Shown piece by piece: positions 1-64,000 of a stretch of 64,000 bases of DNA. The stretch spans positions 62,001 through 126,000 of the forward strand of contig JADNRX010000031.1 in the NCBI GenBank assembly GCA_015501595.1. The letters run 5' to 3'. A program made the translations under genes and the position numbers. The notes under the pieces are model-generated. The model made no database searches and was not told the DNA's origin. It saw nothing but the letters and a program-made list of their open reading frames with translations. Position 1 is the stretch's first letter, and each line of letters starts with the position of its first letter. This DNA comes from Hymenopellis radicata. Its lineage: Eukaryota > Basidiomycota > Agaricomycetes > Agaricales > Physalacriaceae.

Positions 1-779
1 ATATACGTGACTGAGTCGGGGCTTCCTAGGGTTGCGCCGTAGCATGGTACGGGCCCATCGTAGAGAGGCAGCAAGTGATCGTCTTCTGGGAAAAGGGACA
101 TGGTGGTTGTGTTACTGCGAGGTTGCAGAGACTAGCTCACCAAATTGAGAAGGCTGGAATTCCTGTTCACGGGGACGGCCAGCAACACTACCCGACGGCG
201 GCGTGAGGGAAGCATTGGAAGCGGACACAGCGTTTCTGGGATGGTTGGAGTCCGTCTTCCCCTTGCAGCGATACCCGGTTGTCCGGCAATGGCCGCAGTC
301 GGATATAGCCGGGACTCGGACATAGCCGAGTCTGTCTGGACTCCAGACCTTTGGCGCCCCTTTCATCACTCCGCCCCTTTCATCACTCCCCAGTATTTTT
401 ACTCTGCCCGCTCTCCATTCCACGTCTTTCTCCCTTGCAGAGTGGTCGAGCTCATAGACGCCTGCCTCGGCCAACCGTCAAGATCTGCCCGAGCATGACC
501 GCCATCCGCCTCCCAGATTTCCGCGCCTCCGATGCATACGTACCATCGTCTTCCTTCCGCGCACTTGCTTTGACGGCGTTTCTCGACCCAAGGCGAATCC
601 ACCACCCCATTTCAGACGCCACTCACGCTGATCCTCGGCAACATCCGCCAGTGGCGTCGCAAGGCGCGGATTGTCCAATGCCTTGAAAAGCTCCTGCCAG
701 GACCAGTGTACTTACCCTGCATCCTTCATTTCCATCCCCTTTGCTACGCATGCTCGTGCCGTCTTTGCGCGTCCCAGTC
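1..779. other. Unresolved 5' region of the first gene
   Basis: This stretch lies upstream of the first confidently spliced exon. Short open frames occur on both strands, but none shows a recognisable domain. A plus-strand frame around 601-705 could be an upstream exon of the gene that follows. I could not find a donor/acceptor pair that joins it in frame to position 780 without a stop, so the 5' end is left open. Confidence 0.3.
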
Positions 780-2551
780 GGACAAAATCGCGGGTTAGTG
801 CTCGATGGTCGTCAACTCGAATACACGCAATATGTCGAGTCCCTCCTCGAGCAGGAGCCCTTCGCCGGCGTCATCAACCTACACCCTCTGGTCGACGTCG
901 TACGTCGTCTCCTTGTTCTCTGCTTTTCATTTGCTAACTAGCCGCTCCAGCCCGCGCAACGCTTTGAAATTGGTCATAACGTCAGTACTTCCCATTCTTT
1001 TCAACGTCTCACTGACATGATTCGCAGTTCTTTTCTCCGGAGCAGCTGCAAGCAGCGAACAACTGCTCCGCGTACTGGGGAGACTGTTACGACGGCGCCG
1101 CCGTCGCGCAAAATTTCTGGATTGTTCGCCGCGAAGAGACTCGGATTCTGGAGCAGGTGGACGCACTTTGGCCCATACCCGCGGGCCCCGACCATGCGAT
1201 GCACGCGCAGTGGCGCCGTCAGGTATGCCTGTTGCTCATTATTTTATGTCTTTGTCTTACGCGTGGGTAACAGGTTTGGATCGAAACTATGCATTGGTTT
1301 CACCTCCAACGCCGTCTGCGATGGGGTTTACCACCTCCCCGGCCTCTGGATGCAACCCCTTTGAACATCCCCCGCCTTAACCCTGATGCCCCGCCTCCTC
1401 AGCTTCCCACGTCTGAAACTCGCGCCTACATGGCGTCCTTGCCCATCGAACCGGGGTCGGACACCGACCATACTGGCTCGGCTGGCTCGACTCCCCCCAC
1501 TGTCATCCACACGCATTCCCTTGTTCCCGTCCCTGGTCCTTCGTCGTCTTCTATGACCACCCCTTCCACGCCCGAGCCGCCTTCGCCCAGTGGTTTAACA
1601 GGGGCAGAACGTCATGCCTGGAACCGCCGCGTGGAGCTCGAAAACAGACGGCGGGGCAAACGCCCAGCAGCATTGCACAGTCGCGACCACTACCGACCTA
1701 TGAATTTTGTGTCCGAAGATTTTCCTCTCATCCGTCAACCACCCGTACTGGCGCCGGGGGAGAGAATGAGGCGCACGTTGTATGGTAATCGAATGCGTGC
1801 TACCTTGGGCACTTCCATGCACGTCCGTGCTCCGCCACCTACTCCCACTGCTCCTACTCCAACCGCTGTGGCCGGAACCAGTTCTATTCCACCTTCGATC
1901 CCCAATCCTAACGACCTCGATTTTGGTGCGCTCGCCGCGTCCAACGAACTCCATTTTGGTGCGCTCGCCGCGTCCTTGAAGCGTGCGCTGCCCAATGCTT
2001 CAGTCACTGCGAGTTGTCTTTACGTCGCGGACGAAGTCTCTCCTAACTCCGTGAAGGCCAAGCGTGCCGCCTTGGCCGATCTCGAAGACACTGCAGAGAC
2101 CTTTCGTACCACGCTTGCCGACCTTATCGCGGGTTTTCGTGATCACCTTCGTCGGCAGGAATCGGCCATGCTCACGGATTGGGAGGACGAGCATAGGGCT
2201 ATGGATGCGGAGGATGCGGATTTCGATCGACAGATACACGAAACGTTGGGACTGGGACCGTCTCCCCAGAGTGTCGCAACTCCTCAACGACACCAGGACT
2301 CGTACTGGGTATCACCGCCGTCTTCTGCCAGCCTATCGGCTCCACCGCCTTCCTTGGTTGGTCCGGGTATGCCCCCACGCAGAAATGCGTCGGTTTCACC
2401 CCCTCCTCTTATGTCCATACCAGCCTCCACGGATCCAACGCCCACGAACAGTCCCACGTACACGCCTTCGAGCATTATGGCGAACCGTGGGACGGTTACG
2501 CCTCCCATCATTCGTCTCGGTCCATACACGATCTCGACTTCGCCACTTTGA
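780..2551 (+). CDS. Hypothetical Pro/Ser-rich protein, multi-exon
   Basis: I do not recognise this protein. Four exons join in frame at 780-899, 942-980, 1028-1222 and 1274-2551, with GT-AG introns of about 42-51 nt. The N-terminal part (from GLVLDGRQLEYTQ to the QWRRQVWIETMHW region) looks like a folded domain. It is followed by a long Pro/Ser/Thr-rich tail with an Ala-Leu segment near 1900-1990 in which a 36 nt unit is repeated (FGALAASNELHFGALAAS). The start codon is not resolved. The frame stops at 2549-2551, but another frame stays open from about 2290 to 3024, so the true 3' end may involve a further splice. It lies upstream of the KDZ transposase and could be an accessory gene of that element or an unrelated lineage-specific gene. 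Confidence 0.5.
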
Positions 2552-3024
2552 GTCACTCCACCACCCTCCAGTACGACACAGCGTGCCTTGTGGATTGGAG
2601 GGTGCGCGGCCGCCAGCTGGAGTTCGACGTTCGTCCCGGAGATAGCTCTGCCAGTACCGACACCAGTCAAAGGCCTCGTTCCGCGGGAGGTGGACCGGTC
2701 ATCTTTTATGAGGAGGAGGACGTACCTCTCCAGGCGTCGCAGAGACTAGGGGATGCAGAGCATGCTACACCTGACTGGGACTGGTCTCTCCCGGCGGGAG
2801 ATGTGGAGATGCATGAGCACTACGGTGATGACGCCGACGAGCTGCCGGATGTGGATACCAATAAGGTGATTGGAAGTTCCTTCTATCGTGATCTCGCGCG
2901 AGACCTAAGTGTTGACGCCCCAATGGACAGAGCTCTCGTCCGGGCCCTCGAGACCATTGACGCGTCGACGGAGGCTAACATGTTGAACAAGGTTGTTGAT
3001 TCCATGTTCGAGAAGCTCGGGTAA
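2548..3024 (+). CDS. Hypothetical acidic protein or terminal exon of the preceding gene
   Basis: This is an open frame of 158 codons from the first ATG, but it is open further upstream, to about 2290, overlapping the preceding frame. It encodes an acidic C-terminal region (YEEEDVPLQ, YGDDADELPDVD) ending in a helix-like stretch around VVDSMFEKLG. The overlap with a different frame suggests that this is the last exon of the same gene, reached by an intron I could not place. No known domain is visible. Confidence 0.4.
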   Translation: MSHSTTLQYDTACLVDWRVRGRQLEFDVRPGDSSASTDTSQRPRSAGGGPVIFYEEEDVPLQASQRLGDAEHATPDWDWSLPAGDVEMHEHYGDDADELPDVDTNKVIGSSFYRDLARDLSVDAPMDRALVRALETIDASTEANMLNKVVDSMFEKLG

Positions 3025-3653
3025 ATTGTGTGTGTTGGCTGGTCTGTTGATGATGTCCGTTTGGTGTGTGTTGGTGTGTATATTCGCGTATGTGTTCCGC
3101 CGCGTTGGGCTTCTTTTTTGGACTGTTATTCATTTGTTCGTGGACTGCATTGTTGGCCGCCTTTTTTTTACGATTTATTACGATTATTACGACCTTATGA
3201 CCATTTTTATATCAAGTGACGAATATTTTTATATCTTTTACTTTTATGATGTTATCGTTTGGACTCCTTAATGTAATTCTCTGTAGCAATGATAGGTATT
3301 TGTGCCACTCTCCGTTGTGCAATTGGTGCGTTTTTTGGACGAAAAGGTGCGAAAGACCCCCGGGAAGGAGTATTCGGACCCTTAGGTGTGGAAATGGCAC
3401 ATCGGGGATCTCGGACGGAGGCGGATGGAGATCGAGTCGCACCATAGCACAGCCACAACATCCGGCTTCCTCCCATCATCATCCGTCTAGGATTTCCTAG
3501 TCGAACGACGTCGGCAGAGATCCAATCTCCGGATGACTTTGAATGAAGAATTTCTTTGGGGTTCGGATTCAACACAATGTACGTCCCGCATGTCATTGTC
3601 AAAAATTACACTACCCACGCCCCACAGTGTACTTCATGGTCTTCGGTTCACCG
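3025..3653. other. AT-rich intergenic spacer
   Basis: This is a T-rich spacer, especially 3100-3260 with runs such as TTTTTTTTACG, between two convergently transcribed genes. I see no coding potential. It probably holds the 3' ends and polyadenylation signals of both. Confidence 0.4.
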
Positions 3654-4353
3654 TTACACCACCCCCGCCGGAACAGTGTCCTTCATGCTCTTCGGCACAG
3701 CGTTTCCGTTTCCCTCCGCTGGACAATGGACCGCGTCTTTCGCCAGGCCACCCTGTTTCAGAGGAAAGAAGAACTCAAAATCGTCGACATATTCGTGAAG
3801 AATGTCTAGGCGGACTGTCATGACATCCATTCGCCCATCCTTCATCTGAGGCCGGCCTTCCTCCGTCGACCAGAACGCTGATAACGCGTTGATAAAGATC
3901 TTGGGGATAGACTGTGTGATGTCAGGTGAGACTGAGGACGACAACAAATTATCTGATTGACTCACTTTTCTGCGCTCCAGTGAATTCGCCACCGAGGTAC
4001 CCTTAGGGTCAGGAAAGCGAGCGAGGAAGGCCTCCAAGAACCGAGTCAGCCATTTACCCGCACGCGCCTTCCGAACGTAGAACTCGAAATCGGGAAACGA
4101 CGCGTTGAGGTATTCCTCCTCCGCCATAGTAAAGTGGTGCCATATCATGTACACCCCCGTGGTAAAGAATTCGGGGTAGGGGTGATCTTGGCGCGGGGTG
4201 TTAAGACTGAAAGTAAGTCAGAACATCGCTGCAATGGGAAACATCCAAGCCTCACGGAAGTCTCAGGACAGACCGGCGATACGCGAGTACTTCCTGACGC
4301 TGAGCAGGCGTGAGACGCTTCATCCAGGTGCGGGGAGTCGACATCAAGGACAT
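3654..4353 (-). CDS. Hypothetical 198-aa protein divergent from the KDZ transposase
   Basis: The family is not recognised. Three exons on the minus strand join in frame: 4353-4256, 4206-3966 and 3911-3654, with introns of 49 and 54 nt. The ATG at 4353-4351 follows an ACCAGC context. The product is 198 aa with aromatic motifs (VYMIWHHF, FPDFEFYV, YVDDFEFFFPL) and no signal peptide or membrane segment. It starts only 153 bp from the KDZ transposase start on the opposite strand, so the two share a divergent promoter region. This arrangement would suit an accessory gene carried by the same transposon, but that is inference. A chromosomal gene next to an insertion is the alternative. Confidence 0.6.
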
Positions 4354-4506
4354 GCTGGTGGTCGCGGTTCAAGATTGGAAGGAGGTCGTCAAGCTATCGC
4401 GGACTTCTTATACGCTTCCTGGACGCCACAACGTAATATCCGTTGGAGGGGCGTGGTTCTCCGATGGCAGTTGTCTCACGCCTGTCCTCCGTACTTGGTT
4501 GCCACG

Positions 4507-7500
4507 ATGTTCAATCCCAGATCTTTCCAAAGGGGTTTGCGACGCCGTAGGAATATTCAACCTGTCCAGCCCTACGCGCAGCATGGACGCCGACAACCTC
4601 GCTACTCGAGGGCCCGCAGTACATCCAGCGATGACGGTCTGGACTCCATTGAGACACGTCAGTATGAGAGGAACCAATGGGGTGACCTCGTCATGCAGGC
4701 TGGACCTAGTTTTACCAGCGAAGTGAACACGGAGCACAGAGAGGGTTTGACAGACGAGGAGGAAATCATCGATATAGGGGAACTGACCTCAGATATGGTG
4801 GTTGATTGGGAGGACCTACCAGCCGACGGCGCCGCCGAGAAAGTCAGCGAGCCTGAAAGGCTGAAACGCGCTTTCCCAACGAAGAGACGCCCTGGACGAG
4901 TGAGCACGTTCCAGTCTTCGTCAACCAGCACTAATGCGTTTCAGCGGCGTGCCATGGACGTCTGGGCAGGGCGTGGAGGTACCCAAAACTTTGCGCAGGA
5001 GTTTCTGTATGAACTGCTGAGGCTGAAGGGGCGGGGGAAATGTCGTCCGGATGCTTGTGCGGGCTGCAACCAGTCGGGGAGTGTTCTGTATCGCTGTCGG
5101 GAATGTGCACCAAGCCGCCTCATTTGCAAGACGTGCTGTGTTTCGGAACATGCTACGAAACCCCTCCATCTCATACGGGTATGTTTCATCCTCTGGATAG
5201 GGTTTAGTTTTGACTTGTTTTCAAGAAATGGGATGGCGACAAATTCATTCGAATTCCTCTGCAGCGGCTTGGTCTGCGCGTCTACCTCGGCCACGAGGAC
5301 GGCTCGCAGTGTTTTATGCCGCGACAGTCCGAGCGGCTTGTGGTCATTCATACGAATGGGATTCACGAGGTTTCGGTTCGCTACTGCAACTGTTTACAGG
5401 CCATACCACGACGCCAGCAGTTACTACGATTTGGTTGGTATCCGGGGACTGTACGGCGCCCGGCTACATGTGCTACTCTTGACGCTCTCGATTTATTCCA
5501 CGCCCTGACATTGAATGGGAAACTCTCCGCATATGCCTTCTACAAGTCGCTGATCTATCTAACGGATGCATTGGGGATCAAGGTTCCAAAGGTATGGCAA
5601 ACAATGACAGGCCTTTCACCCTATACTAACGACTTGATAGAAGCGTTATCAACCTTTCCTAAGAATGATTCGTCAGTATCGACATCTTATGTTGATGATG
5701 CGTGCCGGCAAGGGCAGTCAAAAGGACGGCGCCAGTGTCTTCAAACCAGGCGAGCTCGTCCTGAAATGTCCGGCTTGTCCCATTCCTTCTGTGAATCTGC
5801 CACCGAACTGGAAAGAACGCGTCGATCAGTGAGTTGTACGTTCATGATCGGACGACCTACTGAAGGGGTTTTCCAAGGTATCTTTACCGCAAGACGATTT
5901 CTTTAGACGCCTGTTTTCGCCTGACAAATTTGCATCGATCGAATCAAGCCACCGATCCTTCGCTACATCCGGGGGCTGGCTTCATGCTGGATGATGCAGG
6001 AGACTCAGAATATGGTGCGCACGTATTGAGGAATGCAAGCCAGAAAGATGTGAGTATGATTTTGTCTCAGTGACTTTACGCTTGGCTAAAACAGTTCGTC
6101 TTTAGATGAACACTTGCAGTGGGTTCAGGGCTATTGCCCATGCTGACTCGAAGAATAACACGGGACTACGCTGCACTGGCGTGGTGGCCGCTTTGTGTTC
6201 GCGCCATGAAATGGTCTCTGCGCAATCTGTAGGAAATTTGCAGAAAGGGGAACGGTATGATCTTTTGTCTCGTACCGTTAACAAACGTTGAAGATCGTTC
6301 AGATTTTGCAACAGCGATTTCGTGGCGTGTACCGCCCTGCGCGACGACCACGACCTAAAGGAGGTCTGCTTTTCCTACGACATCGCGTGTCAATGGATCA
6401 AGAATTTCTTATCCCGCATGGAGACTCTGCCTGAACATTTGCAGCTCCCGGAAACGATGCAGACGATGCCGGCGATTCCGAAGGCGCACGCTCCCTGCCA
6501 TCAAATTGAATGCCAAGTCGAGTTTGCCATGGGTATTCAGCCCGGAATGGGACGCACTGACGGGGAAGCAATTGAGCGAGTGTGGGCATTTATCCGAATG
6601 TGCGCCGCCAGCATCAAGGAAATGGGACCGGGATCACGAGCAGATACGCTCGATGACCAGTTTCAATTCCACAACTGGTGCAAGCTGATTAATTTGGGCA
6701 AGTCGTGTTTTCTTTGCGGGGTGATGGCTTTCTGATTTTTGGAGTACAGGCATGACCACCTTGAAGCGGCTGGTAAAAGCACGCGCACAAAGTCTACAGC
6801 AGGGTACCTTACACACAGATTTCACTAGCCATCTACCCGCTGACACCGTTGCTCGTTGGACCGAAGGGATTGAAGCCTGGGAGCGCGACAGGCATAACCC
6901 GGATATTGAGAATCCGTACGCGCAGGTGGTGAAGCGTGAGCAGCACTTCACGCCGTCTGACGAGTGTTGACGATTTGATAGACGAGACGGAGTGCCAAGC
7001 CCGGTATAGGATGCGAGAGTCGGAGCGTCTCGCAATTGAACAAGGTGCACCGCAGCTGCACGATACATTGCCAACTGGATGTCTGACGCTGGGTTTCTCG
7101 ATCGAGCAGCAACAGTAAGTAAATTCCTGGATAACATTGACAGAAATTGACGGTGATCATACAGGCAGAAATTAAGACTTCTAACAGATGGCGAAGGGAC
7201 GCTCACCCAAGCCCAGGCCAGCGAGATTCAAAGGAAGCGTGTCGCATTGTCAAAACAAATTCGATTGTTCCGAAGCAGTCAGCTGGTTTATATGCCCGGA
7301 GTGGCTGCTGAATTGGCACGCGAAACGGTAGCGCGTAGGGTGCCAATCGATGTCGAGGACCAGAAGTTGTGGATGCCTTCGCACTTCGATGCGAACGTGC
7401 GAGAGACTGCTTGTCTACCAGGATTCTCGGCGAAGGAAAAGGAATTGCGGATAACTCAGTGCAACGATGCGCTCCATGGCTTACGGGACTGCGAGCGGGG

Positions 7501-8219
7501 GCTGCGCACCTACGCAGCGTTTCGGCGCGACGAGACAGATGGGCAGGGTGTACTGACACGCGCACAAAGTGCTATCAAAACTATCGAGGCACGACGGGAT
7601 TTCAATGCGAACAAATACCGGCGTTGTCGGCGGGCTCTGGAGCGCTTGGATCCGGGTGGTGTTTGGTCCATCGAGCTGCGACCTCTGCGACAGTGCGATG
7701 TCACTAACATGGCCGGGGGGGGTTTTGATATTGATGTGCTCATGCCGTTGGGTGAAGGGGCAGCGGAGTTGTCATGGATTTGGGCGAACGAGACGGGCCA
7801 CGGTCCTGATGCTGTCGAAGGTAAAATTGTAGTTGTCCAGCTACGCTAATTGACTAACGGAGTCAGGTTGTCACATGGAATGGTTGAAAAGTAGAGCGAG
7901 ATCAAACCGCTGGTCGGAGGATGTAAACCTACTCAAGGAAGAGATGCGACGGATAGCAGTGACTTTGGAGGCGAGAGCGGTCTGGTGGGATGCGCATCGG
8001 GAGAGCGAGGACACGTGTCTTGAGCTGGAGATTAAGGAGGGTATACGTGCGTATGCAGCACAGCAGGCGTGCGTACAGCGCACATTGGTAGATTCTTTCG
8101 GATCGATATGGGAAGCCGGTGGGATCGAAGTCGATGACTCGGAGGACTGGAACGAGACAAACGAGCCAGAGGAGGAGGATGAGAGTGACGATGAGAGTAT
8201 TGTTGGGGATGCGGACTAG
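4507..8219 (+). CDS. KDZ-superfamily transposase with CxC2 cysteine cluster, apparently intact
   Basis: This is a DDE-type transposase of the fungal Kyakuja-Dileera-Zisupton class. Ten exons join in frame: 4507-5178, 5226-5591, 5641-5828, 5878-6049, 6106-6254, 6303-6697, 6750-6935, 6982-7114, 7165-7820 and 7867-8219, giving 1089 aa. In order they encode a charged N-terminus; the CxC2 cluster (CAGC..CREC..CKTCC); the CSGFRAIAHAD and GVVAALCSRHEMV motifs; and the catalytic triad, Asp in SLDACFRL, Asp in FSYDIACQW and Glu in GRTDGEAIERVWA. A basic/acidic C-terminal domain ends in an Asp/Glu tail. Intron 6 (6698-6749) uses a GC donor (GCAAGT). No stop or frameshift breaks the frame, so the protein could be active. 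I could not find the terminal inverted repeats or target duplication of its element. Confidence 0.9.
6698..6749 (+). other. GC-AG intron in the KDZ transposase
   Basis: The donor is GCAAGT and the acceptor TACAG. Only this boundary keeps the frame from the INLG end of exon 6 into MTTLKRLVKA of exon 7. Reading through meets a TGA, so the GC donor is required for a full-length product. Confidence 0.75.
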
Positions 8220-8414
8220 CACGGTAGCATACATCAGTAAAGCGGGATCTGGTAGAAATGTCAATTTCTCATGTTTCGTATAGAAGGCGTATGTTCTAGA
8301 CAGTCTCGGCAAACTTTGTGTAGTAGTGTGAGTATGTCAGGACAATAATGGTGTTGGAAGTTGAGGTGAAGGTGACAATAGTGGTGTACTCAAGGGGTTG
8401 GCAGAAGCATACAC
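8220..8414. other. Spacer downstream of the KDZ gene
   Basis: This is the 3' flank of the transposase gene. It has no open frame of interest and no recognised repeat. Confidence 0.4.
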
Positions 8415-8489
8415 AAGCACCTATGGTTCAGTGGCTGTTGTACTGAAGTGAGTCAACGTGAGGTCGTGGGTTCGATTCCTCCTGTGTTT
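8415..8489 (+). other. tRNA-like (Pol III-type) sequence 1
   Basis: It has an A-box-like TGGTTCAGTGG and a B-box GGTTCGATTCC about 40 nt apart. The first seven bases (AAGCACC) pair six of seven with the last seven (TGTGTTT), as in a tRNA acceptor stem. The anticodon arm does not fold into a standard 5-bp stem with a 7-nt loop, so this is more likely a tRNA-derived element or SINE head than a working tRNA. A related copy follows 75 bp downstream. Confidence 0.5.
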
Positions 8490-8563
8490 ATGCCCAGTGC
8501 GCGACAACTTTTGTCAGTATCTGTTGGTAGCGATGGTATCAGGCTGCTGGGTTGTCGTCCGGC

Positions 8564-8641
8564 AAGCATCTGTGGTTCAGTGGCATAATGTGGTGCACTA
8601 AGGCATCGGTAAATGCTGCGGGTTCGATTCCTGCGATGTTT
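8564..8641 (+). other. tRNA-like (Pol III-type) sequence 2
   Basis: The ends AAGCATC and GATGTTT pair over all seven positions (one G-T pair). There is an A-box TGGTTCAGTGG and a B-box GGTTCGATTCC, with a T-stem GCGGG/CCTGC. A GGTGC/GCATC stem could form the anticodon arm but leaves a six-base loop. It shares both boxes and the flanking words with sequence 1. It is probably a diverged tRNA relic or part of a SINE-like repeat. Confidence 0.5.
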
Positions 8642-8877
8642 CTATGAACGCTGTTGAATATTACTTTTAGGGTGTTGAGTCTTAGGTATTTGACTAACCT
8701 TCTTAAGGTTCAAGGTTGTGGTTGGCCCGTCAGCAAGGGTAGTCAGGAATTTTTTATTTGCCAAAGAAGGACTTACTTGCCAAACATGTGTGGGGCGACT
8801 AGTAGTCGTTGGGCAGACTGTTAGGCAAACAGAGTGTTGTCCTTGGACTATAGGTTAGGCAAACAAGGGAATTAAAG
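8642..8877. other. Spacer with short direct repeats
   Basis: The word GTTAGGCAAACA occurs twice, near 8820 and 8853, and the region contains related TTGCCAAA words. No gene is visible. It may be remnant transposon sequence 5' of the truncated gene that follows. Confidence 0.35.
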
Positions 8878-10646
8878 GTGGACAACGAGGGTGTTATATT
8901 GTACGAAGAAGCAGGAGTTGACCAGTATGGTCTTCGGAAGTACGACTGCAGCCGGGGAACAAACAAAGTTGAAGGTGGACCTCATGCAGATATCTATCGC
9001 AAGTTTGGAGCACTTAACGGTATGTCACTGTTCATTTTGTATCTGTCGAAGCTCATGATGTGTTCAGCTGGGCCGCAATACACTGTGAACAGTTTGACTG
9101 ACCACCGGACGTTTTACAACCTTCAGGCCTATGCAAAACATATGTTCGGGCTCGACTGGAGGTATCACCACTCCCTAGCGATGATTAACCGAACGGCCTT
9201 TCTATTGAACTACTTGTGGGATATTGTTCCCGGAGCTAGCGCCTATGCGGATTGGATGAACGGTGACCTTTACATACAGACAGAGGAGACATTTGGAATG
9301 TGTCGCTTCCCAGGTAGGTCTCTGAAGCACTTGATCAACTCTACATACCAAAGTCATCCTTAGAATCACTCCGCGAGCGTCTCGAGATGCAATCGTACCC
9401 AGAACAGAACACTCCGTTCGCTCGGTCACTGCCACATTTCAAGGCTAACGACGAATGGCTGAGGAGCCGTCAAGCCTTGGCAATGCCTGCACGACCACCC
9501 ACTACATCAGAAGCAAGATCATACTTCTTTGCGAACATAAAAATCTTCTCAGCTCAAGCGGCACAAGACGGTAAAAGAAAAATTAATTTCGATCAATTCA
9601 CGCGCCAGTGGAATAGTACGGCAGATGGAAAAACTCGTTTCTATATAACGCCGGAGCTCTTGATGGCGTACGCGAAGGGATGGGAGCGAACCAACAACAT
9701 TCGCGCATCCCAGGAAATCATCAACGACACCTTGAAAGACGTCAGTCGCAGTGCCACTGCATTCATCGCGAACAACGTACCATTTCCATCGATTTCTGGC
9801 CCGCCATCCTTCCCTCAACCTGCCCGAGGAATTCTTGATGTTGCGGCCTTTTCGAAGACAATGTCAGGCGCGCTCGACGCATCTGCTTCACGGGGTTCAG
9901 TAGCTTGGCCAACAGTCGAGAGAAACATGGACGACGTACGCGTTGATCGCGAAACACGCGGTCAGACATCTCAGTATTCGCGAGACGCAACAAGTATCGG
10001 GGCCTCGTCTTCGAACGCGGCGGCGCTGTCCTCAAATCCAAATGCAGCAGTGGCGTCGTCCTCAAATGCGGTGGCGACGGCATCCTCGAATGCGGCAGTC
10101 GCGCCGTCTTCGAGCGCCGCATCATCTTCCACCAACACGGCGTCCTTTCCCGGAATGGTGGGCAGATCAAGGGTGCTGGGGGCAGCAATGTCTCCAAGGT
10201 TTGATGAAGGGTCCACGATAACACCAGATCACGACGAGTTGGAATTGGGAGGGCCAGCATCCATGATTGAAGAACTAGATGACAAGTGAGTACACAAGCA
10301 GATCATTAAAATCACTGACCAAAACGATCCAAGTTTCGACATATACAACACCGCCGATGATGCAGAACCCAGCCGTGAAAGATCCGAGTCGATGATCCAA
10401 GCTGATGATCGTCCGACAAAGCGTCGTCGTGTCGTTCCTGAGGAAGAGCGTCAACGCGGCCGACGTCGATGTCGCAGATGCAACCAGGAGGATTGTGCAG
10501 GGAACAAAGACATTTTATTATGTTCTGTTCCATGCTCGGTACCTTGCGCGGTCTGCCGGCAGACAACTGGATGTCGTGGAGTCGATAAGGGAAGAACGTG
10601 CAGTGTGCAGAACGCGAAGACGAGCAAATCGAGAGGTAAGAAGTAG
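8878..10646 (+). CDS. 5'-truncated transposon-type protein with C-terminal cysteine-rich knuckles
   Basis: Four exons join in frame: 8878-9019, 9068-9313, 9364-10285 and 10334-10646. No ATG precedes the first exon and a stop lies just upstream, so the 5' part is missing or unresolved. The first exons carry RGTNKVEGGPHADIYRKFGA and LTDHRTFYNLQAY, of a kind I associate with multicopy mobile-element proteins of mushrooms. The middle is Ala/Ser-rich low complexity. The last exon encodes a cysteine cluster (CRRCNQEDCAG, PCAVCRQTTGCRG) that resembles paired zinc knuckles. I cannot name the family with certainty. It may be the 3' end of a large transposase that lost its catalytic part. Confidence 0.55.
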
Positions 10647-11350
10647 TACGAGTTAATACAAACTCCGATACCCTTCTTTTCTTAATTCTTTTTTTAAAAC
10701 TTCGGCCCGAAATACCCAGTACAACCATCGGAAAACCGTCATTGGTGACCAATATGCGTTGTAATCTTGTCCTGGGCGATTTGGGTCTCCTATTGTGACA
10801 ACACCACAGGAGTCAGGAGTCAGGACAGTACCAACGAAAGACGGGCATAGGCCTTCGACGGTTTTCTTTTTTCACACTTCTGAGGCCAGCTCTCTTTCTG
10901 TCCCCAGAAACTCGCATTTGGTGATGACATGATCCATTGACTCTTGTAGATAGATAGATAGATAGATTTTTTACGTGCATCTAGCCCTTACAGAACACAG
11001 CACGGTCCGTACTACACTATATATGCTACGGTACCGAACCCACCTTCTCCTTAATTGATCTGGATCACTCCCTGTCGGGTAGGTCTGCACGAGAAGGGAG
11101 TGAAAACTTGTAACTACTGGTACCAGTCGGGTACCCCAATGGCTCTCGAAGAACAATCTCCAAGAGCTCGTATACATCCCAGGCTGCAACATGAGCCATC
11201 CTATGCCAAGTTGGCCTCTTCCGGCGTTATCCGGCCAATATCAAGGCGCTATGCGGCGGGATGACGCGGAGCATCTAGAATTTTTACCGTCACCAGCGCA
11301 AAGCATGGGTAGACTGCAGAGCCTTGCTCGATGCAACGAGACATGGTAGC
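10647..11350. repeat. Non-coding spacer with a TAGA microsatellite
   Basis: A (TAGA)n tract of about five units lies at 10947-10966. The rest shows no supported gene. Short open frames here have no domain signature. Confidence 0.5.
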
Positions 11351-11425
11351 AGAGCCTAGCTCAATGCATAAGACTGCAGAGCCTAGCTCAATGCATAAGA
11401 CTGCAGAGCCTAGCTCAATGCAACG
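11351..11425 (+). repeat. 27-bp tandem repeat
   Basis: The unit AGAGCCTAGCTCAATGCATA plus AGACTGC is present twice exactly (11351-11377 and 11378-11404) and then partially. The last partial unit continues into a 48-bp block (11409-11456) that recurs with one mismatch at 11562-11609. Confidence 0.8.
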
Positions 11426-11609
11426 AAAACCCGCCAACGACATCCGATCGACATGAGACCCATCCAGCGCAATCCCAACGCTAACTCCCCAAGAAACAGC
11501 CCACTAGAAGACTGGCGGCAGGATCACTAGAATTACGAGCTACGAGTGCGTAGGGTTGAGAAGCCTAGCTCAACGCAACGAAAACCCGCCAACGACATCC
11601 GATCGACAT
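11409..11609 (+). repeat. 48-bp direct repeat pair (11409-11456 and 11562-11609)
   Basis: The block beginning GCCTAGCTCAAYGCAACG and ending CGATCGACATG is present twice, 153 bp apart, with a single difference. It lies in the degraded 3' part of the minus-strand retrotransposon remnant and could be a product of local duplication there. Confidence 0.75.
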
Positions 11610-11627
11610 GGTGGTTCATCGGCAGTA

Positions 11628-11996
11628 GGACCCGTGTTTATCCCCTCAGAGGTCAGATCAAAAATTTCGGGCCTGCGGCCGTTTTGTTGGGACTTTTCAC
11701 TTTGGCCATTGTCCACACTTTGTTGGGACTCCGTATCTGACATCGGAATTTTGCACCGATTGTCGTCCTAATCAGGAAATTTCGGTTCGACTTCTACTCA
11801 GGTCTATCGCGCCGTCCACGAAAATAGGCCCTGGTCCACAAAAATTTGCCATTATTGATACCGATGTCGGGACTTTGGATCTGACCTCTGACCCTAAAAC
11901 TGCCTTTTGTCGGGACTCTCAACCTGACCTTTTGGTAAAATTTTGAAAATTTGTCGGGACTTTTGATCTGACATCTTGGGGAATAAACAGGGGTCC
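11628..11996. mobile_element. MITE, 369 bp, TA-flanked, with TIRs
   Basis: The inverted ends begin GGACCCGTGTTTATCCCC and (reverse complement of the right end) GGACCCCTGTTTATTCCCC. The match continues to GTCAGATCAAAA, roughly 36 bp at about 80 percent by eye. Both ends are bordered by TA. The interior is rich in the word GTCGGGACTTT. It sits in the minus-strand retrotransposon remnant directly after the codons for CEKCGLQE. It has no coding capacity, so it is a non-autonomous DNA transposon, plausibly of a TA-targeting type. Confidence 0.75.
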
Positions 11997-11998
11997 TA

Positions 11999-12757
11999 CT
12001 CTTGTAGGCCACACTTCTCACATGTTGCTCGTTCCTCAGCGTGACCAATCTTCCTAGGCTTCCAGTAGTGGCCGGCCAGTCTTGTATCCCTCATGTATCA
12101 GCATCCAGAGGAAGTACTGTACTCTTTCGACCGCATTTTCACATAACGCGTCACGCGAGTCTGTGAAGCGAAGATCCGGGTACAGCATAACGCATCACGG
12201 ACCCCAAAAGTTGTTAGTGTTCGCTTAAATAGGCAATTTTTTTCGCTCCGGCTGACGCCGGAGCCTCCATATATAGTAATTCACGTGATTTCTGTGCCTA
12301 ATGAAGATGTTCGCTACATCTTCATGACCATAATGCGTCACAGGCCGTGAAGATACGGTCGAAAGAGTACAGTACCTTGCACTTTTTGAGAATACCTTAT
12401 TTCTGATTGACATCCAGATTCGCATTGGGCTGGGTTCGTTCTCAAGATGTTCGCTTCCCGCAGCAATGGCTAGTTTTATGTTCCGTTGCGTGTCAGTCCG
12501 GTTCATACTTTCTTTATACGCGCCATTTTCTTCTTTCGGATGATCTTGTGTGCTTTCGATTGTGTTATCGCACTCTGTTTTGCTTAGGCGACTCAGAACC
12601 GTGGGGTTTCCAAGATGTCTGGGCGTCATTTCGCATCCTTTGGCGGCAAGCTTGTCTGTCTCTTCAATTTCCTCGACGCCTGAGTGTCCTTTAACCCATT
12701 CGATGTACGACCTTCCAGATGACATGTTTCTTCGACCCGTATTCAATTATAAGAGAC
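11999..12757 (-). pseudogene. Non-LTR retrotransposon remnant: RNase H C-terminus and ORF2 tail
   Basis: The minus strand encodes the second half of a retrotransposon RNase H domain (YIEWVKGHSGVEEIEETDKL) followed by the IWMSIRNKVFSKSAR region typical of fungal LINE ORF2 tails. The frame is then interrupted by a 256 bp TIR element (12117-12372). Beyond it the frame resumes as FLWMLIHEGYKTGR and degenerates, with stops, into a Cys pair (TCEKCGLQE) where a second MITE begins. The reverse transcriptase and endonuclease parts are absent. Upstream, the remnant is cut off at 12757, where the large transposon begins. Confidence 0.75.
12117..12372. mobile_element. TIR element E1 (256 bp MITE, CTGTA-CTC-TTTCGACCG family)
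   Basis: The left end CTGTACTCTTTCGACCG is an exact inverted copy of the right end. TA lies on each side (12115-12116 and 12373-12374). Replacing the whole element plus one TA rejoins the minus-strand retrotransposon frame exactly (SKSAR-Y-FLWML), which establishes the element borders and a 2-bp TA target duplication. The interior contains GTGACGCGTTATG-like motifs near both ends. No coding capacity. The ends match the 6.5 kb element at 12760-19237 except for the three bases after CTGTA. Confidence 0.9.
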
Positions 12758-13114
12758 TACTGTATACTTTCGACCGGATGTTCGCCGGTTGTTACGCGTT
12801 ATGCAACGAACTTATATGAACTAAGTTCGTTGCCAGGCACGGTCCCGATCAAGGGGGTTCCGGACTTAAAGTCCGATACATCCGGCAGGTAGGTAGGGTC
12901 AGCAGGGAGGTCTGAAAAAAGTTTTTTCAAACCATGATATTTTCAGTCAGTTTCCTGTTCCAAATCATCGTTTCATGTATTAGCTGTAATTGTATACCAT
13001 AATAAGAGAGTTCCGCCCTCCCAGTGATGCTAAAACGTGTTCCGACTGACAGGTATCCTAATTTGGTAACTATATTTGTCTGCTATCGTTTCTCTCCTCC
13101 GCCTTCGTTGTGCA

Positions 13115-16100
13115 ATGACCTCAAGCTATACAGAAGCCGATGTTAGTATCAATAGCAACTCAAACAGCATGTACTCACACCAGTTCAGGTCCAAGTCATT
13201 GATTATAACACTGCTCTATGTCCTGCATGTGGTTGCGAGGTCAAGATGGGGCCCGGCGGGGCAAAGAATATTATTCTAACGCACGTCAATACAAAAAATT
13301 GCATCAAGAATAAAGAGAAGCGGCTGAAGAAGGAAGGTGATGCTCGAAAGCACGGACGTCAACAGGGTCTTACAGCATTCCTCAAACCGCGAGCACCAAA
13401 AATCCCGGCACAGGTCACCGCACCGACTCGCACCTCATCACAACCCTCCGGTCCATCATTCGATACACGTCTGGCACCCCTGCCATTATCTCCAGCTCGC
13501 ATTAGTCCTCCAGCACTTTCCATCCCATCTCCCCAGTCATTACCACCTCCTAATCAAAACTCGGTGCAGACAGTCCTAGCACGCGCGCCTACATCGAAGC
13601 TGCTCCTCGCGCTTCAGAAAAAAATCAGTCGCGTCGATCCAGCAAGTATTCCTGCAACTGAGAGTGGTTATGACCCTCTTGCTCCATTCGGCGGAGATCC
13701 GAGCGCGTATGCCAATCCTGAGGCTCGGGGGGATGATCTGTGGGAAGATGGTCTGAACAAGCATGTGCATGCCACATTCGGATGGGGAATGGATGTGGAG
13801 GAAGCCAAAGGGCTGATCCAAAATGGGACTGAGGGTGTTAATGGCGTGTTGGAGTTCATGCGGTATTTTATCGAGGAACGCGGCGTTAGCGAAGGGTTAT
13901 TCAAGGAGAAGATTGAGCTCTTAATCAAGGCTCTAGATACATTGTGAGTGTGTCCATTTTCTAACGGGATGTGACTGACCTATGTAACAGTCCTGTGCGC
14001 GTCGTCGATAGCGATGAGATTAATTCGGCGGTGCTCGACATTCAGAGTGAATACGCTCCTCCGAGTTCATCACCTCCCACCAAATCATCTTCCATGAAGC
14101 CGACGTCAGTTATCGACATTGATACCCTCTCAGACAGTGAAATCGTACCTATCTCAAAGCGTCCACAAGTCGTTCGAACACCATGCCCCGGTTATGCACC
14201 TCCATTTCCCGATGGAGCATCCCCCCACAAGGACTACCCCTTCGCGCTCCATGCCCAACACACACTTCCCTTTGAATACGAGATCAGACAAGGTGTTCTT
14301 TATGTTCGCGGTCTTCTCTGTCGTCGCTGGCTGCACAATAAAGAGACGCGGTGTCCGCCATGCGAGATGCTGCCCCAGAATTCAGCACTAGCAGGGATAA
14401 TGAAGCGTATAAAGGACGGCGTACACGATAATGCGAACCTTGCATACAATTCGCACAGCCAGCTCGTGGCAAAGTATTACCATCGTGGCGAACAGCTCAA
14501 CGTACAGAAGTTGAAGGGTTTGAATACAGAGAAGATGCTGCGGGTGAGAGCGAAAGCACTGTCCAACCACAAACGTCTGCTTGTCGCGATTCGTAGTGGG
14601 AAGGTTGAGGCGGTAGATCGAATCATTCGGATTGGCCTGAAGAGAGGAATGGGAATTAAAGCAATGCTGGCACTCTACGAGCGTGCTGCTACCGGTGCAT
14701 ATCGTCCACGGAGCTATATCGAGGAAGACTACCTTCGAGGCCTATTACTCTGGCGTCTCGGTGGAAATCGAGTTGCAAAGATTGCTCACCGTTCGTTAAA
14801 TCAAATCCCAGGGCTCTCCACTCTGCGACGCCATTCCACTATGCCCCGTATCATGCCCTCCAATGGAATGCCCACCATCCACGAAATCCAGAAGAACATA
14901 GATGCCGTCTTATCGGAAGAGGAATTGGCAGCGAGTCGTGTGTCTGAGGTTGTGTGCCATCAGATCGTCATGTTTGACGAAATGTCCATTGAAAAGCGAA
15001 TCCGCTGGGACGATAAAACGAACTTCTTCCGTGGGGTATGCCGTGAGCATGGAGAAAAGGTGTCATTAGAGTTTGGCAGTGTAGACGAGTTGAAAGAGCT
15101 ATTCAGAAGCCTCGATGACGGCAAGGTTCATTACGCGTCGGAGGTAATAGTCAATTCTCTCGGCCCCTAACTTCGTATTCTAATATATACCGTTCAAAGG
15201 CCACCATTGGAGCGCTTGGTATCCTCACCAATAATAGACGGATCTATGGAGCACGCCCTATCCTTGTTTCCGGGACTTGTAAGCGTGAAAACGCGATTAA
15301 ACACGCTCAACTGCTTGAAACAACGCTTACCGCGGTTAACGCCAAAAAAGACATAACAAAACTACGTGTTGTATCTATCGCGTCTGACGGAGAGACAAAG
15401 CGCGGCTCTGCCCTCGTCGACATCACTTTCAAACGGCAACTCTCATCCACCTCTCCGATCCATCGACTCCTCTCCCCCCTCCCCGTCATGGACTTCTTTG
15501 TTGGTGACGACGATCTTACCCCAGACAAAGATTACAAACATGTCTTCAAACGAATCCGGAACTTGTTCCTCCGTGCGCGAGGACTTGACGTACTCGAGAC
15601 GCATGTGAATCCGACAATTATGAAGGCACATCTCCGTGATGCAGGTGGTTCACAAGAGCACGTCGAGTCTTTGTTCAAGCCCGACGATAAGCAGGATGTG
15701 ACGCTTGCTTATCAGCTTCTTCGGGACCTCTGGTCGCTTCCGGAGACCACATCTATACAGCCAATGTTTGTAGCTCAACGTGATGCACTCCGCCTTCTCG
15801 GGGATCTGTTCCGCCACCTCATATGGCCATACATCTGTGTGGATCTCTCCTTGAGCGAACAGCTCAAGCATCTTAGTGCCGCTGCATGGTTTACCTTGGT
15901 TCTCTTTCGAAAGTCTGGCAAACACTTCATTCCAACACTTCTATACACTGATATTATGCTCATGATCAAGAATGTGTACTTCTGTGTTGCGAAGGCCAAG
16001 ATAGACAATCCCTCAGGGATGTTCTGGATCATCCTGTTGGGCACAGATCGTTTAGAAACCATCTTTGGAATCTTGCGGACAATTATCGGTACAGATGCCA

Positions 16101-18908
16101 ACGTCGATGAGCTCCAGCTGGTCGAACGGATGACAGGTACCACGGAGGTCTCAAACATTCTCGCCATCAAACCTGAATGGGACAGCAGTCCACGACGTCT
16201 CCAGTTGACACCTGTCTCAAGAGATGGTCACGCCATCGTGGATTCAGCCGTGGATCGTATCAATCCACGGTCCTGGACTGGTGATCTGCGTCTCGAACTC
16301 GTCAACCTATTGACAAACTGGACAGGTGGACGTCGATTAGTCGTGGACAAGTACCCACAACTCGCACCCCTCCTTGACGCGCTTGATCGCGACACACGTC
16401 CTATCACCATTCTAAGCCCACTTGGTGTTCTCCTTGTTGATGAGCCCCTTGCGGAGGATGATAACGAGGATCCCGACATCGCACCTACTCCTGATTCTGC
16501 CAATCCAACAGTTCCTGACGTGCCTAATTCGTCTTCCCTTCCCGATTCACCAACCTCGCCTATCACCGCTGACAATGCCCGCACATTGGTGCCCACTTCC
16601 ATTCGAAGCCGCGCTAATCCACCAGTCGTTGACGAACCAGGCCCCCTTCTTGACCTCGATGACTCGGGAATACGCGAGTTGGAGGATCAGATTGCTGAGG
16701 AGGATCAGACGACACTCTCTGAATTGAACGAATGCACCTTTGATCGTTTTGTCTTTATGGACGGTGTGAAAGTCAACAAGGCGCGCGCCATCAAGATCCA
16801 GTCGCGGTACCGCACCCAGGCCAGCTCGACAGACCGGTTGAGACGTGTTAGAGAGATTGCCCGCTTTGATGTCAACCGGCCATGTCGGCCTGTTGACGCA
16901 GACTTCGACGAGTCCATGGAGGACATCTTGATGTGCGGAGAACCGATCGCGACAGTTCTCATCTCTGAGGATCGCCTCTGGCTCTGCATCGGTGCCGTAA
17001 CGGATATAAAGAATGGCACAGGAAAGGATAGCTCTGTTACCGATATAGAGCTGGACATCCTGAGCGAAGACGGTATCTTTATTGAATTCCAGATTATCGA
17101 CGTTGTTCCAGCAACCACCGATGATGACCAAACTGAAAAGTTTGACTGGCGGACACGCGCGCGCAGCAAGCCCGAGGTCTTTACAGTCCCAGGACAGTTT
17201 GTCCAGCCTGTCCATCCAAAGCTGCAAGTGCCCGAGACAGGGTCAACGTTTTGGATGTTCGCCAGTGCTGAACTCATCGCGCTCAGCGCAGATCTGCTTC
17301 AACGTGTTAACTCAGCATCTGATGCCGGGGTGTCTCGTCGCAATCGAATCATACCATCTGTTGAACGTACGAAAGATTTCCCTTATCGCGAGGCCTCAGG
17401 TATGTAGTATATCCTTTGTTTGATTGTCATGATCTAATTGTTAAATGTCAGGCCGTGCATGCTTTCTCTGTGTCGGAGAGAACAACGTACAAATGCTGCA
17501 GAGTGATGGGATGTACTGCTCGCAGTGCCCAGATCCCATGATTCCTCTCAACCTCGACAAACCCCAGTCTATCCTCGCGCATAATGCAGCCCATATCGCC
17601 TATGGTCAGATGCAGAAGACCCTTCTCCCGTGTGGTCTTTGTCTGTCACCGGCGCCGCAATGCCAGTTCTACCTCACGGGAACTGGAGACAAGACTCAAA
17701 TCGACCGAAAAAGAACTCACGGTTGTCAAGTATTCGACTCGTTGACGACTCGAGGTTTCAAATATGCCGTTGCGGCCAAGTCAACTGGTGGCAGTCCGTG
17801 CTCGAATGTTCCCATTCCGTGTCGGATCTGCAGCCGTTCCGACCAAGGTAACAAGAAGGCACCGGCGATTTGGAAATATACGGCTCGCGAACATTACGAG
17901 ACGAGGCACAAGAATGTCGACCTCACGCTGTACGAGGCCGACTGGAAACTATCGAGGTCAGAAATGTCAGAGATGAAGAAAGTTTACAAGAAGCGTAAGC
18001 AGAAGACAACACTGCCGAAGAAACGTGCGCAGGAAAAGGCTTCGAAGATGTTTGGCGAGCTGGTCGTTTCCGAGTTACACCAATCGAACAGGTAGGCTTC
18101 AAATCGTATAATATTGCGTGTTCTAATGTTATGATAATAGTGCTACTGCTCCTGTAGATGCGGGTCAGTCACCACACGATGACAATAATGAAAACTCACC
18201 ATCGCAACCGTCGGCCGGTGGTCAGCGTCGGTGGGCCGTCGAGGATGCATCTTGGCTTGACGGTAACGACGAAGAAGCTAACGAGCCCAATGGTGAGAGC
18301 GAGGAAGATGCCGAAGAGTCTGTCGATGAGGGAGAATCTGAAGTAGGCGAGTCTGGTGGGAATGGTGATCATATGGATGAGGAGGAGGGAGAGACGTCGG
18401 CTGTTGAAGAGTTAGACGATGTCGAAATGGGAGTTATAGACGCACCAGAAGACGAAAGGGACGATACGACAACAATACCTCGATCTACCACACCAGCGAC
18501 ACCTACATCCGTAGCAGTCTTCGCACTCCCGCCGAATCCTCTACCGAATGCGATCCAAGCTTTACCGACTCCGGCAGTCGTTGCCCAAGTACAGCCATCG
18601 ATCCAGCTGGCGAGTACATCGAGGACGAACAGTGGTAGACCTTCCCGCGCATTGAAGCGGAAGACAGTGGCGGATATGCTTGGCGAATGCGTATGTGGTG
18701 TGAAGGTCGCAGAGGAAGATAGAGAAAGTGCGGCCAAGTGCACGCGAGCTGGATGTGAGACGGGATGGGTAAGTGCCATCTTCGCGTCAAATAACAATCT
18801 TACTAACCAAAAGGGAAGTTCCATATGGCCTGTACAGGCATGGATTTTATTCCGCCGCGTTGGGCATGCGACGGCTGCGGCACAAGAGGAGGAAAGCGCC
18901 GTAGATGA
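13115..18908 (+). CDS. Giant P-element/THAP9-like transposase with N-terminal zinc finger and C-terminal PHD-like finger
   Basis: Seven exons join in frame: 13115-13141, 13189-13943, 13991-15143, 15200-17399, 17452-18091, 18141-18768 and 18819-18908, giving 1830 aa. Near residue 20 is a CPAC...H...C zinc-finger-like segment, followed by a Pro-rich linker. The core has the order of motifs seen in P-element/THAP9 transposases: Asp in MFDEMSIEKRIRWDDKTNF, Asp in VSIASDGETKRG, KDYKHVFKRIRNLFLRARG, and GTDRLETIFGILRT with a candidate Asp/Glu. A cysteine-rich block follows (CFLCVGENN...CSQC, CGLC, CRIC), then an acidic stretch. The C-terminus is PHD-like (CVCG...C...CETGWFHMAC...PPRWACDGCG). Assignment to the P superfamily is from motif order only; P elements make 8-bp duplications, whereas TA is seen here, so a separate family is possible. 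Confidence 0.75.
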
Positions 18909-18949
18909 TGGCGCGGGGAAGGAAGTGGGGTCAGGGGCTAGTACCAATA

Positions 18950-19230
18950 CGGTAAATAACGCATCACGTGATATTATGACGTCATAGAGGTAGGTAGGGT
19001 CTACGCCGAGGTCTGAAAAAAATTAAACAGCCCAGTGTACAAAATTAAAATTTTTGAACCCCCTTGGTCCCGATTCTTACCGGATATGGATGTCCCGCCG
19101 CAGGCGGGACCCGAAATTTTACCGTTTTAAGCCGGTCGACCCTGAAATTGAAGCCCGTTATGCGTTATCCAAGCCGATAAGTTCGGTTCCAGGGGCGGCG
19201 TGACGCGTTATTCGAATATCCGGTCGAAAG
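18950..19230. promoter_or_regulatory. Right subterminal region of E2 with repeated GTGAYGCGTTAT motifs
   Basis: Copies of the word in either orientation are seen as AATAACGCATCAC (about 18959), CGTTATGCGTTATCC (about 19157) and GTGACGCGTTATTCG (about 19200). Similar words sit just inside the ends of E1 and E3. Clustering next to the TIRs suggests binding sites for the element's own transposase. Confidence 0.6.
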
Positions 19231-19770
19231 TATACAGTAAGTACGTCGCATACTATCAGCCCGTCGCAACTGTTACTGGGTATGGTAGCGTTGCGGACTC
19301 GAGCGGCGGCGGAATGGGTGGCCCGGCGGAGGCGCGCCCATCGGAAGCATGAGGGCTCCATCCGACGCTTCCAAGAAGTACTTATTCGGATTACTAGGTG
19401 TGTCAATTATGTAAAGTGAGCGTCTAGCTTCTGCGTCCTTGTCCGTCACTTCTAACCACCTCTGCCTCAGCCCCTTCGTATTCGCTCAAACTTGGTTCAA
19501 GTTGGTTCCAATTTTCGAGCGTACTTAAGTTGATTCCATGAATGAGCATGACTTTCTCTCCTCATAGTTGGAGTTTATAATGCATCGCTCCGCGTCCAGT
19601 ACAAGAGAATGTCCCGTCCAAGGATGCTTGCCTACTGCGACCGGACGCTGACGTTTTGCAGTTTACGGGTCTTGTTTTGTTCCCAGGCTGGCATCTGGCA
19701 GGCGTCGTATGTGGTCAAACTTGCGCGCGCGTTCAAGACAATTGCGTTATACATATCGATTTCCAACCAT

Positions 19771-20395
19771 TCATACAGACGTGTCCTTGATCCTGGGCTT
19801 CTTACCGTCACTTTTCTCTTCCGCATTGTCATCGGCCTCGCGCCCTCCCTTCGTGCCCGCATTCTCTTTCAGTTCTATCATGCGCTTCCCCTCGTTATCC
19901 AAATCCGCATCTTTCAGTTGCTCCCCCTTGACCCTCTCTAGCTCCTTCGCCAAACTCTCTTTGTCCTTTGACAACTCCTCGCACTTCTTTTCCAAGGACT
20001 CTGCATGCACACACAAAGTGGCTATCTCTCGCTCCCATGTTGCAATATTCTTCCGCTCGTTCTGCTTTTGGTGCTTGATATATTGACAAGTGATGTCCAG
20101 AACTTCGGCGGCGCACGGATTGGCGGAGCTCCAATCGTTGGGTACCAGGCCCTGTAGTGCGACGAGGCCACTGTCGAGGTCTTCAATGCGCTTGTGCTCT
20201 GGTTCTCCCTGTGGAAAGAAGGACGTAAGGACGCGACCATCGAAAATGTGAGCATACGAACATCTTCTTCCAACTGCTATCGTCCCCACTCTTCAAGATC
20301 GATGAGGTCGATATCTGATTCCGTCAGAGGCTCAGAGCAAGGCTCCAAGTCGAACTTGGCGAGGCGGTAGGCTAACGGGTAAGTCTTCTATGATT
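19771..20395 (-). pseudogene. Coiled-coil protein paralogue, copy 1 (start codon lost)
   Basis: The minus-strand frame encodes EPEHKRIEDLDSGL, then CAAEVLDITCQYIKHQK and a heptad-rich, highly charged region ending KKPRIKDTSV. It is strongly similar to the frame at 60618-61091. At the position of that copy's ATG this copy has ATA (about 20392), and small indels break the N-terminal region, so it is probably a pseudogene. The upstream promoter-like block TTTAAATACTGAGCAATGGG is retained near 20440. No known domain beyond the coiled coil. Confidence 0.6.
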
Positions 20396-20435
20396 GTTAG
20401 AAGAAGAGAATGAAAAGATCAGGTGATAGAAACGA

Positions 20436-20530
20436 AAGGTTTAAATACTGAGCAATGGGCCAGTTACTGGGGGTAGAACAATCCACATCGCTTTGACCTC
20501 GACACGATCACGAGGTTGAACGCGTTTGTC
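20436..20530 (-). promoter_or_regulatory. Conserved promoter-like block upstream of the coiled-coil gene, copy 1
   Basis: TTTAAATA, GCAATGGGCCA and GGGGGTAGAACAATCCACAT occur in the same order here, at 61138-61240, and inverted at 48779-48860. The TATA-like word lies about 50 bp upstream of the gene start in each case. Conservation in three copies argues for a functional or recently duplicated promoter. Confidence 0.5.
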
Positions 20531-20859
20531 CACCAACATGAAGATATACAATCAATGCACCCCGTGCTCCGGGTAGATGAATTCTTAGCATCGCTGTTCT
20601 CCGAGTCTATGATTGGGGGAATGCTGCGTACACATTTTCGCCGCGGCCTTCAGCGCGTCACAGCATCTGTGTTTGAATGCACATTTATCCATCTGATGCC
20701 GTGCCGGTCGGACGTACTCTGCATCCTGCTCGGGATACAGACTCAGGTGTTCTGCGTCTTGTCTAGAAATCGGGTCCCCTAGCAAAGTGAAGGTAACTGT
20801 TTCATCGATATCCCGACGAGAGGGATGAAAGATCGATTCGAGTAACGCCGACCCGCTCG

Positions 20860-21066
20860 TCAAATCCATCGCATGCACCTTTCGTAGACAGTGGTGTCCT
20901 CCTCGTAAGACCGAGTCACCCTCTTTATCCCCTTCCAAACACGCTGCGCTGCTGCTCCATAACCAGAACCATCAGTGAACACCGCCATCACTCCCTCCTC
21001 CCACTTCTCAAACTCCCTCTTCGCCCTTGCTGGCCGCCACCCTAAACTCCAATGCGCCTTGAGCAA
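20860..21066 (-). pseudogene. Retrotransposon RNase H fragment (N-terminal half)
   Basis: The minus-strand frame reads GVMAVFTDGSGYGAAAQRVW followed by DTTVYERC. This resembles the first strand (TDGS) and following region of non-LTR retrotransposon RNase H, here shortened. The complementary second half (WVKGHSG) lies on the same strand at 12.7 kb. The two could be pieces of related elements separated by later insertions. Confidence 0.5.
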
Positions 21067-21920
21067 ATCCCCGATCCACTGGCTGATGCGACCGACGCTC
21101 CCGCTCTCCCCATGAGAGCTGGGGAGAGCTGGCAGATGTACTAGGTCTCCGCTGAGTTTGCGTTTTAGAAACGTTAACTGTTAAACTTCCTTAACATATG
21201 TGTATCCAATGTGCTAGTACTGCTTTGAATATTCGAATCGACTTGAGATACATTATATGTATTTAGTCACCGATTGATGGGGTTGAACATTGTTTCTGTA
21301 CTGAGATACTTTTCAATGCTGATTTCTCAGACCCAAATGAAACGCGAGCGTAGTAGTATGGTTGCCATGGACGGCGTTTCCGGTGTGGCCCCAGTGCCAC
21401 GAAGCCTTCAACTGAGATACTTAGTACATGGGGTTTGCGTCACAAGGGCTTCGCTAGATAAGATGAGTATTTAGACAGCGAGAACGTGATTTGGACGTAC
21501 GATGCTCTTAGATAGTCCAAATCCAGATGTGAGAGAACAGTGTCTCTTTCTCACTTCTTGCCTCTCAATTCTCGCGGGCTCTGAGTCCCGGTCGATCCTC
21601 AAATCTTGACGGACCATTTGCACTCCCGCCATCCCCTACTTGACACCTAATTCATCTTCGGGCAGTCGTTGGTTCCACCTGCGCTCAAGACTTTCGATGT
21701 TCATTATCCCGTTTCTCATCACTCAGCTCCTTTCCACGGATGAAAGCCTGTCCTGAGGTTCGCCTCTCAAGCTTTCAATGCCCAAGGCTTCAACAGCAAC
21801 TTCACACGCGAATAGTTTCAAAACTATTCAACTGACAACTCTATCTTGCTCTCTTCGCCTCGACTCGAATCAACTTATCTTATCCTACTGTTCCGTGAGC
21901 ATGCGCGCGCGTAGTGTCAT
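21067..21920. other. Non-coding stretch between repeats
   Basis: I see no supported gene here, only short open frames without domain features and AT-rich sequence around 21180-21260. Confidence 0.4.
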
Positions 21921-21924
21921 TGTA

Positions 21925-22168
21925 CTGTAGCGTTTCGACCGTAACTTCACAGCCTGTGACCCGTTATGGTCTGAAGTTACAGTGAACAGCTTCACAGACC
22001 CTTAAATTGCCTTATTTGGACAGTCCCGCCTATGGCGGGACCTGAAATTTCCTTATTTGGAGGCTTGTGCCTGGCCAAAGTGGTCCGTGACCCGTTATGG
22101 TGTATATATAGCTTCACTTCAAAGACCTCCGTGACCCGTTATGTGAATTTGCGGTCGAAACGCTACAG
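21925..22168. mobile_element. TIR element E3 (244 bp MITE, CTGTA-GCG-TTTCGACCG family)
   Basis: The ends CTGTAGCGTTTCGACCG are exact inverted copies with TA on both sides (21923-21924 and 22169-22170). The interior has three GTGACCCGTTATG words, two of them close to the right end. It has no coding capacity. It differs from E1 and E2 in the three bases after CTGTA (GCG), which match between its own two ends. Confidence 0.88.
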
Positions 22169-22216
22169 TATCACTAGTTAACCATTCTAATTGAGACGGA
22201 CAAACACGTTACAAAT

Positions 22217-23127
22217 CAGACTCCTTCCCATTCGTCTTTACGCCTAGCAAAAGAATCCTAAATCCCTGTGCGAATAGATAGTCGAATAAATGATTGCTTT
22301 GGATACGGTCCGAATCCCGTTGATTGATTGATGGCATTATGTAACTCTTAAACCTTATTCTTTTGCTAAGGCGTAAAGACGACTGGCATAACTTGCCCGA
22401 TCTGTTTGTTTGGCTGCGGCCTCCGATACAGCCTCGCCTCCTCAGCGAGTCCTAAGCGCGCCTCATGTTCGCGCTATCGACGAGTTCTTGCCTTATGGGA
22501 AGCGCGAAAATGAAATACACGTTCTATTATACTACTATGTCGAGTCTCGAGTGCTGTAATTTGTGTTGGACTCTTCTGTCTTGCACTGCAATTTGTGGTG
22601 CAATCATCGGCGGGTGGTTGGCGGAGAACTCGAGGGAGGATGAGATGTCAGCTCTGGTACCTACTGACAGTTCTTCTGGCAGCTCGATTTCGCTCTCAGA
22701 AGAAGACCAGCCTCCCAACCCATCAGACAGAACCAAATGCCTTCTCCACTGTACGTCCCGGGAGGCTGGGCCTTCGTGTCGGACTCAGGCATGCAAGACA
22801 GCGCTATGAGGTTCACAACTTTAGAGCATAACCCAAGTATTTCTGATGGGGGATTCTATACCTCTGAGCGCTTCGAATTCTACCTGCTCACGGCAGAGGG
22901 TGCAGCCAAACAAACAACTACCTGCAAGTTATGCCAGTCGTCTTTACACCTTAGCAAAATAATAAGGTTTGGAGTTACATAATACCATCAATCGATCATG
23001 CACGGGTTCGAATCATGGTCGCGGTAAATGAATTTATTCAACTATCTATGTACTGGGGCGCCCTCGCCCACGGATTCAGGATTATTTGGCTAGGTGTAAA
23101 GACGAATGGGAAGGAGTCTGGTTACAA
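22217..23127. mobile_element. Foldback element with about 190-bp inverted arms
   Basis: The left arm (about 22217-22410) is an inverted, diverged copy of the right arm (about 22912-23127). Each arm contains a unit that itself begins and ends with CGTCTTTAC / GTAAAGACG (22233-22381 and 22939-23104). Identity continues on both sides of the units (AGACTCCTTCCCATT outside, ACTGGCATAACTTGC inside), so the pair behaves as long terminal inverted repeats of one element. Open frames in the loop (for example 22465-22809) have no recognisable domain. The right arm contains a B-box-like GGTTCGAATC. Confidence 0.65.
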
Positions 23128-23226
23128 ATGCGGAATCCTCCGTTTGATCGCATCCACGGAACCACCATCATGTCGGAGCCTTCTCTATAATTCTGAGAAT
23201 TCTTTTCGTTTCTCCACACACTATTC

Positions 23227-24879
23227 ATGGTGCCGTACCTATCCAACGAGCTCATTGACCAAATCTTCTGCTTTGTACGCCCAATTTTCTTCACCATTCT
23301 GTTGCTAATTCCCGTTAAAAGCTGAACAACGAACAGCTGAAGGCCGTGCGCTTCGCCAGCGCCGCGTTCAGCCAAATCGCCGCGCCGTTCCTGTTTGAGA
23401 GTCTCGTGGTGGACTTTTACCAGGTCTTCCGAGAGGCCAAGCGCGACAACAAGCCGTTGTTGGAGTTTATTCAGGCTATTGGGAATGACGAGACCAGTCT
23501 TGGGAGGCACATTCGGAGATTGAGTGTGGTCACTCCGCTGGATGCGCACACGCAGGAGGAGCCGATGAAGACTCTGGGCAGCCGTATGGCCAAGTGGATG
23601 AGTAGGAAGGAAACATTTCAAGACGTAGTGATCAAGGCGCTCGTTGCGGCCGCACCAAAGCTCGTCGCGCTCCGAACTGTGAGGTAAGCCCCTGTTCATT
23701 TCACCAGAGCCATGCTAAAGTAGTCGCAGCTGGCAAGGATTCTCGGACTATCGTTTTCTCAGTAACTCCACGCCAGCCCTGGGTCCAGTCGTAGCATCCA
23801 TACTCGCGCACCATTACTTGCATACACTGTCCTTCACCGGACACACCCCCACTCTTCCCAAATCACTGCAACATTCAACTCGCCTCGCCAGCCTGTCCTA
23901 TGACGGATTCCATGCCCATACCACTTTACCTCCCATCATCGCCCAAAGTCCTCAACTAAAGTCGTTAGTTGTAATGAATAGGGGCCACCGTACAAGTCTT
24001 CGTGATCTTTTTCCAGGCAAATCCCAGTACCCACATCTCTGGTTTCTGTCCCTCGACAATGTCGCGTGGACACCCGACGTTATGTCGCGTATGCCCAATC
24101 TATCGGAGCTCTCGACGACGCGTGCGGATATGTCTCCGAGTGTCTGGGAGGCGCTTGACAGGGCGCACGCCGTGCTGCTGTCTCTTTCTATACGCGATGT
24201 CAAGATTACGGATACGTTCTTGGACTACTTGTCGAGCACAGAGTACAGGCACCCTGAAGGCGGCCGCTCCCTAAGCTTTCAGGCGTGCAAGCAGTTTGCT
24301 GTGGTCGGCGATCTATTAAGGGCGAAGCGATTTTGGGACAACGTCGTGCCCAATATCCGGACGACGCTTGTGTTGCTGGATATCGACTGCGACTATCCGA
24401 GCGAGTGGTGTCTGACGGAACGGACGCTCAAGGTGCTCATGCAGTGTCACTTTTTGTATGAGATTCGCATGAATGTGATTTGGGGAGATATTCGCGAGGA
24501 GAGTGTTATCGTACGTATCATTTCCTCTTGATTTCCTCTTGTGACTAACACTTGCTTGTAGAAAAGGACGTTGGATCAGCTATCGTTCGACGTCTGGCCG
24601 GACCTCAAGGTTCTCTCGTTGGCCGCTGTTGCGCTTCCTGGTGTGACGGATGCTGCCAGAAGTCGACAGCCAATGGCTTCCGGTCCCCATTCATTTCTCA
24701 AGGAAACCAAGGAGATGAATTTGGTCCTTCAGACCATCGTAGAATCGATGAAGTTTGACGTCTCCAAGGACCTTTCGACGACTCTGCTCAGCGTGGCCAT
24801 TCATGCGGGTGGCAAGGGACCATATGTTTTACGCAAGTGCAGGGGAAGGTCGAAGGAGTTTGAGTTTGTCAAGTGGTGA
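23227..24879 (+). CDS. F-box/LRR-like protein (502 aa)
   Basis: Four exons join in frame: 23227-23274, 23322-23683, 23730-24510 and 24562-24879, giving 502 aa. The N-terminus MVPYLSNELIDQIF is the usual start of basidiomycete F-box-like proteins (LPxELIDxI). The rest contains repeated leucine-rich segments (HLWFLSLDNVAW, LLSLSIRDVKITD, LLDIDCDY). Proteins of this type act as substrate adaptors of SCF ubiquitin ligases, but the substrate cannot be inferred. The foldback element ends about 100 bp upstream of the start and may lie in its promoter. Confidence 0.75.
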
Positions 24880-26179
24880 TTGCTACGACTCGCCATGATG
24901 GTATCCGCCACATATTTTACATGTTAATCTAATACTTACAGCATACTAACTAATTACTAGCTTAAGCTACTTGTGGAACGGCTGGCGTACGCTTTAGATA
25001 AGGCAACATAGCGTTCTGACGCAATCGTTGAGATCAGGTCTCAATGTCGGTACCGTTAGATGATGGTGACGAACTGCCGGATTGTGCGCGCATGTAAGTT
25101 TTGGCTCTTGCCACGTCCTCGACATCTGCACTTCCTCTCTCGTTCGCTCGTTCTTAGGTGGAGTCCCAGACTTTTGTCTAAAATCTGCTGCTCTGTCATC
25201 ATGCTTCCCCATTTATACGATGTTCTCGACCTCAGAAAAGACGGTCATTTATCGATATAGATGTATTTCCGGCCTATAAACACTCTGCTTTTGCTTGTGA
25301 GTTTATTACCTCAGTGTTGCTTGGTTTATGCCTCACATCACTTTCGTCTGCGTATACCTTGTCTTCCTTACGGATCGGCATCCTCGTTGGTCTAGTTAAT
25401 AGCCAACCTATCGTTGCCTTTGCCTATCACCGCCCTCGCGTTTCGTGTTTGCACACACCCATAATTGTGTTCGCGAACCTTTCACCGCACTTCCTATCAT
25501 CACCTTCGGCATTATCATTACGTTCGTGCGACCTATCAAGGTGTTAGTTAGCACATCCGATTCCTTGGCACCTTGTTGGTTCATGCCATGGCGCTCAAGC
25601 ACGCACTGTGTGACTATCTCATATTTCCTCTGGTATACACAGAGTATTATTCTCTTGACCTCTACCATTGGTGGCCCTCTTCACTTCCCGGCTCATCCCT
25701 AGGTCTGCTTTGATCTGCTCATCTGCAACAATTCACTTGATATCGCTCTGTTTTGGGCTTCTGGTTATTCGCTTGTGTCAATTTCACCCTTCAGCTGGTT
25801 TCGGCTCGATGTCTCTGCCTGAGATCTCGCTGGCTGGCGTTCAACGGCGACCCCCTGTCTGTGGCACCGTTTCTCCTACACACAACAAAGCTCATAGTCT
25901 GATGCAAGACTCCGGCAGTGGAACACTGCCTCTCTCGCATCAGACAAGTTCTAGCGTACTTGCCTCGTTTGACGGCTAGTGTTCATTCATTTACCACTTT
26001 CTGCATGCGTTCTTACTCAGCAATAGGATTTTTATCAATATCTCTCTTGACACAGCCCCGTCAATGGGTTTCGTATGCGTTCTGCACAAATGTCGGCACT
26101 CGAACGCGCGTTCCGGCAATCCGAATCAAACGCGTTTAAATACCGCCTGCCGATCTTACAAGCCATCCACTCACAAACC
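24880..26179. other. Long non-coding interval
   Basis: Several short plus-strand frames exist (for example 25314-25547 and 25668-25979), but none has a domain, a convincing start or in-frame splicing. It is pyrimidine-rich around 25300-25700. No repeat was recognised. Confidence 0.4.
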
Positions 26180-27139
26180 ATGACTCCCTCCATTTCATCC
26201 ATCCGCGCGTCGAACAAGTCCATCCTCTCCGCGCTCAACGCGCCCACAGCCGTCTTTGTCGGCGGCACGTCCGGCATCGGACGCGGCATGGCTGAGGCAT
26301 TTGCCAAGCACACGGACGGGGCGGCGAATATCATCATTGTCGGGCGGAACGAGAGTGTCGCGCAAAAAATCATCGCGTCCTTTCCTAAGCCATCGAATGC
26401 CAGTTTTGTGCACGAGTTTGTCAAGTGCGATGCGACGAGTATGAAGGAGATTGGCGCTGCGGCGGAGGCTATCCGCTCTAAAGTGCCCAAGGTGGATTAT
26501 TTGGTGCTGTCGCCGGGGTACAGTGCGCTCGAGGGGCGGGTGGAGACGGAGGAGGGTATTGATAGGAAGATGGCGGTGAATTATTATGGGCGGTGGAAGT
26601 TTGTAAATGATTTGGTGCCGCTGTTTAATAAGGAGACGGGGGCAAAGGTGTTGTCGGTTCTTGGAGCGGGTGTGGGCGCGGAGATTAACGTGGAGGATTT
26701 GGCGATGAAGAAGAATTATTCTGTGTCGAGGGTTGGCGTCGTGACGCCGACATACAACGACTTGATGAATGAGGTTTGTTTCATTCTGTTCCCGTTTCGG
26801 GTTACCGGGTCTGATGGTACGCTTCTGCAGAGTTTCGCTGCGCTACATCCGGAACACTCCTTCGTGCAGTCAACACCAGGAATCGTGCGCACGAACTACT
26901 TGAACTCCTCCCCGACGCCGATCGTCCGCTGGACGGGGCCGCTCCTAATAGGACTCGCCTACCCATGGACAGTGAGCCCTGCTGACTCGGGCGAGTACAT
27001 GTGGCATGGTCTGCTGTCTACGAAGCCAGGGTCAGCCAGAATCGGCGCGAAAGGGCAGGACATTGGGATGAGCAGGTATTTCGGGAACGCCGAGCAAAGA
27101 ACAGCGCTTTGGGATCATACTGTAAAGACGGTCAACTAA
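26180..27139 (+). CDS. Short-chain dehydrogenase/reductase (300 aa)
   Basis: It has a Rossmann-fold NAD(P)-binding start (AVFVGGTSGIGRGMAEAFA, glycine motif TSGIGRG) and a VDYLVLSPGY strand in the place of the NNAG motif. A tyrosine region (RKMAVNYYGRWKFVNDL) follows. The classical YxxxK is not obvious, as in several fungal atypical SDRs. The start is the ATG at 26180. An in-frame 57-nt intron (26774-26830) is likely: removing it joins YNDLMNE to SFAALHPEHSFVQSTPG, the usual continuity in this group. The substrate is unknown, and there is no biosynthetic cluster around it. Confidence 0.8.
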   Translation: MTPSISSIRASNKSILSALNAPTAVFVGGTSGIGRGMAEAFAKHTDGAANIIIVGRNESVAQKIIASFPKPSNASFVHEFVKCDATSMKEIGAAAEAIRSKVPKVDYLVLSPGYSALEGRVETEEGIDRKMAVNYYGRWKFVNDLVPLFNKETGAKVLSVLGAGVGAEINVEDLAMKKNYSVSRVGVVTPTYNDLMNEVCFILFPFRVTGSDGTLLQSFAALHPEHSFVQSTPGIVRTNYLNSSPTPIVRWTGPLLIGLAYPWTVSPADSGEYMWHGLLSTKPGSARIGAKGQDIGMSRYFGNAEQRTALWDHTVKTVN

Positions 27140-27361
27140 GATGAATATGTATTTTACGTGCACTTGTACTGTTTAATAGTGATACCCTAATGGACAGCTC
27201 GAACGTAGTCGAACGTACGCACGCACAGATAAGGAATTGCCGCACGGTCGGATGTCAAAACCCGACGACGACGTCATTATAACCAATTCGTCATATATAA
27301 GACAGCCATCGCAAGTTTGTCGCCAGTGCCTCCTCTCCATTTCGCCTGTTATATTACCGCC

Positions 27362-27796
27362 ATGACCACTGCCAACGGTTCGCTCTTGTTTCGCGACGCG
27401 TTTTGTTCAAACTAATATCATCTTACTAGAGGATGCCAAATTCCCTGGCCTTCATTCGTCGGGCTTACCCCCGTCGCCAACCATCGAGAATCCCGGAGGG
27501 GTAAGCTACCTAGCGTCTTTGGATCTCATCCCTTCTCATACGCATGGACCAGGTCTATCCCCAATTTGACCCTTGTCTGCTTTCCATTCGCTCACGCTAT
27601 GCTCAAATACTAACGGTTTCTAGCACCCCCACCTGCACCACCCCTATTGTCGCATCAGAACTCGGGCGCGTTCATCGCGAATCCGTTTCTTATGAATGAA
27701 GCTTTTGGCAAGCTGGATCACGCTTTGGGCGAAGTCATCACCATTCTAGAGAACGAAGAGGTGGATCGGATAACCGCCTGTTACGACAGTTCCTAA
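27362..27796 (+). CDS. Small hypothetical protein (about 74 aa)
   Basis: A short spliced gene: the ATG at 27362 is followed by a donor after ACCGCCAACG-like sequence. An exon encoding DAKFPGLHSSGLPPSPTIEN comes next, then an exon from about 27659 with NPFLMNEAFGKLDHALGEV to the stop at 27794-27796. An acceptor before AACTCGGGCG keeps phase 0. No known domain; the C-terminal part looks helical. TATA-like sequence (ATATATAAG) lies about 65 bp upstream. Confidence 0.5.
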
Positions 27797-27986
27797 ACTG
27801 GAGAGATCAGTTGGATACTATACGTACGGGGAAACGGACGCCTTCTCGATCCCCAGCTCGCCACACGCCTGAGCGGGAAGGGGGTCTGTTTGTGGATTAG
27901 CTGCTCAAGAGGCGTGTTTTTCATCCCTAAAGAAGTTGTTCCATTGCATAATGTAACCTCCAAATGAATGTCATAATGTACAATTT

Positions 27987-28986
27987 TCAATCCCTCATCC
28001 TAAACATGGAAACAGAACTACCGCAAAAGATCCCAAACCGCTTCGTAAGAGGCTGCAGTCGCAACGGCCGTGCTCGCTGCTCTTGATCGCCATCTTCAGG
28101 ATCCTCCCTGCCTTTGTTCGATTCGGTGACCAAGAACTGCCGAGTGATCTCGGGAGGGAAGACCATTGGTGGGCCGCTAGGCTTTCTCCGCGATGTCGGA
28201 ATTTTAGCTGGTGCTGTAGATCGACAAGCATCAGTTTGATGCAATGATATGGGGCAGCTGTAGCACTTACGAGGCATTAAGTGAGAGTCATTCTCGGGCT
28301 CTCGCTGGGTAGCCGAGTACGGCCTTGTGGTGCCACACCGAATGCGCCTGACCTTGTTCACCCCCGCCGGTCGTCCTTCGCCCAACCAACGCGGCCGATA
28401 GGCAAGCGGGAGAGTCAGACGTGCTACTCGATCTAGAATGGATAGTGATGTCTAATTAATTTTACTGGACCTTGCTGGGCGCAAAAAAACATACCTTGAG
28501 TCGAAAACGGAAACGAGTTCCTCCTGGCCCTCAGAGCATGCAGGAGATTGAAATAGGCTGCTTTCCAATCGCGGAGCTCGTATTTACAGAAGGAGGCCGG
28601 GTTAATTTGGATGTTCAAGCGCAAAAGTGTGTCTCGTGAGATCTGACGATGGAGCGCGAGTCAGCTTCAGCAAGTGTGTTTGAGAGACAAGCGAAAGAGA
28701 GACGAGTAGTTTGACGCTTTTTAAAAATCGATCCCTTACCTCAACGAGCTTCAAAATCTGTCGGTTCTGTTCAGCTCACTGGTCGCGTGTACGCAAGGCG
28801 AAAACTTACTGTATCAGCATTATCATGTATAAGCCACGAGAAAGACAACACAAAGCTACGAAGTCGCTCTGAAGCCTCAAGGTATTCAGCGCCAAACGAT
28901 GTTAACCCTCGAACGACTTCAGCCGTCTCCAAGATCGTCTCGCTAAAAAATAAAATAGGCGTGGCGTCAAAATCAGACATGCTCAT
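27987..28986 (-). CDS. Hypothetical basidiomycete-type protein, multi-exon
   Basis: On the minus strand the ATG at 28986-28984 begins MSMSDFDATPILFFSETILE. Exon 1 runs to 28810. A very short exon (NRQILKLVE) follows, then one with RDTLLRLNIQINPASFCKYE, one with LPLAYRPRWLGEGRPAG, and a last exon ending at 27987 with a Pro/Arg-rich tail. The joins were followed in frame. No domain was recognised. The N-terminal half looks helical and may mediate protein contacts. It is convergent with the small gene before it. Confidence 0.55.
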
Positions 28987-28999
28987 GCTGCGGATAGTC

Positions 29000-30431
29000 T
29001 TTGGGAGAATACGGTGGGACAAGAGGGTGGTTGTGAAAGAGAAAGGAGTTACAGCGCAAGTGATGGTTTTGGGCAAGGAGAAGCGATTGCAGTGAATGGG
29101 CACTGGGTTCGGAAATATCCGAAAGTCAGAATGGTTCTTAATTGCATGGCTACTTCTACAGCCGCGCTTATTGTTTGTTCACAGCAGTCTTGCGCTTAGT
29201 TTTATACTCAAGGCGGGTTAGGATGCATTCCGCCTTATTTTGAACGCTGTCGCAGCGAGGACGGGCTTATCGAGACGAGGATGGGAATCGGCAGCGCGGC
29301 TGAGAGATGGGTTTGCCGAGAAGCCGGCGGACCCCTGTGATTTTTGCCACCCAACTGCGAACGCTACGTCCACACAGCCAGGACAATGCACCTTTGTTCC
29401 CCTCAATTACAACGTGCTTTCATGTCCACAGCACATGAGACCTACCCGTTTCTCCGCTCTAAACCCGCCGCCTAGCCGGGTCAATCGGTTTTGTCTAGTA
29501 CTCGAGGCAGGGCTTGAAGTGAGCTCAAGATTCGAATGCGAGGCCTGTAAAATTCATATTGTCTCCTGGATGTACTCGAATCCTGTCAATTCCAGGCGCC
29601 TTCCTGATTTTTGCTCCTACTGATCCGGACGCACCGACGGGCCACTGGTCTGGACAGGTCATGCTACAGAGGCAACTTCTAGTTCTTCCGCAGACGTCTT
29701 GCGAGCACGAGATCGCTAACTGTAGCAGGTATTACTCTGCTGCGGCGCGGGTCGCTTTGCATGGGCCCTCCTCCTCAAAAGAACGTCTGCGCTTTCGACG
29801 CCAATCCATGCGTTAGAGGACCACCTCCGTCGTCTTGCTCAAGAAGATCTAGCCTACTGCCACGATTATACTCTAAGACCGATTGACACCCTGTATTAGT
29901 CGAGCTGCTTCGATTACGACCATCACTTGCGCCACATGACGCTCTGGCTCTCTTTGGCAGATGGAAGATTAAGTTCTCTTTCTAATTATGGGGTAACGGC
30001 AATCCACATTCTACTGCAAGAGATCCTGGGCGGGTCCGAAGACCTTGCAATGTAGATTGAAGAAAGTACAATGCGGCTCGCGACGCTCAGGCTCAAGCTC
30101 TAATGATACCTAAGCTACTTCCGTGGTCCGGCCTTTTAGCTCCTCGTTGTCATCGCACGTGGATTCTCAGCTACGTTAGCTTTGGATATCTGGGTTCTTA
30201 CTGGGCAGCTTTTCCTTGAACCAAATTCTATATACTATTTTGCCCTCCTAGTAACCTAAGAACAGCAGAAGAACCGCGACCAACTGAACAGCTCGAAACT
30301 GTGTATCCCGTCCAGTAAATAACACCAACAATCATCACGAAGTCAAGTCACAAGATATATTGTTCACAAATTGATATAGATACCCAGACACGACGTTAAA
30401 CTGTCCCCTCTTATAATAATGTGGGGCCAGA
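29000..30431. other. Non-coding interval
   Basis: The plus-strand frame 29240-29623 is open but lacks a domain or splice support. The remainder is stop-rich. I see no repeat shared with other parts of the window. Confidence 0.4.
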
Positions 30432-31983
30432 TCACTGGTAGGCGGCAATCGCAGTGTCGAACGCGTCTCCGATAGTAGACTTAATCTCGTTGGCTTCGGC
30501 AACAAGGTCGGCCTACATTAATAGAGAATTGAGTCGGAAATGCTAGTTGGAAAGCTATGAACGTACAGGGGACTTTGCGATCAGAGCATCAGCGAAAGCA
30601 GCAGTGCCGGCATCCAGATTCTGCAGGTCCTGGAGCACGAGGGCCGGGATTCCACCGATGGGAAGCGCTGTTATTTAAGGCGTCAAACGCTAAGAAAAGA
30701 GGCATGAAACAGGTACTAAGTATACCTGCGAACGCGGGCTGTTTAGCGGCAATCCCAGTGAGTGCGTCGAGAATGGTGGGCTCGATGGCCTCGACAGAGG
30801 CAAGGATGGTGGTACCGTCAGCTTCGCTGAAGGCGTCAGTGTTCTTAGAGACGCGCCATTGAGTCATGGTTCAAGTAGGAACGAAAAGCTGACGAACCTG
30901 TGTATCGGTCTATTGCTGGCCAGAAGTCCAAGGATGCTTTTTTGAGAATTTTCATTTCAGAGAGACCCGAGTGGAGATTTTCGGGCACGTCGCACGTTCG
31001 AGCCCCGACTCCATCTCAAGATTACCTCTGTAATATTGCACTTGTGCATGTGCTGTGAGCCCTAGGTGATTCCATAGACGCTATTAGATGGGGGAATGCC
31101 GTTCCCAGATGTGGGAAGCTCCAGAATTCGAGCAGGGAACAGATACGAGAAGTCACGTGATCGGCGCGATTTCTCCGAATTAGGCACTGCGTGCGCCACA
31201 CTGCCTCGTGAGACAGACAGGGCATCATAAAGCATCCCATTTTTTCCCTGTTGTTGCACATTACTTACTGAGGGTGTGTCCTTGGCTTCTTGAATACTCT
31301 TCTCAAGAATTACGTACTTATAGATGTAATAGACTCATTTTCACAGCTTCTATTTTTTAGAGGAGCTGCTGAGTGCTCTAGAAGCTCTGACACATGCTCT
31401 GAAGGTGGCTTATCACATAACAGAGGTATCTGGCTGAAGGGTTCTCAATCAGACCATGAAAATAGCCTACTGCAAGTTGCCTTCATCCCAAGAAGCACTC
31501 TTAAGGGCTAGATGACCACATCCCTCATTCATCTGGTTTGTCTCACTCAACGGGGAAGAGTGTGTGGTGAGATAGATTGAGCAAACTATTGTGCTCTGAT
31601 GGGGACTTGAACCAGCGACCTTCCGAAATGACAAATTGATTGATGAAATACAACTTTTTTTGAAAAATCAACCTTGGACTTCTGGCCGACGGTAATCGGT
31701 CGTTGCAGTGCTCAGCGTCGAAATCAATGTCGTCGCACTGCTGTGAATGGCCTGGCGTATTGTCAGCTCGCTGCGGGCGACACTGAAATGAAGCGCCTAC
31801 CAGAGCAGCCAAAAGAGTGCCTCCGGTGGCGGGGAAAGCAGTGATGGCATTGTCAAGCGCAGTAACCTGAGTCGAAATCGTCGCGATATCGGACTCGACT
31901 TGCGCGACTGTACGCTTCGTGGGGGCAGAGCATACGGCGGTGAATGCGGTGAAAGCTGCGAACACGTAGGAGAGTTGAACCAT
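30432..31983 (-). pseudogene. HsbA-type hydrophobic surface binding protein gene, split by an insertion
   Basis: A secreted fungal cell-wall/surface protein of the HsbA family. The minus-strand exons are 31983-31801 (signal peptide MVQLSYVFAAFTAFTAVCSA, then KRTVAQVESDIATI), 31751-31695 continued at 30903-30898, 30843-30726 (EADGTTILASVEAIEPTI), 30667-30567 and 30512-30432. Exon 2 is interrupted within the codons for TATTD by a 784-bp element with a 7-bp duplication. Without the element and one repeat, the exons give an unbroken 181-aa protein of normal family length. All other splice sites and the frame are preserved, so the disruption looks recent. As it stands the gene cannot make the normal product unless the insertion is spliced out. 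Confidence 0.88.
30911..31694. mobile_element. 784-bp non-autonomous element, copy 1, inserted in HsbA exon 2
   Basis: It is bordered by the 7-bp duplication ATCGGTC (30904-30910 and 31695-31701). Imperfect inverted ends contain GGCCAGAAGTCCAAGG. Internal sequence near each end carries a tRNA-like B-box word (GTTCGAGCC at about 30994, and GGTTCAAGTCC on the minus strand at about 31605). No long reading frame. It is an inverted paralogue of 33065-33879. A 7-bp duplication with TIRs does not fit the classical hAT (8 bp) or mariner (TA) pattern. Confidence 0.88.
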
Positions 31984-32396
31984 GACGAAACAATGTCAAT
32001 GATGGGTTCCCTTCAATGTCGCTGAGCGCAATTTATAGGCTTTGACAAAGAGTGTGCGCCGAAGATCAGAAGGCAATATCGCGTCAGACACGAGAGTGTG
32101 GAAGCAATGTGGTGGGATCATGACACAAGACCTGGAGATGTGCGCACGGGATTCCTTTCAATTGGGCGGCAGACGAAGAAACATGTGGCGAGGTTCAAAA
32201 GGTTTGATGGAATCTCACGAGCGCGAGCGTGTAGTGAATCAGGTGAGCCAGTTCCAGCGGCCACCGGGGCATTCAAGTTGACTACTATATACATTTTGCG
32301 CCCCTCGTACATTCCCGGACCCCAGAGCGGACCACCTGAAATAGCGACCCCTTCGTGAGCAAGGGTTGTGGAAGAAATGGACGTTCCTCGTACCTC
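31984..32396. promoter_or_regulatory. Shared upstream/downstream spacer (HsbA promoter side)
   Basis: This holds the upstream region of the minus-strand HsbA gene; ATAAATTG-type sequence occurs about 50 bp from its start. It also holds the 3' flank of the minus-strand membrane protein gene. No further gene is supported. Confidence 0.35.
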
Positions 32397-32873
32397 TCAA
32401 TAAGTATCCTCCATGCGTCTCCAATTCCCTGAGCCCCCTTGTTGTCGCTCATATGAGGTCCTGACCACAATAGCCAGCATGATCATTGCTTCCGTAAAGG
32501 AAAGCAAACACTGAACGACCAGCAACCACAACGCCTGCCGCTCCGCCACGATGATCGCCTTGGCCCCGAACAGAACCGACACCAGCAGGATGACGGTGAA
32601 TGCGCCGAGCCACAGCGCGCTGACCACAGCCGCGCACACTACGCTCGCGAGCGTGGTGGAAGGGGCGGCCTCTAATCGCGTGCTATTGCGGTATTCCATG
32701 GTGAGAACGGTCGCATGATAAACCACGGTGACGCCGAACACGGTCGGGATCGTAAAGAAGGAATCGTAGCCGAGGTGCAGCATGGAGAAGATGAAGGAGA
32801 GACTCGACATGAAAAGAGACGCGCACGTCAAAATAAAGAGAGGCGGACCGCAGGCGCGCTTTATTCCAGCCAT
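32397..32873 (-). CDS. Hypothetical four-helix membrane protein (158 aa)
   Basis: It is a single open frame from the ATG at 32873. Four hydrophobic segments are evident: PPLFILTCASLFMSSLSFIF, FFTIPTVFGVTVVYHATVL, LASVVCAAVVSALWLGAFTVILL and LWLLVVQCLLSFTEAMIMLAIVV. A short polar C-terminus follows. The layout recalls the MARVEL-like tetraspan proteins common in mushrooms, but no signature proves it. It lies head-to-tail behind the HsbA gene on the same strand. Confidence 0.65.
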   Translation of the reverse strand: MAGIKRACGPPLFILTCASLFMSSLSFIFSMLHLGYDSFFTIPTVFGVTVVYHATVLTMEYRNSTRLEAAPSTTLASVVCAAVVSALWLGAFTVILLVSVLFGAKAIIVAERQALWLLVVQCLLSFTEAMIMLAIVVRTSYERQQGGSGNWRRMEDTY

Positions 32874-33064
32874 ACCGGGTTTCAGTTGGGATGGGGGTTC
32901 CAGACGAGGTCATAGCTTTCGCCGACGAAGGTATTTTATGGGTGCTGACAATCATGGTCGCGGCTCACAGCTTTTAGTCGCCAACAGAATCCAAGGCGAC
33001 TTGGACATTCGAAATCTGGCCGTATCAGATAGTTTACATGTCAACCCTCCCCTTTCTGACTGAG

Positions 33065-33879
33065 TACCGTCGGCCAGAAGTCCAAGGTTGATTTTTCAAA
33101 AAAAGTTGTATTTCATCGATCAATTTGTCATTTCGGAAGGTCGCTGGTTCAAGTCCCCGTTAGAGCACAATAGTTTGCTCAATCTATCTCACCACATACT
33201 CTTCCCCGTTGAGTGAGACAAACCAGATGAATGAGATAAGAGTGCTTCGGAGCCCTTCTTGGGATGACGGCAACTTGCAGTACTAGGCTACTTTCATGGT
33301 CTGATTGAGAACCCTTCAGCCAGATACCTCTGTTATGTGTATTGCTGGCTGGATACCTCTGCTATGTGATAAGCCACCTTCAGAGCATGTGTCAGAGCTT
33401 CTAGACCAGCTCCTCTGAAAAATAGAAGCTGTGAAAATGAGTCTACTTACTACATCTATAAGTACATACTAATTCTTGAGAAGAGTATTCAAGAAGCCAA
33501 GGACACACCCTCAGTAAGTAATGTGCAACAACAGGGGAAAATGGGATACATTTGAGGCTTTATGAGGCCCTGTCTGTCTCACGAGGCAGTGTGGCGCACG
33601 CAGTGCCTAATTCGGAGAAATCGCGCCGATCACGTGACCTCTCGTATCTGTTCCCTGCTCGAATTCTGGAGCCTCCCACATCTGGGAACGGTGTTCCCCT
33701 AGCTAATAGCGTCTATGGGATCACCTAGGGCTCACAGCACATGCACAAGTGCAATATTACAGAGGTAATCTTGAGACGGGGTCGGGGCTCGAACGTGCGA
33801 CCTGCCCGAAAATCTCCACTCGGGTCTCTCTGAAATGAAAATTCTCAAAAAAGCATCCTTGGACTTCTGGCCAGCAATA
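33065..33879. mobile_element. 815-bp non-autonomous element, copy 2
   Basis: It is bordered by a perfect 7-bp duplication GACTGAG (33058-33064 and 33880-33886). Ends and interior match copy 1 (30911-31694) in reverse orientation. The 31-bp greater length is explained by a local duplication of the GTGTATTGCTGGCTGGATACC / CTCTGCTATGTG region near 33340-33370. It lies in the spacer between the membrane protein and the RasGEF gene. Confidence 0.88.
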
Positions 33880-34137
33880 GACTGAGAGTGATAGACGAAG
33901 TTATGGAAACGCAAGTTGGTCGCGATGGTCGGGGCGCGGAGAAACGCTGTACACTGCTCAACATAATCAAGCGCAAACAAACTTGAATCTTGCAGACAGG
34001 TCGGTCAAATTTGCATTCAAAACAACACAACAGCCCGAGGAAGGATAGCAAGGAAAGCAAATATTCTATGTGATATATATATACCTATTCAAGAATGAAA
34101 ACGATGCGAGCAAGTCCAGTTTAAGTCATACAGGTCG

Positions 34138-37100
34138 CTATACATGAATACCGAGCCATTCGGTCTCTTTACCAGTAGATTTCGACGATGAACTCTGGCC
34201 AGGACTAGCCATCTCGCGCAGGCCTAACGCGCGCTTACACATATCCTGTGGTATCGCCCGCATCCTCAAGCATTTCTGCAGAAGCTTCCGATCACAGCCC
34301 CACTGAACACCAGTGGCAATATGTTGTCCAGCTACCAGGCGCTTGATGACGCCAGCTCGTAAACGCTGCTTATGAACGTTGATGAGCGGTTCCATCTGGA
34401 TACCAGGCGGTAGCGACTGGAGGTTATCGAAAACCTCTGGATGAGAAAGAGTGTCGTAATTCCACGTTAAAGGATCTATGGACACCATGGTGTGAGGGGC
34501 AGTCGGGTCGATGAGATCGGGAAGACGAGAGTAAACAGTCAGCTGTGAAAGATATATGCCTATGAACGGAATGCAAGTGGCTGAAGCGCTGCCAGCACTA
34601 GCACCCAGATCCACGGATTTAGACTTTCCGGTGGAAGGGCCGCTATGTCCTAGATGTGCGCCGGAGTTCGTGCCACCGCCGCTGATGACCGAAGGAGCCC
34701 GCGAGTTGACTTCGATAGGCTTAGCATCGACAATTGCATCTACCGCGTGTCGGATGTACTTGAACGAATCCTCGCCGCTCGTGAAAATCCGCAAATCTTT
34801 TAAGAGACGCGTCTCAAAGCCGGAGAGGCGTTGCCATAGGCCCTTCATAGCTTGCCATACCAAGTGACTGTTCATCCCGGAGATAATAGCGACGAGCGTG
34901 TTGAAGTTGTTCATTTGCCAGCATTTCTAAAAGCGGAAAGTTAATTCTCAGCAGGTGAGAAGAACAGATACGCGTAACATACCCAAGCTATCCTGATCAA
35001 TTTGCCAACAACCGTATGTCTTGCAACTGGAGGTGTTAAAACGATTTCCGAAACAGTAAAGTTTGCCATCAAATTGAATCGAGCCCTCAACGCCGCGAGC
35101 GCACTCGTCTTCGCCGGGAATCGTTTCTCCGCCGTCCAACGAGACCGGTCTTTCAGGTACTGAGCCCAGTCGTATATGTCAACTTTCCCATCTTCGCCCA
35201 TCCAGTCATCCAGGATCAACTCCTCGAACTTGACTGAGGTGAACAAATCCTTGTCGATCATAGTAAAGATTTGTGCAAAAGTTTCAGATGGGTAGGCAAG
35301 GATGTAGGATCGATGAGACTGCGCGTCAGGACCGAGGACATTAGATGGCGATGGAACAGTTCCATTGGCTGAGGATGCGACAGATGTGTTGGGCACCAAA
35401 ATCGACGGAACGTCGCTGGGCATGCGACTCTGCAGAATCTCCATCGGGACGACGTCTTCGGGATCAGGTTTTGCTTTAGGCGAGCGCTGCACCGTTGACT
35501 CGCCACCAGTCGGAATGCCATAAGACGTCTGCGTCGCAACGGGAGTGCTTGCGTTGTCGCCCCTCTGCCCTTCAATAGCCAATAGTTGATCCTGAGAAGC
35601 ACCATCCTCTGATTGCTCGTATTCGTCACTGTTGTCTTCAACATCACCATTGACATCACTGCCATCATCACCCTCAAACTCGTCATCATCAAGCCTGGGA
35701 GGTTCGTCTTCATAATCACCGGTAGCGAGGCGCTCCTGCATGGTACGAACCCAACCATCAACCTTGGACGCCTTTTCTTGTTGCCTTTCGACATTGATCT
35801 GGCCTTCCAAGCGCTTTAACGCATCGTTCGCATCTCCTCTTTCCCCGTCCTCGCTGAGCGAGTCTACAAGAGCATTGATCTGCCATTGCTGAATGGGACC
35901 ACCCAAACCAACAACCGACGCTGACGAAGCAGCAGAGCTGGCCTCTGAAGCAACAGAATCCCGGTTCGTCACGTTCATGGAGGACACAGTATCCGACCGG
36001 CGCACAAACTCAAAGTCGCGCCTCAAAGGGAGCTTCTTGTGAGGACGACGCAGTCCAGGCGGAGATGAAGGCCCTACACCGCCATCGTCAGAAGACGAAT
36101 CCGATAGGTCAAGATCGTCGATGGACACAACATCGAACTGCCACGGGGAAGTAAAACCAGCAAATTTGGCGGAACTGCGATTCGGAGACAACTCCTCGCC
36201 AAACGATTCTGTGGAAGACGTTCGTGCGAGAGATACGGCGTCGGGTTCCGGAGTGTTTGAAGGGGGTGCGGAGGAAAAGCTGGGGGCGGAAGAGGATACT
36301 GTACGAGTGGATTCAGCATATTCTGGAGGGGGTTCAAGTGGCTTTCCAGGCGGCGCTGTCGTCGACGGTTTTGCCACTGATGATGACGGATCTGACTTGG
36401 TGGGAGGCGGCGGAGGGACTGAGGCTAGAGGAGTGGACGAAACCGTGGACCCAAACGGCTGGTTGTCAATGAGTTTAAGATACTGTTCGACGCCGCCATG
36501 CACCGTAAGTAAATCCCTCGAGACTGACAACTCCAGATCAAAGGCAGAAACATCCGTACACACACCAGACGGTGTTCGCGGTGCCGTAGCTCTGTGGTTG
36601 TTACTGTTCAAGACGCGTTTCCATCGACCTAGGCGGCCGATCGTCTTCACAAGCGCACGTGAAAGCGCGCTGGAATGAATGGGGAGGGTCGCGGAAGTGG
36701 TAACGAAAGGAAGCGCCATATCAGCCTCAGGCCCTGGAGCGTAATCCGTGCGATGAAGGATGGAAAGGGATGACGATGCCATGGAATTCGTGATGCCTGT
36801 CGGGGATAAAACACCCCCGCCCAGGTGAATATTGCTCAGCTGAGCTGTCCCGCCGCTCGTAGAGTCTTCGTCTACAGGAACAAAATCAAGATCCAGATCA
36901 TCCTCATCCTCGTCCGAATTTAGATTTTTGGTTGCCTCCGCGAAGCTTTGACCGAGAAGATGTTGTCCCGGAGCACTAACACTCGACGGTCTAGACTTTG
37001 GCTGCGAAGGTGTCCGCGTATGACGCTTTTTGCAATCCTGCGCGACCTTCTTGAGCTTCTTAACGATGCTCTAAAACAGAAATGACAAGTAAGCTTGGGC

Positions 37101-39147
37101 TCAAAATTAATAAAGATGAGTAAAACTTACCAAACCATCGGTATACTTCACCAGTACAGGATCGCGCATCAAAGAGTTTATCCAACTGGCAAACAGAAGC
37201 CTCAAATCCCTATTCGGCAAAAAGTCTACCGTGAAAAAAGTCAAAAGCCAGTATCGAAAAGCGACAAAAGTCCGTAGTCGAACAATTCTTCGGACAGTGT
37301 CGTCAATGTTCGAGTTTGTTTTCTGGAGCGCCCAATGGAATCGACAGATGAGGAGATGGCATAAGTCCACAGCCCCGACATACGTCCGGTAAGTCAGGAA
37401 GAAGTTGAGCAGTTCGTCGTAATTCAACTCGCTGGTCAACTGGGCTATCCAGCGCTCGATTGAGGCGGCGATAATGACTTTCTGCACGTCGTCTCCCGAA
37501 GTCAAGCGCAGATTAGGCACATCTGGGCTCTTTCCCCGACGGCTTCGTCGCTTTGATATACTCGACGATCGTGCACCAGACGAATAGCTGTCCTGGGATA
37601 GAGAAACATCATCGCCATCGGTAATAATCTCTCCCCAGATCACGAAGCGTGGGTCGTTACGCGGAGCAGAGGCCTCCTCTGAGTTGTACGTCAGCCTGAT
37701 CACATCGGTGTCCTCTGCCTCCGACAACAGCTTGTCAATGGTAGGCACACCGCGGTACGTCTGAATGACATCGAACACGTCTCCCGAGAAGCGAGAATGC
37801 ATAGCGGTATCGGGGCTTATTGTGATGATCTCCGATTTTTCTTCTTCTGAGAGGGGAGGACGAATGCGTATCGCAGATGGAGGTCTGGCAGGTTCCTGAT
37901 CATCTGGATAGAGTTCGGCGGGTATAGGTGACAAAGGTTCGCTGAATTTATCCGACGCCACGGATTGTCGTGCCGTGCGAGCGGATTCGAAGGACTGCAT
38001 TTCCCGCAAATGTCGAGGCTGTCGGAGGTGTTCCAATCCTAGTTTACGCGGTGCGCTAAACATGACGCTGCGACCAAAAGGATAAGCGATAGGATCTGGC
38101 TGGTGCCGGAATCCCTCGTGATCCAAAGACTGACTAGCACTCGACGAGCCTTCGCCGGGAGGCTAAGGCTGTGTGTCGACTGATTGGGGGATGAATAGTT
38201 TGACCAATCCATGACTGCTCCGAACAAGTCGGTAGAAGGACCGCCATTGGCATCAAACTCTGGGAGTCGAGGCGCGTCGATGGAGGTCACACTATGTGAG
38301 TGTGTACGCGTCATGGGAGGAGGGGAGGTCATTGGGACATTGCCAGTCAAGTCTGGTATTGAGCGGGTCTTCCTAAGTTTCCGGGACTGGCCATTGGACG
38401 ATGACGAATTTGTGTTCTTGAACACGCTGTAGACCGCATGGACGCTCATGCGCGAGCGTCGCTTAGTGCGTGACTGCGGAGACACGCTATTGAGAGAATT
38501 GCGGGACATGGTACTCGATTCTGCTTCAGCAGCCGATGCAGCTGGGGCAGACTGACCCCGGTGCCTGAGCAGATGTAAGTAAACTAAAAGACAAGGATCA
38601 GGTAGATGGACGCACCCGACACGGTACGTTGGCTTCCCGTGCTGATTGACAAAGGCTGTGATAGCGTATGGGGACCTGACCTCCAGGTTGACACCATAAT
38701 GCTGGTCGTAGCGGCGCTTGAGTTCCCGCGCAGCAGCCCCGGATGACGTTTCCACGAAACTACCGTCCGCTATTTGATGAGTTGGTCAACCACAAGCGCT
38801 GTGATGAGAGTGTAACGGTACTTACGAGCAATTGAGATATCGGCGCCTGCTATTTCGGGGGGCAATGGCCCGTTGTTGTCTGTCCCTTCCACATAGGAAA
38901 AAGACGCCTGGGAGCCGTTGGATGAAGGGGTAGGGACAGGTAACATGAAGCTAGCCTGGGACGAATTGGTGGATGAAGTGGGGGATTGTGCAGCGGACGA
39001 GGCAGGCGAAAGGCTGCCGAGCGGATCGACGGTAGTGATAATTTCCGGAGGATGCCGGGATGCGAGCGGAGTGTCCGGACGGGGGTCGTCGGTGGGGTTT
39101 ATGATGGAAATGGGGGGCAAAGTGGGAGTGGGAGTCGGCGTGGTCAT
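34138..39147 (-). CDS. Lte1-type Ras guanine-nucleotide exchange factor
   Basis: A large multi-exon minus-strand gene starting at about 39147 (MTTPTPTPTLPP). After a Ser/Pro-rich N-terminus (with FVETSSGAAARELKRRYD) comes the RasGEF N-terminal (REM) domain around 37.1-37.5 kb (IERWIAQLTSELNYDELLNFF, LRLLFASWINSL). A long acidic, Ser-rich linker follows. The CDC25-homology catalytic domain lies at 34.2-35.3 kb (FTMIDKDLFTSVKFEELIL, LIRIAW-KCWQMNNFNTLVAI, SGMNSHLVWQ, CIPFIGIYLSQLTVYS). REM plus CDC25 separated by a long linker is the Lte1/mitotic-exit GEF layout, and the target GTPase is presumably Tem1-like. One junction (38164-38216) needs a 53-nt intron to keep frame. The gene looks intact and is divergent from asf1 with a 358-bp gap. 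Confidence 0.85.
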
Positions 39148-39505
39148 GATTCGAGATGGATGCAAAGAGTACAACGAGACAAATACGCAGCGGGAGAGCA
39201 AGAAAACTATTGAAACATTCTATACGGTCGAAATATCGTTACAGGTGGTCCGGATGAGGGCAGAGATGGCGGGGCGTGAGTCAACAGGGCACAGGCCTAA
39301 ATGAGGGCGAGGACCGTATGGCGTCCGCTCGTCGTCGTTGTCGAATGTCTCGACGTCGTAGGGGTCGTTGGCGTCGTAGGGGTCGTCGCCGCCGCCGACG
39401 TCGTGCACGTCGATGATGGTAGAAAACAAAAGAGATCACTTGCACGTGACCATCGGTTCTCCCTTTCTCGAAAACGCGCTTGGTCCGCTACCACCACCAC
39501 CAGTC
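39148..39505. promoter_or_regulatory. Divergent promoter region between the RasGEF gene and asf1
   Basis: This is a 358-bp spacer. It contains a GTCG-rich tandem repeat (GTCGTAGGGGTCGTTGGC about twice, near 39355-39390), whose reverse frame (DPYDANDPYD) is open and could be a 5' leader frame of the RasGEF gene. TATA-like sequence is not evident. Confidence 0.4.
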
Positions 39506-40245
39506 ATGTCGATAGTCACCATTCGGGTACGCTTTTTGCTCTTTTGGACTACACATCCTAACCAATTCCTTAGAACGTGGAATTCATTAACAATCCCGCC
39601 AAATTCTCCGACGTTTACCGTTTTCGTGTTACTTTTGAATGCATCGCGCCGCTCAAGGATGGTAAGAAAGTGTTTAAATTGCCACTCACCTCCTCTCACA
39701 ATTCTTTTTAGATCTTGAATGGAAACTTATATACGTGTCGTCGCCTGGTAACGAGGATCTGGATCAAGAACTAGACGACTGCCTCGTCGGACCAGTCCCA
39801 GCTGGTGTAAACTCGTTTGAATTCGAGGGATCCGCGCCGGACCCCATTAAGATACCCTCAGACGATGTGCTCGGAGTGGCCGCCCTCATCCTTACTGGTT
39901 CCTACAAAGACCAGGAATTCGTGCGCGTAGGCTATTATCAGAACACGGAATATGATAACGAGGAGATGAAGGAGAATCCTCCCGCCAAGATCATGTTTGA
40001 CCGCCTTGTGCGCGATATCAGTCTGAAGCCTCGCGTCACGCGATTCCAGATCAAGTGGTCCGTTCCCGTCTGCATTCTTGTGTGGCGCGTTCAACTGACT
40101 GTTCGACAGGGATGTTATACCGGCTCAGCAGGGATCCACAGCCGCGGGTGCAGCAACTTCGGCTGCCGTTCCGTCTGCGAACGACTTGGATGACACAGAG
40201 GAGGAAAAGCCGAAACCTAATGGCGCCATGTCACTATCATCATAA
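39506..40245 (+). CDS. asf1: Histone chaperone ASF1
   Basis: Anti-silencing function 1 binds the H3-H4 dimer and passes it to CAF-1 and HIR for nucleosome assembly in the nucleus. Four exons join in frame: 39506-39526, 39574-39661, 39712-40057 and 40110-40245. The N-terminal Ig-like core is highly typical ([87 protein letters not shown]). A short Ala/Ser-rich acidic tail follows, as in other fungi. Introns are 47-52 nt. The protein is complete at about 196 aa. Confidence 0.95.
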
Positions 40246-40635
40246 CCTCGCTGAGTTTTTGTTGTACGTTTTGGGTGTATTCTAGGCCTTATATCTATTC
40301 TCATATGTATCACTGTTGGACGCGATGTCCTCCTTTTCTGACTGGTCAGCCACCCTCATATGGCATGCCGTAACCGAGTGCTTGTCCAAATCTGTCGGCC
40401 TTTGACCGCCACTCCGAGTCCGAAATGAGATCAGACGTTCGTGCCAAAGGTGTCGTCCAAGTCCTCAGCGCATTGACCTTGACTGAACGTCAGAGGCCAG
40501 TTGTACAAAGGACGTCGTACTACAAAGGAGCGCTGGTCCATCTCATCGACTTTGCTTCAGTCAAAGTTACCGGCGGGCTCTTGGCCTCTTGCTTAATTCA
40601 GCTATAGCTGCTATATACATCGATTGGTTTGGTTA
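40246..40635. other. Spacer and upstream region of the zinc-finger gene
   Basis: No gene is supported. AGCTGCTATATACATC at about 40608-40622 is a TATA-like element 15-30 bp before the ATG of the C2H2 gene. Confidence 0.4.
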
Positions 40636-41774
40636 ATGGACAAAGTTCCTCTCGTGCATATAAATAAGGACGGTTCGTTGGCATCTTTGCCCCCACCTTT
40701 CCAATCTCGCATTGATTACTACTCCAATGCCTCCAATCCGTATTGTGAGTCTTCTTCCCGTGCAATGACTTACAACTCTGACCTCTATCTCAGATCCGTC
40801 AATCTTCAAAGTACCCCGCTGTCGAACTCCCCCTCTCCAAAACCCGTGTTCGTAAATCCCAGTACGCAATCCCGCCTCCATCTGAGCATCTACTGACTTA
40901 TAACTAGGAACATCGCGTGCGAGTTCCCAGGTTGTACCCGCACATTTCCCCAACGGTGTAATTATCGGGATCATATGAACGTCCAGTATGTCCGTGAATT
41001 GTTTGTAAAATCAACGGCGCTCATCTATCAATCAGCGAAGGAAAACGCCCACACGCCTGTCCAGACTGCGAGAGCGCATTCGCCAACCGTGGCGGTCTTA
41101 CGCGCCACCAGAAGAAATATCACAACTACCTTCCCATCCGCCACCGGTCTGCTAAGAAGCTTTCCACCGACGAGAAATCCTCCTCCCGTGATGTTGAGGT
41201 TGCCAGGACACCGTCCCCACCTCCAGCAGCACCGTCGTCGTCAGCCACTGACGGTGGCAAGAAACCTCGATGGATCAATACCTTCGCACTCGAGGGACCG
41301 AATTCAACTTTTCCTGCAATCAACCTAGACCCAATTCTCAGTCCGTCCGAATCGTCTGCCTCCGGATCTTCCAGCATATATGCCTCACTTCTGTCGCCGC
41401 CATCTTCCTGGGGACCGACCTCTGGCGACACGAAGCTTCACTACGATTATACGGATTTCTCCTCTTCATCATATCCATCATGGGCGGCATCGAGCGTTAA
41501 TCAGGCGCTTCATTACGATTACTCGCAACCGTTGTCCTTCGCCAGTTCGAATCCTCAGCCGACATACGATTTCGCACCGCCCTCTTCGTCGTTCACTTTC
41601 GCTCCGACGCCGAATTACTCGCACTGGTCGTCTCTTCCGAGTCACGCTGGCCAGGAGTCTGCATTCCATGGCAATACGTACAGCACATCTGAAGATGTCC
41701 TGAACCTCGACCACTGGAATCAGTATCAGTACCAGTTCGGAAACCCTTCCACGCTGATGAACTATTCGTATTAG
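40636..41774 (+). CDS. Two-finger C2H2 zinc-finger transcription factor
   Basis: The ATG at 40636 begins MDKVPLVHINKDGSL. After short introns, finger 1 is CEFPGCTRTFPQRCNYRDHM (ending at NVH) and finger 2 CPDCESAFANRGGLTRHQKK (ending at YH), joined by HEGKRPHA, close to the TGEKPY-type linker. The intron after the codons for NV (about 40986-41035) splits the second His of finger 1 in frame. The C-terminal two-thirds is Ser/Tyr/Pro-rich (YDYTDFSSSSYPSW, YDFAPPSSSFTFAP), likely a transactivation region. Two N-terminal fingers with a disordered activation tail suit a nuclear DNA-binding regulator; the targets are unknown. Confidence 0.85.
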
Positions 41775-42468
41775 ACATACTATAGATGTTGGAAGTCTTT
41801 TGTACACAAATAGCTAGTGGCACTCAAACCACATACTTGTATTTTGTTCTACATGTAAACAGCTTGCTTGCCTGCTGGCCTTGAGATTTTATATAAGAAG
41901 TGAAATTGGATTTGCTCTGGGATTGAAGGCGCCAGCTTGATCACATGGTCGTGACTTGAGCATTGAATCTTGGACTCCTACCATCACCATGCCCACGTCC
42001 GCGTTGAATCCACCGAGGAAACGGCCGCGAAACAGCAAAGAGAGTATCAGAACATGCGACGACGACGATGCTCACAATATCCAAGGGCAACATAGACGCT
42101 TGCTACCAAGCATCTCTTCAAATGCGCGAATTGGGCTGCAGAACAGAAGCGGTGAAGATTTCAACATCCGAAAAACAAGCAAAGTACACAAGGACAGAAG
42201 AGAGGACAATCATAAGCGGGAGATATCGTACAACAACATTATGGTCCACATCATAGCACAAGCAGGACGGCGGGTCGCGGGGCCCAAATGAGCACGTCAG
42301 ACCATCTGTTCATCATCATCCTCTCCCACACCAGCCAGTACCTCCTTGAATCCCTGCCTGGAATCGAAGGTGTAGCCAACAACCCGGAACTTAGAAAAGC
42401 CTTATATGTGCGATCTTGGTATGGGACATTGTCAGCTCCTTGCACAGCTGCTTTAAGCTTCAGCTCGG
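41775..42468. other. Spacer between the zinc-finger and P-loop genes
   Basis: This holds the 3' flanks of two convergent genes. The frame 41956-42291 is open but lacks a domain. No repeats were seen. Confidence 0.35.
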
Positions 42469-44155
42469 CTAGCGTTTGGTTCGCCGAATGCTGCGGGTGA
42501 GCGCGCGATGCATCAAGCCATCGACGACCTTCCCGGCCACTGAACGCGTGACGGATACGTTAAGTGCAGCGGCCAGCTGTCCTTGTACTCTCTCGAGCTG
42601 GTCCTGCACCAGATCTATGGTCTTCTGGGCAATGTAGGGAGAAAGGAACTCAGCAGAGTAGTCAGACCGCTGGAAGCAAGCTTGCCCTCTCTTGTCGATC
42701 ACAACAAGAGGCTGAAGTAGGAACACACGATGTGCACTGGCATCGATGGGCGTGAAAGCGAATAGATTGTCGAGGAGAGCTTCACGGATCGATTGCTCAA
42801 GGGTCGCAGGCGTGGGGGCAAAACCCAAGCCAAAGAGCCATCGTGGGACCGGCCCACTCATATCCAACTTTTCTAAAATCTTGGAATGATCTATTGCGTA
42901 TCGTTCCCTGGGTTTGGCAAGGTCAGTATGGATAGTTTCCAGAGAACACAGCATTAAAGACAAGACACACGTTAGGGCCGCAATTTCCTTTGATGACCAC
43001 ACCTTCATGTACCACGGCTCTGCGGCAAAAGTTTTGAGGAAGTGTCTCTTGCGTGGCTCCCGTGGTGACGATGTCCATATAACACACCGAGCGTCATTGA
43101 AGATCTCAGGACAAGACCACTCACCTTGGTCGTCAACGTCAATGAGGACCCAGCTTTCCTCAATAGCTTGCGTGATTTCAGGCCATTCTTCAGGGATTTT
43201 TTGGGTTTTCTGGACACCGTCACTGCAAAAGAAGTACACATTGGTGGGGGAGTTTAGGAAGAACACCGACTGTCCCAAAGCGAGCAGCCGGAAAAGGAAG
43301 TAATAACAGCCAAAGCTTTTGCCTGTCCGATGGAATGCATGAGTGAAAAACCCAGAGCGAGAGAAAGCCGACCACTTGCCAATCCCGGGCTGGCCGGTGA
43401 CAAAGAAACGGGCCTGGTAGTTGGGTTTGCTCGCCATGCACATCGCGTATCGCATGAACAGGGTGTACTCATGCCGGAGAATGAACGTGGCGGTGGGGCT
43501 GCGGCGCGTAAGCTCCCGTTTGAGGCCGAGGAGTGCCAAGGTCTTATTAGCGTCAAGGTCGATGTAGCGTATTGTGGCCGGGCCGTCGTCCACATCCTCG
43601 CCGTCATTCGAGTCCGCGCCTTCGCCTTCGTCTTCGCCATCATGATCGTTCACATCATCGTCAGCATTCGGATCCTCGCCTTTGCCCTCGTCTTCGTCTT
43701 CCACATCCATATCATCCGGGTCGCTCTTCTCGCTGCTAGGGATGAGCCACCCGTCATCTGGTGTCAAGGTTTTGACGTAGTCGAGCAAGGCGGCAGGCTC
43801 GTCCGCTAACTCCACCTCCTGGCCACCGTCGACAGGCCAGAGGGCGTCACGAAGAGGTTTATATAGATCGTCCCAAAAGAATTCGCGCAGGGGGGACGGC
43901 ATCTGGGGGACCTGGGGTGCTCCACCTACTTGTGCTTGCGCACCGGTCGCTACCATGCGCAGACGCTCAATCTCCTCGTCTTTGCTTTGAATAGCCTGCC
44001 GAAGACCCTCGATTTCGCTCTGGGCTTGCATGAGGTACTCCTGTTACTGGAGACAGAAAAATAATTGAGTTATGTATGACAGACGCTGGACCAGGACTAG
44101 CGCGTCCTGACATGGAGGGACGAAAGCGCTTGTGGCTGTGCAAGACGTCGGACAC
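42469..44155 (-). CDS. Crinkler/RHS-like P-loop NTPase
   Basis: The minus-strand gene begins MSDVLHSHKRFRPSMSG (ATG at 44155). An intron joins it to EYLMQAQSEIEGLRQAIQSK, a coiled coil. A long acidic region follows (DDMDVEDEDEGKGED). The ATPase core then shows HEYTLFMRYAMCM, Walker A GQPGIGKS (only after removal of a GC-AG intron at 43379-43323), SVFFLNSPTNVYFF and a Walker B-like ESWVLIDVDD. PREPRKRHF and a C-terminal helical region complete it. This core resembles the NTPase of fungal Crinkler and trypanosome RHS proteins, often encoded near repeats; the cellular role is unknown. No secretion signal is visible. Confidence 0.65.
43323..43379 (-). other. GC-AG intron that completes the Walker A motif
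   Basis: The donor is GCAAGT and the acceptor GGACAG. Splicing gives GIGKS across the junction. The 57-nt intron has no stop and is a multiple of three, so its retention would insert 19 residues inside the P-loop without shifting frame. Confidence 0.65.
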
Positions 44156-44411
44156 ATTCGGGTCCAGCCGAACCTTCTTCCTCTATAATAATACCCGCGA
44201 TAACCCTCAATCCCTCTTCTAAGCTTCGTGACATATTGCACTAACTTGTGCAATATGTAACGAAATCCGTACGTGTCTTCCCTTTTCTTAAGCCGTACAC
44301 CGAAGGACTTTGACACGGAAACTGGCTGTCGTCTTGCGGCCCGTCAGGTGGAACTAGTCAATCTCAAGGTGTTCAGACGAGATGTGTATGTAGTTCGCAT
44401 TCTATAATCAC
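44156..44411. promoter_or_regulatory. Divergent upstream region
   Basis: It lies between the minus-strand P-loop gene and a plus-strand small gene. A short inverted word TTGCAC...GTGCAA (44236-44251, around TAACTTG) is present. No gene. Confidence 0.3.
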
Positions 44412-44933
44412 TTGGGGCACCTACTAAAGGGACCTAGGATCTACGACAAACTCGTTGCAGAGGGCACCGAAGGGCTTGCCGATTTTGGGGAGAACAGCCT
44501 CTTCCAAAGACACTCTTGTGTGAAGGGTAGCGCTCGGCGTGAGTTTTCTCTTCGTAGAACTGAAACCTCTTCTAACAATGGGCGCCAGATTGGCAGTCCA
44601 TCGGTGCGGAGATGATATCTGCGAGGAGCTCAAGGAAAGCAAGCGCGTTCGGAAACATTCTATTGTGTATGTAGATGGATTCGACGATCTCCCGAGGCAC
44701 TGGAGGATCGTGGACGAAAACTACCATTCGATCCAGTATGAATGTGTTCGTTGTCGTGATCTTTTGCGAATCCTTGGACGGATGGGCCGATATAGAACTT
44801 GGGACGTGAGTATCTTCACCAATTCCAGAACGCACTGTTCTCAATATAGGCACGGAACTTCATAGAGGTGTGGAGAACGTGGATTATTGCAAGGTTTTTA
44901 GGATGCCAGACGAACCTCTCCCTGAATCCGTAA
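44412..44933 (+). CDS. Hypothetical small gene, spliced, 5' end uncertain
   Basis: The exon frames include HLLKGPRIYDKLVAEGTEGL, then ICEELKESKRVRKHSIVYVD and DDLPRHWRIVDENYHSIQYE. After an intron (44806-44849) comes ARNFIEVWRTWIIARFLGC with a stop at 44931-44933. No ATG matches the first exon, so the start is unknown and the gene may be incomplete. A second, acidic frame (VVEVSDEAIRDASLVTSDSD) is open to 45034 and would be an alternative 3' end. No domain is recognised. Confidence 0.4.
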
Positions 44934-45034
44934 AAGTCGTTGAGGTGTCGGATGAAGCAATAAGGGATGCGTCTCTAGTTACTAGTGATTCGGACGATGA
45001 GGAGGATTCGGACACGAGTATCAGAATCAAGTGA

Positions 45035-45675
45035 TGATGAAGACTATATTTTCGAAGACGAAGAGGTGCGTTGATGCCACGCCTCGGGAGGTTTCGAACT
45101 CCAGGTGGTAATTAATATCCAGTAGAGTTTCGGAGCCGTGTCTTCTACTGGAAGTTTAAAAATGTGCAACAATGAATAACATGCACAGTAGTGGATACTT
45201 GAAAGGCTGGTCCTTCCGAGTAATATACTGTCCGGCTATCCGAAATCGTAGCCTCACAGTAGGTTCAGTCATGATCACTTGATACAAACTGTTGGGAGAT
45301 CTTCGAGTTCAACTTTGTGCCGAGTCCACAGCGAAGCGATTGTTTGACAAGCACGGCAAACACGATGCGTCTCGAAATATAGTGAAAGTTATATAAGAAC
45401 TAAAGATACATGCAATGAGCGTGGGTATCGTATGCCATGGATATCCGGGTGAAAGGAGTGCGAAGAGAATTGTAGGCTACATGGAGGTGCTTTGCTTTAG
45501 TGGGATAAATGATACCTATGTTACAGCGAAGGCTACAATAGGGAATAATAAATTAGAAGGGTATACGTCGAAACATCTCGTGATGAATGTATGAGTAGTC
45601 TGCTACGAGATTGCCAAATTAGCATATATTAAAACTTGATGTGGGCCGACGACTCACTGAAAGCTCCGAAGAAAG
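45035..45675. other. Non-coding spacer
   Basis: I see no supported gene or repeat. This is the shared 3' flank of two convergent genes. Confidence 0.4.
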
Positions 45676-46886
45676 TCAATAATCTCTCCAAAGCAATTCC
45701 GCGCTCGCTTCTTCGTCGGTACGATACACAGCGTTGGAATACACGATTAACGTCCGCTCAAAGTTGTGAACGAACACGACCTTGACGATATGCGGGCAGT
45801 AGATCCTGAGTTCGGCGCTGAGGGCGCGAAATGCAGGAAAGGTCTCTGGAAGCGGAACCCACGCCGATACCTCCAATTCAATGCATTGAAGCCGAGGGAA
45901 CTTCATTAGCAATCCATAGAGGCGCAGTCTCTGCGTCACTGATTAGCAAGGATACGTCAATATTGAACGCTACGCACCTCATCGCCTGGAACTGGTAGCG
46001 CGAAGCTGCCCAAGTATCGCAGTCTGCTTACTGCACTAGCCAGATCCGTCAATATTTCGAGAGTGAAGGATGCCTCGTATACCGAATCAGCGATATCCAG
46101 AGAGCGTAATCTGCCCGTGGACTGGGTGATGCCTGAAACCAGCCGCGACAGCTCCTGCCGCTTTTCAGCGATATCAGAACGCGAAAAACACGTTTTCAAG
46201 CGTTTCACAGGTCGACCTGGAACCAGGGCAGCGGCCGCCTCTGTAAAGGTGCATTCCAATATGGAAAGCTTGCGACAAGCTTCGGGTACGAGACCAGAGG
46301 AAATGGGTGTGGGTACGTCCGTCGTCGGGGTGACAGTGTTAGAGTCGTTGTAGTCTAAAATGTAGAGATCATAAAGATCACGCTGGGAATTAAGGAAGGA
46401 GACGAGGTGGGAATCCCAGTCAAACTCGCAGTGGAAACTACGAAGCTGGAAGGTGCAGCCTTGCAGAATCCAGGCGCTGGGGGCGGGGATGCCGGGACCG
46501 ATGCAAAGATTGAGATAGCGAAGTCGTAAGAGATTGCGTAGTGCGGATGAGAGTGTGTCCAGGAACCCTTCCGGAAGGTCTTCGTCAGACTGCTCGTCGT
46601 CGCCATTGTCGTCGGAATCAGAGGGCTCGGAAATATGGATCGTGAAAGCATCCACATACTCCGCCACGCGGTGCTGCGTTGAGAGCGTCGTACACAAAAG
46701 CATAGTGATGACCACGTCGTGCATGTACACGGTGTTGTACAGGGCGCGTTCTGCCACGTTACGGAACGCTTTGGAGACCCTGCACAATGTGGCGAGGTCA
46801 GAGCGGCTTCCGACATACTTGACTATGTCCCGATAAGCCTCGAGTGACAATTCCATGCACGTTAAGCATAACCTTCGGACCGTCAT
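45676..46886 (-). CDS. F-box/LRR-like hypothetical protein
   Basis: The minus-strand ATG is at 46886. The N-terminus has MELSLEAYRDIVKYVGSRSD then LATLCRVSKAFRNVAERALY, the F-box-like pattern (helix, then LxxVSKxFRxxAxxxLY). An acidic insert (SDSDDNGDDEQSDEDLPEGF) and several Leu-rich segments follow (LRYLNLCIG, LSILECTF, LRSLDIADSVYE). A 47-nt intron just after PVPGDE (acceptor before AGACTGCGC) joins in frame to RLRLYGLLMKFPRLQCIELE and the last exon, ending at 45676. Probably an SCF adaptor-type or LRR protein of the large basidiomycete expansion. Confidence 0.7.
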
Positions 46887-48778
46887 CAGCTTCGCATGAT
46901 AAGCAACGCGACAAGAGTACGCACGTCTCCCACTGGGGGAGTCAGTTGAGGGAAGAGACTGGATATTAAAGTTTTGGCGTTTTGGTAGTGTATGATGGGA
47001 TGAAAGAAACGCGAGATACTCAAGGACAGTGGATGCTCAGGGCCGAGGATCAACCAACAACAGTAGGTGATAGGCACCGGGACAAAGCCGAGACGAAATA
47101 AGGAACGAGCGTGCCCGTCAGAGACGAGAGGTCTGACAGAATCCACAAATATCAAAGCTTTATAGAGCGGCGTGCTGCGACCATTTATAAAGCCTAGACA
47201 TCATAGAACCGGGAAATAATGACACTCACAGCAGCGGAGCCAGACGGAGCCATTTCGGAACACGTAAGTCGAGACTGAGATATACCGGGATGCCCACCGC
47301 GATTCCACGGCACCCAAGCCCTGTACCTGTGGTTGAAGAAGACGGTCATTCTCGTCCAAGAACGTGGAACTTTACTCCCTCGCCGTTACGATTGTTGAGT
47401 ACTCCACAAGAGATCAAGGAACCTCGCGACCACGCGAGAGCCACGAGCTCGAGGTACTCGGTTTTCTCGGCCTGGCTAGCCATGACAACTGTGCTCACTA
47501 TCTCCTGTTCAGATGGAAAGGATTGTGTGTTCAAATGTGTGCGTGGAAGAGGAATGTGTTATTTCAGGTCACCATCACTGTTGAGAATGTAATTGGGGCC
47601 GTTCTCAAGGAACTGACTCCGGCAGGTCCATTTAATTGCGCCATCCGAGTCAGCCGAAGGTTAGCCTACTCACTGTCCGGAACGACAACCACGCTGATCT
47701 TATTGACTGCGATCTTTCCCCAAGGCCCTTTGCCGCCGACGCTCTGAATTGTTCGCTTTTGTCTTCAGCAGTCTGGGCTCAGCTTGCGCTTCTACTCAGC
47801 TTGGAGATGATCATGAGGATCTTCTTGCTCAGCTATATCAAAAGCCTCCGGGATGTACAAACGTGGGCTAGTATCACCACGGTGTTCCATTGTGGCGGAC
47901 TTCTATCTCGCAAGCGATAGTGGCGCTGACAGATTGGATTCGGCGCGAAGCAGACAATGTCTTCCGAGTCTTCTTGGCCTATTGAACGAACCGCTGCTTA
48001 TCGCGCTACTCGATTACCAAGCGAAGACTGGTCTATTTCTAAGACTGCTCTTTCTTTCTTTCATCTGTATCACCTGACTGCAGCTGAATAACTGGCATCT
48101 GTCGACCAACATGTCTGCCCACGATGTCATGTCTTCCTATCCGAGTCTCTGGCAGAGGTAGATTACAACTCCGAAATGGCTTCCAGTTCAGATCCTTTAG
48201 AACAAGGACTCGTCCGCCGGTTCCTTGAATCATTCGGTGTTTCTAGGACTAAAACGGGAACAAGAGAAGAAACGGGCATGTTGGTATGCATTCATGTTAT
48301 CCGTCCTCAAGTCTTGACAACTCCAGGGACAACGTGGTCAGGCGGAATCAATTGTCATCCGGGTGGTAAGAAGGACTCGTGGTTATTGGCGGACGATTTT
48401 AAGAAACGGTGGAAGTAGCCACACGACAAAAACCAGGACAATTTGTCAGAGCAGTGAAACAAATCTGACGTCGTGTAGGATTGTCGCATCCTGATTCCTG
48501 ATGCTCAGGTGACACGGACTTGTTCTGACTTTAGTATTTCGAGTGAGGAACTATAAAATTAGTAGTCTCTCAAAGACAGACGGACGATACAGTGACGAAC
48601 GAGTAAGTACTGTATGTATAAAATTAGGGTGCGCCACTTTATCGAAATGTGTCATAGCGAGGACACGATACTGAGGACCGCGCATACGGCACACATCTAC
48701 ACCGTGCACGGTCGTCGGAACGAGACGGGTGCATTGGTCAGGACTATTCACGCTAACGAAACAACCTCGTGATCGTGT
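46887..48778. other. Interval with degenerate kinase-like fragments
   Basis: Plus-strand frames between about 47340 and 47920 in three phases contain pieces such as RESHELEVLGFLGLASHDN and NDNHADLIDCDL that recall kinase-like proteins (the latter like an HxDxxxxN loop). I could not connect them into one frame. It may be a decayed kinase-like gene or a coincidence. The frame at 48176-48418 is short and unrecognised. Confidence 0.3.
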
Positions 48779-49115
48779 CGAGCTGTGTCGAAGTCAAAGA
48801 CCCTCGATGTGGATTGTTCTACCCCCAGTAAATGGCCCATTGCTCAGTATTTAAAGATTTCGTGTCTGTCACTTGATCTCTTCATTCTCTTCACCTAACA
48901 ATCATGGACAACTTACCCATTTGTCTGGCGCACTCGCCTTCGACGAGCCGCCGTTGCTCTGAGACATCGACCTCAACAACGATCTTGAAGATTGGGGAGG
49001 AGGGGAGTGGGAAGATGTTAGTAGGCTCGCCTTTTCTATGGTCACATCTTTGTATCCTTCCGCAGGGAGAAGCCAAGCACTGAACCGGACGGCAATCGTG
49101 GTCAGGTAAGGCAGG
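48779..49115 (+). pseudogene. Coiled-coil gene unit, copy 3 (promoter plus N-terminal fragment, inverted)
   Basis: The promoter-like block of the coiled-coil repeat is present in reverse (ATGTGGATTGTTCTACCCCC, then TGGCCCATTGCTCAGTATTTAAA). The ATG at 48903 follows, beginning MDNLPICLAHSPS. In another frame DIDLNNDLEDWGGGEWEDVS and LAFSMVTSLYPS match the other copies, so there is at least one frameshift. The coiled-coil part is missing, making this a truncated and diverged pseudogene. Confidence 0.55.
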
Positions 49116-49364
49116 GCCGGTGCGGCGCATGGCGCATGCAAACTACGCATGCGGTGTACGCCCTACTCCACCACCCTAATACTTGCATCCAAAGTACGTG
49201 CGGAAATAATGTCATATTCGGGACTTTCCTGTCTCGGCACGTGCTTCGACCTCCATATTTGCTCTGGACAGAATTGCGCGCGTGTGCAATTCACATCCCT
49301 CTTGATAGACAATTCCTAACTACCTACTGCATTCTTGTATTCAGAATCTCTGCATTTTTGTGAA

Positions 49365-51812
49365 ATGGCCGTTGATCGTCACCCCTCGTCCGTGCGTGAG
49401 AACATACTATTACCGGCAATCAAGCGTGGTTGGTTCGGTTTCGTTACTCTTCATTTTACCATGACCACGACGCGTGAAGAGAGGTTCATGAACCTCAACC
49501 CACCGCATTACGGACGCGATGGTGTGGCATCTCCCAGACCCAAATATCCCCGGGCAACTTTCTCGACACGCACATTGACGAGAATCTCGTCCTGAGGCGC
49601 GTCGTGATACATCTTCCTCTACTGACAGCGCTAGCACACGTTGTCGATGCGAAACTGGGCGGATTCTCTAATCGTCACTTGATACCAGATGACTTTTTTG
49701 GGCGTACGCAGGACTGGTATCGGAGCCCGGTCGATGTAAACACGGCGGAGCCTATAGCTATGACACACCAGATGGGGGCTGGTTCTGTGGGCTCGCAACT
49801 CGCGTCTAGCATATATATACACCCTGAGCAGCCGCTGCTCTTCTCGGCACTTTCATGGGGACATTCTGAACTGGATACCTGTGACCAAAACTCGTCAAAC
49901 TCCTTCCTTGTTGAACATGTCTTTCTTCGCTTCGCCAACTATAGTGTGAGGGAGCCTCGCTTCTTACAGAAGTTTGATCCAGAAATGCGCCCTAAAATGC
50001 TGGATATCGGAAAGCAGTATCCTAACTTGGCTACTGCCATGTTCTTTTGTCCAGCTGCACATGAACTGCTTCGGAAGATGGAGCGTGTGGCAGAGATGAA
50101 GGAATTCCCTTGGACGTCTAATTCAACCACAGTCAATCCGTCTCCAGCCCCGAAGGTGCTACGAACACCTGATAACCCTCACCCATTATGGCCTCTTCCC
50201 AAGCTTGATCCCGCCCCGCATCGGGAGGGCCACATCCGACGTAGTTCCCGTACCGAGTCTCCCGTCGTGGACTACTGCTCGCCTGGTCGTGTCATGTCTA
50301 TCGGAAAGGAAAACTGGCGTGACAACCCCGCTCAATATATTCAAAGGGTGAGTTCATTTCTGCTCCTGTACTTTCGTTAAAAACGGTGCAGGCATGGGCA
50401 ATCGCAGTAAGAGCTGACGCCTCGGTCATTGTGTTCGACTGCGGGAACTACCTACGTATCGGAATTCGTCATCGCGAGACGCAAACACTGATCTTGTCGG
50501 ATTTACTCGACGTGTGCCATGCCAAGGACCCCGCGTATGGGAAGATTTGGGCTGGTATGCATATAGCGATCGCACAGGATATGATGGAACGCTACCAGAT
50601 CCGTCTAGCGTCGCAACCCGTTCCTATGACTGCTCCCAGTCTAAAGCGTGCATCCCCAGATACCGAAGAAGGTTCCAACAAAAAACGAAAGGCGACAGCG
50701 CGAGGAAAACTCGGTAGCAAGGTATGTAGAATGATTATTCTACTTGACGAAATGCTGACGATTTTCAGGGATCTCACGCGAAGACTAGCACGTCGAAACG
50801 GCAAGGCGAAACAACTACAAGCCGTACAAAGGTGAGCCTCAGCCTCAGATCAGTCCCGCGTCGAGTAATTCCCCTCAGTCGTCCGGTGGAAGAATAATTG
50901 ACCATGAAAAGGCCCGCCAACTTTTGATCTTCCAACCTTCCTGTTAGCTGACCTCACCCATGAAGGTTGTTGGTCTTTCTTCAGGCACGGTTTCACAGAT
51001 GAATGTTCTCTTTTTTGTTTTGTCTGGAGACTGTATCACTAATCAGTCTGCAGAACCTCGAAACCTCGTTCTCTCGACACGTTGCGATCGCCATATACAT
51101 TCGATTTGGGATATATAATTCTCCTTCTCCTTCAATTCTTCTTCAACCCGGGCAAAGGCGAAGGGCAGCCTACCCTCCCACTAGTTATCTTACATTGGTC
51201 TTGAACTCTCGGCTCGGGACAGGTGCAACGGGTGATGTATTCGCGGCCACCATTCCCAATGTCAAGCACGGACCGATAGTCGTGAAGCTGGCGACGACTT
51301 TCAGACGCCTATGCCGATTACGACACGAGTACTCTGTTTACGCTCACCTGAAGAACGCCAATGTGAAGTGTATTCCACGGGTATTTGGCTTTTATCAGGA
51401 TGCTCAACGCAGCGCTGGTGCACTGATATTGAGCAACGATGGCCGCTCACTCGGTGGGCGCCGAGCTAAACTCACGGCGAATGAAAAGTATGGGGCCTAC
51501 TCTCATCGAATACCAACCCTCTGAGCAATTCACAGAACCCTTATACGAGCTGCGATGACCTCCATTCATGCCGCGGGCGTTCTACATCGCGATCTGAGAA
51601 CGTGGAACATCTTGGTCAATGATGCGGGCGGCATTTCCATTATCGACTTTGACAGGGCAAACATTGATGCGCAGGAAAAGGACTTCCGAGTGGAATGGGA
51701 GCGGTTGGAAAAACTGCTGAAGGGGCAGCATGTTGAGAATGGTCAGGTCATCGGGAAAGATGGAATGCCTGCGAACATTGGCGATCTCGTGAACGATAAC
51801 CCGGAGGTGTAA
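49365..51812 (+). CDS. Fungal protein kinase-like gene, left copy, with a frameshift near the 5' end
   Basis: Exons include 49365-50347, 50392-50721, a short one from 50769, and kinase exons at about 51189-51488 and 51539-51812. The N-terminal part (FGRTQDWYRSPVDVNT, DCGNYLRIGIRHRETQTLIL) is shared with the two relatives in this window. The kinase part has a glycine-rich loop (GTGATGDVF), a VVKLA lysine, and the catalytic loop HRDLRTWNILV with IDFD in place of DFG, as in fungal-specific kinase-like families. Relative to the right copy (61800-64000), one C is missing from a C-run at 49548-49551, which shifts the frame between PKYP and GNFLDTHIDE. The gene may therefore be a recent pseudogene, or translation may start downstream. 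Confidence 0.65.
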
Positions 51813-51815
51813 ATT
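49590..51815 (+). repeat. Inverted duplication, left arm (kinase-like gene)
   Basis: It is nearly identical by eye to the reverse complement of about 61797-63960, including introns and synonymous sites. The two arms face each other around about 10 kb that contains conserved genes. Confidence 0.85.
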
Positions 51816-51898
51816 GCGATATCATTAGTAGCTCTCAACAATGCTTGCATCGTTCGTCAATGGGACTCGTGACGGTTTCTACCTGCCTACTACCTGTT

Positions 51899-54300
51899 TT
51901 ATGGAGATAGTCCGTATGTCGTATACATGTCCTGCACAATCTCGTTCATATGGACTATATCTTCACCTCTGCGCTTGGTCTCCTCCTCTCCGTGGCTGGG
52001 CCAAAACTGCATCTCGCGCAAGTTCTTGAATACGAGCCGGATTGACTCCGTGTGATCTAAGGCCACCAACACGTCTGACATCGACAACAACGCTCCGTGT
52101 GTGTGCCTCGTAGCATGTAGCCTGTTGAGTGTGTATCGAAGTTCATCATCCAGCCTAAAGAACATTAGCTACGTGATCAAGACTGTACGATGTACGCGAC
52201 CTTTTAACGCGGCTCAGTAGACGACTTTTTGAGAAAGTGTTGGAGAGATAGTTCAAGTGTTGACCGAGCGGTATCCCGATGTCCTCCAGGAACAGAAAAT
52301 GAGCATTGGTCGCCGAGTCTCCAAAAATTCCGTATAACTGGGGTAGAATAGCGGCATCCGATGTTCTTGAGATCCGGAGACGATGTTGATATTCAATCTC
52401 CAACTGCTTCCCAGCAGAGACGCCAACCGCCATTTGTACAACCAGCGGTGTCCATCCCCACTCGAGTCCACCTCCATGCCCCCACACGTGTGCCTCTGCC
52501 TCGGGTGGATGGTCCAACTCTGTTCGATATGGATCCCCCCGGAAATAGATACCTGGGCTTATATCGCCGAGAATAAACCCCCCTTCCTCGTTCCTTCCCT
52601 CATTCGTCGACGCAACCAGGGTATGCCCGATATCACTGGCTAACGCATGCGAGTTATTGTTGAGGTCGAGGACGCGATCAATATCGGGCTGAGGTGGTTG
52701 TTCCCGCCTTGCCAGATATTTGAGTAAGACGGGAGTCTTCACCCACAGTGCCTTTACCGTCTTCGTTTCGAGAAGCTGCTGGGCCAGATAATCAGCCTAT
52801 GAAGAGCGCATTAGTTGTTATTTCGTCAATTATATGACTGGTAACTTCACCGTCACGAAAGTGGTAAGGTGTCTGGACAAGGCCTAACATCGGGGGTCAG
52901 TCATACGATGCATATTGGAGCATGGAAGGCATACATTGGTTGGCACTTGGATACCAATCTGTGCGGCGTTACGCCATAGATTAGCTCGCCAAACCAAATC
53001 CAGAGTTGCAATAATATTGAGGCCAATGCGAACCCTCATGTGCGAAGGCAGCGTTCGATCATACGGGTCCCTTGAGACGTCATGGCATGGCGATGTAAAA
53101 AGTATCTGTAGATGTCGGTGCCGCATGCAGATCATTTCGTACTGGCCATCGCCTATGATTGCAAATGTGCCGTTTATGGATACGAGCTTTGTCCAAACCT
53201 AGAGGTGACCGGCTCAGAAACAAGGAGGGAATTGCTGCGAATGGCTATACCTTCTTCAAGACTTGTCGGGCAAGCAACATCTTCTGGTGGTTGGGTCTAC
53301 CGTCAGGTTTCGCAACATCCGACTTGATCTGGCTAACGATATCTTTAACGATAGTTGAGTCCGGGCCTGCTGTGCGCGCGGAACGGGGAAAGTCGCCGTG
53401 AGTATCAAAGTACTCTCTACAGAAGGGTGTTTCACACGTATTCTCCTTCGGTGAACAGTGAGTCCATGAAAAATCCTCGTGAGTCGAACCGATACGCTCG
53501 AACGACTTGGCGGTTCCTTTCAGGAACTCGGGCTCCGTAAAATAGTACAGGACGAACGGCGTCAAGCCGAACTCCTCAGCTGCCAACAGGCTTTGAGAGA
53601 GGTCCAGACCCGCCGGGATGACCTTACGGTCGAGTGAAAGATAGGACTGCACCGACTCATCGCGGTATTCAGAGGAAGGGTCGCTTTGCCATACCAGGTA
53701 TGGGTTCTCCCAGGCCGATACCGATGAATCCAGGAAGGCAGAAGCGGCCGTAGCAGCTATTATCTCGCGCGCTGTACAAAACGCCTGAACTTCGCGTCTG
53801 TCTGCTAGATAGTTCTTCCTAGGGTCCTCCTGAAGCCAGTCGCGCCCGCGCGAGCCGCATACATGTAATGGCTCTAGGGCTGGAAGACGTGTGTTGTCCG
53901 TAAGAGCAGCGTCACACATCATGCCAGAGTATTTGGCAAGTCCCGGCAGTTGGACAACATATCTGAGGAGAAGATCTTCTGCAAGATGAAGCTCGGAGAG
54001 TTCGAGCACGTCCGCTGGTTCGACCGACTGTCCGATCGCTGGGGGAATGGAAATAGATTGTGAATGGAGAAACGTATTTCCGCCAATCGAATACGTTCCG
54101 GCTGTGGGGGCGGTAGGAGGGGGAGCGGTGACTGCTGTCTGCGCTTGGCTTAGCGTGACAGTGCCGGTAGTACCATTACCAGACTTCTTGCAACGAGGAA
54201 GCTGCCATGCAAGAAGTTGTTCAAGCTCGCTCCTTTGGAGAAAAATACATCTTGAGTGAACGTCAAGCTCGAGAAACAAATGAACGTACTCGTCTGTCAT
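51899..54300 (-). CDS. Pseudokinase of the same kinase-like family
   Basis: The minus-strand exons begin at the ATG at 54300 (exon 1 to 53251, exon 2 53198-52935, then ALSRHLTTFVT, then ADYLAQQLLETKTVKALWV, ending at 51899). Architecture matches the neighbouring kinase genes: a long N-terminal domain, then GDGQYEMICMRHRHLQILF (equivalent to GNYLRIGIRHRETQTLIL), then a kinase-like domain. Key residues are replaced: the VVKLA lysine region reads VVQMAVG, HRDL reads THGALL and the metal-binding IDFD reads VFKN. The fold could persist but phosphotransfer is unlikely. The protein is otherwise unbroken, so a non-catalytic role is possible. It is convergent with the left kinase copy. Confidence 0.6.
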
Positions 54301-55005
54301 TCCTGTGCCGGTGCAGGTGCAACAATGGACTAGTTACCAATGTGCGGAAGGTTCAGAGCGCCTGGTATTTGTTTGCGTGCATTGTTCCGTAAGTGGCACA
54401 ATAAGACAAAAGCGAGGTCTTTCCAACAGGCATGCTAACACGTCAAGGTTTGCTAAATCATTCACCCTCGCGACACCTTGTCTCTGCATTCGTCCAAGCA
54501 GTTCCGAGGCTTTGTATCCTCTCACGAATGCGTTGATAGGATCATGAACAAACCTGTGCATGAGAATGAGGACCCACAAAGGCGTGAGAATGTGTATCCA
54601 CTTCCTAGTATTTCTCGGCCATTTGTAGATCCTTATGGGCCTGGCCAGTGGCAGCACCATTCCGTACTTCAGAGTATCGTCCGTGAAGGTTCTTCCTTGT
54701 CAGAAGAGATGGCCATAGTAATGTCCTGCTCATGTTCGCCACCAAACCGACGGCGCGCTATGACAAGAACGGCGAGGGCTGTCCTTGATCTGAAAACAAT
54801 AAGAAACCTTCATAATAAAAACGGAACAATAGAATCACGGCGTTGTGATCTGGCACAGGAAGTTAACAATAACGGATGAACTTAGTGACCGCCGACAAGC
54901 GACCTACCTTCATCCAAATTCTACATGGTCACCGCATCAAGTTGAACAACAATACGTGTACTTAAGCTGAGATTCAGCGGAGCATAGACCTGCATCTTCC
55001 TGTCA
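54301..55005. other. Spacer with unassigned short frames
   Basis: Short frames occur on both strands (for example 54478-54879 plus and 54334-54660 minus) without domain or splice support. It probably contains the promoters of the pseudokinase (minus) and the next gene (plus). Confidence 0.35.
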
Positions 55006-55949
55006 TTGCATTCGCGTGAGTCTTCATCACACGAACAGAGCCGTGCTGATTTTAACAATCTTTTCACCTTCAAGCATCACTCCAGAGCATCTTCAGCTAT
55101 GACCAACGCATCGGGCGCACATATCGGCATTGCGGAGCACACCATGTCTGCTACACCAGCGGAGCCAACAGCTAGCGGTTCCGGTCAGTCCGCCGACTCC
55201 GCAACGGCCTTGATTGACTCGAGTCAGTACTGGCATGACGGAAGCTTCACGGAGGCTGGGGGCCTAGCTTTCGCACCTCACACGTATCCCTTTGGTGACA
55301 GCAGTCCATCGTTCCTTTCAACCGTGGATAGGGTGGAAGGATCGCGCCTACAGGGATCCAGCAGCGCGACAGTCCCGAGAACTGAGCACCATCAACGAGG
55401 ACGCACTGCGGCTGAATTTGACTATGGTGCTGCCCTCCGAGGTGTAATGCTTCGTCAAGAAGAAGAGGAGGAGAAGTCGCAATTAGGGAGAGACTCGGAG
55501 TTACATAGGCAGGCACCGAGTGCGATCCCATTCCCAAGCTTGAATGCGGACGGGTACTATCGAGATGTCGATTATCGTGAACAGCAGAGACAACGAGTGC
55601 GAAGTATGGGTGCCTCCAGTCAGAGAGGCGCTCGGAAGGAGTCTGGACGAAGGGATAGTGGGGCGCGCGAAGGACTCAGGGCAACGAAAGATACGGTGTG
55701 TTGTCTCTCGTGTGTACATAAGACGATGCTGAGAAACATGACTAGGAGAGTCTGGGTCAGATGAAAAAATCAGCCCTTGAGCTTTATCGTGATATCCGCT
55801 ACAAGCTGCAGGTCGGCTTGAGTCAGGAAGACGTCGATGATGAAGAGGATCCAAAGTGGTTGTCCGAGTTATTGGCTGAGAGGAAGTTTGCAGCAGATAG
55901 TTCAGAGGCAAAGAGTACGCGAAGAGGCGGTCGATCAAAGAAAGCCTGA
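55006..55949 (+). CDS. Hypothetical Ser-rich protein with charged C-terminus
   Basis: The start may be the ATG at 55006 or 55099. The N-terminal two-thirds is Ser/Thr/Gly-rich and probably disordered. Then come RGVMLRQEEEEEKSQLGR, a helical REQQRQRVRSMG segment, and, after an intron of about 56 nt (donor GTGTGT after KDT, acceptor ACTAG), LGQMKKSALELYRDIRYKLQ and a basic tail RRGGRSKKA with the stop at 55947-55949. No known domain. Confidence 0.55.
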
Positions 55950-57156
55950 ATGAGGAAGGAAGGAAATATCACGTTGCTTTGTATATGGCCAACTCTGTTC
56001 GATATGTTCCCACGAAAATAAATACGGTGACATACCTGGGCCTAAACGGTTAAACGTTAATGTTAACGCGCGCTAGCTTAATCAGGCAAACAATATGCTC
56101 TGTATGAGTGCGCCTGATGTCAGTATAAGAGAAATCGTGCACATTCACATTGCTAGGCAAATATGTGTTTTGTAAATGAAAATGACCGACCAGGACTGGG
56201 TGCTCCCAAATAGCTGTGGAACACTCAACTCGACAGATAGAGCGGTGAGCGAATCCTGGCAGGGTCAATCCCAGTACACCTGCGAGTCCCCGGCGCAACC
56301 AGAAGGAGACCCAAACCCTCAAGGCTCAAGCACTTGTTAGGAATGCTGATCAAATCAATAATAAAAGAGGGATGTGGAGGGTGGGCAGAAGAAAATGACT
56401 GGTGCCGATGTACACGCTGTGGCAGAGGAGACGGGCAGTCATCGTCGTCGACTCCCGTCGTGAGTGTAACGAGGAAAGGCTTTGAGGCGCGCACGGGTCA
56501 TCGGCCCAATCGGCCACACGTCATCGCGTGGCAAGTCGCTCAGCAAGGCTTCAAGCTTCAGATCGATCATCATTCTGCCACAACAACGACTTGTAGGACT
56601 TACAGGCAAGAGGTCTCGGGGCAGTAGTCCAATGAAAAGATGTATCCCATGGCAGAGGCATAATAAGATGAGGAGCCCGAGGAGAAGCTAAGATGGAGAA
56701 GATGGAGGGTGACCACTACCCTCCACTACCATGAAACAATGCTCTCGCAGAAACACATTGACAGGATATCGACGTCGGACAGAGGTAGGTCGATGTTTGC
56801 GGGTAGGAAGTCGTCTCAGGCCCAGGCCCGTGGATATTGCACACTGGTGTGAGCTTCCAGGAGGAAAGTGGCTTTTTTTATAACAAAAGAGTAAATTCAA
56901 CGAACAAGCCACCACGACATCATGTAGACATCGTGGATACCGCTGCGTGTTTTTTTGTTGGGGTTGCGTCGCTAGACGACTTTTGTAGTTTGATGGTGGT
57001 GGTCAACACATCTATCTTACGCTTACCCTACCCGTTCGTGAACGCGTGAACACTAACCCTCATTCATCGACGCGAACAGGGAAAATATACACGGCAAGTT
57101 CTCAGCCCAATCCTAGGCCGACGGCCAAGAATCAATACAAGCATACATTTAGTATT
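55950..57156. other. Non-coding interval
   Basis: No gene is supported. Short frames at 56334-56691 lack any signature. The right part is the 3' flank of the UBP6 gene. Confidence 0.4.
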
Positions 57157-58870
57157 CTATACAACTCGACTTCTATAGACCAACACATACGCGGCGGAAT
57201 CCTCCCCTCCGCCATCGAGAGTACCCAGCTTTTCCTTGGGGAACACGGACACCTTGTCGTCGTCAAACTTGTACCAATCCTCATCCGCCTCAAGGATATC
57301 CAGTGTCTTGGTGTCCACGTTTGCTTTCGCTGTAAGAAAAAGGGTTAGCAAAAAAACAAAGATGCGAGGAAAGGTCGTACGATCAAGGTATGTAGGATCA
57401 TGGAACGCGCTCTTCTTTGCAAACCCGATGTAATGCCCCGAGTCCGCCGCGGCACCCTTATGGGTGACAATAGCCACCAGGTCATAGAGCCCGCTCCAGC
57501 TGGCACCAATGTCTGCCTTTACAACAGGATCCACAAGCCCCTCGATTTCTTCGCGCTCCTTTGCGCGTATCACATCCTCCGGCTCACCCTGATCATCAAC
57601 ATCCATGGCTGCAGTATCGCCACCGCCAACTAGTCCGCGCTTCCTCAATCGTATTTTGCGGCGTTCGGCACGACCCTTGTCAATCTCAACTAGGCGTCGG
57701 TTGACGGGCATAAGACGTGCCTTGAGCTCGTCCGAGGTGATTTCGAGGGCGTCGTAGGTGGTTGGGAACTTTACTTTGCGCATAATCTTTGCCTTGCGAC
57801 CAACGTCGGCGCGCCAGGCAAAGCGAACCATGTGGACGGTAAGGAAGGACGGCAGGCGGGTCACGCGTGTAGTCTGTACGTAGGATGCTTCATGACCGAG
57901 GGCGGGAGAGCGCTTAGTAAGGGTGGTCTGCAGTGAGTTGGCGATGCCGGTGGCCATGTAGTTGGTGGTGATGGATATGTGGCATTCGAGCTTGAGGACC
58001 TTTTCAGTGGAGAAGGTGGGTGGCTCGAGGGAGGCGTCGCCTTCGAGTTTGGTCTCGCGCGAGATCTCACCCATCATCCACTGCTCGACAAACTTTTTGT
58101 TGGCGTCGGATGCGTCGGTGACGGGCCGCAGACAGTTGACGATTTGGGAGTAGGCTTCCTCGGCATCCTGTTGTGCGTAACCCAATCCTCCGCGGCTCTG
58201 CTCAGCGAACTGGGGTAAGGCCTGCCTCAGGGCTTGGAGAAAGGTGAGCGGTGTGATCGAGTCTGTTGTCTTGAGCATCGACGAGTACAAATCGCGCAGC
58301 TGGGGTATCAGAGATCCGGAGGCCGAGGTGGTATTGAGCGCTGCCTGCATGGGTGGGATGACTCGGAGTGCCTGGATCGTCGCGTTCATGTAACAAGTGT
58401 TTCCTAAGCTATTGGATGGTGAGCTCAACGTCCATGACAGCGGCTAGACCGTACTTTTTCAGACCCGAGGGTATTGCCAGTGCTTCTGCGAGCTCCTGAT
58501 CCTCCATATCTAGTGTTGGTCAGCGTCGCCACAATCGTACTCGCTCCCTACCGCGCACCTTCGAGGAACGTCACGGGTTTTTCTGGCGGCTTGGGCAGCT
58601 CTCCCGCAGCACCGATGACCATGAACGTCTGTCCCGGCTTGGGCCCGATTTTCTTCCAATCCGAGTCGTCCTAGCCACCGCCATCAGTAATAGATCTGCA
58701 TGCTCGCCGTCAGGACTTACTTTGAGGACGCCGCCCTTTACCATGATCTTCATCCGTTCAACTGGAACACCTGTAACTTGATAGACAGCATCTTTGAAGG
58801 CGCTCGGAGGTTGTTCGACGTCGAGAACGACGGCGAGCGTCTTGCCAGCGTGCTTGATGTTCACGTCCAT
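57157..58870 (-). CDS. ubp6: Ubiquitin carboxyl-terminal hydrolase UBP6/USP14
   Basis: A proteasome-associated deubiquitinase that trims ubiquitin chains at the 19S particle. The minus-strand ATG is at 58870. Exon 1 (to 58721) and exon 2 encode the N-terminal ubiquitin-like domain (MDVNIKHAGKTLAVVLD, VKGGVLK-DDSDWKKIGPK, GQTFMVIGAA). A linker follows, then the USP domain: the Cys box reads LKKYGNTCYMNATIQALR after a 46-nt intron with GTCTAG donor and CTTAG acceptor. The QQD motif (GYAQQDAEEAY) and the His box (DSGHYIGFAKK...WYKFDDDKV) are present, as is the final AYVLVYRSR. A further in-frame intron probably lies after HDPTYLD. Catalytic residues are intact and length is typical. It is divergent from BAP31 with only 91 bp between starts. 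Confidence 0.93.
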
Positions 58871-58961
58871 GACGCGTCCTGTGACTGTGACGTCACGCCA
58901 CCTGCTTTTTGAAAGGAGCAAGTGATGACATCACACATACGTGTTTTGCCTTTCAACTACC
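58871..58961. promoter_or_regulatory. 91-bp bidirectional promoter with CRE-like sites
   Basis: It contains a perfect palindromic TGACGTCA (58888-58895) and a TGACATCA (58926-58933). These are the recognition words of bZIP factors of the CREB/ATF type. Both lie between the divergent ATG codons of UBP6 and BAP31, so the two genes may be co-regulated. Functional use is inference. Confidence 0.55.
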
Positions 58962-59656
58962 ATGACCATCTATTACTCCCTCACCTTTCTCCTGCTCGCC
59001 GCGGAAATGGTCACCTTTTGTGTCCTGGTTGCCCCACTCCCCCACAAAGTCAAGAAGGGCCTATTCAATTTCCTCTCCACCTCGACCATCGTCGCCAAAA
59101 TCGCATACGGTCTCAAAATCTCTTTCATATTTGTCGCCATTCTCTTCTTCGACGCGCTTCAGCGTATGTTTAGAGTGACCGCAGAGGCAGAACTGGCAAA
59201 GTCGGGCCAACAAGGCGTGTCTGACGTCCGCACCGAGACTAATCTCGCCGCGCGCAAGTTCTAGTACGTGTTCGTTTCAGCACCCGCAGTAAATACGTGT
59301 TGATTTGCCCTAGCTCGCAACGGAACACTTACCTCACGGGCTTTACGCTCTTCCTGTCCCTCGTCCTAACTCGCACATTCTCCATCATCCTCACTCTGAT
59401 TCAGGCAGAGGAGGAGTTGATCGCCAAGAAGGGTTCGGCTAGTTCCGTGAGTTGAATTTCGCCTTTGCCTTTTCGACCGCTTATTCCTTTGTAGTCGAAA
59501 GAGCTTGAGTCGGCACAGAAGGAGCTTGCTGCGGGCAAGCGAGACCTCGAGGCGTTGCGCTCCCAGGCGAAATCTCAGGCCGAAGAATATGACCGCCTCG
59601 CCGATAGATATAACAAGGCCACCGGTGAGACCGCGAAGCGTGGCAAGTCGGATTAA
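58962..59656 (+). CDS. BAP31-like ER membrane protein
   Basis: B-cell receptor-associated protein 31 homologue (yeast Yet1/Yet3), an ER sorting/quality-control factor. Three exons join in frame: 58962-59263, 59314-59446 and 59495-59656, giving 198 aa. Three transmembrane segments are visible (YYSLTFLLLAAEMVTFCVLV, IAYGLKISFIFVAILFFDAL, YLTGFTLFLSLVLTRTFSII). The linker contains YSQRNTYLTGF, a conserved BAP31 motif. A C-terminal coiled coil (SKELESAQKELAAGKRDLEA) ends in a basic KRGKSD tail. It appears complete and is divergent from UBP6. Confidence 0.92.
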
Positions 59657-60034
59657 TTGGCAGCGACTATGGTAGAACTCGGATTAGGAACGTGTTTGTA
59701 TATTGAACCCATTCACATTTGTAAAGCAATGGTGCATTTTCTTTAAATTCTATTCATCCATGCAAGTTTGCGTCACACTTTCCTATCATCAGCACTCATA
59801 CTAATAGTGCCAATGCATCTTCTTTCCTCGCTCCGCCTGGAAGATTTTGGGTAACGATTTTAGCAACGGCGATAGCAGCGACTCTACCAACTTGAACCTT
59901 GTACGTTCTCAAAATGTTTTATCTTTATATCACTCACTAAAGTGATCTCTCCAGGACAATACCTTCCTCCGTTTAATGTCCCGCCCCACACACATTCACA
60001 TCGCCGCTCACCATTCGAAGAGACTGCGTTGTAT
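59657..60034. other. Spacer
   Basis: This is the 3' flank of BAP31 up to the dispersed repeat. No gene seen. Confidence 0.4.
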
Positions 60035-61500
60035 ACTGTCCGCCCGGTCGCAACTCTTACTGGGTGGTGGCGTTGTCAACTCGAGCAGTGGCGGAATCGG
60101 TGGAGCCGCGCCCAGCGGAAGCATGAGGGCTCCATCCGACGCTTCCGAAGAGTACTGATTCGGATTACTAGGTGTGTCAACTACGTAAAGTGAGCGTCCT
60201 TGTCCGTCTACCTCAGCCCCCTTAAACTTGGCTGCACTTTAGAGCAACATGGTTCCGATGTTCGATCGTAAACTTGAGTTGATTCCATCAATGAGCATGA
60301 CTTTCTCTCCTCATAGTTGAGTTTATGATGCATCGCGCCGGGTCCGGTACAAGCGAATGTCCCGTCCAAGGAGGCTCGCCGGGACGCTGACGTCTTGCAG
60401 TTTAAGGGTCTTGTTTTGTCCCCCAAGTTGGCATCTCGCTGGCGTCATATGCGCACGCGTTCAAGACAGCTACTTCGACTAGTACAAACGTTATACAACC
60501 ATTCATACACTGACAGACGTGTCCTTGATCCTTGCCTTCTTCTCGTCACCTTTCTCTTCCATGTTGTCATCGCCCTCGCGCCCTCGCTTCGTGCCCACAT
60601 GCTCTTTCAGTTCTGCCTCATCCGCATCTTTCAGTTGCTCCCCTGACCCTCTCTAGCTCCCTCGCCAAACTCTCTTTGTCCTTTGACAACTCCTCGCACC
60701 TCTCTTCCAAGGACTCCGCATGCGCACGCAAAGCGGCTATCTCTCGCTCCCATGTTGCAATATTCTTCCGCTCGTTCTTCTTTTGGTGCTTGATATACTG
60801 ACAAGTGATGTCCAGAACTTCGGCGGCGCACGGATTGGCGGAGCTCCAATCGTTGGGTACGAGCGCCCGGAGGGCGGCGAGGCCACTGTCGAGGTCTTCA
60901 ATGCGCTTGTGCTCTGGTTCTCCCTGTGGACGTAAGGACGCGACCATAGAAAAGGTGAGCATACGAACATCGTCTTCCAACTGCCATGGTCCCCACTCTT
61001 CAAGATCGATGAGGTCGATATCTGACTCCGTCAGAGCAAGGCTCCAAGTCGAACTTGGCGAGAGCGGTAGGCCAATGGGTGAGTCGTACATGATTGTTGG
61101 AAGAAGAGAATGAAAAGATCAGGTGATAGAAACGAAAGGTTTAAATATTGAGCAATGGGCCAGTTACTGGGGGTAGAACAATCCACATCGCGGGGCTTTG
61201 ACCTCGAACACGATCACGAGGTTGAACGCGTTTGTCCACCAAGGTCCAACATGAAGATATACGATCAATGCACTCCCGTTCCGCAAGCGGTGAATTCTTA
61301 GGATCGCTGTTCGCTATGATTGGGGGTGTGTACACATTTTCGACGCGGCCGTCAGCGCGTCACTGCATCTGTGTTTGAATGCACATTTATTCATCTGATG
61401 TCGTGCCGGTCGGAGGTACCTTGCATCCTTCTCGGGATACAGACTATGCGTCTTGTCTAGAAATTGGGCAACTTTTTCATCTCGACGAGCGGGTCGGCGT
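60035..61500 (-). repeat. 1.5 kb dispersed repeat, copy 2 (coiled-coil gene unit)
   Basis: It is homologous to 19245-20830 in the same orientation, with many small indels. It holds the coiled-coil frame, its promoter-like block (61138-61240) and downstream sequence. Confidence 0.8.
60618..61091 (-). CDS. Coiled-coil protein paralogue, copy 2 (C-terminal frameshift)
   Basis: The minus-strand ATG at 61091 begins MYDSPIGLPLSPSS, then SDIDLIDLEEWGPWQLEDD, EPEHKRIEDLDSGLAALRAL and a long heptad region (REIAALRAHAESLEERCEEL). It is 157 aa. Compared with copy 1, a base is missing in the C-run near 60642 (CTCCCCTGAC against CTCCCCCTTGAC). This truncates the protein and puts the basic end (ARIKDTSV-like) out of frame. 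Function unknown; it resembles only its own copies. Confidence 0.55.
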   Translation of the reverse strand: MYDSPIGLPLSPSSTWSLALTESDIDLIDLEEWGPWQLEDDVRMLTFSMVASLRPQGEPEHKRIEDLDSGLAALRALVPNDWSSANPCAAEVLDITCQYIKHQKKNERKNIATWEREIAALRAHAESLEERCEELSKDKESLARELERVRGATERCG

Positions 61501-61796
61501 CACGGCCACCTCGTGGAAGAAAGACCGAGACGTTTGAACAAGTTTCGGACACCACTCGGCGTACTATATATGTACAAGACGCACCAGAGCATGGGGGGAC
61601 CTGTTAAGGAGGACGCGGGGTACTCTGACTTGCACGACAGATGAACAAATGTGCATATGAATATCCACTTCTTTCGATGTGATAATCATTCGCTATGTGG
61701 CGCAAAATAATATTATAGTCCTTGATACACGACTTATACCAGGTGAATCTGAGACCTTCTTGGGACTGTTCGCTTGAGAGCTACTAATAACATTGC
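61501..61796. other. Spacer next to the right kinase copy
   Basis: No gene is supported; short frames only. Confidence 0.35.
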
Positions 61797-63960
61797 AATC
61801 TACACGTCCGGGTTATCGTTCACGAGATCGCCAATGTTCGCAGGCATTCCATCTTTCCCGATGACCTGACCATTCTCAACATGCTGTCCCTTCAGCAGTT
61901 TTTCCAACCGCTCCCATTCCACTCGGAAGTCCTTTTCCTGCGCATCAATGTTTGACCTGTCAAAGTCGATAATGGAAATGCCACCCGCATCATTGACCAA
62001 TATGTTCCACGTTCTCAGATCGCGATGTAGAACGCCTGCGGCATGAATGGACGTCATCGCAGCTCGTATAAGGGTTCTGTGAATTGCTCAGAGGGTTGGT
62101 ATTCGATGAGAGTAGGCCCCATACTTTTCATTCGCCGTGAGTTTAGCTCGGCGCCCACCGAGTGAGCGGCCATCGTTGCTCAATATCAGTGCACCAGCGC
62201 TGCGTTGAGCATCCTGATAAAAGCCAAATACCCGTGGAATACACTTCACATTGGCATTCTTCAAGTGGGCGTAAACAGAGTACTCGTGTCGTAATCGGCA
62301 TAGGCGTCTGAAAGTCGTCGCCAGCTTCACGACTATCGGTCCGTGCTTGACATTGGGAATGGTGGCCGCGAATACATCACCCGTTGCGCCTGTCCCGAGC
62401 CGAGAGTTCAAGACCAATGTAAGATAACTAGTGGGAGGTAGGCTGCCCTTCGCCTTTGCCCGGGTTGAAGAAGAATGGAAGGAGAAGGAGAATTATATAT
62501 CCCAAATCGAATGTATATGGCGATCGCAACGTGTCGAGAGAACGAGGTTTCGAGGTTCTACAGACTGATTAGTGATAAAATCTCCGGACAAAACAAAAAA
62601 GAGAACATTCATCTGTGAAACCGTGCCTGAAGAAAGACCAACAACCTTCATGGGTGAGATCAGAGAATAGAATGGTTGCAAGACTAATCTAGAGGCTTCG
62701 TCTCACCTTTTGACGGCTCGTGGTTGTTTCCCCTTGCCGTTTCGACGTGCCAGTCTTCGCGTGAGATCCCTACCAATCGTCAGGACTTGATGAAGAGAAT
62801 AATATACTACATACCTTGCTACGGCGGGTGCCCCGCGCTTTGGCCTTTCGTTTTTTGTTGGAACCTTCTTCGGTATCTGGAGCTGCACGCTTCAGACCGG
62901 CAGTAGGTACAGGAACGGGTTGGGACGCTAGACGGATGTGATAGCGTTCCATCAAATCCTGCGCGATAGCAATATGCATACCAGCCCAAATCTTCCCATA
63001 CGCGGGGTCCTTGGCATGACACACGTCGAGTAAATCAGACAAGATCAGTGTTTGCGTCTCGCGATGACGAATTCCGATACGTAGATAGTTCCCGCAGTCG
63101 AAGACAATAACCGAGGCGTCAGCTCTTACTGCGAGTGCCCACGCCTGCGCCGAGTTAAACAAAAGTACAAGACCAGAAATGAACTCACCCTTTGAATATA
63201 TTGAGCAGGGTTGTCACGCCAGTTTTCCATTCCGATAGACATGACACGACCAGGCGAGCAGTAGTTCACGATGGGAGAATCGGTACGGGAACTACGTCGA
63301 ATGTGGCCCTCCCGACGCGGGGCGAGATCAAGCTTGGGAAGAGGCCATAACGGGTGAGGGTTATCAGGAGGTTGTGGCACCTTCGGGGCTGGAGACGGAT
63401 TGCCTGTTGTCGAATTAGATGTCCAAGGGAATTCCTCCATCTCTGCCACACGCTCCATCTTCCGAAGCAGTTCATGCGCAGCTGGACAAAAGAACATGGC
63501 AGTAGCACAGTGAGGATACTTCTTTCCGATATCCAGCATTTTAGGGCGCATTTCTGGATGAAACTTCTGTATGAAGCGAGGCTCCCTTATACTATAGTTG
63601 GCGAAGCGAAGAAGGAAATGTTCAACAAGGAAGGAGTTTGACGAGTTTTGGTCACATGTATCCAGTTGAGAATATCCCCATGAAAGTGCTGAGAGGATCT
63701 GCGGCTGCTCAGGGTGTACATATATGCTAGACGCGAGTTGCGAGGCCACAAGACCGGCCCCCAGTTGGTGTGTCGTGGCTATAGGCTCCGCGGTGTTTAC
63801 ATCGACCGGGTTCCGATACCAGTCCTGCGTACGTCCAAAAAGGTCATCTGGTATCAAGTGACGATTGGAGAATCCGCCAAGTTTCACATCGACAACGTGT
63901 GCTAGCGCTGTCAGCAGAGGAAGATGTATCACGACGCGCCTCAGGACGAGATTCTCGTCA
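61797..63960 (-). repeat. Inverted duplication, right arm (kinase-like gene)
   Basis: This is the reverse-complement counterpart of 49590-51815. It continues to the window edge, so the full arm length is unknown. Confidence 0.85.
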
Positions 63961-64000
63961 ATGTGCGTGTCGAGAAAGTTGCCCGGGGGATACTTAGGTC
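61800..64000 (-). CDS. Fungal protein kinase-like gene, right copy (runs off the window)
   Basis: The exons mirror the left copy: 61800-62057 (HAAGVLHRDLRTWNILV, IDFDRSNID), 62108-62417 (GTGATGDVFAATIPNVKHG), about 62560-62681, and 62819-63132 and 63176-63932 and beyond (FGRTQDWYRNPVDVNTAEPI). Catalytic-loop HRD and the DFD aspartate are present. The C-run at 63985-63989 has five bases, which keeps PKYPPGNFLDTHIDE in frame; the left copy has four. This is therefore the better candidate for a working gene. The 5' end lies outside the window. Confidence 0.65.

What the first reader, a model, noticed from the sequence alone, without database searches (positions are those of the whole stretch)
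12760..19237. A 6.5 kb TA-flanked transposon with an unbroken 1830-aa P-element/THAP9-like transposase ending in a PHD-like finger
Seen: perfect 20-bp inverted ends, TA on both sides, seven exons whose phases all agree, and no stop or frameshift. Motif order FDEMSI-ERW-like, SDGETKRG, YKHVFKRIRNL, GTDRLETIFG matches the P-element/THAP9 fold as I know it. It adds an N-terminal zinc finger, Cys-rich blocks and a C-terminal PHD-like finger that might target chromatin. P elements duplicate 8 bp, not TA, so the combination is unusual and may be a separate superfamily or a lineage not yet described in fungi.
Basis: partly seen in the sequence, partly recalled or inferred. Interest (0 to 1): 0.88.

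Follow-up and report, generated by a model that had tools for sequence, protein, structure and literature searches.

The report
Mushroom P-like transposon nested in MITE
What looked like one odd 6.5-kb jumping gene in a mushroom genome is two: a 6.2-kb transposon that duplicates 8 bases of its target, and whose enzyme is predicted to share the core fold of the fruit-fly P-element transposase, sits inside a 253-base repeat that supplied the puzzling TA flanks.

The parts
12760..12849 (.). Left part of the interrupted 253-bp MITE (TIR CTGTATACTTTCGACCGGAT, TA outside), ending with the first copy of GTCCCGAT
   Evidence: Joined flanks match L002 249/253, no gap; TA flanks
12842..12849 (.). 8-bp target-site duplication, copy 1 (GTCCCGAT)
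12850..19066 (+). The transposon, 6217 bp, ends CAAGGGGGTTC / GAACCCCCTTG (11-bp perfect TIR)
   Evidence: same ends in derivatives L051-L053
12887..12920 (.). Subterminal 34-nt motif, 85% identical in direct orientation to one near the right end; possible transposase binding site (inference)
   Evidence: left 38-71 against right-end 187-220 of the last 265 bases
13115..13145 (+). Exon 1 (predicted; start and intron 1 least certain)
13184..13943 (+). Exon 2, with the N-terminal zinc-finger-like motif C..C-H-C (13219-13302)
13991..15143 (+). Exon 3, holds first catalytic Asp D593 (14976-14978)
   Evidence: junctions on both sides in P0001
15200..17399 (+). Exon 4: D711 (15386-15388), D759/H762/K765 motif from 15530, D931 (16046-16048), E934 (16055-16057); beta-rich domain about 16922-17332
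17452..18091 (+). Exon 5, Cys-rich block
18141..18768 (+). Exon 6, acidic linker and first half of the PHD finger (from 18688)
18819..18908 (+). Exon 7, second half of the PHD finger (to 18878) and stop
19067..19074 (.). 8-bp target-site duplication, copy 2 (GTCCCGAT)
19075..19237 (.). Right part of the interrupted MITE, TA outside

Best explanation
The '6.5-kb TA-flanked transposon' is two nested elements: a 6217-bp transposon (12850-19066) with an 8-bp target-site duplication, encoding a transposase that is predicted to share the P-element transposase core and likely moves the element by P-like cut-and-paste, sits inside a 253-bp TA-flanked MITE. Shown: the ends, the TSD, the filled MITE and its unfilled copies, the near-invariant DDE-type residues, short derivatives with the same ends. 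Predicted: the splicing and the fold. Inferred, from P: the transposase binds the 11-bp ends and subterminal repeats, cuts with D593/D711/E934 and joins the ends to the two target strands 8 bp apart. Hypothesis: the PHD finger would steer it to chromatin. It belongs to a lineage that is sister to animal P elements, found so far in Agaricomycetes, in which a THAP domain is not recognised and GTP use is doubtful.
Against: By single sequence only a sub-threshold Pfam match (PF21787, E 0.004, 17.9 bits against a cut-off of 24.6) and no PDB match at E up to 10. No THAP match. D444, which is essential in Drosophila P (PMC8230255), is not kept: the aligned column is Y 41, R 19, F 12 of 96. K400 is D in 89 of 94. 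L038, L041, L048 showed no TSD and the L047 candidate looks like chance. The next-best core in the assembly is 80% identical, so recent jumping of this very element is not shown.
Confidence: 0.87

Rival explanations
1. One reading: one 6478-bp transposon with 20-bp TIRs and a TA duplication that encodes a P-like transposase.
For: TIRs and TA are there.
Against: The same TIRs with 253 bp and no gene occur in 7 of 7 fetched copies, continuous across the insertion point; a second, inner pair of ends has a perfect 8-bp TSD and is shared with relatives and derivatives.
Confidence: 0.01
2. The lineage is a superfamily of its own, not a branch of P: the shared core is deep common descent of several RNase H transposases, and the 8-bp TSD is coincidence.
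For: Long branch between fungal and animal groups; THAP not recognised; D444, K400 and other GTP contacts changed; 118 residues between the first two Asp (593, 711) against 73 in P.
Against: P stands far above RAG1, Transib and Hermes in both fold rankings, and the P-specific D(2)H motif and the D..E..F...R motif are kept. No tree with all DDE superfamilies was made.
Confidence: 0.25
3. The transposase is a KDZ, Plavaka/CMC or hAT enzyme, all known in fungi, and the likeness to P is superficial.
For: 8-bp TSDs fit Zisupton (PMC12730594, passages) and hAT (recalled); KDZ and Plavaka are abundant in this genome, 166 and 73 matches.
Confidence: 0.04

Closest known systems
Drosophila P element (transposase 6P5A/6PE2)
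   Same: Predicted core fold, catalytic D, D, E, D(2)H motif and DxxE..F...R; 8-bp TSD (PMC7776569, passages)
   Different: No THAP match; 11-bp instead of 31-bp TIR; most GTP contacts and D444 changed; N-terminal zinc-finger-like motif, Cys-rich block, beta-rich domain and PHD finger added; 1833 against 751 aa
THAP9 / zebrafish Pdre2
   Same: RNase H fold with insertion before the last Glu; zebrafish THAP9 element has 13-bp TIR and 8-bp TSD (PMC7776569, passages)
   Different: THAP domain at the N-terminus there, none recognised here; not compared directly
KDZ (Kyakuja-Dileera-Zisupton)
   Same: Zisupton makes 8-bp TSDs (PMC12730594, passages); common in Agaricomycetes; a KDZ match lies in this window
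   Different: No KDZ or CxC match in this protein
The TA-flanked MITE family of this genome
   Different: Non-coding, 253 bp; its own transposase was not identified

Membership tests
P element / THAP9 superfamily | RNase H-like core with catalytic D230, D303, E531 and the D(2)H motif (signature string, PMC8230255 passages) | tested here: met
P element / THAP9 superfamily | 8-bp target-site duplication | tested here: met
   Window, 12 of 16 loci, 3 of 3 derivatives
P element / THAP9 superfamily | N-terminal THAP domain | tested here: not met
   No PF05485 among Pfam matches at E up to 1; PMC7776569 (passage) says THAP domains are restricted to animals. Hence filed as sister lineage, not as a canonical P element
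P element / THAP9 superfamily | GTP-binding insertion domain with its eight contact residues | tested here: inconclusive
   An insertion of like length is predicted there; D528 93/96 and V401 94/95 kept, K400 is D 89/94, D444 column Y/R/F, S409 column K/R; binding not testable here
P element / THAP9 superfamily | Terminal inverted repeats (31 bp in Drosophila, 13 bp in zebrafish) | tested here: met
   11-bp perfect TIR, CA...TG ends; shorter than either
KDZ | KDZ transposase domain PF18758 | tested here: not met
   Not among matches at E up to 1; genome search gave 166 matches, list cut, none of the listed ones in this gene
Plavaka (CMC) | Plavaka domain PF18759 | tested here: not met
   (73 matches, none on this contig)
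hAT | hAT fold (Hermes) | tested here: inconclusive
PHD finger | C4-H-C3 zinc pattern and sequence likeness to solved PHD fingers | tested here: met
   PHO23 5.9e-5 and ING chains, 13 chains at E up to 0.1; but no PHD Pfam match for the whole protein at E up to 1

The most novel reading that the evidence does not exclude
Mushrooms carry a large, unlabelled branch of the P superfamily that has no THAP domain, has given up GTP, and uses chromatin readers instead: a PHD finger and a Tudor/SAWADEE-type barrel that aim integration at marked histones.
Probability: 0.22. Interest if true: 0.78.

Novelty: new variant of a known kind. Interest (0 to 1): 0.55.

Why it matters
P elements are the classic animal transposon, and their enzyme is unusual in needing GTP. 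A related lineage in mushrooms, with an open gene, 8-bp TSDs and short derivatives, would extend the superfamily to another kingdom and give a natural test of which parts of the P mechanism (THAP, GTP) can be spared. It also hands annotators a concrete family: the listed homologues (96, 120 of 183) have no precomputed Pfam domain. And it shows how landing in a MITE can fake an impossible pairing of target duplication and transposase.

Full report
What is there. The window lies in a 75.5-Mb assembly of 1405 contigs. The gene's own NCBI model, on a contig of the same length (284384), names Hymenopellis radicata, an agaric.

The outer ends belong to something else. Taking out that stretch and one GTCCCGAT leaves 253 bases that match locus L002 over their whole length, 249 identical, no gap; six further copies align across the same junction at 85-87% with 6-10 gap positions. 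All seven copies are TA-flanked, and so are two more MITEs with related ends in the window, 12117-12372 and 21925-22168. So TA and the 20-bp TIR are the MITE's, and the 6217-bp insert is a separate transposon with an 8-bp TSD.

Relatives agree. A core search of the genome gave 22 matches, some of them exons of one gene. Of 16 loci tested for ends (15 fetched ones plus the window), 12 have perfect 8-bp TSDs with ends of the form CAAGGG, CAGGGG or CAAGAG: window GTCCCGAT, L033 CGTGAGGC, L034 CTCGATTC, L035 CGAAAAAG, L036 TGCTGCTG, L037 AGCCGGCT, L039 ATGTATCG, L042 GCGTCTTT, L043 TCCGCGCC, L044 CCCGTATG, L045 TTGTTAAC, L046 GATTTCGT. L038, L041 (cut by a contig end) and L048 gave none; a candidate in L047 I judge chance. 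The element's left end has 28 further matches in the genome (matches, not copies). The three of them that I could read, L051-L053, are 921, 937 and 666 bp long, share both ends with the element, and have three different perfect 8-bp TSDs: they look like non-autonomous passengers.

Place in the tree. A maximum-likelihood tree of 41 cores puts animal P on one side and the fungal rows (window type, sister type, L046 type) on the other of a long branch with 100/100 support; the window type itself is held together by only 70/20. The sister type too is, among named hits listed (120 of 183), from Agaricomycetes. No tree with all DDE superfamilies was made, so branch of P versus own superfamily is not settled.

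How it likely works. The transposase would bind the 11-bp ends and the subterminal repeats (a 34-nt motif, 85% identical, lies in both ends), cut with D593/D711/E934, and join the ends to the target strands 8 bp apart. These steps are inferred from P. Steering by the PHD finger is a hypothesis. The open gene, perfect TSD and short derivatives speak for movement in the not too distant past, but the next-best core in the assembly is only 80% identical, so present activity is unproven.

Verdict. Observation partly confirmed, P-like reading supported, TA puzzle explained by nesting. What remains new is a fungal sister lineage of P elements with chromatin-type fingers, which the listings of ten searches of open papers do not show; Repbase and subscription journals may hold it.

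Noticed in passing
window 12117-12372 and 21925-22168: Two further TA-flanked MITEs with related ends (CTGTAC/GC...TTTCGACCG) beside the filled one; the genome holds at least 40 matches to the left end of the filled one. Their autonomous partner was not sought.
   Followed up: partly
L035:8134-8366: The reverse nesting: a TA-flanked MITE of this kind lies inside the related transposon of L035 (672-8495) near its right end.
   Followed up: no
L042, L043, L044, L046: Distant relatives (about 30% identical) with perfect inverted repeats of 94-102 bp (L042-L044) or 31 bp (L046) and 8-bp TSDs; a sister lineage of the same kind.
   Followed up: partly
window 5214-6675: A KDZ transposon: CxC2 cysteine cluster (Pfam E 2.5e-40) and a KDZ domain match at C641:68103-68675, window 6103-6675, with two stops.
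   Followed up: no
window 12225-12746, minus strand: A 173-aa open frame with WVKGHSGVEEIEETDKLAAKG that reads like the RNase H tail of a non-LTR retrotransposon (recalled motif; no Pfam match); the first MITE lies in or beside it.
   Followed up: no
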